A DNA stretch of 64,000 bases from Gordius sp. MW1 (lineage: Eukaryota; Nematomorpha; Gordioida; Gordea; Gordiidae): assembly GCA_964036665.1 (NCBI GenBank), contig OZ038526.1:36952001-37016000 (forward strand), given 5' to 3'. Both the position numbers and the translations under genes were made by a program. Positions within the stretch are counted from its first letter, which is position 1. Each line of letters begins with the position of its first letter. Under the pieces are notes generated by a model. It was not told the DNA's origin. It saw only the letters and a list, made by a program, of their open reading frames with translations, and did not search any database. Positions 1-64,000 of this stretch are shown one piece after another.

Positions 1-21
1 CCTAGGCCATAGTTTTGCCAT
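1..21 (-). CDS. Exon 1 (partial) of a histidine-rich secreted peptide gene
   Basis: Read on the minus strand from position 21, the sequence starts ATG and encodes MAKLWPR before leaving the window. The intact paralogue at 8890 starts MAKIMPR in the same position. The flank upstream of this ATG (22 to about 210) is also similar to the flank upstream of 8890 (8891 to about 9110), so the match covers both the start of the coding sequence and the promoter side. I infer another member of the family, whose exon 2 lies outside the window. Only seven codons are visible, so an intact gene cannot be shown. Confidence 0.6.
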
Positions 22-210
22 CGTATATCACGATTTAAATTTATTTAGACGAATAAAAAGTCAAAGCAATAATAAATAGATTTATTAACAGTTTTTTAAA
101 CTATTAATAATGGTCTATAAATATCTCTAACCATGACATTTGCTAAAACTTGTTTAAATTTAGAGGTTGATTTTTTAAATTAATGAACCCGGAGGGGGTA
201 TCCTATAATT
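22..210 (-). promoter_or_regulatory. Conserved 5' flank shared with the 8377-8890 gene
   Basis: About 190 bp upstream of the start at 21 align by eye with 8891-9110. Shared blocks, in plus-strand order, include AAAAGTCAAAGCAA versus GGAGTCAAAGCAAA, then a TTAACAG run, ATTAATAAT, ATCATGACAT-like and TTTAGAGG segments, and a GAACCC near the far end. Similarity ends soon after. It is either a shared promoter and 5' UTR or simply the edge of a duplicated block. No clear TATA box is seen. Confidence 0.5.
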
Positions 211-3119
211 TAGCGACATGTTAAATAATAGATACAGACTTAGAGACAGGAGGAATATCTTGCTGGATTAATTTTCTATCATTTTTTAAAGCAACTAAAA
301 CAACTTCGATGGAGCAAATAATGAGATCAGTTTCCTTATAACTTTAGCGGCTGAGCGTTAGGACCGATTAACTATGCCAGAAGACCAAAGTGATGCTGGT
401 CTTATACTAAAGAAGCAAGAAATATTTTATACTCCAAAAAACGCCTTCATTGTGTTAAAGATTTATAATTTTAAATAATTTATTAGTCAATTATAAATCA
501 TAGACAAAAAAATTACATTTGCAAACGCATTATTAAATATCGCGTATATATCATCTTATTTTAGGCATAAAAAGAAAAGCATTCATGGGATTAATTCCAA
601 AACAGGTTTTAAGTTGGACAACTGACCATATTAACATAGGAGTACTCAGACCAGGTGAGAAGTCTGGAGGGAACCGGTAAGGTAATACGAAGGCTATAAA
701 TCGTCTGATTACATATTTATAAATGCTTTATAACGGAGAATTGTCAAATTGGCTAAATAATAGCAAATAAAAAAATACTGACCGTTGCTTACATTTACTT
801 TGCCTGCACATGGTCAAAATTCTTCTATCTGTTGCTTATTTCCGTAAGTCTTGCTTTTTAAAGCTCACCCACATTAAATTTGTCTGATCCCGGCCCCAGT
901 CCATACCTACGGTTCCTTAGTATTTGCACAAAATAAATGAAACCGTTTAAATTTAATCTGTCTGACCGCGAACAATGGCCGAATTTTTTTTATTCTTTAG
1001 CTCGGAGCTTTTGGACATATTTGATGAAAAATAAATGATTTCCGTTTCCCGACTAAAGGCCGACCATCTATTTTCTTTTCTTGAACTACACGGGAGGATG
1101 GCCTTGTATTTGGCCCTCTTGCTATCCTATGCGAGAGTTCAGCATTATAACTTTGGTTGGAGGGGGTGAAAATGACTATATAAGTAAAATACCATTTAAG
1201 GGGTAGACCATTTTGCCATGGGTTGAGAGTTGATCCGTCGGGCCGCATATTTTCACCAACAAAGGGTCGGAAGGCTTTAAGACTGATGGTTCGTTGGGTT
1301 TTTGAAGAGCAGCTTGGATAAGTGTATATTGATGCACCTTATATATTTGTATTTAATATATAGGCAATAAAGGGGGTGCCTTAAATATATATCAACGAGT
1401 AAGAGGAGGCAGGGGAAAGGTTTTGGAGTAAGTTATTCTCAATCTAAGGGCTATGGAGTATGAGAACTCCGGATCCTTTAACATCAATTCTTAAAGTGAA
1501 CTAGGAAAAGCTTTTATACTCTCATGAGCCGATCCATTAAAAACCCACGATTTTAGGTCGTAGTATTAAAGGCATCGCAGTTCCATAAGAGATAAGACCT
1601 AATCAACGGAGCTCGTTTCGACACCAGCATCCCATTTTTTTTGTTTTGAAGCTATTTGGGTTAACGATGGCGGAAGACATCTAGGGCCAGCCCAATGGAT
1701 CGAACATTACCTAGTGTTGCAAGCTGTCGATGAATTTATGGAAGTTTAAAGGAAGAGATTGAAGTTGTTAATGAGACTTAAGCAGCTGGGTGTATGCTGT
1801 ATGCCTAAACCACCAGCTTCAATGGGCAGTATGGTTTGGAGCCAGGCATCGAATTTTTTTAATTAATTTTTGTTTCTAATGAGCTGCTCATAAGACTATC
1901 GTACTTCTTTCAAATGTTGGATAGCAGGAATGCAGCCAAGGAACGGGTATAGGTTGGATTTCGGATAGATTGATATAAAAAGGGCATGATGCATGAGGTG
2001 GAGTATAAGAAGTTCTATTTTTGAATTAAGAATGAATAAGTGATTATGTAAAAAAAGGTTTAAGACGGCTTGGTTAACTATAAGAAAGCTCACATATCGG
2101 TTTTAAAATGGGTTTTAAAATTTAATTTGCAGCCTGGGCACTGGAATAAGTCGCATTTGGGGAGATTCAAATTGAGGTTTAGAGCGGGTTCATAATCTTG
2201 GATGAGCTGTATTGTCTTAAAAATTTTTTTTGGAAGGGGCCCTTAAGGCCGATTGAACAGAAAGTTATTGAACTAAATTTTTAATCCCGGGGTAAATAAG
2301 AGGTGGTCCTTAAGGATCATCATCACATCCATCGGACTATACAACTTTATTGCAAATTCGACAATATAAATATATTGTCAAATAATAATTTAATACACGC
2401 ATAAAAAAATTATATTTAACCTATTTTAAAATTGTCACATTGTTGTTTTTTATTAAAGGTGCAAAACTTTTCTTTGATCCAATCTACAATTTTAGAAAAT
2501 GCTCGTCTTCTGACCTCATATGATCCTACCACAACATGAGCCCCAAATCTTCTTTTTATTTTTGCCCCTGAACTACACTTTTTTTCGCACCTTCAACTTG
2601 CCACTTATAAAAGCAAACTACAATTTTGCATACTTCCACCTAAAACTAAATGTAAATCTTTGGTCGCCAGTAAACCACTTTTTGTTGATATATTGCCTAA
2701 CTTTAGCCAACAGGTATAGCCAGGCTCTCTACACACAATTTAAGCTCCCTTTATTTTCACCGCGGCTTAAATTGCATAGCAAATGACCAGGAGCGGGCCC
2801 CTGGCCAGGTTTGAAGGACCTAGTATTGTTCATGTTTTCTCCAGGAACTCAATTAATTAATCATAAATTTGTTGCTTATGACAAAGCTGTAAATTTATGA
2901 CATTCATTAAAGTTGCTTTAAGGTGAATCCGCTTATTTATAACGTAAACCCTTTTTTAATTTTTGATTAAAGAAATTTAATAATCCTGATTAATGGGTTT
3001 ATTTTTTAATGCTTTTAAAAAAATGCAAAAATAGTGGATATATTGCCTAAAATGCGTACTAGTCTTGGTGTCGAGGAGTTACTACAAATAGGATATGAGT
3101 CTTATTGATTAATAAGACA
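211..3119. other. No gene seen; includes a long dispersed repeat (about 990-2830)
   Basis: I see no supportable gene. From about 990 to 2830 the sequence is a diverged, collinear, same-strand copy of about 29020-30430. Landmarks in both are GGGCCGCAT near 1240 and 29220, TGGAGTATGA followed by GCTCCGGATCCTTTAACATC near 1453 and 29430, and CGCATTTGGG near 2152 and 30103. On the minus strand both copies have a short open frame beginning MRPD and containing NPWQN and PLKW, which may be a remnant of an element's coding region. The family is unknown to me. Confidence 0.5.
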
Positions 3120-3127
3120 CTTCAGGT

Positions 3128-3371
3128 CAGGCGCGTATGCAGGATTTTCATGGGGGGGGGAGGGAATCTGGTCAATTTTTTTTACAACGCATTTTGTCAA
3201 TTAAATCAAATTAAATTAGATGTCTATATTATGTTTATAGGTTTTTATAAGTGTCTTAAAGTCTTTGATGTAACTAAACTATAATATTTTAACCCATTTA
3301 ATTTAGTTGTTAATCAAAAAACAGGAAGGGGGAAATTCCCGTATTCCCCCCCCCCCTTATTTAGGTCACTG
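3128..3371. mobile_element. hAT-like MITE, internally deleted, perfect 8-bp TSD
   Basis: The element begins CAGGCGCGTATGCAGG and ends CACTG. It is flanked on both sides by the 8-bp direct repeat CTTCAGGT (3120-3127 and 3372-3379). CAG/CTG ends with an 8-bp target duplication are typical of hAT elements. Its interior (about 3230-3330, including ACTAAACTATAATATTTTAACCC) matches the longer copy at 10568-11214, so this is a deletion derivative of that family. G and C runs sit just inside the two ends. Confidence 0.8.
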
Positions 3372-4057
3372 CTTCAGGTACAAGAACTTAGGTGTGTTTA
3401 ATATTGCATATACAGTATTTTTTAGATGGCCATATACATTACGATTTTCTTACGGAACCATATTTTTAATTTATTGTATCATGTTATTGTATGATTTTTA
3501 AGTTCCGTTCTACTCTGAATACTCATTAAGTTTATATATCTAGGTAAAAAATTTAGATTTTAGCGATATTATACTAGTTATTGTTTGATATTTTAAAATC
3601 ACTTTAAAAGCTAAAGATTTCAACATAAATAGATTAGTAGGGATGATCATCTTGTTAAACAATTAGCTTAAATTAATTATATAAGCTTTTGAAAAGCATA
3701 ACTTTTTTCTTAGCTCACTATGTTATTGGAAAATAAGTCTGTTAATTTGCCAAACATTACTAAGGTGCTGAAAAACTGTACTTTATTTATTCACCTTACA
3801 AGTTTGTGGGTTACAAAAGCTATTATAATCAAGCACACATGTCATTGAACTGATAATATCTATGATGTTAATTAGAGGTAATGTTATATCTGTTGATCAA
3901 GATACCATTTATAATATAATTTCCAAATTGGGTAAATTATCGAAAGATTCTTCGAAATTAGATACCAAAACTTAAAATTAAGAGTCCAGACCTCCGACTC
4001 TAGCATTGGCTCTGTACCTACCATGATGTCTATTATGGTGATTTACTACCATGATGG

Positions 4058-5068
4058 TAGAGAGCTGCAAAGTCATCTTTTTTCAACCCGAACCCGACCC
4101 GACCCGAAATTTTTTTTAACATTTTTAACCCGAACCCGACCCGACCCGAAAGCATTTTAAATTTAACCCGAACCCGACCCGACCCGAAAGCATTTTAAAA
4201 TTTTTAACCCGAACCCGACCCGGCCCCATCCGAAAGTGTTAAAAAAATTTTAACAGAATCCCTTCCGAACGTGTTTCAAATTTTGGTATCCAACGCGAGA
4301 GTAAGAAAAATTGAGGTGTGCATAGGCGTAGCCAGGGGTGGCAGGGAGGGGTGGCAGGGAGGGGCGGCTGCCCCCTCTAAATTTAAAAAATCTTAGATAT
4401 TTTAACAAATCATGACTAAAATTAAAAAAAATGGTCATTTTGCCCCTCCTTAATCATTATTGCCCCCTCTAATTTTAATTTCCTGGCTACTCCCATGAGG
4501 GTGTTTAAAATTTAATCAACAAATTAAAGTGCGATTTATGAAACTAATTGATTCCACAGATTTTGATAACTTAATTTATTTTCATGAATTATTATAATAT
4601 ATATAGCATACAGTATCAGGTCACATTCAATTTGAAATATAGAGTTTTGAATGAATCATTTAATAAATTTAAACATAATCTTATTTGTTTTATGAATATA
4701 TATTTATGTAGTTAAAATTAATAAAGAACTACCGCTCACATTATTTAAATACAATTTAAAAATATTATTTTGTTGATATATTTTACCTTTCACGAGTCAA
4801 ATTTAAGTTTTCGTCCAAATTAAAACAATCAGATTTAAAAAAACAAAAGGAATTTTAATTAACTTAATAGATGTTCAATTATAAATTTCGATATTAATTA
4901 AAAAATATTATAAATAATAGCATTATTCTTAAAGATCCCGTGTATTCTGCAATGTAAGATTCATAACCCTTGACCCGACACTTTAAATCCAACCCGAACC
5001 CGACCCGAAAGCATTTCAATTTTCGACCCGATATCGGGTCGGGTCTCGGGTCACCGTGCAGTTCTCTA
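4058..5068. mobile_element. Non-autonomous hAT-like element with CCCGACCCGA repeats
   Basis: It starts TAGAGAGCTGCA and ends TGCAGTTCTCTA, which are near-perfect inverted ends. It is flanked by a perfect 8-bp duplication CATGATGG (4050-4057 and 5069-5076). Inside the left end is a tandem series of about 40-bp units containing AACCCGAACCCGACCCGACC (about 4085-4230). The right end has the same motif followed by an inverted copy. No transposase is present, and a second MITE is nested at 4321-4497. Related fragments with TAGAGA-like ends and GC-rich CCCGACC motifs occur near 26672, 27195 and 45687. Confidence 0.85.
4321..4497. mobile_element. Nested MITE of the GGCGTAGCCAGG family
   Basis: Begins CATAGGCGTAGCCAGG and ends CCTGGCTACTCCCATG, inverted copies of each other. 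Its interior (GGGGCGGCTGCCCC and a TTGCCCCTCC-type segment) matches other family members at 54094, 62790 and 10382. It sits inside the 4058-5068 element and so arrived later. Flanks GAGGTGTG and AGGGTGTT only weakly resemble a duplication. Confidence 0.7.
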
Positions 5069-5737
5069 CATGATGGTGATGTTCTCACTTAATTCTTTCA
5101 GCACTAGCCCCATCACTCTTTAAATCTCCTTCAATTGAATCCATGCGCCTAACTCGTGGAGATGAGTTCAAGGGATTTAATTTATCCGCCGCTGATATTG
5201 ACAAACATCCTAAAGCTTATAAAATTGTCACCACAAGGACAACCTTTATTAAATGAATGCAAGAATCAAATAAGGATATCATTTGGTTTGATAATGCGTC
5301 AAAAAATAATGAATGGATTAAGGATAAAGACATTAAAGAAAAAACGTTTATTCATGGTGTTGTGTCCTCCCCTATAGAAATTATCATATACAAACATCTC
5401 CTCCTATAGAAATTATCATATACTAACCTCCTATACAAATCCCCCCACCCCCCACTGCGCTGCTATACAATACACACGCGTTGATAATCGATCACCCCCT
5501 CTCCGTACTTATATTCACAAGAGTTGTAAACTTGCGTATCTCATACCCCCCTCCCCCCTTCTATCTAGATACTTTAATTGCAAGTTCGTATCTTATTTAG
5601 GTCGGATCCCACTTCTGACACCACTTTTGTATATTACAAGTGAAAAATGATGATGGTTCTAATATATCGCGTAAAGAGCAATGGGGACTACTCAAATCTA
5701 TATCGAAATTAGTACACAGATGTTATGCTAATGCGGG

Positions 5738-6031
5738 ATGTCGCCAAGATATCCTGATCGTCCTGCGGTTAGCTACGAATTTTTAAATCGTAAATTAAGA
5801 TACCCGCCAGATTTTTTAAATGTTGATGATTATCAACAATTGCCAATGGTAGGTAAACCAAAGTTTCAGCTTAACCAAAAGGTGTGGTATAGAAACTATT
5901 TGGGTAAACCTAAATGGCTTTTGGGTGAGATTGTACAACAGGTCGGTTCTAAAATTTTTAAAATTAAAGATAAACAAAGTGATAATAATGAAATAAGACA
6001 CACGGAGCAATTAAAATTGTGTGAGCCCTAA
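5738..6031 (+). pseudogene. Gypsy-type integrase, C-terminal fragment
   Basis: A 97-codon frame. Its first part, with YEFLNRKLR, resembles the end of the integrase core region that precedes the C-terminal domain in Ty3/gypsy polyproteins. Residues about 43-95 resemble the integrase C-terminal fold: a basic QKVWYRNY strand, KWLLGEIVQQVG, then a final IRHTEQLKL. The upstream catalytic core, RNase H, reverse transcriptase and gag are missing. The junction at 5737 is the breakpoint of the inverted LTR fragment, so the ATG here is incidental. Confidence 0.65.
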
Positions 6032-7180
6032 TACGTTTGTATGTTAAAGGCACACGAACAATTGAGATTGTATGGGTACTATTTTAATTATTATTTTAAC
6101 TTTGTATTTGGTACATCGAAACTCCTACCTTTTCGAAAAAAACTTGACAAAATTCAAATCACGTGACGATTGCGAGTGCGCTCCTCAACCAAGATTGCCA
6201 AGCCATTACTAAATTGTAAATCAGATCGTTCAATACCCACATTATGACAACGAATACAATATGAATTTTGGCGATGAAAATGAAACAATGACAATATCTT
6301 GGCTCTTCACCTCCGAACATATGAAAAAAAAAATTCTACCAATAAAAAAAAAGACCCCCCCCCTATTATTTTTGAAGTCAGCTCGAATCAAGAAACCTCG
6401 TTGCCAAGAACGACCTATCCCTGCATATGAATCACAGATCGATGTAATCTTTAGAACTAACGTCCCCAAACCCCACTTTGGCACATCCTTACTCTCAAAA
6501 CCTTCCAAAACTGAAATTTCCCACCTCACCTTTACAGCTAGCACACCAGGCTGCTCTGATTGAATAAACAAATTTAAATCAACAATCGCAAGAATAGTAA
6601 TTGGATAATACACAAAAACATAAAAAATATCCAATTCCCAAAATCAGAAAATCCTGAATAGTGTTTAGTTGTCTAACATTTTCGGCAGATCATATTTTTG
6701 CTATAATTATATATTTGAATATTGTAACCCCAAAACCAAAACCTGGTTGATAAAAACCCTTTAATTTCATTATAGCAATTATTTGTCTACATATATCTCT
6801 ACCCCTGGCCCTATTCTTCAAAACCATATACATTATTAAAATATTTATAAACCAATCCCAATGATTTGAAGAAAACATTAAATCTATAAAATTCAGACAC
6901 GAAGTCAGAAAAATATACAAAAAAAAATCTCAACATAAACTATGCCTCAGCCTTATAGTAAAACATCTAGAAATCAAAACTTTAGCCCACAGATCTATTA
7001 GTATCTTATCTATGCGTTGCCTAGTGAAAACGTTCCTCTCAATCTAAACCAAGGGATGGTCACATATAATCTGTCAACCATCCCACATCCAGTATCAAAC
7101 CATACCACTTTTAAACGTCCAGTATCAAACAAAATCACTTTCCAGACTACAACAGATATTTTTCTTTGTAAAGGGGAAGG

Positions 7181-7558
7181 TGTTGTGTCCTCCCCTATAG
7201 AAATTATCATATACAAACATCTCCTCCTATAGAAATTATCATATACTAACCTCCTATACAAATCCCCCCACCCCCCACTGCGCTGCTATACAATACACAC
7301 GCGTTGATAATCGATCACCCCCTCTCCGTACTTATATTCACAAGAGTTGTAAACTTGCGTATCTCATACCCCCTCCCCCCTTCTATCTAGATACTTTAAT
7401 TGCAAGTTCGTATCTTATTTAGGTCGGATACCCCTTTTGATCTTACCCGCATTAGCATAACATCTGTGTACTAATTTCGATATAGATTTGAGTAGTCCCC
7501 ATTGCTCTTTACGCGATATATTAGAACCATCATCATTTTTCACTTGTAATATACAAAA
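7181..7558 (+). repeat. 3' LTR of the gypsy-like element
   Basis: A 378-bp repeat beginning TGTTGTGTCC directly after the polypurine tract AAGGGGAAGG. Its first about 250 bp equal 5358-5606. Its last about 113 bp (7446-7558) are found in reverse orientation at about 5624-5737. It contains a short internal repeat in which CCTATAGAAATTATCATATA occurs twice. It ends ATATACAAAA against the target duplication CATGG. Confidence 0.8.
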
Positions 7559-7563
7559 CATGG

Positions 7564-8376
7564 ATAATTCACAAAGTTAAAATAAATAAAATTACTTGAA
7601 TAGTGAGGAGATGAGAGCAATGCCTTTCTATCCATTAATTTTCCCGTTGTATTATAGTCGCTAATTAAATATTATATAGGTAATTATTTTGTATTTCATA
7701 GATTTATAACACAAAGTTTGCCTATAAATAGTCATTTGCCAATCATTCCATGAATTTCAATTGTATCCTTTATTTAAATTAAACATATTATGATTAAGCC
7801 TAAAGGCAAGGCAGATCATAAATATAGCTCTTAATGAAATGTATTACTTATCTTTCTATTGTTTGAAGTTAAATGTCAATCGAAGTAAGGTTATTTCATG
7901 CTGAGTAATACTTTTAATTAATCCAAAGGAAATTAGATATAAGAATTAATTATTAACTAATGAGGCATTAATGAAATGTTAATACTAAAACATAAATATT
8001 TATTAAACTTAAATTTGATGTAAGAATTATGCTTGAACCTAGATTAATTGCTAACAAGCATTTTAATTTCTGTACCATTTTCAATTTTTATTAAATAAAT
8101 TAAAGGTTTGCATACGGTTTCGCTCACATTAATGCCATATAAATTTTTATAAGCCTATTTTAAGGATAAAATTTTACTAATGAATAATTTACATAAGTTG
8201 ACAATTGTACATTCGGCCACTATTCATTTAATTTTATTGAGCGCTAAAATATTATGATTATACATAGTGTTCTGCGATAGATTTAAAATAACATGTTATA
8301 TTTCTATATATACATATACGCGAAGTGGTAATAGACTATCAACTTATGTATGGAATAATTCGATTTTCAGATTGCT
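7564..8376. other. AT-rich intergenic stretch, no gene seen
   Basis: Between the gypsy-like element and the stop codon of the minus-strand His-rich gene I see only AT-rich sequence with no supportable coding region. A minus-strand AATAAA (reverse complement at 8233-8238), about 140 bp beyond the stop of the gene, is a plausible poly(A) signal for it. Confidence 0.4.
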
Positions 8377-8890
8377 CTAAATTCCAAAATCTGCAAATTC
8401 CGCATTTAAGCCTCCTACCCTAGCGTTGGCTCTATACCTCCCATGGTGCCTACGATGATGATGATGGCTACCATGATGGTGATGGTGGTGGCTCCGCCTT
8501 TTGAACCTTTCAGCCATAGGAGCGTCACTCATAGAACCCGCTCCAAAAGGAACCATTGTTCCGTGGGATGAACCCATTGCCCCATGCATGCCAGAAGAGG
8601 TTTGCATGCTCGATTGAGTAGGTAACATAGTACTACTAGATTCCATCATCTTTGGACTTGGCGATTGTCCCATACATCCCGACGCATACACAAGAACCAT
8701 AACTAAACCCACCTTTTAGCACATAACTTTATAGCATTTTATACAAACGTTTCTAACTAAAAAAGCTAATCTAATATTAAAACATTTTAAAATAAAAACC
8801 AATAACAAGTAAAGACATTCAAGTTAAGGAAATTTTGTAGGGACTTACTTGAAAGGAAAGCATAGCCAATCTTGGCATTATTTTAGCCAT
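8377..8890 (-). CDS. Histidine- and methionine-rich secreted peptide precursor (two exons)
   Basis: Exon 1 is 8890-8849 (14 codons, starting MAKIMPRLAM), followed by a GTAAGT donor, a 136-bp phase-0 intron with an AAAAG acceptor, and exon 2 8712-8377, giving 125 residues. The joined N-terminus is a signal peptide: basic start, then a VGLVMVLVYA core across the splice junction. Residues about 30-83 are rich in Ser and Met with scattered His (SSGMHGAMGSSHGTM). A furin-type site FKRR lies at 84-87, followed by six His (89-94), Gly-Ser, four His (97-100), RRHHGRYR, and a C-terminus ending ADFGI. It has no cysteine in the mature part. I infer a secreted pro-peptide processed at KRR, with likely metal binding by the His and Met clusters. 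I do not recognise a known family. Confidence 0.78.
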
Positions 8891-9475
8891 CGCAAACTCT
8901 TATGATTGACTTAGAAAAATAAGGAGTCAAAGCAAATAAGAAACAAAATTAGACACTGTATTAATTTAACAGTTTTGCAAAGTATTAATAATTGTTTATT
9001 AATAATCTTAAATCATGACATATGTTAATTCAAAATTTATCTATATTTAGAGGCCTCACTTTTTAATTGCCGAACCCAAGGGGTTATTTTGGGAATTAAG
9101 GCGTATTACAAAATGTTCTAGTCAATAACTATTTTTAGTACCACTTTATCTGAAATGACAAGTTAAATTAACAAAATGATTAATAAGAGGTCTGCAATGC
9201 ACTTCAATGGGCCCCGATCAAATTAGATCCTTATTCATTTTTATTACAGATTCGTAAAAGTATTTTAAATTTATAATATTATAATTAGTATTCAGGTCCA
9301 AATCAAAAATAATAAATTTTGAAGTCGATATCAAAATTAGTACATTTAAAATAAATAAAATTTAGCCCAATTATAAATTTGTATTATTTTTTCTCCATAA
9401 TTTACATTATCGCATAGTAGAACATAAATAATGAAAAAATAGTAAAGTTAAAGTCAATTTTTCAGGTGATGGGAG

Positions 9476-9625
9476 TAGTTGTAAAAACGGCTGGATTTTT
9501 TGGTCGACCTTTGGTTTAACATATAACAGACCAAAGGTTCTTTGGTCAAACCTTTAATAAGTTTATGTTTAGTCGACTAAAACCTAAGGTCGACCAAACA
9601 AAACCCAGCCGTTTTTAAAACACTG
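9476..9625. mobile_element. MITE with ACGGCTGG ends (family A)
   Basis: Inverted ends TAGTTGTAAAAACGGCTGG and CCAGCCGTTTTTAAAACACTG enclose GGTCGACC and TTTAGTCGACTAAA palindromic blocks. The whole 150 bp can fold on itself. At least ten more copies lie at 42691, 43177, 44238, 45889, 46441, 47517, 53595, 54666, 55645 and 61940. This is the only copy well outside the SPT6 region. Confidence 0.78.
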
Positions 9626-9647
9626 AGGGGGGGAGGTAGGGTAGGGT

Positions 9648-9836
9648 CATGGTAGCCAGGTTTTGGATTAGGGGTGGGGGCGAAACGTTTAAAAGTTTAA
9701 TTAAGGGGGAGGGGGCGAAACTTAAATTTTTTAATTAAGGGTTTTTGCATTAATATTTTTTTTTCATTTAAGGGGGGAGGGGGGGGGGGGGGGTGCCGGC
9801 AGCCTCCCTGCCCCCCCCCCCCTCACTATGCCCATG
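9648..9836. mobile_element. GGCGTAGCCAGG-family MITE with long G and C runs
   Basis: Starts CATGGTAGCCAGGTTTTGGA and ends CACTATGCCCATG. Interior GGGGGCGAAACGTTTAAAAG and CATTTAAGGGG match the copy at 16927-17101. Flanks GGTAGGGT and TGTAGGGC are a plausible degenerate 8-bp duplication (6 of 8). Confidence 0.7.
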
Positions 9837-9954
9837 TGTAGGGCATATTAAAAACTTTCTATGAAAAGTTTCCCGACTCTGATGGAATTAAGAATGATTG
9901 ACATATATGTAGCAAATTTTGATAAAAAAAAGTGTTAAACACTATCCCCCGTAC

Positions 9955-10259
9955 CATGGGCGTACGCAGGGGGGGGGCCCCCAATTTAAAAAAAAATGTC
10001 AATACAAAAACCCTAACAAATTAAAAAAAAAATTTGTTTCCCCCCCCCCTAATTAGTCGGAGGGGAGCAGCCGGACCCCCTGCCCCCCCCTAATTTGCCA
10101 GGGGGGCGGGGGGTCTGGCTGCCCACACTGCCTAATTTAGGGCAGTTGCTTTTTTTTTGCTCTCAGGAAAATTTTTGGATGTCGAGACCTTTTTTTTTGC
10201 TCTCAGGAAAATTTTAATCTGCCCCCCCCCCCCTAATTCAAAACCTGCGTACGCCCATG
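9955..10259. mobile_element. GGCGTAGCCAGG-family MITE, perfect 8-bp TSD
   Basis: Inverted ends CATGGGCGTACGCAGG and CCTGCGTACGCCCATG are flanked by the perfect 8-bp direct repeat CCCCGTAC (9947-9954 and 10260-10267). The interior holds two tandem copies of a unit containing TTTTTTTGCTCTCAGGAAAA and several C and G runs. An 8-bp duplication is expected for hAT-type transposition; no coding sequence is present. Confidence 0.85.
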
Positions 10260-10381
10260 CCCCGTACCCTTCCAAAATGTTACCCCCTGCCCTCCCACTA
10301 GAAATAACATTAAAAAAATTGTTTAATTATTTTAGCTCTTACATTAATGCTTTTTATCTAACGATTTCTAAATACTATACA

Positions 10382-10546
10382 AGTGCGTAGTTAGGATTAG
10401 AACTAGAGGAGGGCAATTATGATTTAGGGATGGGCAAACTGTTAATGTTTTGAAATTTTAGCCATAATTATATAAAATTTTAAGTTTTCTTGGATCTAGA
10501 GGGGGGGGGGCAGCCGCCCCTTCCTGCTTACCCTTGGCTATGCTAA
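10382..10546. mobile_element. MITE, second subfamily of GGCGTAGCC elements
   Basis: Begins GTGCGTAGTTAGGATTAGAA and ends CCTGCTTACCCTTGGCTATG. The middle (GGGCAATTATGATTTAGGGA, then a GGCAGCCGCCCC segment) matches copies at 54094, 62790 and, reversed, 4321. The ends are eroded and no clear target duplication is visible, so the borders are approximate. Confidence 0.55.
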
Positions 10547-10567
10547 CGTAACGCTAATGATACTATG

Positions 10568-11214
10568 CAGGCGCGTAGCCAGGATTTTCTCAAGGAGGAG
10601 TAAAAATTCAAAAAAAAATTTCGACTATTTTATTTATAATGTAACAAAAATAAACTTCGCGTAGAATATATGCGAAACTTCAAGGCGCTATATAACTAAC
10701 TTTAAAAAAACTCTCATCTTTATTAATCAGAGCATTCTCTATCGCTTTTTTAACTTAAAAAAGAACATGGACCTTATGCAAGTTATTCAACTAGCAGAAA
10801 ATATTATCATTTAGGGAGAATTAAATAATGGCGGAAACATAAGCAAAATTATATGAGTTTGATCTAAAATAATTCTCAAGTTGCTAATAAGCGAAATTAT
10901 ACAGTCACTCAATTTGTTTACTTGACATTTTTTAGTGCAGCAAAATGAACGGTGTTTAAATAAAAAAAAAAGTTTTTCATAATTTACAATCAATGGTGGA
11001 AAATTATAATGGTGTTTTAGTAGAAATAAAATTCGAAAAATTGAATGTAGGTATTTATTATGTTTCCAGGCTTTAATAAGTGTCTCAAAATCTTTTATGC
11101 AACTAAACTATAATATTTTAACCCATTAAATCTAATTATTAATCAAAAAAATGTTCAAATTTTGGTCAAGGGGGTAGAAAAGTCTTGCTTTCAGCCCCCT
11201 TGGCTACGCGCCTG
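10568..11214. mobile_element. 647-bp hAT-like non-autonomous element
   Basis: Ends CAGGCGCGTAGCCAGG and CTTGGCTACGCGCCTG are inverted repeats. Flanks ATACTATG (10560-10567) and ATACTAAG (11215-11222) match at 7 of 8 positions, fitting a hAT target duplication. It has no transposase frame. It is the longest member of the family that includes 3128-3371, sharing the ACTAAACTATAATATTTTAACCC segment. Confidence 0.83.
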
Positions 11215-11521
11215 ATACTAAGTGATTTTAAGCAATATGTAAATAAGTAATCAAGACCTTTAATACACTTTAGTTGACAATGGCTCAACTTTAAGGCATT
11301 TTTAGAATATTAATAAGGTCTTTTAAAAAATTGCAAAACCATTTTACGAACACTAAATAGTTGTAAATTTTATTGTTATGTTATGAATGTTTTTTTGAAA
11401 AGTAAGTGTAATTAGTTACGCTACATATAATGTTTATAGAAAAAGCTGTAATAACGAAAATACATTATGAAACCTTGAATGACATTTACTGGGTATGTAT
11501 TTAATTTAGGAAGGTTAACTA

Positions 11522-11543
11522 CAGTAGCGTAGGGAAGGGGGAA

Positions 11544-11574
<31 letters not shown>

Positions 11575-11625
11575 CGGATTAGGATCCCACCCCCCCCCCC
11601 CGCCCCCCCCCCCCCCCCCCCATTG
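11522..11625. repeat. Facing G-run and C-run, decayed MITE
   Basis: After AGTAGCGTAGGGAAGGGGG comes an almost pure G run (about 11541-11572), a short TTCGGATTAGGATCC spacer, then a long C run (about 11588-11621) ending CATTG. The arrangement is a near-palindromic G/C hairpin. The AGCGTAGGG start suggests the remains of a GGCGTAGCCAGG-type MITE. Homopolymer lengths are the least reliable part of any assembly. Confidence 0.6.
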
Positions 11626-13033
11626 ACAAAAATAAATAAATTATTTGTTAAATTATACGGAAAAAATATTAATAGGAATCTTGTGTATGTTGCGGAAATA
11701 AAATATTATCTTAATTAATTTGATATTTAATTTTAGATGAAATTTACTAATTATAACATTATTTATACAAAAAAAATTATGTCCCGAGTGCGTGTTTTCT
11801 CATAATAAGAAATTAAATTCTTAATTATTTCCTAAAAAAGTATCTCAACCTCTAAATTAAACGAGGAAGATGACAAGCCAAATTTTAGCAGCGGCGCTAA
11901 CTTGGGCTTATAATTTGATTTAAACGGTCGTGGGCGGGACAATTATTGGTTCTGGTGGGAAATTTAAGCCTAAAAGGCCATTGCAAGTGTTTAGTTTGAA
12001 TAATGGCCCTAATTCTAGCAAACAGAAAAATTGGAAAGAGCTCTTTACAATTCTTTGAAGATATTATTAATGCATTTATGTCCAAAAACCCATCATAGAT
12101 ATTGAATTTATAAAATTGTAATATGTTTTTGTTTAATCAAAATTCTTTAACACAAAATTTACCCCCCCCCACCCCTTTAATTAGATAGTCCTACCTCCGT
12201 CACTACTTTATAAAAGCTTAATAAATAAAGAAGTGTTTTAATAGTATCACCGAAATTTTTTTTTGGAAACCCCCCCCCCCCCCCATGAGGCAATCCTGGC
12301 TACACCTATGGTTAACTAAAACCTTTTGAATACTTTTTCATTACATTACAGACTTGCCTTTATCTTATTAATGCAGTCTTAAAGATAAAAGCGTTGAATC
12401 AAAACTATAGATAAATTAGAGTACAGTTTAGTTATTCTATAATTTAAACTTATTACAATTCATATGGGGTCAGTGGGATCTGACCTAGTCTAAGGTTAAG
12501 ATACTATATATAAGTTCTACCTTAACTGTAGTTAAATTTTTTGCTTATATTGGCAATTAAATTTAAATAAAACTTATGCATAATTAAAATTCCCAAAAAT
12601 AGTCATTTTTCTTTTTCCCCAGGGCAATTGAATTGCTAAAATAGAGGTCAAAAATGTCAAAAAATGGTTAATTTTAACATCAGCCCTAGGCTAAAAACAA
12701 AACTTTAAAACTTATCATACAATAGAAACTGTTGTAACGATCTAATTAAAATCTTCAAAATGAAATGGACAAAGCCCGTTTTAAATTTTCATTTACCAAT
12801 TTACATTTCAATTATTTTTTGAATATGCTTTGTTATATTTAAACTTATTTGCTAATTAAATTGACGGTTTTTGTAAAGTATTTTTAGAAATAATGTGCTA
12901 ACGTCGACTCTAATTAACAACTAAGTTATAGTAAACTGTTAAATCATAAAAAAGGGCAAATTAATTGAAAATAAGGTTATTTATACAACACATTTTTTTC
13001 TTTAGATATAATTAATATTTTTAAACTTTCAAA
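11626..13033. other. Intergenic stretch; MITE fragment at about 12140-12318
   Basis: No gene is supportable. A C-rich fragment near 12160-12315 ends CCTGGCTACACCTATGG, the right end of a GGCGTAGCCAGG-type MITE. The last few hundred bases lead into the next His-rich gene; GGTTATTTATACAAC at about 12973 contains a TATA-like TTTATA but its distance to the ATG is unproven as a promoter. Confidence 0.4.
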
Positions 13034-13551
13034 ATGGTAGGCGCACGCAGATTATTCTTGGCCACATTTTTAGTAAGTGATAATTGTAACTTTTAAAATT
13101 TAAACGATAATGATCATGGTTAAGTTTTAGTAGAGTTTTTATTAAAATTAATTTTATGTTGAAATATATATAACTAATTATGGACTAAATAGTATGATAA
13201 TATAATTCGAATTTGCTTAAAACTCAATCAACACAATATATTTTTATATAAAATTTTGCATTTAAAGGCTGAGCAATATCGTTTTTTAATTTTGGCTTAT
13301 AAAGCTATATTAAAGTTCGTTTTTTCCCGTTTAAACAACTTTAGATGTTTAGCGTGGTAATGGTGCATTGGTCGGGATCGGGAGGAGTAAATGGATTAGC
13401 AGCTTCTGTAGAAATGGGAAAATTGAATGAACAAACAGAGCCTCCTCATTTGGTGCGATCGAGGCGAGACCACCACCATCATCATCATCACCACCATCAT
13501 CACCATCACAGTGGAGAAGGATTGCCAGAAATATTTATTCCTGGATTATAG
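13034..13551 (+). CDS. Poly-histidine secreted peptide precursor (two exons)
   Basis: Exon 1 is 13034-13072 (13 codons, MVGARRLFLATFL) with donor GTAAGT; the 272-bp phase-0 intron ends TTTAG; exon 2 is 13345-13551. The product is 81 residues. The joined N-terminus (basic MVGARR, then hydrophobic LFLATFLMFSVVMV) is a signal peptide interrupted by the intron exactly as in the 8377-8890 gene. A spacer of about 30 residues leads to RSRR (51-54), Asp, then 13 consecutive His (56-68) and a short tail SGEGLPEIFIPGL. There is no cysteine. His codons mix CAC and CAT, so the tract is not a pure trinucleotide repeat, which suggests selection on the protein. Function is inferred only: secreted, cleaved at RSRR, probable metal ligand. 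Confidence 0.78.
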
Positions 13552-15764
13552 ACAAGAAATTAATAATAATCAATAATCATAGAAATATACATTTATTTAA
13601 TTTCTAAATTTAATTATTAAAGAATTATTATTAACATCGTATTTTATGTTATTTTTTTGCAAAGAATAATATTTTTCCATTTTATTATATAAACGATTTT
13701 AAAGTTTAATATGTGTATTTCAATGTGAAGCTTAGAAAACTGCAAAATGTACACCATGACTTCTATGTGTTTTTGTCTTTAACATATCCAATGGCATAGT
13801 TAACTTTTCCTAGGGGTAAAGGTCTGGTAAAATTGTGCAAGCCAACTAATTTTACGTAAAAGATTTTTATATACTAAAAAATTCACAATATGGTATAATT
13901 TAAAAAAAACGATAAGATGTAAAAAATAGATATATTATGCTATGATAAAAAAAAAATAGTGAGCTTGTACAAATTATGATTTATAAAAGTTTACAAAAAG
14001 GATGTTCCTTATAAAATTTAATTAAGTTCTGGTTAAATCAAAAATATATCGAAATATTATAATAATTTTAGCCTCTGGCCGGGGTCAGCTAAAGTAGAAG
14101 TAAGGAACGGTTAGCATTAATTTGCAGAAAATTATTTAGCCAAGTTCGGAATCATCCGTTACTAAGCAACAATCTAGATAAATTGGCAAAAGAAATTCAC
14201 TGATATAGCAATCATTTAGAATTTTGGCCGGGATAGATAAAGTAGAAGTAAGCAACGGGCATCATTAATGTGCAGGGAATTATTTAACCAGTCTCGCAAT
14301 TATCCGATATAAAGCAACAACCTAGACGAGTTGCCTAAAGAAATTCATTAATAAAGGTAATCAGTCGTGCACAAAAACAATAATGGAATTTGGGCTCGGG
14401 CGAGGTCGAATTAGCGGCCATTAGCTAGTCTATTTGCGAAAGCAAAATGAAAGTCTTTTACAGAAGCACAAGCCCACGCTATTAAAATCCCGTATAAGTT
14501 TCCACGGCAATTATTAAAAAATTACAAGTTAAACAGAACGGACAGAACAGGACAACTAAAACGAGACCACACTTTCAGCGATTTTATTAATTAAACTTTA
14601 TTTTTTTAAAATAAACTAATAATCTGAACGAATTTACCATATAATCAAACTAAATTTTTTATTAGGCATATATTGCTGAATTTTTATTTTTGTTATCGTA
14701 TTTTCATATCTAAATTAAATTATCTTCCCTAAAATTCAATGTAGAAAACAAGCTCACAATTTTATCATGTCTGCAAATATGCCTAAAAAATTTAGATTGT
14801 TTATATTAGTTTTAGCTGTGTACAATTTGCAGAGTTTTGTGTTGTTCAACATATGACTCTCTATAGGCACAATCATTTGATAGGTCTATATGGGGCTTCC
14901 TCGTCTAGTTAAATTTGTGACAATAGCCATTTGAAAGTACCTACTTGCATTGTGCATTCATTATAGCTAAGCGACATCTAAATTTATTTGAAGATTGATG
15001 GGTTTACCTTTTATTTTTCTTTTCACTGATCATATAAAACTACTGTAGACTAGATTCAAATATTTATTTGAATTTAGTGTTATATGCCAAGCTTTGTTTC
15101 TTTGCTACGTTTCATCGCATGACAGATTAAGATAAGAGTTGTTGAATGTAAAAGTAACAAAATGTATGTCTAAGTAATGTTAGCCATTATAATAATCATA
15201 AAATTGCACTAATATTCGGACCTGGCCAAAAGCTCCGCCCGTGGACGGACCCGATCTGTGACTTGGTTGGTTTATATGGTACGCCTCAAACCTATGCTCT
15301 TATATTGCTTTCCCTGCTAAATACGCACAAACTATTGATTATTCGGTCATTTTAAAATAAAAAAACTAAACTTAATATAATATTATGAATATATATGTCT
15401 AAGAATATTTCCCTTTGATAAACTCAAGCTATGAGATTAACAGGTCGACGATAGTAAAATGAATTTTTTTTTAAATTTTATTACATATAATTTTAAAAAA
15501 TTGCTTTAGGGGAGGGGGGCTTTGGCCCTTACGGCCCCCTAATTTTATCATTATAGATTATTAAAATGCATTTCATAAAATAACATATAATTTTATTTAT
15601 ATAGTTTTTCTAGAATTAAAATATTAACAAACTTAAATAATAAAATATTGACTTGAATAGGTGTTTACTTAACTAAACAACATTTAAATTTTAAAAGACA
15701 ACCAATAATTTAAACATTCAAATAGTTTAGAGATTGTGATTGAAAAATATTAACATCCATTTAA
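13552..15764. other. Intergenic; dispersed repeat at about 14070-14530
   Basis: No gene is seen. From about 14070 to 14530 the sequence is a diverged copy of about 28495-28830, sharing CCTCTGGCCGG, GCATTAATTTGCAG, AATTATTTAGCCA and TTTGGGCTCGGGCGAGG. It also has an internal near-duplication (about 14071-14215 and 14222-14350). The last about 40 bases of the window (63960-64000) match its CACAAAAACAATAATGGA-TTTGGGCTCG part. Its class is unknown. A GGGGAGGGGGGC fragment at 15510 is another decayed MITE. Confidence 0.5.
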
Positions 15765-17227
15765 CACTTCGTAGGTCGGGTGGGGTCATCCCAAGCCATT
15801 TAAAAAATGCTGTACAAAATAAATTAGTGAATATTACAATTTCGTTTTTTCAGTAGCTTAACAAAATTTACCCCAGAATATCTCTGCAAAATTTGGCTAG
15901 TTTTTATCCAATTGTTTTTAAGATAGAGTGCGTTTTAGATGCCCAGGGTCTTCCACGACCCCACCTTCCATAAAATCAAAAAATGTATTTTTAAAACCTA
16001 TTTTTGTAAACCCATTTGTGAAGAAATTTTTTGTATACATTTCTTTTTATTTAAAATATTCAAATTTTAGATTTTAACATGATACTTTTTTCTCGTGATA
16101 TTTCAAAGTGCTTATTTGTGTGATTTTTCCCACATTTTTTGATTTTTTAATATGTCTAATCTTAAAAAGTGCAGAATATATTATAGTTCTTCTTCTGAAG
16201 ATGGTATATAATAACATTTATAACATTTTATCAAGTAATTCTTGATGATTCTGATGATTATATTTACGTGAGTAGTCATGAATCTGAGAGTGAGTTAACA
16301 GGAGATTAAGATGAAGAAGAGTTAATTGATGTGCCTAACAAAAATAGTTACTTTTATAGGAAATAACTTAGAAGCTTTTATTATATGATATATTTCAAAG
16401 GGAAAGAGAATACTAAGTTGCACAAAAAATTGTCCTAATAAAAATGTTAGAACAAGGAACATAATTTTTATTGCATTTAGCTGGAGTAAAGTTATATGAA
16501 CGGGCAGCCAAAACTCTTGATTGTTTTAAAATATTGTACTTATTGCAGATGGAATAGTTAAGATTATAGTGAAATTTAGCAAATTGTGACTATATTGTAC
16601 GTATAAAATGTCTGTAAAATTTTTCATTTAAATATCGCCCTATAATATTTAAATTTATAATAATATGAGTTGAGACCAATAGTAACTTTTTAAAATAAAA
16701 GGCCAAAAATTGCTTAAGTTTGAACATCTCTATTTTCTTTGTTTTTATGTTATTTTATACCAAATTTTTCACATTTATAGTTTCAACCTTCTTTTATATA
16801 ATCTTATTGATTAAACCATAAAATAAAAATTTTTTTTTTGATATGAGCCAAAATAGTCATTAGGGGAAAGATTTTGGGGGTTGCTCTAATTATAGGTATA
16901 AAATATAAATCACTTGATCAAATAGCCATGGGCGTAGCCAGGTTTTGGATTAGGGGGGGGGGGGGCGAAACGTTCGAAAGTTTAATTAGGGGGGGGGGAG
17001 GGCAAAACATATTTTTTTCATTTTTAAGGGTTTTAGCATTGAAAAAATCTTTTTTTCTCATTTAGGGGGGGGGGGGGCGGCCCCCCCTGCTTACGCCAAT
17101 GCAAATAGCCATGTTAATATATTAGTGAACGTATAAGAGTTGAAATATTATTCTTGCAAATTTTGACAAGTTTATATTATAAAACACCTAAGTTATAGCT
17201 ATTTAATAACCCCAAATACCATCGGTG
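15765..17227. mobile_element. piggyBac-like defective element
   Basis: The left end is CACTTCGTAGGTCGGGTGGG after TTAA (15761-15764). The right end is CCCAAATACCATCGGTG before TTAG (17228-17231). A second copy in an SPT6 intron (40043-41594) has matching ends and interior, e.g. TTTTTTCAGTAGCTTAA and TTGCAAAATTT-type blocks. TTAA targeting and the GGGGTCATCCC subterminal motif fit piggyBac. An acidic relic (DDSDDYIYVSSHESESEL, about 16248-16305) may be the transposase N-terminus, followed by a stop. Nested MITE at 16927-17101. Confidence 0.6.
16927..17101. mobile_element. GGCGTAGCCAGG-family MITE, perfect 8-bp TSD
   Basis: Starts CATGGGCGTAGCCAGGTTTT and ends CCTGCTTACGCCAATG. It is flanked by a perfect 8-bp duplication CAAATAGC (16919-16926 and 17102-17109). 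Three G runs lie inside. It sits within the piggyBac-like element and is therefore younger. Confidence 0.87.
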
Positions 17228-17414
17228 TTAGCATTTTACGGTTAGTATTTAACTTACAAAATTTGAAGATTATGCTGCGGGCTATACTAATTTTAGTTAT
17301 TATAAGCTTTTGGAAAGCCGGTATAAACCTTAGAGAGGGTTAATGCAATGTGCTTATTCATTATAAAATGAATAATTAATATGGATGAGGATAAAAATAA
17401 CATTAAAATTGGGG

Positions 17415-17422
17415 TATAAAAG
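17415..17422 (+). promoter_or_regulatory. Probable TATA box of the third His-rich gene
   Basis: TATAAAAG lies 73 bp before the start codon at 17495. This leaves room for a transcription start about 25-30 bp downstream of the box and a 5' UTR of roughly 45 bp. It is inferred from the motif and position only. Confidence 0.45.
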
Positions 17423-17494
17423 ATAACAATCCTAATTTTATCATAATCTGTTGTAATTTTTTGGGCAATTTTAAAACAACTCCCAGCATAGAAA

Positions 17495-19846
17495 ATGACA
17501 AACGCTAAACGATTAACTTTAACCCTGTGTTTGGTAAGTTTATTAGATTAAATTCAATTTTTTCAATTTTACATTTTTTAATGTCTTTATATAATTGGTA
17601 TCCTTTTTTCTATTATATAATTATAACCTATTATATTAATACATAACAAAAATATTGTTAAAGTTATGTCTCAAATATTTTTTGATTTACATTTTTATTG
17701 AACGTAAATCGGGATAGGAAAGCTATATTAAAGCTATTTTATAAGTATCAACAATATCTGCATTATTAAATTTTATTTTAAAAATATTATTTGTTAATCT
17801 TAGAAGTCTATTAGTTTAAAATAAATTAAGTTTTAAGTTTAGTTATACCAAAAATTTTGAAACTTAATTTTTTGTTATATCTCATCAGGGCTTTTTGAAA
17901 TCAGCATTTTTACAAATTAAATCTTCAAATTTAACACATTTTCACATATGAAATAATTTCATTAGTGTATTTTTTAAATTATTTTAATAAGAAAATAACC
18001 TAAAGGCTTAAATTTATTGTACATATGTTAAATTCTAACTAGCAATTGTCATGCATTAGTTCATTAGGTTGTAAAGGCAAAGCTTTAATATACACATATC
18101 TTACAAAGCCTAAAAATATATTTTTTTTATTCATGAGTATAATTAGGGGGAAGAAGAAAAGGGAAGCTGCCCCTATTCCCTAATTTATAAAATAACATTT
18201 ATAATTAAAACATTATTTTTCATCTCAAAATCACAGACTTCTTGCCACGCCCCTCCCGCCAAAATTTTAATAATGGTTACGCCCATTATTAGGTTTTTAA
18301 CTTCCAAGTGCCATCCTCTAATGCTCATTATAAAGTTCATTATATTTATCCTACCTTAGTTTTATTCCCTTAGTCTTATAAAAATTCTTTTCTTCTATAA
18401 ATATTAAGTTATTACCCCTCCCCCCGGTGCTATATAGATGCATACAATTATTGGGTGCACTCTTCTTGCATGACATTAAAGACATTCAATGTCAAACTTC
18501 AATGCTTCATCGCTCAGTATAGTAAGTTGCCGTTGGCGATTCACACTTTTTAATTCAAAATTATTGTAAGATTATTAATCATATTTAAGCAATATCATCT
18601 AATCACAATCAATCATCCGATTGATTTTGTAACCTTGCAAAATTATCTCGTGTCATCCTTACTTATTACAAATGTAATTAAAATAAAATATTATTTTTCC
18701 CTTCATAAAGCTGCTAAATCATAGTTATAAAGTATTGTTCATCTTTATATTTTATAAGATAAAATCTAAAAGGGAATTTATACCTTTGACTTACGCAAAA
18801 AATTTTAGTAATGATGACACAGTAAAAGATAGACAAAATTTAAAAATCACTTTTCCCTAAAATCCTAAACATTATTTCTTATTAGCAAATAAGTATTCAA
18901 AACTTAATGAAAGCTACATTATGTTTGCCAATCAATATTAAGTCTTAATTAAATTTTAAGCCTCTGCAAATTTGTTAGAGATATTTTTTAATAAATTGCA
19001 ACATTGATTTTAAATCTCAAAACACTGAAGCTTTTCCATTTTGGGCGTTCATAGTAAATAATATTTGACTTAGTGAATTAAGAGGAGGAGGATTTATAAA
19101 TTAAACACTAACTAAATAAATTTTTATCGCTTCAAAAACTGCAAATTTAAATAATAAAATTAAGGATTTATTTTTTCAGATGTCCCTTTATGTTTTTATG
19201 ATGGTAGAACATTAAAAACAAACTACACTTCTTTTAAAAACTACTGTAGTAAAAAAGTTTGTGTTTAATAACTAAAAAATAAGAACAAATACCAGCCTAT
19301 AATGTAATAATTATAATTAGCTTGTTTTTAGGTCTTAATCTTTAATGAGATATCACGTATTAAATAACAACACTCGTATACAACTTCATCTCCAATCACA
19401 AAGAATCAAGCATAAACTACTCTCAATGGGCTTAGCTAAAGGGGGGGGGGGCAGGGAGGGGGGCTGCCCCTTTCTAAATTATAAAACTTGTTGAAATTTA
19501 TTAAAATTCTGGCTAAAATTTATTTGCCCCTCCCTAAATCATTAATGCCCCCTCCCCTTAAACCCAATGCTGGCTACCTCATGCTAATCTCATTGACTTT
19601 TTACGTCTTTAGTGTTGACAAAAATCGAGCTAAATTTTGGACTATTCATAGGTACTGAGCGTGGTTTTGGCGCATATGTCCAGCGGTATTGAGGGGGCTG
19701 TTGTTGGTCAAGGTGAGGATTATGCCCAATTGTCCGAAACTTCGGTCAATAGAAGGGTTAAACGTAGACATCATCACCACCATCATCACCATCATCATCA
19801 TCACCACCACAGGCATCACGGAGGAAGTGGAACAGTCATCATCTAA
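17495..19846 (+). CDS. Poly-histidine secreted peptide precursor (two exons, long intron)
   Basis: Exon 1 is 17495-17533 (MTNAKRLTLTLCL) with donor GTAAGT. The 2118-bp phase-0 intron ends CATAG, and exon 2 is 19652-19846 (from VLSVVLAHM). The product is 77 residues. The signal peptide is again split after codon 13. The spacer GIEGAVVGQGEDYAQLSETS leads to RRVKRR (47-52), a strong furin-type site, and then 14 consecutive His (53-66), Arg, two His and GGSGTVII. No cysteine follows the signal peptide. AATAAA at 19968-19973 is a suitable poly(A) signal. The intron holds decayed MITEs near 18140-18290 and 19425-19592. Identity with the other two genes outside the plan is low, so the gene model rests on matching splice position, phase and domain order. 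Confidence 0.77.
19425..19592. mobile_element. MITE in the intron of the third His-rich gene
   Basis: Starts CAATGGGCTTAGCTAAAGGG and ends ATGCTGGCTACCTCATG. GCAGGGAGGGGGGCTGCCCC and TTGCCCCTCCCTAAATCATT match the second GGCGTAGCC subfamily. No clear target duplication. A related, more decayed fragment lies at about 18140-18290. Confidence 0.6.
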
Positions 19847-20417
19847 GAAACATCCATCATGCAAAAACTGCTTAAAGCACTGCTCTGAAATCAATCTGTA
19901 ATCTCTCTCTGTCTCTCTCTCTTTTAGTTTACTTTATTTATATACCATCACACAATTAATAGCAATTAATAAAACGTGCGACGTAATTTTTTATTATTAA
20001 ACTTATGTAATATTAAATATAACATCATTTTTATTGAACATAAATTGTGTTGTTATCAAACGTTTATGGTTAGCGTTGAGTTTATATTATTAAACTTAAA
20101 GTTTTAAATTTAAAAATTAATCATTCAATAAAATTCACCAAATAAAAAACTTTAGTCTATTAAATAGCTCTCAATCAACATCTTTTACTTTAAAAAATAG
20201 CATAAGTATGTACTCAGTATTTAATATTACATATAGCTTTTAATATACCATAAATGATAGGATAAATGTTTATAAAAACAAAGGAAAAGAGTAATTGCTT
20301 TAAAACTTATTTTATTAACGGTAATAGTCAATAAATTATACGCTACTCCCTCCAGGTTCGTTATTATGTTCTTATATAAGTTTAGCTATTATCATTTCTT
20401 TACATAACAAATTATTA

Positions 20418-21745
20418 ATTGCTATGCAATTTATGGGCTCGTTTTTTGGTGTCCGTCCGTCCGTCCGTTGTATCCTCCCTATCTATTTGCATTGGGTATA
20501 TTAGTTTATCGATTTTTTAAATTAAAGCATAAGAAAGAGGTGCCCCACCCCTCATCTCTATCTCCCTCGCTGTGTTATTTTTTAAATTAATGCATAAGAG
20601 GTGCCCCACCCCTCATCTCTATCTCCCTCGGTGTGTTATATATAAGATTTTTTAAATTAGCTATTATATTATAAACATAAATAAAAGTTGTTTACTTTTA
20701 ATTGCTATGCAATTTAACTAGTTTTTTAGTTAGAACTCGGAGTTTTTTTTGACTCTTATGATTGTTCTTGTTACTATCATTGATAATAAGAATTTTTGGC
20801 CCTCCGCTGGCTCCTGACCGATGGAAAAAATGATCATTGGCCAAAATGTGAATCGAAATTATTTTTTTCGTTTTTTTTTTGACTATTATGATTGTTCCTG
20901 TTACTACCATTGCTATTATGACTTTTTGGCCGTCCGCTGGCTCCTGACCGATGGAAAAAATGACCATTGGCCAAAATGTGAATCGAAATTATTTTTTTCG
21001 TTTTTATTGACTATTATGATTGTTCCTGTTCCTACCATTGCTATTATGACTTTTTGGCCCTCCGCTGGCTGCTGACCAATGGAATAAAATGACCATTGGC
21101 CAAAATGTAATTCGAAATTTTTTTTTTCGTTTTTTTTGACTATTATGAATTTATATCCACTTTTACCGTGTCCTGGCTGCTGACCAATGGAAAAAAATGA
21201 CCATTGGCCAAAATGTGGTTCGAAATTTTTTTTTTGTTTTCTTACTCTTATGAATTTATATCCATTTTTACCGTGTGCTGGCTGCTGACCAATGGAAAAA
21301 AATGACCCTTGGCCAAAGTGAGCATCAAAATTTTTTTTTCCGTTTTTTGGCTATCATTAACTTATAGAGTATCTGTTGGTACTGACCAATGGAGAAAAAA
21401 TGACCATTCGCCAAATTTTTTATTTTTTTAATTAAAAATTGTTCAAATTCAACAAAAAATTTCTCCCAACAATTCTGCAAATTCTTAACATTGTGATGTT
21501 TTATAATATAATGTTTGTTAGACCCATAATCACTAAAGGCCATAAAAACTAATGTAATACGCAACTAGATGCAAACACTAAATCTAACCATAACCCTTGC
21601 CTAAATTACATTTTGCCTATATTAAATTTTGCCTATAAATGGAAAATTTGTATAAATAATTAATTAATCATTAGGCATTTAATACCCCCCTATAGGCATT
21701 CTCGCCCCTTCCCACCTTTCTCGCCCATAAATTGCATAGCAAATA
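20418..21745. mobile_element. TIR element with long internal tandem repeats
   Basis: The ends ATTGCTATGCAATTTATGGGC (20418) and GCCCATAAATTGCATAGCAAA (ending 21745) are inverted copies. GTCCGTCCGTCCGTCCG follows the left end. The interior is mostly the 20748-21420 tandem array. Single ends of the same type occur in SPT6 introns at about 55018-55080 and 58700-58742, each with GTCCGTCC-like or GGACGGAC sequence beside ATGCAATTTATGGGCTCG. No transposase is seen and the target duplication is unclear. Confidence 0.6.
20748..21420. repeat. Tandem repeat, about six units of roughly 105-130 bp
   Basis: Each unit carries GACTATTATGATTGTTCCTG or a variant, a GCTGGCTCCTGACC segment, and AATGACCATTGGCCAAAATG followed by a T run. 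Unit starts fall near 20749, 20880, 21008, 21137, 21240 and 21347. Later units are shorter and more diverged, as is usual at an array edge. Confidence 0.75.
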
Positions 21746-21850
21746 TGATACGTTTATACGGAGTATAGATGAGTCGTCCCCCCTTCCCTTCCCCTCCTCC
21801 CCTTCCCCTTCCCCTCCCCTTCTCCCCCTTCTCACGAGGGCCGAAGGCCC

Positions 21851-24312
21851 GAGTTTTTGCTAAGTATTTTGTTCAAATTGCTAAGTATTTTTAGCGTCAT
21901 TGCTAAGTATTTTATTCATTTGCTAAGTATTTAATTCGTTTGCTAAGTTTTTAAATTAATGCTAAGTGTCAAATTCAAATGCTAAGTATTTTATTCATTT
22001 GCTAAATATTCAAATAAATTTTGCTAAGAATTTTATTGTTTTGCTAAGTATTTTATTTATTTGCTAAGTATTTTAATGTTTTGCTAAGTAAAGTATTTAA
22101 ATTATATGCTAAGTATTTAAATATATTATGCTAAATATTTAAATTATTGCTAAGTATTTAAATAAAATGTGCTAAGTATTTAAATAATTTGCTAATTATT
22201 TAAATAAATTATGCTAATCATTTAATTATATATTAGGTTTATAAATATATTATGCTAAGCATTCAAAAGATTTTATAAATTTTAAAACAAATTACCCCCT
22301 AATTTACGAGAAAAAAAATTTCAATGCAAAAACTTTGAAAAATTAAAAAAAATTATGTTTTGCCCCCCTCTAAATGAACTTTTAGACGTTTTGCCCCCCC
22401 CCCCCCTAATCCAAAACCTGGCTACGCCCATGATGCTAATGCTACTTATAAAATTATATGGCAAGGTTATCCACTTCTAGTTGTAGGTTCTCAGATCTTG
22501 ACAAAAAATTTCATCCCTTGAGGGTTTGTGTGGCTTCTCATGAAACTGAGGAAGACTTCAAGTTCATATTTCAAAGTTTGACTAATGAGGTCATGAAATT
22601 AAGTAATAAAAATCCAGTTTTTAAAGATCTTGTCACTGATGCAGCCAGTGCAATTCATAATGCTTTTAAAGCTTCTTTGGGGATAAAATGGTTGTGGTAT
22701 GCTGGGCTCATTTCAGAAGAAACATAACAAAAAAAGTATTTAACTCAAAATTTATAATTATATTATTCTGGAATAGGTGATGTTAGTTGACAAGCACTAT
22801 CAAGATGAATTAATTGAAGAAATTGACAAGCTATAACTTTGTCAGAATGAAAATGTGTTTCTGAAAGCAACAAAATTGTTCCTTTCTAAAATAAGACTTA
22901 AAAATATCTACATTTATTGATTATTTTAAGAAGGAATGGATCAATAAGAATAACACATGGTACACTGTTATCGCCTTTATACTCCAACCACAAACAACTG
23001 TTTGAAATCAACGAATAGAACAATAAAAGATTATTATCCGTTAAGGGAACGAATCCCTCTTGCTCGATTTAAAACTGTTGCAATGGATATGGTTAAAAGG
23101 TGGACTGTATATTACCAATTACAACAAGTTCTCATTTCAACAAGGCTTGGACAGAAAGCTACCAATGGCCAAAGCTCAACAAAAATGCCATAATGTACAA
23201 CACTAATAATATAAAAGTTTATGTTGTACCAGCCAAAATAAGTCAATCAATAAATCAGGATACAAGAATCAGAATAGATGACTGGGCCTCCTATGAGGAT
23301 TTCACAAAGCAAAATTTTAAGGCCTGGTCCATAACCTTCCTTGAAGAAAGCCATATGTGGCAAAAGGGTCAATGCAGTTGCCCCTCATTTCACAATAATT
23401 ACATCAAGCATTTAATAGGGTTAGCCCTAACACTAAAATTATGCAAACCCCCTATGGAAGCTAAAAATGTCACAATAGGAGAAAAAAGAAGACGAGGAAG
23501 ACCTTTCTAAAGCTAAAAAAGCTTTGATAGTCCAATAAATATATATACAAGCCACCGTTATTATAATTATATATTGTAGTTAAATAAAATCTCTATCAAT
23601 TATCCTATTGGCTGTTTAGATTAGTTTATATGTAAAGCCATTTTAGAACATAAAGGGTATTTCTTCACCTATAAATAAATAATCAGAATTTTTTTATTCA
23701 AAACTAAAATATATTTTTTTAAATTATAACAATTAAAATTGAATTACAATTTTTAACTATAAATTTTGGTAGTTTCGTAAAATAATTCCCATTAAAACTT
23801 ACCTTCAAATTTTTCACTTTTTTGTGTCATAAATAAAACTTTGAATTAAAAAAACTTAGTAATTTAAAGTAATAACTTATCACTTCAAAATAGAAAACCT
23901 AGCATTTTAAAATTACAAACCTAGCATTTTAAAAATTAAACATTTTCTTTGAAACAAAAACTGTGCCCTTTTTAGCTTTTTATATATTATTTATTATCTT
24001 ATATTTTTTAAATACTTAGCATTTTGATTAAATTCATAGGTCAAAATTATTTAAATAAAATACTTAGCATTATAGTAAAAGCTTAGCATGTCAAAATAAA
24101 AACTTAGCAATTTAAAAACTTAGCATTTAAAAATAAAAAAGTTAGCATTTAAAAATTAATGCTTAGCATTTCCTTTAAAATACTTAGCATTTAGATTAAA
24201 ATACTTAGCATAAAATACTTAGCGTTTTTTTAATAGAATACTTAGCACTTTAATTAAAATACTTAGCATAAATTACTTAGCAATTTGTAATTATTTACTT
24301 AGCAGTTAAATA
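21851..24312. mobile_element. Decayed Mutator-like (MULE) element with inverted terminal arrays
   Basis: The left side (21851-22270) is an array of about 20 copies of TGCTAAGTATTT with variable AT spacers. The right side (about 23890-24310) is the same motif reversed (AAATACTTAGCA). Between them lies a broken MULE transposase (22441-23538). A GGCGTAGCCAGG-family MITE, reversed and left-truncated, lies at about 22290-22432, right against the start of the transposase remnant. I could not fix the 9-bp duplication expected for MULEs, so the borders are approximate. Confidence 0.7.
22441..23538 (+). pseudogene. MULE transposase with SWIM-type zinc finger, frameshifted
   Basis: The reading switches frame several times. 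Segments in order: NATYKIIWQGYP (22437 on), then DLDKKFHPLRVCVASHETEE, then TDAASAIHNAF with a probable catalytic acidic residue, then after a +1 shift at about 22688 MVVVCWAHFRRN, the C-x2-H motif typical of MULE transposases. Near the C-terminus CSCPSFHNNYI-KH resembles a SWIM finger that has lost its third cysteine. The chain ends KRRRGRP and, after one more shift, SKAKKALIVQ and a stop. At least three frameshifts and internal stops (e.g. 22725) mean it cannot encode an active enzyme. The first Asp of the catalytic triad appears as Asn here. Confidence 0.75.
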
Positions 24313-24457
24313 ACACCCATTTCATTAGAGATTGATGATATAATATGGCCAGAGACATATGTGAGTATTATAAAGATTTATGTTGAAATTTATTATTGTA
24401 GAAAACCTATAATAGTATTAAGCTAACAGAACATGAACGAGCAACAATATTAGTATA

Positions 24458-24592
24458 AATGAGCGTAGCCAGGGAAAGGGCAGGGGGGCACCCATAAAAT
24501 TTTAAAAAATCTATGTTTTGCCCCCCCCCCTCCTAAATGAACTTTCTAACGTTTCGCCCCCCCCCCCAATTTAAAACCTGGCTACGCCCCTG
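24458..24592. mobile_element. GGCGTAGCCAGG-family MITE, perfect 8-bp TSD
   Basis: Starts AATGAGCGTAGCCAGG and ends CCTGGCTACGCCCCTG. It is flanked by TTAGTATA on both sides (24450-24457 and 24593-24600). C-rich blocks TTTTGCCCCCC and GTTTCGCCCC mark the family in reverse orientation to 16927. Confidence 0.85.
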
Positions 24593-24612
24593 TTAGTATA
24601 GATAAGAGATTT

Positions 24613-24780
24613 ACAAAGGCCGTTTTTATGATATCGGCCCATCCATACACGTTATGAAAACTTTCAGGCCCGCATGAGCTCAGCCCGGTTAAATTTTTTA
24701 TTTTAAAAGCCCGTGCCTACTTACCCGTGGGCCGGGCTTTTAAGTGCGTTTGCGGGCCGGCCCTGCCCGTACAGATCTTT
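24613..24780. repeat. GC-rich dispersed fragment
   Basis: A GC-rich island (GGCCCATCC, GCCCGTGCC, GGGCCGGGCTTTTAAG, CGGGCCGGCCC) in AT-rich surroundings. Similar fragments lie at about 26672-26810 (starting TAGAGATATGCA) and 27195-27340. They recall the TAGAGA-ended element at 4058-5068, but borders and class are unproven. Confidence 0.4.
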
Positions 24781-25799
24781 AGTATAGATTATGGCAAGAT
24801 AGTCAGATCCAAACGAACATATTTGGGAAAAAAATATTTTCCGTAGGTCATTTACTCTATTGTTTCCTCTATTTTAAATGACCTCTGATTTGAATGATTA
24901 ACTAAATTAAGGATTTAGACTAGCAGTCTAGGAGGGGGAAAGTTTTCCAAGATAAGAAAAGGCGGACAAATATTTATATGCATGTGTTAAAAATAATATT
25001 GTACCAATTCACAGCTATTAGAATGAAATTGTGTAACATGTGAATATCGGTGTGACATACGGTTATGCTAATTGATTTTCTTAATTTATTTTTATCTTTG
25101 ATAAATCATCCTTAATGTTAATTTCTATTAATTCCTACACACGCGCTGCCATCAATCACGAAGAAGATATGTTACGTTTCCAACCACTATACGTTATTTA
25201 TATAAAAATACCATTATGCCACAAAAGAAGAAACGCTTTTTGTTAAGGAGTCATGATGACTATTAATCTGGAAGATATGGGATAATCATTATCATTTATC
25301 TTATCGATCATCTTATCGCATCTCATATTGAAAGATTATTATGAGATAGCAATTATTATTATATATTGCGGGGACGTATTTAATTCTCGCGCGCGTATAT
25401 TTCGCAGTCGCACATAAATAAATAAATTAGTTTATTTGGTATTTGACATTTTAGTAGTTTAAAAGTATAATTACAAGAGCCCTTAAACATAAAAAATTTT
25501 ATAATTATTATTAGTCGAAGAATTTATTAATCGGCAACAAAGATTTTTTTTATGTCTGTCATAGAACGGTTTCTGTAATTCCCTTGTTAAAAATTCAACG
25601 ACTAAATAATTTATTTCTTTAAGTTCCGCGATATTATATTTCGAAATAAAATTTCGATAGGATTATTTAATCAACACTTCCGCGCTGCGCGCGAGCGCGC
25701 GCGCGATAAAAATGAAAAGGTGATTCGATATAATAATAAAACGATAATTATATGTGTTGGTAATTAAATTTTTATAACGATCAAAAATGGTAGCGATAT

Positions 25800-28130
25800 T
25801 AACAATCTATATTTAGCGTAGTGGTATTAACAAATCATCATGACTCATCAGTCATTCTAACTACGCGTAAAGTAAATTGACATGATTAAAAACGATAAAG
25901 ATAAGTAATAATAATCGTAGGGTGAACACAATAAAGATGCATATAATAAAAATCGTAGCATGTGTGGGAGGGGGAAATTAGCATATGGGTAAACACCACA
26001 ATTTTAATTGAGGCTTTTGTGATGGACTAGGTTGCAAGGATCAAAATGAAGTGCGACAAATATAAATTTTGTTTTACAATTGGTTTTATAACATTTAATC
26101 ATGATTATCAGCAGTTAAATTTAATGGTTATTTATTTGGAAATTAAAGTCTACTGGCTATAACTTATTCAAACCATTTTAAAATTCACGGGATCAGTGGC
26201 GTTGGCAGGATTGTCTCAAGGGGGGGGGGGGGGGTTTCAATTTTTTGACAAATAATATTATAGAACAAAATTTATCAAAAAATAATCGGCTTGTATAATT
26301 TTGTGTCAAAAAATTAAATACATTTATTATCTACGATGAGTTTTTGATTAAAATTCATTAATAATATCTCTATGGGCGTACCCAGGTTTTGAATTATGGG
26401 GGGGGGGGCAAAACGTTTAAAAGTTCATTTACAGGGGTGCAAAACATATTTTTTTTTTTAATTTTTTAATGTTTTTGCATTGAAAATTTTATTTTTTCGT
26501 AAATTAGGGGCCCCCCCCTGCGTACACCCATGAATATATTTAAGTATTATGTTTGTACTCTTAACATTTAAATTATTTAAATTCTGTAGCCAAATTTTTC
26601 CGGTGGTATTTCTCTAAAGAAATGCTCCTTTAAATTCTTCTGAATAAGCCAAGTAGGGCCATTGATTGAAGTAGAGATATGCACTGTCCTTTCTGGCTTA
26701 ATTGGCCCACCAGGACAAAAAATTTATAGACCAGGCCCAGCACGGGGCCGTTAAAATCATAGACCCGAGTCCGTCCCGCTAAGATTTTGCAAAGAACGGG
26801 CACAGCCTTTCCATGAATTTTTGAATGCAATCGTTTTGTCTATATTTTAACACATTTACATCTATGTTGTTCAATAAAGGGGTGGTTCTTCATTCCAATC
26901 AGCCACCCACCGTTCATCTTTTACTAGTAGCACTCGTAGCTGCATAAAACATTTAAGTCATTTATAATTAGAAATCTATGCAAGGTTGATTTTATTTAAG
27001 CTAGTTTTGTCAATTATCAACCTTTCTAAAACCTAAAATTATCAGTGTCCACTTATTTAAAAATTCCGAATTCTATGATTGAATGATGAGGAAAAAGTAA
27101 TATTGATTAAATCAATATTTATAAATATATATAATTGTAATGAAAAAACACACCATTTATACATTAAAATACAAAAAAACATTATTTTAGTGGTTTGTTG
27201 GCCAAAGCCTTCCGGGCCTATTTATAAGACCCGGCCCGTGCTTGTTTAGTTATCTTAAAGCTCGCCCGAGTCCGGCTCATAAATTTTTTCAACAAAAATC
27301 CCATCCATGCCTGGCACGTTTATAGGTCATTATGGCCGATATTTTATAATTTTAACTTTGCTGTTGCCAACTTTATTCGCTTTAATAAAGTTGGCTATGT
27401 CATGTTTATCTAAAAGTGGGCTTTAAAATTAATTTACTAAGCCATGAGGATAACCATCCTAAGCTGAATTTGATCATCAATTTCTATAGTAAAATTAAAA
27501 ACTTAATTTTAAAAGAAAAGATTTTTAACTTAAGGTAAAAAAAGAAGCATGCATGAATGGCATGCAAAACGCTTCGTAAAAATATAATTTTATTTGAGTA
27601 TTAATTATTTTATTATATTATTATACTCGCAATATTAAAAAAGGATAATAATATTTGGTATAAACATATTCCTCTTCTATTTTAGAAGTTGATGTAGTTC
27701 AAAAAAATATTTAAAATGGATTTATTTTCACTTTATAACACACACTAAGGACGGAAGATTTTGTATAGATAGTGTTAAACTTAGTAAATTTTTATCTAAA
27801 ACTAATTAAGATTATGAAATTATTTCTGTAGGCGCAACTCTAACAAATCTCCTTTTAATACCATTGAGTTTTTCCTAATAATTCGGAAGAAAATTGAATT
27901 TTTTGGTCAATGAGAGTGTGGTGTTCACCCTGGAAATACTATCTTATTTGTTTTTGTTTTATTTTCCCCCCCCCCCCCCCCCCCACACGTATAATTATAT
28001 TCTACGATTATTATTTCATCGGTATCGATTTTAATCGTGTCAAATTTACTTTACGACTGATGAGTCATGATTGTTACCGCTATGATAAAAATAGTTTGTT
28101 AATACCACTTCGCTTTTTATTACCATCGCG
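25800..28130. repeat. Long inverted repeat, arms about 25800-25975 and 27965-28130
   Basis: The left arm (GTGGTATTAACAAATCATCA ... AATAATAATCGTA) is the reverse complement, with mismatches, of the right arm (TACGATTATTATTT ... TTGTTAATACCAC). The inner edges carry a G run (left) and a C run (right, 27966-27985). The enclosed about 2 kb contains MITEs and no supportable gene. Immediately left, 25140-25760 is unusually rich in CG dinucleotides (e.g. GCGCGCGAGCGCGCGCGCG at 25686). Confidence 0.55.
26371..26533. mobile_element. GGCGTAGCCAGG-family MITE
   Basis: Ends TATGGGCGTACCCAGG and CCTGCGTACACCCATG are inverted repeats. The interior GGGCAAAACGTTTAAAAGTT matches the 16927 and 9648 copies. 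No convincing duplication. A related CAGTGGCGTTGGCAGGATTG start with a G run lies just before it at 26194. Confidence 0.7.
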
Positions 28131-28489
28131 ATGGCATAGATATTATTATCGCCATGAGTTAACCATTATTATTTTTATCGTTATCGATAATTATTCTCTT
28201 CTCTCGCCACCGAGTTAACCATTTTTATTGATCTTATAATTAATAACATCACTTTTTATTGTTCGCTTTTCTCTTACAAAAAAAATATATTCTACGAATA
28301 TATAATCATACAAAAAGGAGAAAATAATAAATATTATTTCGCGGTGATTATCGATCATAATTCTAAATAAATTAGTTAGAACTTTCTAATGCTCTACTTT
28401 AATAAATCCATTTTTTTGTTCAATGGTGATTTATGGATTTATTAGGGGGGAAGGGTCCTAACTTGAAGACCCCTCCCCCTTCCCTACGC

Positions 28490-30430
28490 CATCCGACCTC
28501 TGGCCGGATAGACAAAATAGATGTAAGCGTCAGCATTAATTTGCAGGGAATTATTTAGCCAGTTTCGCAATTATCCGTTTTAAGGCCGCAACTTAGACAA
28601 ATTGCCAAAATGATATGTGTATAAAGGTAATCAGTCTGGCCCATTATTTATCATGGATTTGGGCTCGGGCGAGGCTAAAAAAATTAAAGCCAATCAGCGT
28701 TCATTAGCTAATTTATTTGCGAAAACAAAATAAAGTCTTTAACCGATGTATAACCATTAAAAACCCATATAAGTTTCGGCAGCAATTATTAAAAAATAAA
28801 AGTTTGTCATTAAGGACGGACAACCCAAAGAGCCCATAAAATGCATAAAAATTAATAAAAAAATTGGGCTCGAAGCATTACAGGTATCATCCTCGAGAAG
28901 CGGCCAGCTATCGGCCAGCAATTTAAAATTATATTCATCGATTATATTTGTTTAAGTAAAAAGTTAAAAGAATATTTGGAAATGGGCTACGTCTGCCCAT
29001 TTAAAAAAAAAATCCCACTTGGTACAACAAATTTTAAGCATAAGGCGACAATTGGGGTGAAAAAAGTGGCTGGGAGGAGGGCCTGATATTTTCCTGTCTT
29101 GCTATCCCCTGGAAGAGTTTGAGCAATATAATTTTGGTTGAAAAAGGCGAAAATGTCTTTACAGTTAAATTCCACTTAAGGGGTACACAATTTTGCCACG
29201 GGTTAAAAGTTGAGTCGTCGGGCCGCATTCTTCCTTCGAACGAAGTATGAAGGCTCTAAGACCGATGGTACGGTGGCTTTTCCAAGAACACCTGGATAAA
29301 TAGTGAATTGATGTACCTTATATATTTGTATTTGTTTTCAAGGTAATGTAAGGGGTGGCTTGAATATATGTTTACCGGTTGGGAGCAATTGCGGCAGGTT
29401 TGGAATAAGGTAATTCCAGTCTAAGGGCAATGGAGTATGAAAGCTCCGGATCCTTTAACATCCATCAAAAAAGTAAACTAGGATAAGCTTCTAGCCGCTC
29501 CGACTCGATCCATCGAAACCATATATTTTAGGTTGAAGGGCGTAAGGCATCGCAGCTCGATAAAACTTAATCAACAGAGCGCGATACCAATTCAGCATCC
29601 ATATATTTTTATCTTGAGGCAATAGGAAATGGGGTCCCTGGCTTGCCGTGGCGACCCAGACATCTAGAGCCATCGATGTATGGGTCATCATATAGCTTTG
29701 TAAGCCTGCCAATTAAGTTATGCACTTTTAAGGGAAGAGATGAAAGCTGCTAATGAGATGTACGCCTAACAGCTATAGTCAGTAGTGTGGCTTGGATACA
29801 AGAAGAAGTGTCAAATTATAAATAATAATTGTTTCCAATAACCTGCTCATAATATATATAGCTCTTTAAAATCTGATTGCAGAAATGCAGCTGAACGGAA
29901 ACAGTGTTGGATTATATATATCATTTAATATTTTTTTTATAAAAAAAGGCTTGAGGACTTTTATTTCTTAATTAAGAATGGATAAGTGATAAAAAAAAGT
30001 TTAAGGCGGCTTGATTACCTATAGAAGAGTCCAGGTGGGTAATATTATTTATTTCAGTTTTTAAATGGGTTTAAATTCGGTGACCGTACACTGGATTATC
30101 TCGCATTTGGGCATATTTTAATTACTTATGAAAGCAAATTCAAATCTGCTTACATCAGCCTAACTATAAGTAAATTGGCCGCCCACCGAGCTTTGGGAAA
30201 TAGTCTCTAATTGTGACCACTGTTTATTGATATGTTTCGTAGCTTAAACTTACTGGTACTTACATCGACATAGCCAGACCCTCTAACCTCAATTTAAGCT
30301 CAATTCCTTTTCACGAGTGCTTCCTGAATTCATAAGACATGTAGGGTTAAGGCTGATTAAAACTTGATAGGGCCCGGGGCGCTAGCGAGGTTTGACGAAC
30401 CCCTAACGGAACTAGTTTGTGGCGAGTTTA
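28490..30430. repeat. Dispersed repeats: second copies of the 14.1-kb and 1-2.8-kb blocks
   Basis: 28495-28830 matches 14070-14530. From about 29020 to 30430 the sequence follows about 990-2830 in the same order and strand, with many small indels. On the minus strand the frame at 29228 starts MRPDDSTFNPWQN, similar to the one at 1248. A second minus-strand frame, 29712-29491, has only a broken counterpart at about 1740-1500. I cannot name the family. Confidence 0.55.
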
Positions 30431-32741
30431 ATTTGTATATCAAATGAACTGCTTCCATTCCAAGTTTAGAGGAGCCTAGGGCAAAGGATGCACAAAGACA
30501 ACAAGATGGCCAGGGATCAGCGAGCGGAGCCCTTGTTATATTACGAATTGTGCCATGCTGACTCTTAAAATTAGGACCTGTTAAACTACATTTCTAATTT
30601 AGTGGCCAAGGGTCCAGATGGCTCGAGGGTGGAAATTATGTTGGCAACGCCTTATAATCTTTTACTATTTAAAACGGAATTTAACATTTCAGTGTTTCTA
30701 GAATCTATTAAGAACCTATGGTTAAGTTTATCATTGATGACAGTAAAAGAGAGCCGGGTCAAAATGAGGAGTTCGTCGTCCTAATGTAGGTGAAACATCA
30801 AGATAAATAATCTCAAATGTCAAACGGGATGAATTTTAAAAGGGTTTGGTCTAAGTATAAATTAAAAGCACGAAGGAGAAGCCTGCCATCCGTCCTTGAA
30901 TTTAGCTATTCAGCGAGGTCTGCATCATAGGATATCTCAATCTTATAGGCAAATGTTTAAATTCGAGGGTCACAATTACCACATAGAGGTTGCTCCCAAA
31001 ATTTCTGCTAGGGAAGTCATCTAACACTTGAATGCTTTATATATTTCTAAGAACCGAGCCAGAGATGGAGCATAAAGGATTGAATTTTCTAACCACCAAC
31101 TTAGTGGAGCAGGGCTTCTATGTCTGAGGTTAATTTTAATTTAATTATTTTTATCAAAGTTTCCCACAATAAAAGCAAGAGATTAAAAAAAGTACCTACG
31201 GGCCGACTTTGAGCTAGATTAAGACTCAAATAGGATGTTTATTAGAGGATTGATAGTTAAATATTAAAAAAACGGGTTTTAAAAAACAACATCAAAATTT
31301 AATATAAATTATTGTAAACAAATGATGTGTGCACTAAGCTAGGAAATAAATAAATTATAAAAACTTAAAGCGGTCCTTAAGAAGGTAGAAATGTACAATA
31401 AAATTTATATTAATTCGGTTTTAGACAAGTACTTAAATGAACTTAATATATTATAAGTTAGCCTCCGTTTACAAGCTTAGGTAGAAGATAATATCTATAT
31501 TAGAGTTAGTTTAAGGTCTTTTAGCCGTCTCTAATTGTGCTTGTGGAATTGTATATTATGTTCCTCACAATATGTTGGCTTCGATCTCGTCTCATCTCGG
31601 GTGCGATTATGATGATCACGATCTCGTCTCGTCTCGTCTAGGTTTAAAAAAATCTCGGTCTCATCTCTATCAGAACTATTGTTTTACTCATAAAAATTTC
31701 TCTTGATTAATTAAAATTATCACAATGTGATAAGAAACACTCAAAAATGACAAACTAATTTATTTCTTGAAAGACTTTAACACACAAACTTGATAAAGGT
31801 TTAATGCGACATCTCATCGACGATATGAACCAACCTGTAGGGAAATTTTACCTTGGAACACCCTTCTTAATGGATTTAAATACACACTATTCATACTCCG
31901 CCGTATTCTATTCACAATCATTAGAATAACCCCCAACTAACGTACGAGTTATGCATATTAACCTCGATAGTATGATATATAAACTAATGCGTGCCATTGA
32001 ATATGATTATATTATATCTTTTGATATTAATAAAGTTCCTTTAGTTAGAATAAAGTAGGCTTAAACACCTACAAACCAATGAATATAACATTTTCTAAAG
32101 AAATTGCAAATTAAAAACAAAAACTATGAAAAAACTTTAAGTATAGATAAGTAAATTCTTTAGTTTTGGCATATTATAACATTTATATATAATTCTGTGT
32201 TTGCCAAATATAGATAGACCTAGAAATTTGTATTTTTAACTATATTTGAATTGGGTACAAATTTGGGCTAATTGAGCCCCTTTATTAACATTGGCTAAAT
32301 CAAAGCAGACCCTTGTTTTACTATTTAAAGGCAAACGTTATAGTCCATTATTATTACCATAAAGAATTATAGCCCATAGAGTTTATTGCATGATTATTAT
32401 AACGCTATAAACCACAAAGTGCGAGTGTATACCTTTAATAACAAGAATATTATATATAAAATTAATAACTATTTGCACATATTATAACGTTGTAAAAACA
32501 ACAATAAAATTAGCATTATTTTTGGAATAAGAACATAGGGTTTAGCATATATATGGTGTTTTATAACAAAAATTATTTAATAATCAAAAAGCAAGTATAA
32601 TAATAAACTTTAAGGTCCCATTTTATATTACAAAAATTATCTTCGCTTTATAATCAACTTTGCCGTTAAATAATAATTATTTCATAATAAAGTAAAAGTT
32701 CGGGTATCTATTATATAAACAATTGCCACATTTATGGGAAT
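30431..32741. other. No gene seen; CTCGT repeats near 31590-31670
   Basis: Mostly AT-rich sequence without a supportable gene. At 31590-31670 there is a run of CTCGTCTCGTCTCGTCT-like repeats; a similar run stands at 37385-37525 in mixed orientation. The two could be ends of one large insertion enclosing the 32742-36808 element, but the intervening sequence gives no proof. Confidence 0.35.
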
Positions 32742-33200
32742 CAGGGTTTCTTTCAGGGGGGAGCCCGGGGGGGGGGGGTATTACCCCCTGGGCAATTTCA
32801 AATACCCCCCCCCCCCCGGAGAGTTTTGATTGAAGGAAGCATGAACTCAAGTTGCATTATGAAGTCATAAATTATATTAATAGGCTAAAATTAAAATTCA
32901 ATAAATTATTTTAATTTGTCAATAAAAAAAATATAAAATTGGCGAAATTAAAGTTTTTTTACAAATCAGGTGGAAATCATTAATAGACATCATTTTTTAA
33001 CATCTGTGAACCCTAATTTACAATCTTGAACGTTACAAATTATCTTTAATTCAAAAATATCAATAGGTAAATAAACAAAAATAAATGCTTTTAGAATTAT
33101 TAAATCACTATCTTACTTATAAACTTTAAAAGAATTATTATTAATAATAGATTCTATTGTTTGTTTTTTATTGATATAATATGCTTATTTTGAATTGCAG

Positions 33201-33905
33201 ATGTCTGATAAATATAAAAGTACTCTTTTACACTACTTTAGTAAAAAGGAAAAGCCTAATAAAAAAGAGTGTAAATATGATTTAATTTGGAATAATTTTA
33301 ATTATGTATGGGTATTTGTGTTTATATAAAATAAGACATGAATCTGTTTGTTTGTAATAGGTAAAGATGGGACTGAATTAAAAAAACTCTTGTTTCATCC
33401 CTTACTATGGGAAATTATGGTAATTATTTTAAACATTAAATATTTTAAATATATATAAGTTGAAGGCAGATATTCTGCTTCCAGCAGGAAATTCACATGA
33501 ACTCTGAAAGAGGCAAGAAAGATTTTGGTTTTAATATAGAAGTATTATATATATTTTCATGTTTTAGGTCAAGATGAAAATTGTAATTCTGCTGGAGTGG
33601 GGAAAACTGTCTCTTCTTTTTCTTATGATCAAAATGCTGGTAATTAAAATTATGCAAGTTGCTTTTATTTTATTAATATATATTGATAAAGATGAGTGTA
33701 TTGGCAGCTCTACTAATTGCTCAGTCTCTGAAAGTGAAAAACATGGGCAAAATTCAAAACTTAAACCATCATATAAATTTATGATTTCATGGACATCTAA
33801 ATACAAATGGCTACTTAGGTGGGGCTTTATGCTCTGTCTGTTCTCTTTACAACATACTTTCTTTAAAGAACACTTGCCCGTTGAAATATTACATGTATTT
33901 ATTTA
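33201..33905 (+). pseudogene. Fragment of a hAT/ZMYM-type transposase with TTF-like zinc finger
   Basis: An ATG at 33201 follows TTGCAG and begins MSDKYKSTLLHYFSKKEKP, like the short N-terminal motif of hAT/ZMYM-related proteins. Downstream, KPSYKFMISWTSKYKWL (about 33760-33815) and, after a frame change, GGALCSVCSLYN resemble a TTF-type zinc finger (hydrophobic W-x-x-x-Y-x-W-L then C-x2-C). The pieces lie in different frames with AT-rich sequence between them. Decayed exons or a pseudogene are both possible. Family naming rests on motif recognition only. Confidence 0.4.
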
Positions 33906-34329
33906 ATGATTATGCTTGTATGTATCTATTTATATATCACTTATATCACCAATAAAAATCAGTAAATATTATACAAAATGATTTAGCCACTTCTACGCAA
34001 AATGTGGAAAGCTGGAAATACGGAAAACTAATCAAATGCATTGGCAATTTCGCAGAATATGCGTCAAAAGAACTAAAACCAATATGTATGACCATTTAGT
34101 ACTTTATGTGTTTTTACAAATAGTGTTCATATGTATAATTATATGAAGGTACTATATATATTTAAACTCATCTATATATTAATAGGTATATAAGCATTAA
34201 ATATATACATTTACACTTATGTAAGCACAATATATGATTATTATTATAGATTTATACCTATATACTTAGCTACTTATACAGACATTTTAATAAATAATAT
34301 TTTTAGTTGATTTGTAAATACAAATAAGT

Positions 34330-34740
34330 TTGAAATGTGTTGCTTTATTACTTGAAAGAATCTATTTAAATCAGAATTTGTTAGCACTTCAAATGCAAAA
34401 ATCAAATTGTATCAAGCTTATTAATTGAAGGCAAATATCAAAAATATAATGTTTAGCATTTTGGAAGCAAAAATTTAATTGTGTCAAGCAGCAATCATTT
34501 TTCACATATTTATATGCTGTTTGTTACCTGAGGGGATCTATCTAAATACAAATTTCTTGGCATTTTAAAAGCAAAAACCATATGTCAAGCAACAATAATT
34601 TTTCACAAACTTACAACCTTACGTTATATTACTTCAAGGGATCTATCTAAATCAAAATTTTTTGAAAGCAAAAACCTAATTATATCAAGCAACAATCATT
34701 TTTCACAGACTTATATGTTATTTTATTACTTAAAAAGAGA
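34330..34740. repeat. Degenerate repeats of about 125-130 bp
   Basis: Three to four diverged units, each with TATTACTTGAAAGAATCTAT or GGGATCTATCTAAAT, then GCAAAAACC, then ATATCAAGCAACAATCATTT and TTCACA. They lie inside the 32742-36808 element. Confidence 0.6.
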
Positions 34741-35279
34741 GACACCTTAAAAATTTTAGAATATAGAAATTAAAAAAAAAACTTAACAGCTGGTAAGTTC
34801 TGCCTATTTAATATAAAAAGCTGGGCAATAAGAGAGGGACTTTATTTGGGAGATGCATCTCCCAATAGTATTTGGGAGACCCAAAAACTTAAAAAACTAA
34901 ACATGAAAACTAATTTACTAGATAGTCAGTTCTATATATACATATAATATATAGAGTGCCTACATATATATAAGTAAATATGCATTGTACATAAATATTA
35001 TTTAAAAGATTATAATTATGTATATATATATAAGCATAATAAATTTGCATAGCATTATATATAGTGCTTATATGTACAAGTAAATATATATAATGAATAG
35101 AAATATTTATAGTATTTCAATACACTTTGGCTATTTTATAAAAAATATAAAAATAAATATAGTACGTTTAAACTATCCTTAATATAAATGTATATATAAA
35201 TATAATACTCTAACATTATTTTTCATATTCTTATATATTGAATGTATTTATGTACTATCAATCCGTTATAATTTAAAAA

Positions 35280-36338
35280 GTTAGTTTCCAATAATGGTAG
35301 TTTAGGATTGATAAAATGCGAGGGTGGAAATGGGTTTAGATATTTCGGTCGTCCAGCGACCATTATCAATAAAAAAAAAAGGTAACTTACAAGTGATGTG
35401 AATTACCAATGAACGAGAAGGTGTCGACAAGTTTTAATTTATAAACAAAAATAATGAAAACTAGTTGAAATAGGAGGGTGAATAATAGCGAACACCGGTT
35501 GGAACAAGAGAGTTAACACTTATTGAAATAGTGGGAGAAACAAATTTAAGATAAAGATGGGGTAAACAACTTTAATAAAGGATAAGATACAAAAGGGGAT
35601 TATAAAAATGAAGCAATAGCAACTATAAGAATAGTGTAAAGGATGGCAATTACAAAATAAGGCGGTTACGAAACAATAGGGGAAAGACAAAAGGGTAATA
35701 GGGTGTGTATAGTGGTAACCAACATACCATCGACTGGGACAACCCGACTGTCCTCTACCGATCTCAGTATAACAAAGAAGGAAATTCATCGAAAGCGTTC
35801 TAATCGACCGCCTCAAGCCCCAAATCAATGATCAACCAGGACATTTCAGAAATTACAAACACATACACCCACACCTTCCTCTATAACTACCTGTTACCAC
35901 TATACACACCCTATTACCCTTTTGTCTTTCCCCTATTGTTTCGTAACCGCCTTATTTTGTAATTGCCATCCTTTACACTATTCTTATAGTTGCTATTGCT
36001 TCATTTTTATAATCCCCTTTTGTATTTTACCTTATCCTTTATCTTAAAGTTGTTTACCCCATCTTTATCTTAAATTTGTTTATCCCACTATTTCAATAAG
36101 TGTTAACTCTCTTGTTCCAACCGGTGTTCGCTATTAATCACCCTCCTATTTCAACTAGTTTTCATTATTTTTGTTTATAAATTAAAACTTGTCGACACCT
36201 TCTCGTTCATTGGTAATTCACATCACTTGTAAGTTACCTTTTTTTTTATTGATAATGGTCGCTGGACGACCGAAATATCTAAACCCATTTCCACCCTCGC
36301 GTTTTATCAATCCTAAACTACCATTATTGGAAACTAAC
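35280..36338. repeat. Large near-perfect palindrome, about 440-bp arms, 173-bp loop
   Basis: The left arm 35280-35719 (from GTTAGTTTCCAATAATGG to AGTGGTAAC) is the reverse complement of the right arm 35893-36338 (from GTTACCACT to CCATTATTGGAAACTAAC), with only a few mismatches. The arms contain ACGACCGAAATATC and CACCGGTTGGAACAAGAG. The loop holds a short frame (from 35720) that I do not recognise. Open frames on either strand in the arms are simply mirror images. High arm identity means recent formation or gene conversion. Confidence 0.85.
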
Positions 36339-36808
36339 ATTATAAATTCTTATATATGTTTATCTAAAATTATAATCATATATTGTGCTTATATAATTGT
36401 AAATGTATATCTTTAGTGTTTATATACTTAGGAATATATAGATGGGTTTAAATATATGTAATAACGATATAATTATGGTATATTATAATGTATGTAATAT
36501 ACAGCACATTTTTATATATATAAAATATTATATATATTGTATACATTTAATTATGTAATAAAAGTTTTATTCAGAAACAAATAATTATAATTATGATATT
36601 ACACGAATAAAAATATAAAAACGCGCTATAATTAACTCTTTTTAATTTGATATTTTAGATCATATATCTTGTTTGTAAGTACTGTTATTATCGGTTTTCC
36701 ACATTATGCGTCAGATTCGATTTAGCAATTAAAAAAATTTTTACCCCCCCCCCCCCCCCCCCGGAAGTTGAAAATACCCCCGGAGCATTTTTTCTGAAAG
36801 AAACCCTA

Positions 36809-37938
36809 ATAGAAATAAAAATATTTGAATGCACCTGCCAACCTGAGTTTATAATGTGGAAAGTAACGATATACAAAACAATACAGTAACATAATGTCTT
36901 TTTATGGAGTTAAAGCATAAATGCTTCTTGGAAATTAATGATTTAATCTATTACGGTGTATAAAATACTCAAATATACTTTTGTGGATGATCTTCGTTGC
37001 TAAAAAATCGATAACCAACTTAGCTTAACTTGGATAATTATTCAAATTGTATTGACCATTTTAATATTACCACATCATGTAGGATGAGATAATGCGAACT
37101 TATAAATGCTTTAGTTATATTTACTAGTCATTTTTGGCCTAAACTTTTGTAATATATAATTATGCTATGGATACAAATATGTGAAAAATTTATATTAAAT
37201 TAGTCACATACCCTACACTCATACTTAGGTAAAATTACCCAAAATTTGAATTTTTGCAAAAATATAATAGTGGTTTTTTTTAATATTATTCAATCATATT
37301 GATTTACATTCTATATTATGTCAATCATACGAAATAAAAATGCGTAATTAAATTTACTAGAATTTGATGATCAATAAAATTATTTAAGCCGAGATCTCGT
37401 CGAAAAACTCTCGTATCGTCTCGTCTCGCCATTAAAATTCTCGTCTCGACCTCGGGTCAGTTTTTCGAAATCTCGTCTCGTCTCGTCCCAGTTTTTTAAG
37501 ACGAGACGAGAGAACGAGATTTTTATCGGATTTTCAGTCACTAGCTGGCAAATACTTTTTTATCATTATCTAAAAATGTCATAAATCTTTTTATTTTTAC
37601 TTGGTTAAGTCAGCCTACACGAAATCATTAAGATTAAGTAACTACGATATAAAAATACAAGATAAATAAGGATATATGTAAATATAGAGACAAATGAGGG
37701 CTTATCACCAGCCTAGCTGATAAAAAGTCATAGAATATATATTTCCTGGTGTGGAAACTGACTCGGATTATATTTAAAATCAAAATCATTTTTGGATTTA
37801 GCTGGCATAGCAAATTTATTCTGCGTTTACATGGGCGTCAGAATAGCGCATCATACGTTATCAGCGAGAAGTATATTTAAAAAAATATTTTGGCCTTTAT
37901 ATCAGTTGACATACAACTATATTTTAAAATTAGCTCAC
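36809..37938. other. Region upstream of SPT6
   Basis: AT-rich. It holds repeated CTCGTCTCG segments in both orientations at 37385-37525, ending ACGAGACGAGAGAACGAG. The frame of SPT6 stays open upstream of its proposed start back to 37792, so an N-terminal extension cannot be ruled out from sequence alone. The start at 37939 is chosen because [12 protein letters not shown] matches the conserved Spt6 start. No TATA box is evident. Confidence 0.4.
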
Positions 37939-40900
37939 ATGTCCGATTATCTTGAATCCGAAGCTGAAGAATCGTTAGACGAAGAATATGAAAAGGAATT
38001 AAATAGTCTTAACAAAAATAAAATGATAATGAGTGATGATGATGAAGAGGAAGAAGGAGATGATTTAGACAAAGATTTGGAAGATTTAATTGGTAATACT
38101 GTTTGATTATAATTTATTTAATCTTTTATTAGATGATAATGAGGATGTTAATGAGGATCGAGATTCTGATACTAGTGTGTCTAACACAAAAAATGATTCA
38201 AAAAAAAGAAAGAAAAAGAAAAGTCTTTCTGATGCTGAATTGGAAGATGAGGACTATGACCTAATTGAAGAAAATTTGGGAATTAAAGTAATTTTTTAAA
38301 ACAATAAAATATATGTTAATAGGTTCAAAGAAAAAAATTTAAAAGAATTATGATGGACAGTGATGAAGAACATGATAAAGCTACTTTAAATCCAGAAATT
38401 AGGGTCCAGGAATCAAGACAAGCTATAGCTGAACAACTTTTTGAAGTTAATTTTGAGCAATATATATATTCGCAGAATTTTTACAACTTACATGCTATTT
38501 AAGTATTATTTTTTGCACCATATATTTTTGTATTATTTTTTTTTAAATATAAATATATAAGGATAAAAGTGATGGATTGGAAGATTCGGATGCCTCTGAA
38601 ACATCAAATTATCAAAGGCCAAAACATTCTAAAAACAGATCTAAGGATTCTAGAAATATTATGGACAATCAACACCTTCATAGTAAACAACTTAAGAAAA
38701 AAGGGAAACAAATTCTATATCAAGATGAAGATGATTTTATAGTTAATGAGGAGATTGAGAAAGAATTTGCTGATGAAGGGGAAGAATCTGATATGGATGA
38801 TTTTATAGTGGATGATGATGGCCAGCCTATTCAAAAAAAGAATAGACAGAAGAAAAAATTTAGACATTCAGGTATATTTTAAGTTTTGTAATTTGACTTT
38901 GATCAAAGTAATAAAACAATAATAACCTGTTTCTCTGAAAGCTTATATTATCTAAATGTTTATCTATATTCTTGACAATAGGTAATTCAGCAATACATAA
39001 TGGTTTTTAAATATATTGACAGTCCGACTTTTAAATGCCTTTTCTTTGATTGGCCACATTGTAATAAACATAAATTTATTTAAATTGTGAAGTTTTGTTA
39101 CTCAACCTATAAGCTTAGTGTACATATTCATTAAGTTGTTTATCCATAAATGCCTTTATCAGCCTAACAATTTGATTTCATGTCCCTTTTTTATTTCCAA
39201 ATGCCATTTCCCTCTACCCATTTTATTAATCTAATTCTATTACTTTTTCACAACAAATATTAAAACTAGTATACTAGTTAATATTTTATTTTTAAAGCAT
39301 AGAGTCTAATTACAAATTAGATTTATATAAAAATCTTATATCATTTTCATGAAAATTTAGATTCCACTTTACAACAAGCCCAAGATGTTTTTGGTTGTGA
39401 TTTTGATTTTGAGGATTTAGAGCGTTCTGCAGATGACTTTGAAGAGGAGGAAGAGGATGGTTATGATGAAGAAGAAGATCAGGTCAAAGGTATGAATTTT
39501 ATTTATCGGATAAAATGAGAATAACTTTGAAGGGATCTATATATTTTTTATTATTCATTTAATGTGTAAATTTTCTTTTTTTGCAAGATTCATATTTATT
39601 TGATGATTGTTAATTTATATAAACTCTAAAATAATTGATCCATTGCAAATGAAAGCGGGTTAACTGATCGTTTCTCAAGATTTATACACAAAAACCTTAA
39701 ATTCACGACCACTAAGACAAAATTATGGTCCAAGATTAAGCAAATTATTTTGAGGTTTTTAAAAAGAATGATTTATTGTTGTTGGTATTGGGTTTGGCAG
39801 CTAAGGTCTCACTAGGTTTAACAATGTTTTTATCTATGCGACAAGACCATTAAAAAGTCACTTTTATATTATTCAGTTTTATTTAATTATTTCAAAGCCA
39901 TTTTTTCAAGTAATAAAGCAATCAGTAATAAGTAGTGTTTAGTAAAACAAGATCAGCTTATTGCACTTTAAAAAAGGGGGAAAACTTTTTTGGCACTTAT
40001 TTTTATCTAAACATCAATTTAAATTTTTTGTCTGTGCTTTAACACTCTGGTGGCTAGGTGGAGTCAATGAGGACCCCAAGCGGTTTATAAATGTTGTACA
40101 AATTAAGTTAGTGATTGTTATAATTTTATTTTTTCAGTAGCTTAATAAAATCTATCCTAGAATATCCCTGCAAAATTTGTCTTGTTTTTATCCAGAAGTT
40201 TTTAAGGTAGAGAGTGTTTTAGATGCCCGGAGTCGTTTAGGACCCCATGTTCCACAATATGAAAAAAAAATTTCAACTTTTTTTATTATAATATTAAAAA
40301 GCATTACTCTTAACCCATTTGTAAAGAAATTTTTTCTAAACATTTCCTTTTATTTGAGATACTTAATTTTTAAACTCAGATTTTAACATGTTTATTTTTC
40401 CTTGTGGTATTTCAATGTGCTCATTTGTGTAAATTTTCCTGTGCACTTAGATATTTCAACATGTCTAACATTAAAAAGTGCTATATATATATTATTTTTT
40501 GTCTAATGGTTTATAAATATAAAAATATAACATTTTATCAAGTTGTCATAAATAAATAAACATTATATATTAGTTTGAGGAGTTTATACTTATAGTAAAT
40601 AAATATTATTGTAGCTTAGGATTAAATAGACTAAAAAATCATATAATAAACTTATATGTCTGTTTATGAAGTAACTGAATTAAAACTTTCTTGTTAATTT
40701 AAAACAAATCATATTTGATATTTCATATATGTATGAAGTGTCATTTTATGAAAAATTGACTGTTTTTATAGCCCTACATAATGCTTGTTTTAAGATATTA
40801 CATGAAGATTAATTTCATATTCTCAAATTTAACCTTCTAAGATTTATTTCTATTGTAAAAATATTGTATCAATAAGAATAAAAAACTTTCTGCCTCAAAA

Positions 40901-41843
40901 AATAAAGGGTCAAAATTTGCTTAACTCTTTTTTATTTTGAGGTTTTTTTTAAGCCAAATGTAAAAAATTATGAACTTTTATTATTAATGTTCATTTATAA
41001 ACTAACTTTATTAATCTTTTTTTCAAACTAAAAATTTTTTAATTTTAAACTAATAAAACAATATCTTATTTTTTACACAAAAATCGCTATTTTTAGAGCC
41101 TCATAAAATTTTTGTTTTAAGACTTTACGATTAGATTTTTTTCCTATTCTTAATTTTAACCATCTATAATGTATTTCTAGTTAAAAAAATTTAATGGAAG
41201 TCTAAAAATTAGAAAAATAATGGCTTAGAACAGTAGTAACTTTTTGCCTTAAAAAATACGTAGGGCCAAAAATTCCCTAAGTTTGGACATCTTTATTATT
41301 TTTGTTTTTAGGTTTTTTTATGCCAAATTTTTTATAGTTTTAGCTCCAACCTTGGAATCGGGGTAAAAAAAGTTATGCATGCATAAATATAGTGACATAG
41401 GGGGAGATTTTGGGGGTTGTACTAATTGCAATTATAAAATTGTAACCACCTGTTCAAATTCCCAAAGTAACATATCAATTTACAGATAAAAGTTAAAGTA
41501 TTATGCTTATAAAGTTTTAAAAGTTTATATTATAATACAACAAAGTTTTGCTATTTAAAGTTTGGGGTCATCATGACCCCCTTTACCATCCGTGTTAGGA
41601 TTTTGACCTGTCCATCGGAGTGTTAATAATAATAATATTAAATTTATAAGGAGGTTTAATAGTTATTGTTCATAAAATATGATTTAGGGAAGAAGAAGGG
41701 AAAATTCAAAAGCATATACGAAATTTACGAACCGACCGAGTTGGAGAGGCAGCACTTAACGGATAAGGATAACATTATAAGAGCCACAGATATACCAGAA
41801 AGATTTCAATTGCGTAATTTACCCATCACACCCACTGAAGAAG
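37939..41843 (+). CDS. SPT6: SPT6 exons 1-6: acidic N-terminal region
   Basis: Exons 37939-38092, 38133-38287, 38323-38445, 38562-38871, 39361-39489 and 41688-41843 code residues 1 to about 342. Long Asp/Glu runs alternate with Lys patches. [10 protein letters not shown] and [14 protein letters not shown] are conserved Spt6 landmarks; in other species this region binds IWS1 and histones. Exon 6 carries [12 protein letters not shown] and [12 protein letters not shown], the start of the folded core. These exons are AT-rich (AAT, GAT, GAA codons), unlike exons 7-18. The first two introns are very short (40 and 35 bp); intron 5 (39490-41687) holds a piggyBac-like element. Confidence 0.95.
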
Positions 41844-44800
41844 GTGAAATAAGTCTTCTTTTTGTGAATTGGACACTATTTTTTATACAAGGATTTTCAT
41901 AAGAATGTTTCAAAACTATAAAGTTAAAGTCATTTTAAAGGAATTTTTTTATAAGATTAATAGATCAATTTTGGTTCTATATCTATAAAAATTATCTTGA
42001 GCACCGAGATTAAGATTAATATTTAAAGCTTTATTTTCCCTAAAGAAGGTTTTCTGATTTGTAAAGTTATTTGTTGGTTCATAATTAGGTTTGTGATGAA
42101 AATTCAAGCTAGTATTTATACTGTAGTAATAACCATTGTACATACGATGCATAATTTTACAATAATCATGGGCTTTCCGTTTTTATACCATAAATTTGAT
42201 AATTTCACATTGAGTAATTAGGAATTTTGAATTTTTTTAAAAAGACACTATAAAAAAATGAAGATAAAATTGACTTGTACGTAATGTGATATTTCTTGTT
42301 TCATGTTTCACAGGAGAATTGGAGGAGGAAGCCGATTGGATTTTTAAATACGCTTTCACGCAATACCCAATATCTACGCAAGAGATGGTTGAAATTAGAG
42401 ATAGCGCCAACTTAGGCGGGTCCGCCGGTGATGAGCTGACCACGGAGTCGAGTACGATTGAGGGGAGCAAGTTGCCGGCCGAAGTGCTTAACTATTGCCA
42501 GGTCGGGCTCGACGTTATCTACGAACCCAAAGGGCCCACGGCTGTAGCTAAAATAAGGGAAGCGCTTAACTTCATGCGAAACCAATTGTTCGAAGTTCCT
42601 TTTGTGGCTCATTACAGGAAGGAATACGTAGAGCCTGACCTTAACCTCAGTGACTTGTGGAGGGTTAGTAAAAATAATAGTAGTAGTAATTAGTGTCGTA
42701 AAAACGGCTGGGTTTTGTTTGGTTGATTTTTGGTCTTAGTCGACTAAACATAATTAGACCAAAAGTTTTGGTCCGTTTTTCTTAGTCGACCTCTAGGGTT
42801 AGTCGAAATTTGAGAAAAAGACCATAATCGACCGTTAGTCTTAGTTGAACAAACACAACCCAGTCGTTTAGTAGTAGTAGTAGTAATTTGTATCATTGCA
42901 TAGACTAGGGACAGGATAGCCTGGGGATAGCTTTAGTTTTTGCGTTACAATTTGTTAAGTAACTTTGTTCCCCATTTCGGGTAAATTGCAAAAGTTATGG
43001 AAGAGTAAGAGCGAAGAAAACACTTGAGGCGCCATCGGACCCTACGTGAGTTTAACATTTACTCATCTAAATCGATGGCTTTAATTTTGTTATCATGTGC
43101 CTCTAACATCATGGGGTGGGCACCTTCATTATTCCTTAATAGTGATCGGCAGTTCGGCAGCCTTGTACGGATGGACTAGTGTTGTAAAAATGGCTGGGTT
43201 TTGTTTGGTCGACGACCCTTTGTTTGTTTAACTAAGACTAACGCGCGACTCTAGTCTCTTTTCCAAGTTTCGACTAAGCCTAGAGCTCGACTAACACAAA
43301 CACACCAACAAACAACCATTGGTCCGTTTATGTTTAGTCGACTAAAAGCGAAGGTGGACCAAACAAAACCCAGCCGTCGTTACAACACTGATTGTTGGTG
43401 TGCTTTCTAATAATTTATTGAATAAACAAAAACCTTTGTGACATGGGAAAATTAGTAGGGCCGCTGTCAACTATTTTTTGAAGCTGTGTGTGTAAATTAG
43501 GTAATAGTTGGGTTCTCATGTTATTTTGGGGACTCTAAACTGTCTTTGTTAATATTTAATAACAACTGTAGAATTTTTTTTATATCCCCAACATAATGTT
43601 TATTGTGCACTTCTGCCATGCACAGATTTATCATTGGGATGAACGTTGGCAAAATCTCCGGAATCGCAAAAAGAATTTGCTGGGGTTGATGGAGAAAGTG
43701 GAAAAATTTCAAGGAGACGAAATACTAAGCAAACCCCACGAACCATTGCCCGACGGTATGTTTAACTTTTAATATTCACAACTATATTAAATTATAATTT
43801 GCTCCTAATTTGAAAGAGAGAAATCACAAAAAATTAGAAATTTTTTAAATTGGGTATGTTAGCCTTTCAGAATCGTTTTAATCAGGCCTCGCCATGATTT
43901 CGTGTCCCTATTTACAATTTGGACGACAAAAATTAAAAATTTTAGTTAATTTAAATCCCCTCCCCGAGCTTGTTTTTAAAATTATTCAATCACAAGTCTT
44001 CATCGGATTTGCCTTAAAACGTCTCCAACTAGGATTATATTGTAAATCATTAATTTACTTTAAATGCAATTTTTAAACTGTAGGGGAGCTATAAATATGT
44101 AATATATGAATCTTTCTAAAAACCGTACTAGATTTGAAGATTGCTTGGTTAATGATATGTCCACAGTTTTCTAGCCTGAAACTATGCATAACAAGTACTT
44201 TCACGCCCAAATATATGGCTTGCTTTAAAACCTCACATAGTGTTGTAAAAAGGACTTTTGAGTTGACTAAGCATAAACCGTTGCTCCTTTTATGCGACTA
44301 CGAAAAATAGAGCAAAAACCCTTTGGTTTTTATATGTTGTTATGGTCTGTTTATATTTAATCGACTAAAACCAAAAACCCAGCCGTTTTTACGACACTAC
44401 ATATACATAAAAATTGAAATATATATTTAAACGTTTTACGAAGCTTATTTAGCATTCCTTATATTCTTTCTAAATCAAATTTGGATTATTTAATCTCCTT
44501 TTTAAATATTCTACTTCATTTATGTGGAGGGGTTAGACAGTCAAGCTACTTTGTTTCGTTTCATTAAATTTAACGCAAAAACATCGAATTCCTTATTGTA
44601 ATATTTTCAAAGATTACAAACCCATCAACGATCGAGATTACACACGGGTTCGCATGGTAGAGACTGTAGAAGAGTTAACGGACGTTCAGGAATGGTTTAC
44701 CCTGCATTACGGACCCTTGCTGGACCAAATTAAGAGGCGCAAGGACGAAGATCAGGCCGAGGCAGCAGCAGCTCGTTCGGCCCGGCTTAAAGCGGCTAAA

Positions 44801-47800
44801 CTTAAGGTCGGGTCCGGAGACAATATATTTTCCTTGACCGCTTTGGCCGGTGATCAAGAAGCTACTACTGGAAGTCCGAATAACACTGGCGATGGCTCTG
44901 ACGAGACGGCGGAAAAGAATGATGAGACCGAACCCGACCCTCTAAAAGGTTAGATCCTATCGAGCAGTTTTTGAAATTATATTTGGGTTATTCCATGACA
45001 AACTTATTCCACCGACCATCTCAGATATAGACAATTTTTATTGAGGGTGCAGACTTACTATTTACGTCATATTTTTAAAGTAATGGCGCTATATACTTTA
45101 ATTTTGGTGCATTTTGTTACAAGAAATCACAAAATTATTTAACAAAAAACCTGATATTTTTGCCGTTTATTTTCTGTGGACAAATAGTGAAAAAATCATA
45201 AAAACATATTTTGATAAAGCCTTTATAGCATTAAAATTTTTTATTTACCTAAGCAACGCAAAGTTAGTGCTGGCTTGAATGTCTATAAACAATCTGATTT
45301 GTATGCACCCCTAATTGTGCTATGTAGCTTTTTATGTCAGTAGAACGACAAAGTTACACATATATGTTTTATTTTGGTTTAGGATGTATTTAGTGTTGTT
45401 GATTCATAAATTAAGTGGAATTTTTAAAATTTATAATGAGTTCCATTTTTATTTACCAGTTTCTAGGCATTTTTAAAGTTTGGGGGTTAATTTTGACTGT
45501 TGAAAAATATATTAAAAATTGACAAGATTTCATTAATGAATTTTATTTAATTTGTGCCTTTATGGCTTAGATATCGAAACTGCGGCCAGCAAACTTACCA
45601 TTGGCAACGAGAGGCTCAAAAAGGTAGATGTATTTACTCTAAATCTTTGATAATTGCTTCCTACACCTATCTCCACTAAAATTATGTAAGCCCAGGACTT
45701 GCAAAACACGAACCCGACCCGGCCCCAATTTTTTTAAATTTAACAACCCGAACGCCACCCCACCCGAAAGCATTTCAAAGTTTTCAACCCGGTTTTGGGT
45801 CACCCGTGCAGGTCTCTAATAAGTTTTAGCAGAAAATGACAAAAAACAACTATGAATGGCTCCCTATAATTTTCAAATCTTTGCATTCGTGTTGAAAAAA
45901 AATTTGGGTTTTGTTTAGTCGACCTCTACACTTGGTCGAAATTTAAAAATGACCAGATGATTTTGGTCCGTTTTTGTTAAGTCGACCCTCTTAGTCTTGA
46001 TTGAAGCAAAGGTCGACTGCACAAATCCCAAAACTTATTACACTATTTTACATACACGGAAAACCTGAACTAATCATTCGCGATAGGCTCAAAAGAAAGA
46101 TTCTTACTCGTACTGCATTCGGGCCGGGCTGGGCGCCTTCGCGGCTAAAATTGGCCTCAAGCCTTTCGAGTTCGGGGAAAATTTGAGGGAAAATTATCAG
46201 AAACACGAGGTTCAGCAGTGCGGTGCCGATATATACGATTTGGCATACACGTTTTGCCACAACTTGGACCCCGGCACCACCGGTTCCTCTAATCAACGAT
46301 CTGCCAGTTTTTCCAAGCCGGATGACGTTATACGCGGAGCCTGTCACATCCTGGCTAACCAATTGGCACGGTATTTTAGCCTCGCTTTTTGCTAATGTAA
46401 TAGTGCCAAAAATCAGCCAAATTAGCAAAGGTACACATACTAGTATCGTAAAAACGGCTGGGCTTTGTTTGGTCAGCCTTTGGTTCAAATGAGGCCTTGA
46501 CTTTGGTCTGTTTTTCGAATTTCGACCAAGCTGCTCAGGTCGACTAAGAAAACAGACCAAGAAACCTTTGGGTTTATGTTTAGTTGACTAAAACTAAAGG
46601 CCGACAAAACAAAACCTAGCCGTTTTTACGATACTAGTTAGTACATACTAAATAGTTAGCGTTGTTCAACGGCCTTAGCTTTGCGTAAAGTCGTACCCTA
46701 GTGACGCTCGGTTTCAAATTGCTATTTGGAAGGATTTTAATTTGGTAAAATTGGTTAGAACGCGAAGACTACACTGTTCCTCAAAATTGCATATTTTAGT
46801 GTAAGAATCTGTAATAAAGGGATTTATGCCCTTTTAGTGTTTTTTAGAATGTAATTGTTGGATGGTATTGCACCAAAATTACTACATGTGCTCATTAATT
46901 TAGCCTTAAACTGTAAACAGGCCCGTCGAAATTTACTCCCTTATGTTATTATTTAAACCTTCCCTCGACATAAAAATTATTATTTTACTTTTTTCATTTT
47001 TTATAATAGTCATGAATTAATTTGTTTTTTCAAAATATTTATTTTAACTGCCCAGAGATCCTTTGGTGCGTAAAACGGTGCGGACGGCATTTTACGAACG
47101 CGCTAAGCTAGACGTAAGCCCGACTGGGCCCCAAGCCTTGGAAGAGATGGAAGATGAAGGTCATCCCATGTACCCCATGAAATATCTGAAAGGCAAGCCC
47201 GTTCGAGACTTGTTGAACGACCAGTTTCTTAAAATAGAAGTAGCGCGCTCTGGGCAATTAATTAACGCGCATCTCGGTGTGAGTGAACAAGATCATGCCG
47301 CTTACTTTGCCGAGCTGCGCCCCTTGTTCGAGCGCGACGAGTTTAGCATAAACGCTCGACGCTGGAATGAACTTAGAGCGCGCGCCGTGGAAGAATGCCT
47401 GTGCTCATACCTCTATCCAGCGTTTGCCGAAGAGCTACGCTCAAAGTTGACGCGCGAAGCCGTAGACTACGTCCTAAACGCGTGCGGTTACAAGTATGAA
47501 ATTATACGTTGTTTTGTAGTTTTTTTAAAACGGCTGTGTTTTGTATGTTTAGTTGACTAATACTAAAGGTCGACCAAACAAAACCTAGCCGTTTTTACAA
47601 CACTACTGATTTGCTACTACGTTATTAAATTTACAAATAGTATTGCCTTATTATATAGAGAAGATTATATCAAATTAATATTTTTTCGACGCTGGAAAGT
47701 AATAAACATTATTAGATCCTCAAGGTCTATCATTCTAATATTTCTAAGATGGATATTATGGAAATACTTTGAAATTTATTGCTATAAGCTACGCATTAAA

Positions 47801-50800
47801 CGCTTCAGATTATACGCGGCGCTCAAGGTTGGGCCCTACCAAGTGGAGAGACCGCTGGAAGATTTAGAAGAGATGATTAACGAAAGCTCTAGCTCGGCTG
47901 TTAAAGTTATGGGTTTAGCCTATTCCCTAGAACCCGATTCGGTCCCTTTTGCGGCTATGGTTGATGGGGACGGCGACGTTATCGACTTTTTAAGACTGCC
48001 CAATATCTTGAAAAGGTTGCCACGAATTATTCGAAATATTTAAGAGAAAAAACGTAAAACTAACTTTAAAAAGAGCAAAATTGTTTGAATTATACTCGAG
48101 CTTCTAGGGTACTATTTAGTATCTTGTTTTTTCGATTGAAAATGCCAATTTTTTAAAATGATTATCCTTAAATTGAAAAAAATGAGCGAACGAATAAAAA
48201 AATGCAATTTTTTGTGTGGTAAATCTAGAAATTATAAACACCACAATCATCAATAGGCAACTCTGTGTTTTTTTAACTAAACATTAGAGGTCGATCCTGT
48301 TTTCTATACATGGCGCATTGTATTACATTTTTATACTTTTATTGGTATGGCAGAAAGCACGCGCTCCGACCTCAAGAGCGCGCCGCTAAGCAAGCGGACC
48401 TAGACGCTCTGCGCGCATTTATCTTAGCCAAAAAGCCCCACGTCATAGCTGTGGCAGCAGAATCGCGCGACGCCCTCTACTTGCAAGAAGATATCAAGGA
48501 CGTTTGTTTAGACCTCGAACAAAATCAGGTAATTTCCAAAGCGTTTATTGACTCAAAAAAATTGTTGATAATGGTTGCGTTCATGGGCATAGGCAGCATT
48601 GGGATTAGATAGGTGCATAGGGAGAGGCAAAATAATCTTTTTTGAAATTTTAGCCGTAATTTCAAGAAATTTTTGGATTTAGAGGGAGCGCAGCCTCCCC
48701 CCCCCCCCGACTACACCCATGGTTGCGTTGCTAATTAAATATAGGCTTGAACAAAGATATATAGAACAACTTGGTCCCAACCCGAATTTTAACCCAGTTG
48801 TAAAGGATGAAATTTCAAATTTCTGATGAATTCGAGCCGAGACGTTCTATATTATTTCAATTCCTAAACACTAATAATGAATTGCCCCTTTCCTCTTATT
48901 TTAAAACCATAGTAGGTTGCTTGGAACTTTGGCAAAGACATCCTTCAAGAGGCCCCTATAATGCCGAATTTTGTTTTTTAAAGCAGCTTCGAGCTTTGGG
49001 TTTTTTTCTCCTTAAATCAATCGTTTTTACGAGTACTATATTAAAACGTCAAAGTCGAATGGGCGCGCAATTTAAGCGTTATAATCCGTCAACGGTGGTA
49101 ATAAGGCTGAAAATGGTGATTTGGATTGTAAATTTAAATAGCCAGCATTATTAAGTTTTTCCATTAACTTCTCAAACTGCTTTCCCCCTAATTTTTTATC
49201 AATCATCGGGAGAGAGCGTTAAGCCGCAACGACGCTCTTGAAATTTTTTAAGTAGACGCTCTACCTGTTTGATTGTATCAAACTAGGCCCTACCTCCGGT
49301 CGGGGTAACCCTTGTAGACAACGATTGCGCGCTCGTTTACCAAAACTCAAAACGGGCCGCCTCAGAATTTCCTGATTACCCACCAGTCCTGAGGCAAGCC
49401 GTAAGCTTGGCCCGGCGAGTCCAAGACCCTCTGCAAGAATTTTGCGGTCTTTGCGGACCTGACCAGGATATACTTTGCTTGAGACTAGACCCTGCCCAAG
49501 AATTACTTCAAGCCCAACGGCCCCCCAAAGCCGACAACGCGCAAACTGAAACTGCTATGAAACGTAAGGCATTTTGTGTTACTTAAGCTAGAAAAATTGC
49601 TTAACTGCTCGCGAAACAATTACGTTTTTTGCTCGAGAAATGGGTCTTAATTGATGTTAAAATGCTCCAGCTGTATTCTTGTTAATATTTTTAAGACGAG
49701 CAATTCCTATCCTTTTTCAAGCTTTATGCAGGTTTTTTCATTTAGGCGTTTAAAACGGATTTTTATGAGTATGAAAACATCCATTAAATTACCCTTTATT
49801 TATCCATAGTGGACGATGAATTGCAAATTCATTTTAATACTTTACTTTTATATTCTAGAGCAATTTTCAAAACTCGTGCCTAGAGATGGGTATTTTCCCG
49901 GGAATTTTAATTGAGGGAATATTCCCGGGGAAAAACGGGAATTTAGGGTAATTACTGGGAAAAATAAAAAGTTTAATTGATAATATAGTGTATAAGATAA
50001 AGAATTTGTTAAAAAACATGCTAATATTAAAACGAGATGCTAATTAAGTTTATTTGTCCAATAATATACAAAATTTTATCACAAATTAACATCTCAATAA
50101 AAGTTAAGAGATATTTGAACTTTGACTATCGTCATTAAGCGATGAAATTGATGCATCAGAAGAAGATAATTTTCGCTTTAAAACTGACAGTATTGTTCAA
50201 GTGTATATTGTGTCTTATAGAAACTAGTTTCTTGACCTTGCCATTCTTCATCCGATTTCGTGATTTAGAATGAACATTTCCAAACGTAGACCAATTCTTT
50301 CCTTGGAAGTACTAGTGGCAGGAAGCGAAAAAGTTTTACAGCAACTTCTGACAAGGGTTGATTCGTGCATAACCCTTTCCACCACGTCAAGGGTGAAGTG
50401 TAGCTTGCATTATCCCATATAGAGCTTTCGGCAAATAACCCGTCTTTTGCGCGAAATTCTGCCAAATTGGCAATAACTTTGGCTACATTTAGATCTGCGC
50501 CATGAGGAATAATTTTAGAAGCTTGAAAGGCTTGGCCAATTTCTTTAGGCGTCAGATGAAGTCCACAATAACGTGGATCAAGCAAATTTGCCGCCATATC
50601 AAAGTACTTACAGCAAAACGTCTTTCTTTTGCTAATGTATTTTTTAATTAAGGCTGTATCGGGTTGACAAAATTCCTTGCTAGAGATTTCATTAAAATGT
50701 GTTTTTATTTTATAAAAAGCTTCGGGCACATCCTTCAGTGATCCATTGTCACTTTCGATAGAAGTCATTTTCGTCAAAATGACATCTAAAAAAAGGGTCA

Positions 50801-53800
50801 ATTTTTCTCAAAAGACATCATTGTCGCAAATTTAAACGTTTTCTGCGATCAACAAATGTATCCATAAAAGCTAATTCTTGAAGAATGTCTTTGTTTATCA
50901 AAAAACTATTGAGCTTTATCACATTACCGCCCCATCTTGTTGGACAGTGGATTTAAAGGTTATTGTTCGGTTTTTGTTAGGTTTTTCATTGAAGGTTGAA
51001 GACAAAATTGTATTAAATTTTATATATTTATTAATTTTGTTTAACTTTGGCTGTTATATAGTTTGGATAGTGGTGACTTTATTGCAAATATCTTAAATTA
51101 ATAGATTAAGTCCGTGTGCTGCACAGCCAAAGCACTCAATTAAAAGAAGTTGAGATTTAATTATTTCCCAGACCTTCTTCATATTTATTGTCCGTTACAA
51201 ATGCAATGCACTTTTGAGTACCAATTTCTTGCATTACCTTGAGAAATTCACTAGGTATATACTCACCAGGGTGGGCATTCGACCCTGTGTCTATAGATTG
51301 TAGAAAAATGCGTTTTGGTGTCATTATAATAAAATTAATTATAGACTCTCCCCTAATATTCGTCCATCCATCGCTGACCAATGTAAAATTAGAGCCTGAT
51401 TTTAGTTTTTCATTTATAATTGTTTTAATCTTGTCAAATTGAACATTAAGCAAGGAACCTCCTATTGCATTTAGATTTAAAAATGTCCTTACATAATTCT
51501 CAGTTATATTAAACTGACAGTTGGACATATAGATAGCCAGTGCAAGCTTTTCATTTGACCATTCTTGTTGCACTGGAGTCATGCTATCGAAGTACTGATT
51601 AATATTTGATGTAGATTGTTTTGAAGTAATTAAATTTTATGTTAACACAGGTATTTTTTCAGTGGGGTGTTTGTCTTCCACCACTGCAGAAATTGTAGAT
51701 GATTTTGGGGAAATTGAAAAAACTTCGAATTCTAAGCATCTTTTTTCCCTTGCATACTCTGGACATTTATGGATATGGGTAAACATATTTGTTGGGTTAG
51801 GAAGTTCTATTAAAGATTGCAATAATTGCAGATAGCAATAAAACCTTTCTTATTGGAGGATATATGCCTAGAAAAATGTTTCCAGATATCAGATGGTTTT
51901 TTGGCACCTTTTTATGAAAGGAACTAATTTAAAAATATTTTTAATAAGTTTTAATTATCAAATCAATATTTAGATATTTACAAATAAGTAGACAAAAGTT
52001 TTACATGAATAAAAGTGTCCAAAATGAATACAAAGTTTCATTTAAATTATATTTATTTTACATGTAAGTGTGTGTGAATTTAAATCAAAAATTATGGTGC
52101 TAAATTAAATTAAAAGTCAAACAGATTTAACTAAATGTTAATTTAAATTTCAAGGTTAAATTGCTTATATGAATTTATTTGAGCTTACTGTGTGTGTGAA
52201 GTGGAATTGAAAATTATGGTACTAAACTAATTTAATGTCAAACAGATTAAACTAAATGTTTATTTAAATTTACATATATGTGTAACTAACATGAAATATG
52301 GCAACCGAAATTTCAAAGTTAAATGCTAGTTTAATTTTTAATGTATTTTTTCTAGAAATAAGTGTTAGAAAATAGTTTCAAGTAAAATAACAATAGGCAA
52401 AAAAATGCTAAATATAAGTTACCACGAGGAAAATATGAAACTCTATATGATTAAAATTAGTTAACAAATAAAATAAATTTTATGCAAAAACTAAAAAGCA
52501 TTAATTTTTTAGGGGAATTTATCGTAGGGGAAATACCCATAGTGCCATCTCTACTCGTGCCTCATCAATTTTGTAATAAATTTGTATTTCTGCGTCAAAA
52601 TTTACTTTGCTGTCCCCTAAATTCGGCATCTTTTAATTTCAGAGATAATTTTTTTTGTAGCATCCATTATTTATACCATAAAAATAGATAAATAGTTCCT
52701 TTATAAATTCTATGCTTCATGATTAGGAATTTTATGCTTTGCAATTTCTAAAGTTATGGAAACTACTTTTATTTGAAAACTTTATGGATGAGAATTTTAT
52801 TGCGCAAATAACTTTTTTAGGAAATTTATAAATTTTTCGATCATGAAAACGATACAATTTGGCTAACTTGCTACATAATTTTGACCTAGGGTTAAACAAT
52901 TTTTCGGAAACGCCATACTACCTATTTCTAAGGTCCAAGAACGTGTATGACTTTATGTATAAGAAATTTAGGGTAAAAATAAATAAATCCCTGACTAAAC
53001 ACATGAAAAACACAACTGTGAAATTGTTATATAATATTAACCCTAAAAACGACAAACTGTTTTTGACTCCTTAGACCTTACACTATATACCAACTTCGTT
53101 TAGCTCGTTTTCGATCGAGCACCAAAACACCATCTACCGGTGGGTTCGGCCCATACGAAACCGACCTGGCCCGAGCTCTGACCCGCATATTCGTTGACCG
53201 GGTCAATGCTACGGGCGTAGACATCAATGCTGCCCTCGCCCGTTCTCGGAAAACATTAATCAATTCCCGCTCAAACGCTAGTTCGGGGGCTTACGATTCT
53301 GGGACCTTGCTCCAATTTTGCTGCGGGCTCGGGCCGCGAAAAGCGGCCGGCCTACTTAAAATCCTTAGGCAGCGTGGCAATGGGCCCGGCTCTTCGGGCA
53401 CGGTCCCTAGGCTGGAAAATCGAACCCAACTTGTTACGGTTTGTCACATGGGCCCCAAAGTTTTCGTTAATTGTGCGGGTTTCGTGAAAATAGACACTGC
53501 CGCCTTAGCGCTCTTGGAAGAAGAAGAAGGTCGAAAAGGGGGTAGGTCCCTTATAGCACCAATTTTGTTCGCAAACTAATAATACACTCTAGATTAGTGT
53601 TGTGGCTGGGTTTTGTTGGTCCACCTTTGGTTTTAGTGGACCATACATAAAGAGAGCAAAGGTGGATGGAGTTTGTTTTTCTTAGTCAACCTTTGAGCTT
53701 ATTCCAAATTTGAAAAATAGAGCAGAGTGGATCCTTAGTCTTAATTAAACCGAGGGTCGACCCAACAAAACCCCTTTTTACAAACTATCCAAATTTCAAT

Positions 53801-56800
53801 TTTGGAGCTAGTCTTTATCATAGCTCTAGGAACATCCCTGATTTTAGCCCAAAATAGTGCCTGTATAGACACCTACAGTTAAATCAACCATACTGGTTGG
53901 GAATGGGATAGATTAGTTTATTATTTCAATTTGGTCTTTTTTAATCTAAACTTTCAATTATGACTCTAGAATAGTGTATTCCTAAGGGCTTCGCTAATTT
54001 TATGCCAAATTCTCTATCGTGATAAACTCAATGATTTTTAAAATTGGTAATCAGGTGAGGTGGTTTAGATTATTCTTTCAATTATGACGCTATGGGCTTA
54101 GCCAGCATTGGAATTAGAGGGGGGCAATAATGATTTAGGAGGGGCAAAATGATCATTTTATTTAATTTTTAGCCATAATTTTAATAAATGTTTAGGTTTA
54201 GAGGTGGTGGGCAGCCGCCCCTTTGTCCTTCCCTGGCTACGCCCATGGACGCTAGCGTAGTGTAGTTCCTAGGGCGTCACTAATTGCATGCCAATTTCTA
54301 TCATAATAAACACTATTTTAAAATTTATTTCGATTTTTTCCACGATTTTACATGAGGTGGGGGTGGTTCCGATTACTACATCGAAGTGTTGGACAGTACT
54401 CGAATCCATCCGGAAACTTACGAATGGGCTCGTAAAATGGCTGTGGACGCGCTTGAATGGGACGAGACCGGGCCGGCCCAAGAAGAGGCCCCAAACCCGG
54501 CTTCGGCCTTAGAAGAAATTTTGGAAAGCCCGGACCGGCTCAAGGACTTGGATTTGGATGCTTTTGCCGAAGAGCTAGAACGACAAGGATTTGGGAATAA
54601 AGTGGCTACGCTCTATGATATCCGCTCGGAATTGACTCATCGGTGTGTATACCTTTGTTTATACGCAGTGTTATAAAAACGGATGGGTTTTGTTTTGTTG
54701 ACCTTTAGTTTTAACCGAGTAAACATCAACAAACCAAAGATTTTTTGGTCTGTTTTTCTTAGTCGCATAAATAGACCAAAGGTTTGATCAAAAAAACTCT
54801 TGGCCTATCCCTTTTTACGACGCTAGTTTATAGTTTCCCTCCCTACGTTTTCCCCATAAATCTCAATGCAAATTTGGTGATTTTTGAGACAAAATTGCGT
54901 AAAAATACGTGAAATATAATGTATTATGTTATAAGAAAAATCTTTTATGATATATAATTAAAAGGGTTATTTTACGAAAGTTGCCATTAATCGGTCAACG
55001 GATTTGAAATTGTACAATACATATACATTAATTACTATGCAATTTATGGGCTCGCTTTTGGTTGTCATGTCCGTCCTCTCCAACTTGTAATTTTTGTTTT
55101 GAATAATTGCCGTGGAAACTTACACTGGTTTTTAATGGTTGTGGACTTATGCTTCTGTAAAAGACGTTTATTCTGTTTCGCAAATACACTAGCCAATGAC
55201 CGCTGATTGGCTTTACTTTTCTCCACCTCGCCCGAGCCCAAATAATTTATATATATATAATAGATAAAGTTTTTTGCAACCATCTCTATCCCATGCAATT
55301 TTTTGCATATACGAACTCCTTTTTATCCTTGCTATAGCTACAAAGATACCCGTATCATACCCATTCCACCCAGCGTGGAAGAACGCTTCAATTTAGTGAC
55401 CAAAGAAACACCCCTCACCCTGTACATTGGCAAGATGGTTCTGGTGCGAGTCACTAGTTTAGCCTATCGTCGCCCCAAACAAGACCAAACCGATAGTGCC
55501 AACCCGGTCCGTAACGAAGAGACGGGCCTTTGGCAATGCCCGTTTTGCTTTAAAGCCGATTTTCTGGAACTTAGCGAAGTTTGGAGCCATTTCGATAGCG
55601 GTCAATGCCCGGGCCAACCCGTAGGAGTTAGGTTAGTTCTCCCTTAGTGTCGTGCAAAACGGCTGGTCTCTGTTTGGTCGTCCGACCTTTGGTTTTGGTC
55701 GACTGAACATGGGCAGACCAGAGCTTTTTTGGTGTCTGTTTTTCGTAGGGCTTGTCTTAATATCGGATTTGCTGCTACGGGTTATAACATAGCCGTGTCT
55801 TAACTTCGAATTCACAGCAGATTTGCATTTCAGACGCATAACATAACAGCTTCCCTAAGCTTAAATGTTGTATGTTTTTAAATTATTAGCAAAGCATAGG
55901 CGCACCAAAGGTTTTTTGGTGTCTGTTTTTCTTAAGGCTTTCTTAATATCGGATTTTGCTGCGCAGCAAAAATCGTCGTTGGGGGTTATAACATAGCTGT
56001 GTCTTAACTTGGAATTTACAGCAGATTTACATTTCAGACGCATAACAACAGCTTTCCTAAGCTTAAATGTTGTATGTTTTATAAATTTTTAGGTATTAGC
56101 AAAGTTTAGATTTAATCTCAAGAGTTAAATAAATACGTTTCTAACAATCAAAAAACAAAATATAAATAATTACAACCGAGTTTGATCCATGAAAATGAAT
56201 CGGATATTTAGACAAAAATAAATTCGCGCGATTTGAATCTGAATCCGGTATTAAGACAAGCATTTAGTCAACCTGTAAGCTTGTCGAATTCGAAAAACAG
56301 ACCAAAGTCGACCGTAGTCTTAGTTAAAGCAAACAGAACCAACTGTTTTTGCAACACTTGTTCCACTGTTCTACGATTTTGGCTCTTTCGGAAATATTAG
56401 CTGAGCCCAGCCCTAACCCTAACCCTAACAACGATATTTATAAGTGGACAGGTAGCAATTATATTGAGCCTTTCACCCCTTTTTGGTGTTAATTGAACGG
56501 CGTTTCATCTAGTGTATGTAGCTAATTCTGAAATAATAGACGAGTGATTGGGACGTTGTTTTTGATAGTTTAGTAGTAGATTCTTTCTTTTTGAGACTTT
56601 CAGTTAAATAAATAATCATAAGGTTAGCTTAGGAAGTTATTATATGTGCAATCGTAGTAACAGGTTCGTGAAAACCTCCAGATTTTAGCTATTCTAAATA
56701 AAAAATGGAATTATTTTTTATTATGGGTAATTAAATATATATTTTGAAAATGATTTGATTTTTTCATATCGTTGGCTATTGTTAATAATTATGATTTATT

Positions 56801-59800
56801 TAAACACATAATAAAGCAATCTTTTTTTAATATTTTGGTGTTTTATCCAGTTTTAATATTTGTTCTACGACTTTGTTTAAAGCTGTAAATTTGTTGTAAA
56901 ATTTTTCTATATATTTGAGCTCTATTTTCAAACAGGGTTAGACTGGATAATGGAATTAGCGGCTTCATTCACATTCGCAATATATCGGACAAAAATGTAA
57001 AAAATCCTGAAGAACGCGTCAAAATTGGAATGACACTATACTCTAGGGTCTTGAAAATTGACATTGACCGTTTTTCTGTGAGTTTTCTCATTTTATAATC
57101 AAATTTATTTATTTTTTCAATGTATTTTTAATGTGATGAGTGGGTAGAAAAATGGATAAATGCTAAGGTAGTTTTCAGATTATCTATTTTTTAGAAATGA
57201 ATTTCATAAATATATTTATTTGATAATGAATGGGGTTTTGCTAATGATACTTGCTACATCTTAATTTTTTTTTTAACAAACTCTTACACAATTCAAGCAT
57301 AGAAACGCAAACTTTTACTTTTTGATTAGCTACCTTACCAAAACTATAACATATAATTATCGAGGACCCAGTGTAGAATTAAGCACCATTTAACCTCTCT
57401 TCAACTAAAGCGTAAAATTTTGTCAAAAAATAAATATTTTTACGCAGTCTTGGAAGTAGCTTCAATGTATTAAATTTTACTCATTAGTGCAGGAAAGTAT
57501 CGATGTCTGAATTGGGACTTTTAAATTTTTAAACTGGGAACCTTCTGTAGTAAATAATAGCAGCGGACTCTTGTTTCCATCTTATCGAAAATATTAGCGA
57601 ATCCCCTGCAAATGTAGAATTCATCCCTTCAATTTTCATTTTTCCCCCTTTAAAACCCGTCACAAAACGGATTTCTGTAGGTGGAATTGACGAGTAAATC
57701 ATCCGACCTCGCCGATGTGAATAACGAATTTCGACCGCCCAAAGATTTGTTTTATGATTACGATGAAGAAAGCAAGGATCTGAAAGTTGCAGAAGAGAAG
57801 GCAAAACGCAAGAGCGGTGGCCAAGTTTATGTTAAGCGTGTTATAGCTCATCCCGCTTTCAAAAACATTGGGTAACGTCTAAAATTAAATTCCCATGGTT
57901 TTATGGGATACTTATTTCTTGGGCATCTGATTTTATTAAAAAATACATTTTTTTACGAATTTTATACATGGATAAAAATTGAAAATTGCACTTTTTGGCC
58001 TTAGCGTTTTTTAGCATGGAATAATTTCTATTTATTCATTATAAAAAGCTTATTTCAAAAAAAACATAATATTATCAAATCAAAATAATGGATTTAATGG
58101 TACAAATTTTACCATATTAAACATATGACATGAGAAGCCTATGTGTAGTCTATGCTTCTAATATTAGACCTAGAGCGTTATATGAACTGCTTGTGCATCA
58201 ATATGGTGTTGAATTTGTAGCTATCATTTTTATAACAAAAAAAACTTTTTCTATAATGCTTAGATTGACCATTTGTGGAAAAAGTTATTAAACACCCATT
58301 TTTAGGTATAAAGAAGCGGAAGGTTTGATGCAGTCTATGTCCCAAGGCGAAACAATTATCAGGCCAAGTAGCAAAGGAGAAGACCACCTCACTGCTACGT
58401 GGAAAGTTACCGACGATATTTATCAACACATTGGTATTTTCTTCAATTTTTACCACATTATTACACATTTTGCCTGAAAAATTCTGTTTTATTTCCAGAA
58501 ATTTTTGGGTATCTCAACGATCTGTCCCTATTTTATGTTAATTTTAGCAACCTTATTTTTCATTTATTTTTTTATGTTCCGATTGTGTATTGTCATCGAA
58601 AACATTTATTTTTAAAGCTTTAATCACTGTGAGAAAAGTCCCTAAAATTATTGTTACCTTCACTCATAAAATGAGATGGGTGTAATAAATATGGCAGGAC
58701 GGACAACTAAAAACGAGCCCATAAATTGCATAGCAATCGATATTTTGTTAAAATTAATTTTTTAGCTAGCTTTTTAACGCAACATCTTCGGCAAAAATGA
58801 TAATACGAAGCATGACAGGCATTTTCATTTTAAAATTGGAATTTAAACTTTCGCTAGCTCTCAATCCTACCTAAAACATTATGTAAAAAAGATGATATCA
58901 AAGAATTAATCTTTTTTACCATTATTTTAAATCACCTGAAATTCGCGTGAGACCATTAGTTTTATAATTTTTTTTCAAGAGATAAAGTTAGTTTATTGAT
59001 ATATACCTGAGCATAAGATCATATACTACAATAATAATATAAAAACTATTATATACGTGTAATATTTTTATAGTTTTATATAAAATGGATATAAAAATGT
59101 TACAATTTTTAAGGGTTGTAGCTACTGTATTTGCAAGGGTATAGCACAAAACTGAGATTTAAAACTAAGAGACTCTTTTATCAAATAAACACGGCTTTAT
59201 TTAGATAACTGCGATTAATATATACGACCGAAAATAATACATATATTCAAAATAAGGTAAATTTAATACTATGTACTTTGAGTGTTTCAAATAACGAAGC
59301 TTAGATACATATTATAACTAAATAACTGTCGCTACAGTAACTCAACTCTTAAGGTTATCCTATTGTACCTTAAGATTTACAGTTCGCAATGCTCAACCTA
59401 AAAGCAATTATAATAACAATAATCGACGTTTTAATTGCTATGCGTTAGATATTGTCGTATATGTGAATACGTGAAATAAGATAAGAATAGTTTATTAGTA
59501 TAACTTTTATTTGTCTAACGTTTTCTACAGATTATAGTATTGCTATAATTATATTTTTAATAGGGTAAGCCAAAGCCGGGTTGGTAGAAACCATATGTTT
59601 TACTTCTATTATTTTAACTGTGTTTGCCCCTACCCCTGGCCCTATTATTTGATAAAGATTCATATAATTATCCTTCTTATTCTTTTTATCCATCATCCTA
59701 TATTTCCTATCGTAATGTTATAAGACATCAAAGAAGAGGGCAAAGAAAAAGCCTTTACCCTGGGCCGTTCCCTGTGGATTGGAAATGAGGAATTTGAGGA

Positions 59801-61229
59801 TTTAGACGAGATTATGGCCCGTTTCATTCAACCTATGGCCGCCTTAGCCCGAGACACAATCCAATACAAGTACTACACTGACGCCAAGGGTGGAGACAAG
59901 CAAACCATAGAAATAACACTTTTCGAAAGCAAAAGAGCTAACCCCTCTCACATCCCATACTATTTTAGTGCCTCAAAAGAATATCCCGGTACGATTATTT
60001 CTTTTTCTCTCTCACTCACTTTACCCCCATTTTACATAAGCGCCTTTTGCCTCTCATTTTGGTTTGGAGTATAAGCTTTTTGGAAAATTTCATAATTTAT
60101 TGCTATAATTATTTTTACTCCTCATGTCTTTTATAATAGTATTTTAGTGGGGGGGGGGCGAATATTTTGGTTTTTTTGTATGTTTAATAGTTTGCCTATG
60201 GTGAGCCGTTCTGCAAATATTTATAGTTAACAGTTTGAGTTGTTGAGGTTTGAAACCGATTGGTTTTTTATTGTATCGATGTTCATGGTGACACAACGAT
60301 TTTGACAAAGCGTGTGCTCCTTTTTGAACTTTACCCGCATGGAAAATAACATTATTAGCATCGACGCTGAAAATCTTCTTTATTTACAAGTTTTTTGTGT
60401 GGTTTTTATTAATATATTTGAATCGGGGTCAAAATAGCAGAAAAAAAACAGCAGAATTGGTCAGAACTGGTCAGAACAAGATTTTAGATAATCAATATAT
60501 TAGAATTAATCTCAAATGGGAGGGAATTTGATGTGCATCTAATCCTAACCCTGACCCTAACCTAAAACGCTGACCTAAAACACTAACCCGAACCTTAACC
60601 CTCCTGACCAATCTTGATCTGACCAGTTCTGACCAATTCTGCTGTTTTTTTTCTGCTATTTTGACCCGGTCCCATATATTTGTTGTACAACTGTGTCACA
60701 GGCTTAAAGATTAAATAAGATTTTATGAAAATGTCCACAACTTTTCCCATACTTGAAAACCGTTTAAAACGGCTTAGCTCTAAATAATGCGCCATAAATC
60801 TATTTACAAACGATTTCTATTAAATGATTATGTATATGACTCTAATATTTATGGATTATTTTTAATATTCCGCTCGAAAACCATGATATCCTTAATTGTG
60901 CGCCCTTCAATGTCTATTCTATGTGATTCTAGCAAAAATTTGAAATAGCCCGTTCTATTTTATTAGGCAAATTTTTGCTGTCCTACCTACCCCGAACCAA
61001 CGTACACCACGAATACGTAAGTCTGACGCCCGAAGGCTACAAGTACAGAAATCGGATATTTTCCAGCTTGAATTCCCTGATTCGTTGGTTCAAGGAACAT
61101 TTCAGAGAACGTCCCTTCTCTAATACCACTGGCCCCGCTAATACATCAAATTATCCACAACGCTCTGCTGATAATTATGCCGGCAGTTCGACCCCAAATT
61201 GGGCAGCCGCCTATAATACGGCTTATTAA
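37939..61229 (+). CDS. SPT6: SPT6: transcription elongation factor and histone H3-H4 chaperone (23 exons, 1760 aa)
   Basis: Spt6 travels with RNA polymerase II in the nucleus, reassembles nucleosomes behind it and binds the Rpb1 linker through tandem SH2 domains. I joined 23 exons; every intron is GT-AG, all phases agree, and the coding length of 5283 nt gives 1760 codons plus a stop. Animal Spt6 is about the same length (human about 1730). Domain order is the family's: acidic N-terminus with [12 protein letters not shown] and [10 protein letters not shown]; helical core with DLWR, HWDERW and [11 protein letters not shown]; YqgF-like fold; helix-hairpin-helix with CGLGPRK; S1; tandem SH2. The C-terminal tail after the SH2 pair is only about 45 residues, much shorter than the vertebrate tail. 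Exon coordinates are in the block entries below. Introns are crowded with transposons, none interrupting an exon. Paralogy was not testable here. Confidence 0.96.
40043..41594. mobile_element. piggyBac-like defective element in SPT6 intron 5
   Basis: Left end CACTCTGGTGGCTAGGTGG after TTAA (40039-40042) and right end CCTTTACCATCCGTG before TTAG (41595-41598). Subterminal GAGGACCCCAAGC and GGGGTCATCATGACCCC correspond. Internal blocks TTTTTCAGTAGCTTAATAAA and ATCTTTATTATTTTTGTTTT match the copy at 15765-17227. No intact transposase frame remains. Confidence 0.6.
42314..46370 (+). CDS. SPT6: SPT6 exons 7-11: helical core and helix-turn-helix region
   Basis: Exons 42314-42663, 43626-43755, 44613-44948, 45571-45623 and 46087-46370 code residues about 343-726. 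Landmarks are [36 protein letters not shown] joined across the exon 7/8 splice to IYHWDERW, and, in exon 11, [19 protein letters not shown] then [12 protein letters not shown]. Exon 9 adds a low-complexity Lys/Ala/Glu insert (about 555-613). Exon 10 is only 53 nt and is supported by phase and by the fit of GNERLKK to AQKKDSYSY in exon 11. Codons here are much more GC-rich than in exons 1-6. Confidence 0.93.
42691..42872. mobile_element. MITE family A copy, 27 bp after the intron 7 donor
   Basis: Left end TAGTGTCGTAAAAACGGCTG and right end ACACAACCCAGTCGTTTA are inverted. It is flanked by the direct sequence AGTAGTAGTAAT on both sides (42679-42690 and about 42876-42887). That may be a target duplication or part of a short TAG microsatellite. 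Confidence 0.72.
43177..43390. mobile_element. MITE family A copy, SPT6 intron 7
   Basis: Ends TAGTGTTGTAAAAATGGCTG and CCCAGCCGTCGTTACAACACTG are inverted. Internal GTTTAGTCGACTAAAA and GGTCGAC palindromes match other copies. This is the second copy within the same intron. Confidence 0.78.
44238..44399. mobile_element. MITE family A copy, SPT6 intron 8
   Basis: Left end TAGTGTTGTAAAAAGGACTT and right end CCCAGCCGTTTTTACGACACTA. The left arm has lost part of the GGCTGGGTTTTG block. ATCGACTAAAACC and related blocks persist. Confidence 0.7.
45687..45819. repeat. Fragment of the TAGAGA/CCCGACC element family, SPT6 intron 10
   Basis: CACGAACCCGACCCGGCCCC and AACCCGAACGCCACCCCACC, ending GTGCAGGTCTCTA. 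The end is the inverted form of TAGAGACCTGCAC and corresponds to the TAGAGAGCTGCA end of the element at 4058-5068. Short derivative with no clear duplication. Confidence 0.55.
45889..46045. mobile_element. MITE family A copy, eroded, SPT6 intron 10
   Basis: GTGTTGAAAAAAAATTTGGG at the left and AATCCCAAAACTTATTACACTA at the right are weak inverted ends. GTTTAGTCGACCTCTACACT and AAAGGTCGACTGC are recognisable family blocks. It ends 41 bp before exon 11. Confidence 0.6.
46441..46636. mobile_element. MITE family A copy, 70 bp after the intron 11 donor
   Basis: Ends TAGTATCGTAAAAACGGCTG and AGCCGTTTTTACGATACTA are nearly perfect inverted repeats. The interior carries two further inverted segments around GACCAAGCTGCTCAGGTCGA. 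Confidence 0.8.
47056..49563 (+). CDS. SPT6: SPT6 exons 12-15: core helices and YqgF/RNase H-like domain
   Basis: Exons 47056-47493, 47809-48015, 48354-48528 and 49287-49563 code residues about 727-1092. Exon 12 has [20 protein letters not shown] and [18 protein letters not shown]. Exons 13-15 form the YqgF-like fold: [39 protein letters not shown] and [20 protein letters not shown]. In Spt6 this domain is thought to lack nuclease activity. Exon 15 has no internal ATG near its start but is open throughout and matches [20 protein letters not shown]. Exon 12 is strongly GC-rich with many GCG and CGC codons. Intron 15 (49564-53103) contains a whole decayed hAT element. Confidence 0.94.
47517..47605. 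mobile_element. MITE family A copy, short, 23 bp after the intron 12 donor
   Basis: TAGTTTTTTTAAAACGGCTG at the left and AACCTAGCCGTTTTTACAACACTA at the right. The 89-bp copy lacks the middle but keeps TTTAGTTGACTAATACTAAA and GGTCGACC. Confidence 0.75.
48582..48721. mobile_element. GGCGTAGCC-family MITE in SPT6 intron 14, perfect 8-bp TSD
   Basis: Starts CATGGGCATAGGCAGCATTGG and ends CGACTACACCCATG. It is flanked by GTTGCGTT on both sides (48574-48581 and 48722-48729). The interior follows the second subfamily. Confidence 0.85.
49881..52553 (-). mobile_element. Decayed autonomous hAT element in SPT6 intron 15
   Basis: Ends TAGAGATGGGTATTTTCCC and GGGAAATACCCATAGTGCCATCTCTA are inverted, and the 8-bp duplication CTCGTGCC is perfect on both sides (49873-49880 and 52554-52561). 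It carries a broken hAT transposase on the minus strand, antisense to SPT6. Total 2673 bp. Just inside the ends are CCCGGGAATTTTAATTGAGG and AGGGGAATTTATCG. The perfect duplication with a broken gene suggests moderate age. Confidence 0.9.
50265..51930 (-). pseudogene. hAT transposase with BED zinc finger, broken by frameshifts and stops
   Basis: Minus-strand order: BED finger ([19 protein letters not shown], then two stops, [14 protein letters not shown], about 51905-51760). Next [36 protein letters not shown] and CIAFVTDN (RNase H-like fold, first acidic residues; 51582-51157). After a frameshift comes [10 protein letters not shown], then [13 protein letters not shown], a hAT signature, and a stop. 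Then [15 protein letters not shown], and finally [20 protein letters not shown] with the C-terminal dimerisation helix region (50801-50265). At least two frameshifts and several stops rule out activity. Naming rests on the motif order, which is that of hAT transposases. Confidence 0.85.
53104..54642 (+). CDS. SPT6: SPT6 exons 16-17: helix-hairpin-helix region
   Basis: Exons 53104-53541 and 54357-54642 code residues about 1093-1333. Landmarks are [35 protein letters not shown] (hairpin), [31 protein letters not shown], then [20 protein letters not shown] and [19 protein letters not shown]. The exon 16/17 junction creates a Gly run (GRKGGGGGS) not typical of the family; GT and AG placement there is supported by phase but could be off by a few codons. 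The hairpin pair normally contacts nucleic acid or stabilises the scaffold. Confidence 0.93.
53595..53789. mobile_element. MITE family A copy, 53 bp after the intron 16 donor
   Basis: Begins TAGTGTTGTGGCTGGGTTTT and ends AACAAAACCCCTTTTTACAAA. It contains TGGTCCACCTTTGG and AATTAAACCGAGGGTCGACC. The terminal repeats are eroded compared with the 46441 copy. Confidence 0.65.
54094..54247. mobile_element. GGCGTAGCC-family MITE in SPT6 intron 16
   Basis: TATGGGCTTAGCCAGCATTG at the left and CCTGGCTACGCCCATG at the right. GGGGCAATAATGATTTAGGA and GGGCAGCCGCCCC mark the second subfamily. GACGCTA occurs at both borders (54086-54092 and 54248-54254), near the expected duplication. Confidence 0.75.
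54666..54825. mobile_element. MITE family A copy, 23 bp after the intron 17 donor
   Basis: Ends CAGTGTTATAAAAACGGATG and CCCTTTTTACGACGCTA. Flanks GTTTATACG and GTTTATAGT share their first seven bases, hinting at a duplication of 8 or 9 bp. YAGNG-type ends would fit hAT. Confidence 0.72.
55338..57077 (+). CDS. SPT6: SPT6 exons 18-19: S1-type RNA-binding domain
   Basis: Exons 55338-55631 and 56936-57077 code residues about 1334-1479. Exon 18 has [30 protein letters not shown] and [19 protein letters not shown]. Exon 19 has [18 protein letters not shown] and [20 protein letters not shown], the classic S1 barrel. The 1.3-kb intron 18 holds an ACGGCTGG MITE that begins 13 bp after the donor and contains a duplicated insert. 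Confidence 0.94.
55645..56358. mobile_element. MITE family A copy with a duplicated insert, 13 bp after the intron 18 donor
   Basis: The left end TAGTGTCGTGCAAAACGGCT and the right end AACTGTTTTTGCAACACTT are split by about 500 bp. The insert contains a direct repeat of roughly 170-185 bp (about 55731-55890 and 55918-56104), each with GGTGTCTGTTTTTC, CTTAATATCGGAT, GGTTATAACATAGC and AGCTTAAATGTTGTATG. Confidence 0.68.
56408..56430. repeat. Short telomere-type repeat, CCCTAA x3
   Basis: CCCTAACCCTAACCCTAAC stands in SPT6 intron 18. A related imperfect run (CCTAACCCTGACCCTAACC) is at about 60543-60561 in intron 22. Interstitial copies of the metazoan TTAGGG telomere motif; too short to suggest a real chromosome end. 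Confidence 0.7.
57681..61229 (+). CDS. SPT6: SPT6 exons 20-23: tandem SH2 domains and short tail
   Basis: Exons 57681-57871, 58306-58433, 59725-59988 and 60967-61229 code residues about 1480-1760. [13 protein letters not shown] joined to YKEAEGLM opens the first SH2. [20 protein letters not shown] holds the phosphate-binding Arg-Pro-Ser-Ser. [20 protein letters not shown] begins the second SH2, which ends in [20 protein letters not shown] and [10 protein letters not shown]. In yeast and human this pair binds the phosphorylated Rpb1 linker. The tail after FKEHF is Asn/Ser/Thr-rich and ends [12 protein letters not shown]. Intron 22 holds a MITE-like foldback (60421-60673). Confidence 0.95.
60421..60673. 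mobile_element. Foldback element in SPT6 intron 22, 9-bp TSD, telomere-like core
   Basis: Long inverted ends: the left arm contains GGGTCAAAATAGCAG, AACAGCAGAATTGGTCAGAA and CTGGTCAGAAC; the right arm is its mirror ending GCTATTTTGACCCGGTCCC. The flanks ATATATTTG (60412-60420 and 60674-60682) match perfectly over 9 bp, a length typical of Mutator-like elements. The loop contains CCTAACCCTGACCCTAACC. It lies wholly within the intron. Confidence 0.75.
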
Positions 61230-61379
61230 AACGAAATGCCATTTTTGTCCTAGTTTTATGTCTTACACAATATGTATTGATTTTTCTTGTAAAATTACAG
61301 TTATTTATCGCGATTTATGATGATTTTGTAGCGAGATGTATGTTTTTTGATAAATATCCATATATATTTAATACATATT

Positions 61380-61385
61380 AATAAA
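61380..61385 (+). terminator. Probable SPT6 poly(A) signal
   Basis: AATAAA 151 bp after the SPT6 stop codon, followed about 20 bp later by a TTGTTTAGTTTG stretch that could serve as the downstream T/GT-rich element. Confidence 0.6.
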
Positions 61386-61939
61386 GTTTAATGTACAGCT
61401 TGTTTAGTTTGATAAATGTGTGGGATTTTATGAAGATTTGAATTGATTAACTTGAATTCTAGTTCATAGCCTATAATAATTAAATAATGACAAATCTCAT
61501 TTATCCTTTCGCGTTTCAAGAATAGTTTTTATAAGCGATAGACGATAATATTGAAAGTGAAAAATTTCCAATAAATTGTATAATGTAAATTCGTATAAGT
61601 TAGTATTTTAAACTTATCTTCAAATCTTTGCTTATGTTTTAAAAAGCATTAACACTTGAAATATCCCAAATTTTGCACATTTTGTTATCACTCCTACCGA
61701 ATTAAAACAAAATGCAATAAAAAGAATTTCAATCAACTAATTTCCCTAAGTTATATGAGCTTTCGAAATTTAATTTTAATTCAATTTTTCGAAACCCGCT
61801 ACCATTTTTAAAGAGCTAATCATGACATTTTTATCATTTAAACTTATTTAAAACCATTTTGACACCACCGAAACCTACAAATGCTCTGTCGAAAATAGCA
61901 AGCCATAATTTATTAAAGTTTGCCTGAATCCTAACTCGG

Positions 61940-62117
61940 GTTGAAAAAACGGCTCGGTTTTGTTTGGTTGATATTTGAACTAAGACTAATGGCTGGTCTG
62001 TTTTTCAAGTTTCGACTATACCTAGTGGTCGACTAAGAAAAACAGACCAACTCCTGATCCTTTATGTTTAGTCAGCTAAAACCAAAGGCCGACAACTCAG
62101 CCGTTCTTACAATACTA
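61940..62117. mobile_element. MITE family A copy, 3' of SPT6
   Basis: Left GGTTGAAAAAACGGCTCGGT and right CTCAGCCGTTCTTACAATACTA are inverted. TGTTTAGTCAGCTAAAACCA, AAAGGCCGAC and GGTCGACTAAG are family blocks. No clear target duplication. Confidence 0.72.
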
Positions 62118-62578
62118 ACACCCCAATTAGATACTATACCAACTTTTTGTAAAAAGAATTTAAGAAATTTGGTTTTTTAATAAAAACTTTCTTTTAATAT
62201 TTATTGAGATTGGGGCGGGGGAATATATAGGGAAAAACATATAGTAAAAACCGGTAGTAGCGAACGTTTATACGCTTTGCATTTATATATAAATATATAT
62301 ATATATGATAGTAAAGTCAAAACAACGTACATAAACGAGACGAAAGAGTATCGATCTTAATGCGAAAATTAGGATCTACAAATCATATTACATTAATCAT
62401 AACAAACACCAATATATACGATTTAACGAAAACAAAAATAATAGAAAGTTAGTGAAATTGTTTGAAGACGTCAATTTCTATTATATACAAAATTTGGATT
62501 TTGCCCTATATATTATACAATATTTTAAAATTTAGGTAAAGAAATAGAAATACAACAATATTTGTAATGGTCAATATG

Positions 62579-62736
62579 TTAAATTTTTTCTCCGCCTTCT
62601 TCACTCTTGTCAATAAAGGTGACCACGTTATTTGTACAATTGTTTGGAGGTTGTATTATTTGGTGTTGATATTTGTCTGAACCTTCCTTACTAGTAACGA
62701 TGGAATCTAATGCTGTGTGTACATTACCAAAAAGGT
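62579..62736 (-). CDS. Candidate terminal exon, minus strand (uncertain)
   Basis: On the minus strand, after AAATAAAG at 62737, an open frame reads LFGNVHTALDSIVTSKEG, then YQHQIIQPPNNCTNNVVTFI, and ends SEEGGEKI before a TAA (62581-62579). The composition looks like a cytosolic protein tail. It lies on the same strand as, and downstream of, the transporter exon at 63612-63882, so it could be an alternative last exon of that gene or the end of another one. It has no ATG and no recognised domain; it may also be chance. Confidence 0.25.
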
Positions 62737-62788
62737 CTTTATTTAGAAAAATTTTGCTTAAACATCAACTTAAAACTTATGATTTGAA

Positions 62789-62948
62789 TCATGGGCCTAA
62801 CCAGCATTGGATTAGAGGGGGGTGCAATAATGATTTAGGGAGGGGCAAAATGATAATTTTTTGAAATTTTAGCCATACTTTTAATAAATTTCAAATATTT
62901 GGGGGGTGGGCAGCCGCCCCTCCCTGCCTCCCCCTGGCTACGCCCATG
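62789..62948. mobile_element. GGCGTAGCC-family MITE
   Basis: Starts CATGGGCCTAACCAGCATTGG and ends CCCTGGCTACGCCCATG. GTGCAATAATGATTTAGGG and GGGCAGCCGCCCCTCC match the 54094 copy closely. It is followed directly by GGGCTTAGCCAATTAAG and a G run, which appears to be part of another copy (to about 63050). Confidence 0.78.
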
Positions 62949-63050
62949 GGCTTAGCCAATTAAGTTGGAAGGGGGGGGGGGGGTAAAAAGTCTAACATCT
63001 TAATGGTGATTTTTGGGGGCCTGCCTCCGCCCCAAGACTTATGTTAAAAA

Positions 63051-63611
63051 GCGCCACTGTTGTTTTACTAACCATTATTTCCAAAATCCAATTAAATAAA
63101 TTCATTAATTAGAAACCGCGCATACTATTATTACTAATATTTTATTAAATACTAAGTTCTATCATTCCCGATAATAAATCTATGAAGAACATTGATTATG
63201 AGGGAAAAATCTTCTAGAATATAAATACTAATTTATTGAAAAATATCATTGCTACACGTTAAATACTAAACGGTTGCCTGATGAAGAATTACCTATTTAG
63301 AAAAGAGTCAACTCAAAATAACTTTATCAGCAGCTATTTATCGAGCAACTTGACTATATTTAGTAATTTAATATTTCAGTTTAACAAAGCATTGGTAAAC
63401 TAAATTTGATTCCTAATAACAAAATTGACCAAATAAAGGGGAAAATGTTAAGTTGGATGTACATCTTATTACAATGTGATTGAATAAATCTTCCCTAATT
63501 TTATAACATTCTTAGGTGACTACGGGTAGATCCTATCAAGAACAAATAAAATTCGTTTGGTTAACAATATCTAATCACATAATCATAACAAAATTCAATT
63601 GTTTTTTTCAT
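63051..63611. other. Intergenic or 3' UTR of the transporter gene
   Basis: AT-rich, no gene seen. On the minus strand this would be the 3' UTR of the transporter exon ending at 63612, but I do not commit to a particular poly(A) site. Confidence 0.3.
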
Positions 63612-63882
63612 TTAATTATTTAAACCAGGATTTGTGTGAGATCCACGTGGGGTAAAATGGTGAGGAGTTGTCTTATGCATGCCGCCACCACCACCATGAT
63701 GTAAATGTGACATTTCATAATTATCCCCCGACGCATCAGCGAATTCTTGAGCCGCAGCTGCTGCAGCCTGAGCAGCTGCATGGTCTGCATCTACTTGTTC
63801 GAGCTCGTGTCGACTCAAATGATCAACTATCCCCGCCCCAAATCCATCACCCAATACATTTATCGAAGTTCTAAGACGATCT
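63612..63882 (-). CDS. SLC1-type excitatory amino acid transporter, last exon
   Basis: After a TTAATACAG acceptor on the minus strand, the exon reads [20 protein letters not shown] then [11 protein letters not shown]. This is the highly conserved final segment of EAAT/SLC1 sodium-coupled glutamate transporters: the end of TM8, with Asp and Asn near the substrate and sodium site, followed by the start of the cytoplasmic tail. The tail is unusual: an Ala run ([11 protein letters not shown]), then [20 protein letters not shown] and HTNPGLNN before the stop. The exon starts at phase 1 (one leftover base before the Asp codon). Upstream exons lie beyond the window or in 63883-64000, where I see none. 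In the plasma membrane such proteins clear glutamate or aspartate. Subtype cannot be assigned. Confidence 0.8.
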
Positions 63883-63959
63883 CTGTATTAATGCCACATG
63901 TAATATAAGAAAAATAATTCTAATATGTTATATGTAATATAAGAAATAAAAATATAATA

Positions 63960-64000
63960 TAATTAGTCGGGCACAAAAACAATAATGGAGTTTGGGCTCG
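63960..64000. repeat. Start of a dispersed repeat cut by the window end
   Basis: TCGGGCACAAAAACAATAATGGAGTTTGGGCTCG closely matches 14364-14398 and, less well, about 28637-28668. It falls in the intron upstream of the transporter exon. Confidence 0.6.

Follow-up and report, generated by a model that had tools for sequence, protein, structure and literature searches.

A tandem group of hairworm genes encoding predicted secreted precursors with a furin-type motif ahead of a histidine run

The window analysed here (a 64,000-nucleotide stretch, position 1 being its first letter) lies close to one end of a large contig, C8, of a gordiid hairworm, an insect parasite, and carries three two-exon genes, A, B and C. 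The COX1 of this genome has 95% identity to that of Gordius sp. Gene A is on the minus strand: exon 1 (MAKIMPRLAMLSFQ; 8849..8890) encodes the first half of a signal peptide and is followed by a donor GTAAGT reading from 8848 down, and exon 2 (8377..8712) encodes the remaining signal peptide, a pro-part, RFKRR, a His run and a C-terminal tail. Motif reading places the furin-type site RFKRR at 8494..8508, and translation places the run, H6-GS-H4, at 8455..8490. The precursor is 125 aa long with the core RFKRR-S-H6-GS-H4, and its pro-part is rich in Met (9 of 57 residues). On the plus strand, the gene model for B comprises exon 1 (MVGARRLFLATFL; 13034..13072) and exon 2 (13345..13551), the latter with the remaining signal peptide, a pro-part, RSRR-D, H13 and the tail SGEGLPEIFIPGL. 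The furin-type site RSRR is at 13456..13467 and the 13-His run, of mixed CAC and CAT codons, at 13471..13509, in a precursor of 81 aa (core RSRR-D-H13). Gene C, also on the plus strand, is modelled with exon 1 (MTNAKRLTLTLCL) at 17495..17533 and exon 2 at 19652..19846, which holds the remaining signal peptide, a pro-part, the furin-type site RVKRR (19754..19768), a 14-His run, again of mixed CAC and CAT codons (19769..19810), and a tail; the precursor has 77 aa and the core RVKRR-H14. All three introns are phase 0, interrupt the signal peptide, begin with GTAAGT and end with AG.

The earlier note had claimed three two-exon genes with His runs of 6+4, 13 and 14. The run lengths are as translated from A, B and C, and the gene models agree with the claim, as do the purifying selection and matching exon 1 in a paralogue of A described below. 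Three was an undercount, however. A tandem paralogue, A2, with matching exon structure crosses the left edge of the window on the minus strand: the start of its exon 1 is at 1..21 (full exon C8:36952021..36951980), and the remainder of that exon and exon 2 (C8:36951825..36951490) lie to the left. A decayed C-terminal piece of an A-type copy is found at 3975..4043 on the minus strand (78% identity to A over 23 residues), and contig C6 holds three more copies. The plan of signal, pro-part, R-X-[K/R]-R, His run and short tail recurs across copies, and the whole set (A, B, C, A2 and the decayed fragment on C8, three copies on C6) is apparently a small, tandemly duplicated group of genes for predicted secreted precursor peptides.

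The position of the intron and exon 1 itself match between A and A2. Synonymous differences between the two amount to 38.5% (pS 0.385) and non-synonymous differences to 8.7% (pN 0.087), giving dS 0.54, dN 0.09 and dN/dS 0.17 (Fisher p 2e-9). The A/A2 lineage is hence a conserved protein-coding gene with selection acting on the protein, and on this ratio a chance or repeat origin is rejected for A/A2. B and C are saturated with respect to each other (pS 0.77), and offer no close pair for testing selection.

From exon 2 onwards, C6-1, C6-2 and C6-3 follow the plan of A, B and C, one of them with an altered end. C6-1 and C6-2 each have two basic sites, KSKR and RVKR, and the His run of C6-2 consists of 8 codons, all CAT. 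No phase-0 ATG...GTRAG exon common to all three copies was found as exon 1. One candidate in C6-3 is strongly hydrophobic but is not conserved in C6-1 or C6-2, and a looser scan for exon 1 at these copies returned 10 entries, short or distant.

The signal peptides and multibasic sites reported in the earlier note were both recovered. Using our own heuristic thresholds rather than a dedicated predictor, the joined N-termini of 4/4 models (A, A2, B and C, of which A and A2 are not independent; the C6 copies were outside this test) pass as signal peptides, compared with 3/137 null ORFs. Because a large share of the hydrophobic core sits in exon 2 itself, some of the seven other exon-1-like sequences of the window would pass as well: 3 with exon 2 of A, 1 with that of B and 3 with that of C. 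A strict R-X-[K/R]-R motif stands 1–4 residues ahead of the His run in 7/7 copies read (the decayed fragment was left out), against a background of 6 motifs in 7998 null residues. The genome also has two loci over the cut-off for the convertase P domain (P_proprotein), one on C2 (E 1.2e-21) and one on C7 in two pieces, both known from the P domain alone. Together, signal, motif and convertase loci apparently describe a furin-processed secreted plan, with cleavage predicted.

Chance expectations for long His runs come from a window-based first-order Markov model: applied to both strands of 211.8 Mb, it gives an expected number of CAY runs of 4.5e-5 at 8 codons and 3.5e-13 at 13 codons, microsatellites being outside such models. 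A scan of the whole genome for 8 CAY codons gave 39 overlapping matches that reduce to 5 places, while the control, the CAY pattern backwards and itself another simple repeat, gave 935 matches. Three of the 5 places are set members (B, C and C6-2); the other two, both on C2, are one pure CAC array and one nearly pure CAT array. The longest runs with evenly mixed codons are those of B and C. At 6 or more CAY codons there are 66 matches in 20 places, 16 of them outside the set and including C2:3637795, C2:22595794 and C4:7943231. The pattern of RR followed by 5 His is by itself not enriched (13 matches compared with 7 for the backwards control), and 9 of the 13 matches fall outside the set, 6 out of frame and 3 in frame without a signal-like frame; another scan gave one further place, C1:15175632.

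The earlier note treated the genes as a single family. This holds within groups, where homology is clear between A and A2, among the C6 copies and between B and C in the signal region, but between groups only the architecture is common. For B and C, 0/2000 shuffles reached the observed likeness in the signal region, compared with 1392/2000 in the pro-part and 222/2000 in the tail. Sequence comparison with shuffles found no clear likeness outside the shared plan between A and B/C, or between the C6 copies and the others. The earlier note knew of no described animal family with this exact plan, in agreement with our searches: Pfam (A, B, C and C6-2) and NCBIfam (A, B and C) gave 0 matches over the curated cut-off, a set of 5.8 billion proteins held no convincing homologue, and no such family was named in the literature, as covered by titles and abstract openings among the matches listed, with subscription papers and preprints outside the scope. 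Two weak profile matches, P0001 and P0002 (E 1.1e-4 and 1.3e-2), are bacterial-looking His-rich exported proteins, and bacterial by our own reading. They share a hydrophobic N-terminal stretch and His runs with the hairworm set, but lack an R-X-[K/R]-R immediately ahead of the run and show no likeness outside it, and we regard them as matches of composition.

The closest known systems are similar in part. Poly-His-poly-Gly (pHpG) peptides of Atheris vipers bind zinc and inhibit metalloproteinases in vitro (PMC12108757). Compared by plan only, both have an uninterrupted His run in a short, predicted secreted peptide. Unlike these vertebrate venom peptides, in which His is joined to a Gly run, the hairworm set has no Gly run (C has GG, B SGEG and A GS), and the furin motif just before His is its own feature. 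Nereid jaw proteins (Nvjp-1, Nai11527) are likewise described as secreted, His-rich and zinc-binding (PMC13120676). They resemble the hairworm proteins by description, not sequence, as His-rich and predicted secreted proteins of a worm, but are large structural proteins, rich in Gly and His, that lack the short precursor plan, whereas the hairworm precursors have 77–125 aa. Histatin and alloferon are also His-rich, and the CTR1 ectodomain is a Met/His-rich extracellular stretch. Gene A is close to the latter in composition, although histatins, alloferons and CTR1 are not known to match the hairworm set in architecture.

Taken as a whole, the data are best explained, somewhat favourably in our judgement, by a convertase-released His-rich peptide with a predicted function in binding Zn or Cu outside the cell. 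A furin-like convertase in the secretory path would cut the precursor at the basic motif and free a peptide of 25–38 residues with 28–64% His and no Cys (computed for 6 copies). Outside the cell the His run would bind Zn or Cu, and so sequester, buffer or cross-link the metal; the Met-rich pro-part of A/A2 would also fit copper. Putative extracellular metal binding is what we infer as the best fit to these sequences.

A possible but unlikely alternative is a structural or adhesive role, in which Zn or Cu would cross-link the His-rich parts, whether in cuticle, larval hooks, cyst wall or egg-string glue. Among structural secretions, small families in tandem are a frequent finding. Zinc bound by secreted His-rich proteins hardens the Nereis jaw, but the jaw protein is of ~53 kDa (partial sequence) with 29% Gly (PMC13120676), far from short precursors with a furin site. 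Rather less likely is a membrane-active, antimicrobial peptide switched by pH, its His run uncharged at pH 7 and positively charged below pH 6. Tandem small secreted precursors in which the signal is conserved and the remainder has diverged, as between B and C, resemble antimicrobial peptide families, and the predicted released parts of A and A2 have 5 Lys/Arg each; those of B (0), C (1), C6-1 (3) and C6-2 (1) have few, and selection on the A lineage is purifying, not diversifying. We are more doubtful still of a regulatory peptide precursor with an active short tail and the His run as a spacer. Cutting at KSKR and RVKR in C6-1 and C6-2 would yield a middle peptide of 17 residues and a C-terminal one rich in His, and B, C6-1 and C6-2 share IIPG/FIPG-like tails, but by eye no Gly amidation signal directly precedes any basic site and the likeness of tails between groups is weak (B/C6-1 91/2000 shuffles, B/C6-2 313/2000, other group pairs worse). 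Neutral CAY repeat expansion in unselected open frames is very improbable: slippage does happen, given the partial periods of 9, 12 and 18 bases that a repeat finder detects in the runs, run lengths of 4 to 14 among copies and the pure CAT of C6-2, but it is at odds with the dN/dS of A/A2, with mixed CAC/CAT codons in A, B and C where the two runs of at least 8 codons outside the set are pure CAC or nearly pure CAT, and with the basic motif ahead of every run read.

Secreted His-rich metal binders are already known, but a gene set with a furin motif placed just ahead of His runs as long as 14 residues found no match in the libraries searched. Hairworms are a phylum poor in molecular data, and their life inside insects is unexplained. 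Phenoloxidase, the enzyme of melanisation, is a metal-dependent copper enzyme. On a speculative view that we hold to be distinctly unlikely, convertase-released poly-His peptides would pass from the hairworm into its insect host, take up copper or zinc there and blunt metal-dependent host enzymes such as phenoloxidase or metalloproteinases; if true, such metal uptake would offer a large parasite a chemically simple means of staying unmelanised in the body cavity. If released and metal-binding, the peptides would parallel in nature the His-tag of the laboratory, and would be a directly testable candidate means by which hairworms might handle metal, harden tissue or escape immunity.

Rebuilt from sequence, the models of the three putative secreted-peptide genes A (- strand, 125 aa), B (+ strand, 81 aa) and C (+ strand, 77 aa) each consist of two exons, with a phase-0 intron (GTAAGT...AG) interrupting the signal peptide, as the earlier note proposed for three two-exon genes with signal peptides. 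A scan of the 4.5 kb upstream of exon 2 for a first exon (ATG...GTRAG, phase 0, loose hydropathy limit) gives one candidate for B, which is the proposed exon, and two for C, one of which is the proposed exon. The whole window holds 11 exon-1-like candidates of 9–19 codons on both strands, and four of these (one nested within another) correspond to the first exons proposed for A, B and C. AATAAA or ATTAAA occurs within 400 bases downstream of all three genes, which is weak evidence given that the DNA is A+T-rich.

The strongest sign that A functions as a protein-coding gene is the selection visible between its coding sequence and that of a paralogue. Using protein A as genome query, we found a tandem copy at the window's left edge (A2, 82% identity) and, at window 3975-4043, the fragment of a decayed one. 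Since an exon 1 of its own, MAKLWPRLAMLYFQ, precedes exon 2 in A2 (intron donor GTAAAT; 154 bases to exon 2, compared with 136 in A), the two-exon structure is common to both. The 123 codons compared differ by 31 synonymous and 25 non-synonymous changes (pS 0.385, pN 0.087, dN/dS 0.17, Fisher p 2e-9). The introns align well for one 54-base stretch only (76%), identity is 72–82% in those parts of the flanks that align, and the whole locus is 73% identical over 840 columns.

A genome search with protein B gave two weak matches on contig C6 (E 0.7 and 3.7), both of which, once read, are open frames with the same plan, and a query with one copy, C6-2, added a third. Their second exons start at C6:21788739, 21793271 and 21765697 on the - strand; their first exons were looked for by ATG...GTRAG, phase-0 scans and not found. 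C6-2 reads ...KSKRSL...RVKRKSKSHHSHHHHHHHHETEVIIPGGTYGTLG, C6-1 is 84% identical to it, and C6-3 ends differently after HHHHHNH. The dN/dS is 0.30 for C6-1 versus C6-2 (p 0.003), 0.28 for C6-1 versus C6-3 and 0.42 for C6-2 versus C6-3, and B and C are too divergent for a synonymous rate. Both C6-1 and C6-2 (C6:21788449-21793271) have a pair of basic sites, which could free a 17-residue middle peptide in addition to the His-rich one.

The multibasic site reported ahead of poly-His is present, as a strict R-X-[K/R]-R 1–4 residues before the His run, in 7/7 copies read, compared with 6 occurrences per 7998 residues in the null. From composition, essentially no 13-codon His runs are predicted anywhere. 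Scanning the genome for eight His codons (CAC or CAT) gave at least 39 overlapping matches in five places. Two of these are on contig C2 (a run of 11, pure CAC, and one of 28, nearly pure CAT), a third is the C6-2 copy, a run of 8 in pure CAT, and the others are genes B and C, whose runs of 13 and 14 have evenly mixed codons. Six codons gave at least 66 matches in 20 places, four of them A, B, C and C6-2; counts within repeats are lower bounds in both scans. The backwards-pattern controls matched other simple repeats (935 for eight codons, 1014 for six). The short pattern of RR, 0–6 bases and five His was not enriched (13 genome matches versus 7 backwards).

Either these genes form a single family, whose less constrained parts have altered past recognition, or the plan has two or three origins. 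We favour, as an inference, the single family because of the common exon structure and the furin motif, and because A2, A, B and C all lie close together, in about 20 kb. In segment-wise shuffles (2000 per comparison), A and A2 are related throughout (0/2000 reaching the score in each of three segments), as are B and C in the signal region (z 8.9, 0/2000), though not in the pro-part (1392/2000) or tail (222/2000). Neither A versus B/C nor the C6 copies versus the others clearly exceeded the shuffles, the best cross-group scores being C6-1 tail versus B (91/2000) and A versus C signal (93/2000).

The earlier note's statement that no described animal family is known with this exact plan agrees with our searches: nothing passed the cut-offs of Pfam (A, B, C, C6-2) or NCBIfam (A, B, C), and none was among the literature matches listed. 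For protein C, there were no candidates with three common 5-residue words among 5.8 billion proteins (length 0.55–1.75x query), a negative that speaks for that set and makes no claim of absence from other hairworms. B minus its His run, the one PDB query, had no match up to E 10. A profile search with six sequences returned 2/1631 candidates at E <=0.1; both are His-rich, bacterial-looking and alike in composition alone.

The window lies on contig C8 (37.4 Mb) of a 211.8 Mb assembly with eight large contigs. CCCTAA (TTAGGG) repeats were found at 6/13 contig ends examined; the starts of C4 and C9 and the right end of C8 carry a TGTCCGTCCGT-type satellite (either strand) in their place. Contig C12 (14.8 kb) is the mitochondrial genome. 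Among the best 120 of 8000 scored matches to its COX1, Gordius sp. VVA-2019 reaches 95% identity, two Gordionus species and Parachordodes 80–87%, and the insects that come next about 67%. In its nad5/nad6 region, peptide blocks read alike on either strand by eye, consistent with the coding palindromes that mitochondria of hairworms are described to have (PMC6649704). The genome is accordingly that of a gordiid hairworm, a parasite of arthropods. Downstream of the peptide cluster lies a many-exon gene for the transcription elongation factor SPT6 (window 37762-61229, + strand, outer limits by eye from open frames), with two exons matching solved SPT6 structures and an HHH_7 domain in one exon. 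Transposon remnants comprise a MULE transposase-like frame (window 22452-22727, + strand, below cut-off) and a hAT-type DUF659 frame (window 51157-51636, - strand, above cut-off). Many short poly-G/poly-C elements with a GGCGTAGCCAGG-like edge, seen by eye at window about 9780-9830, 11544-11621, 17060-17090 and elsewhere, are apparently a mobile element family. Nothing seen in this remainder of the window (SPT6, transposon remnants) bears on the peptides' role.

Convertase P-domain matches are present on contigs C2 and C7. A cut at R-X-[K/R]-R, set behind the motif's last basic residue, would free peptides of 25–38 residues with 9–16 His and no Cys (six copies), the predicted Lys/Arg content being 0 in B, 1 in C and 5 each in A and A2. 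Met makes up 9/57 pro-part residues in A and 7/59 in A2, which is reminiscent of extracellular stretches that bind copper. His runs of this kind are described as binding Zn in snake pHpG peptides (PMC12108757), and zinc as held by His-rich proteins in Nereis jaws (PMC13120676). Because of the site, the convertase P-domains, these two precedents and the Met-rich A/A2 pro-part, we favour a role in which the released peptide would bind Zn or Cu outside cells. It may do so to sequester metal, to harden structures or to act on the host, three uses that sequence does not tell apart.
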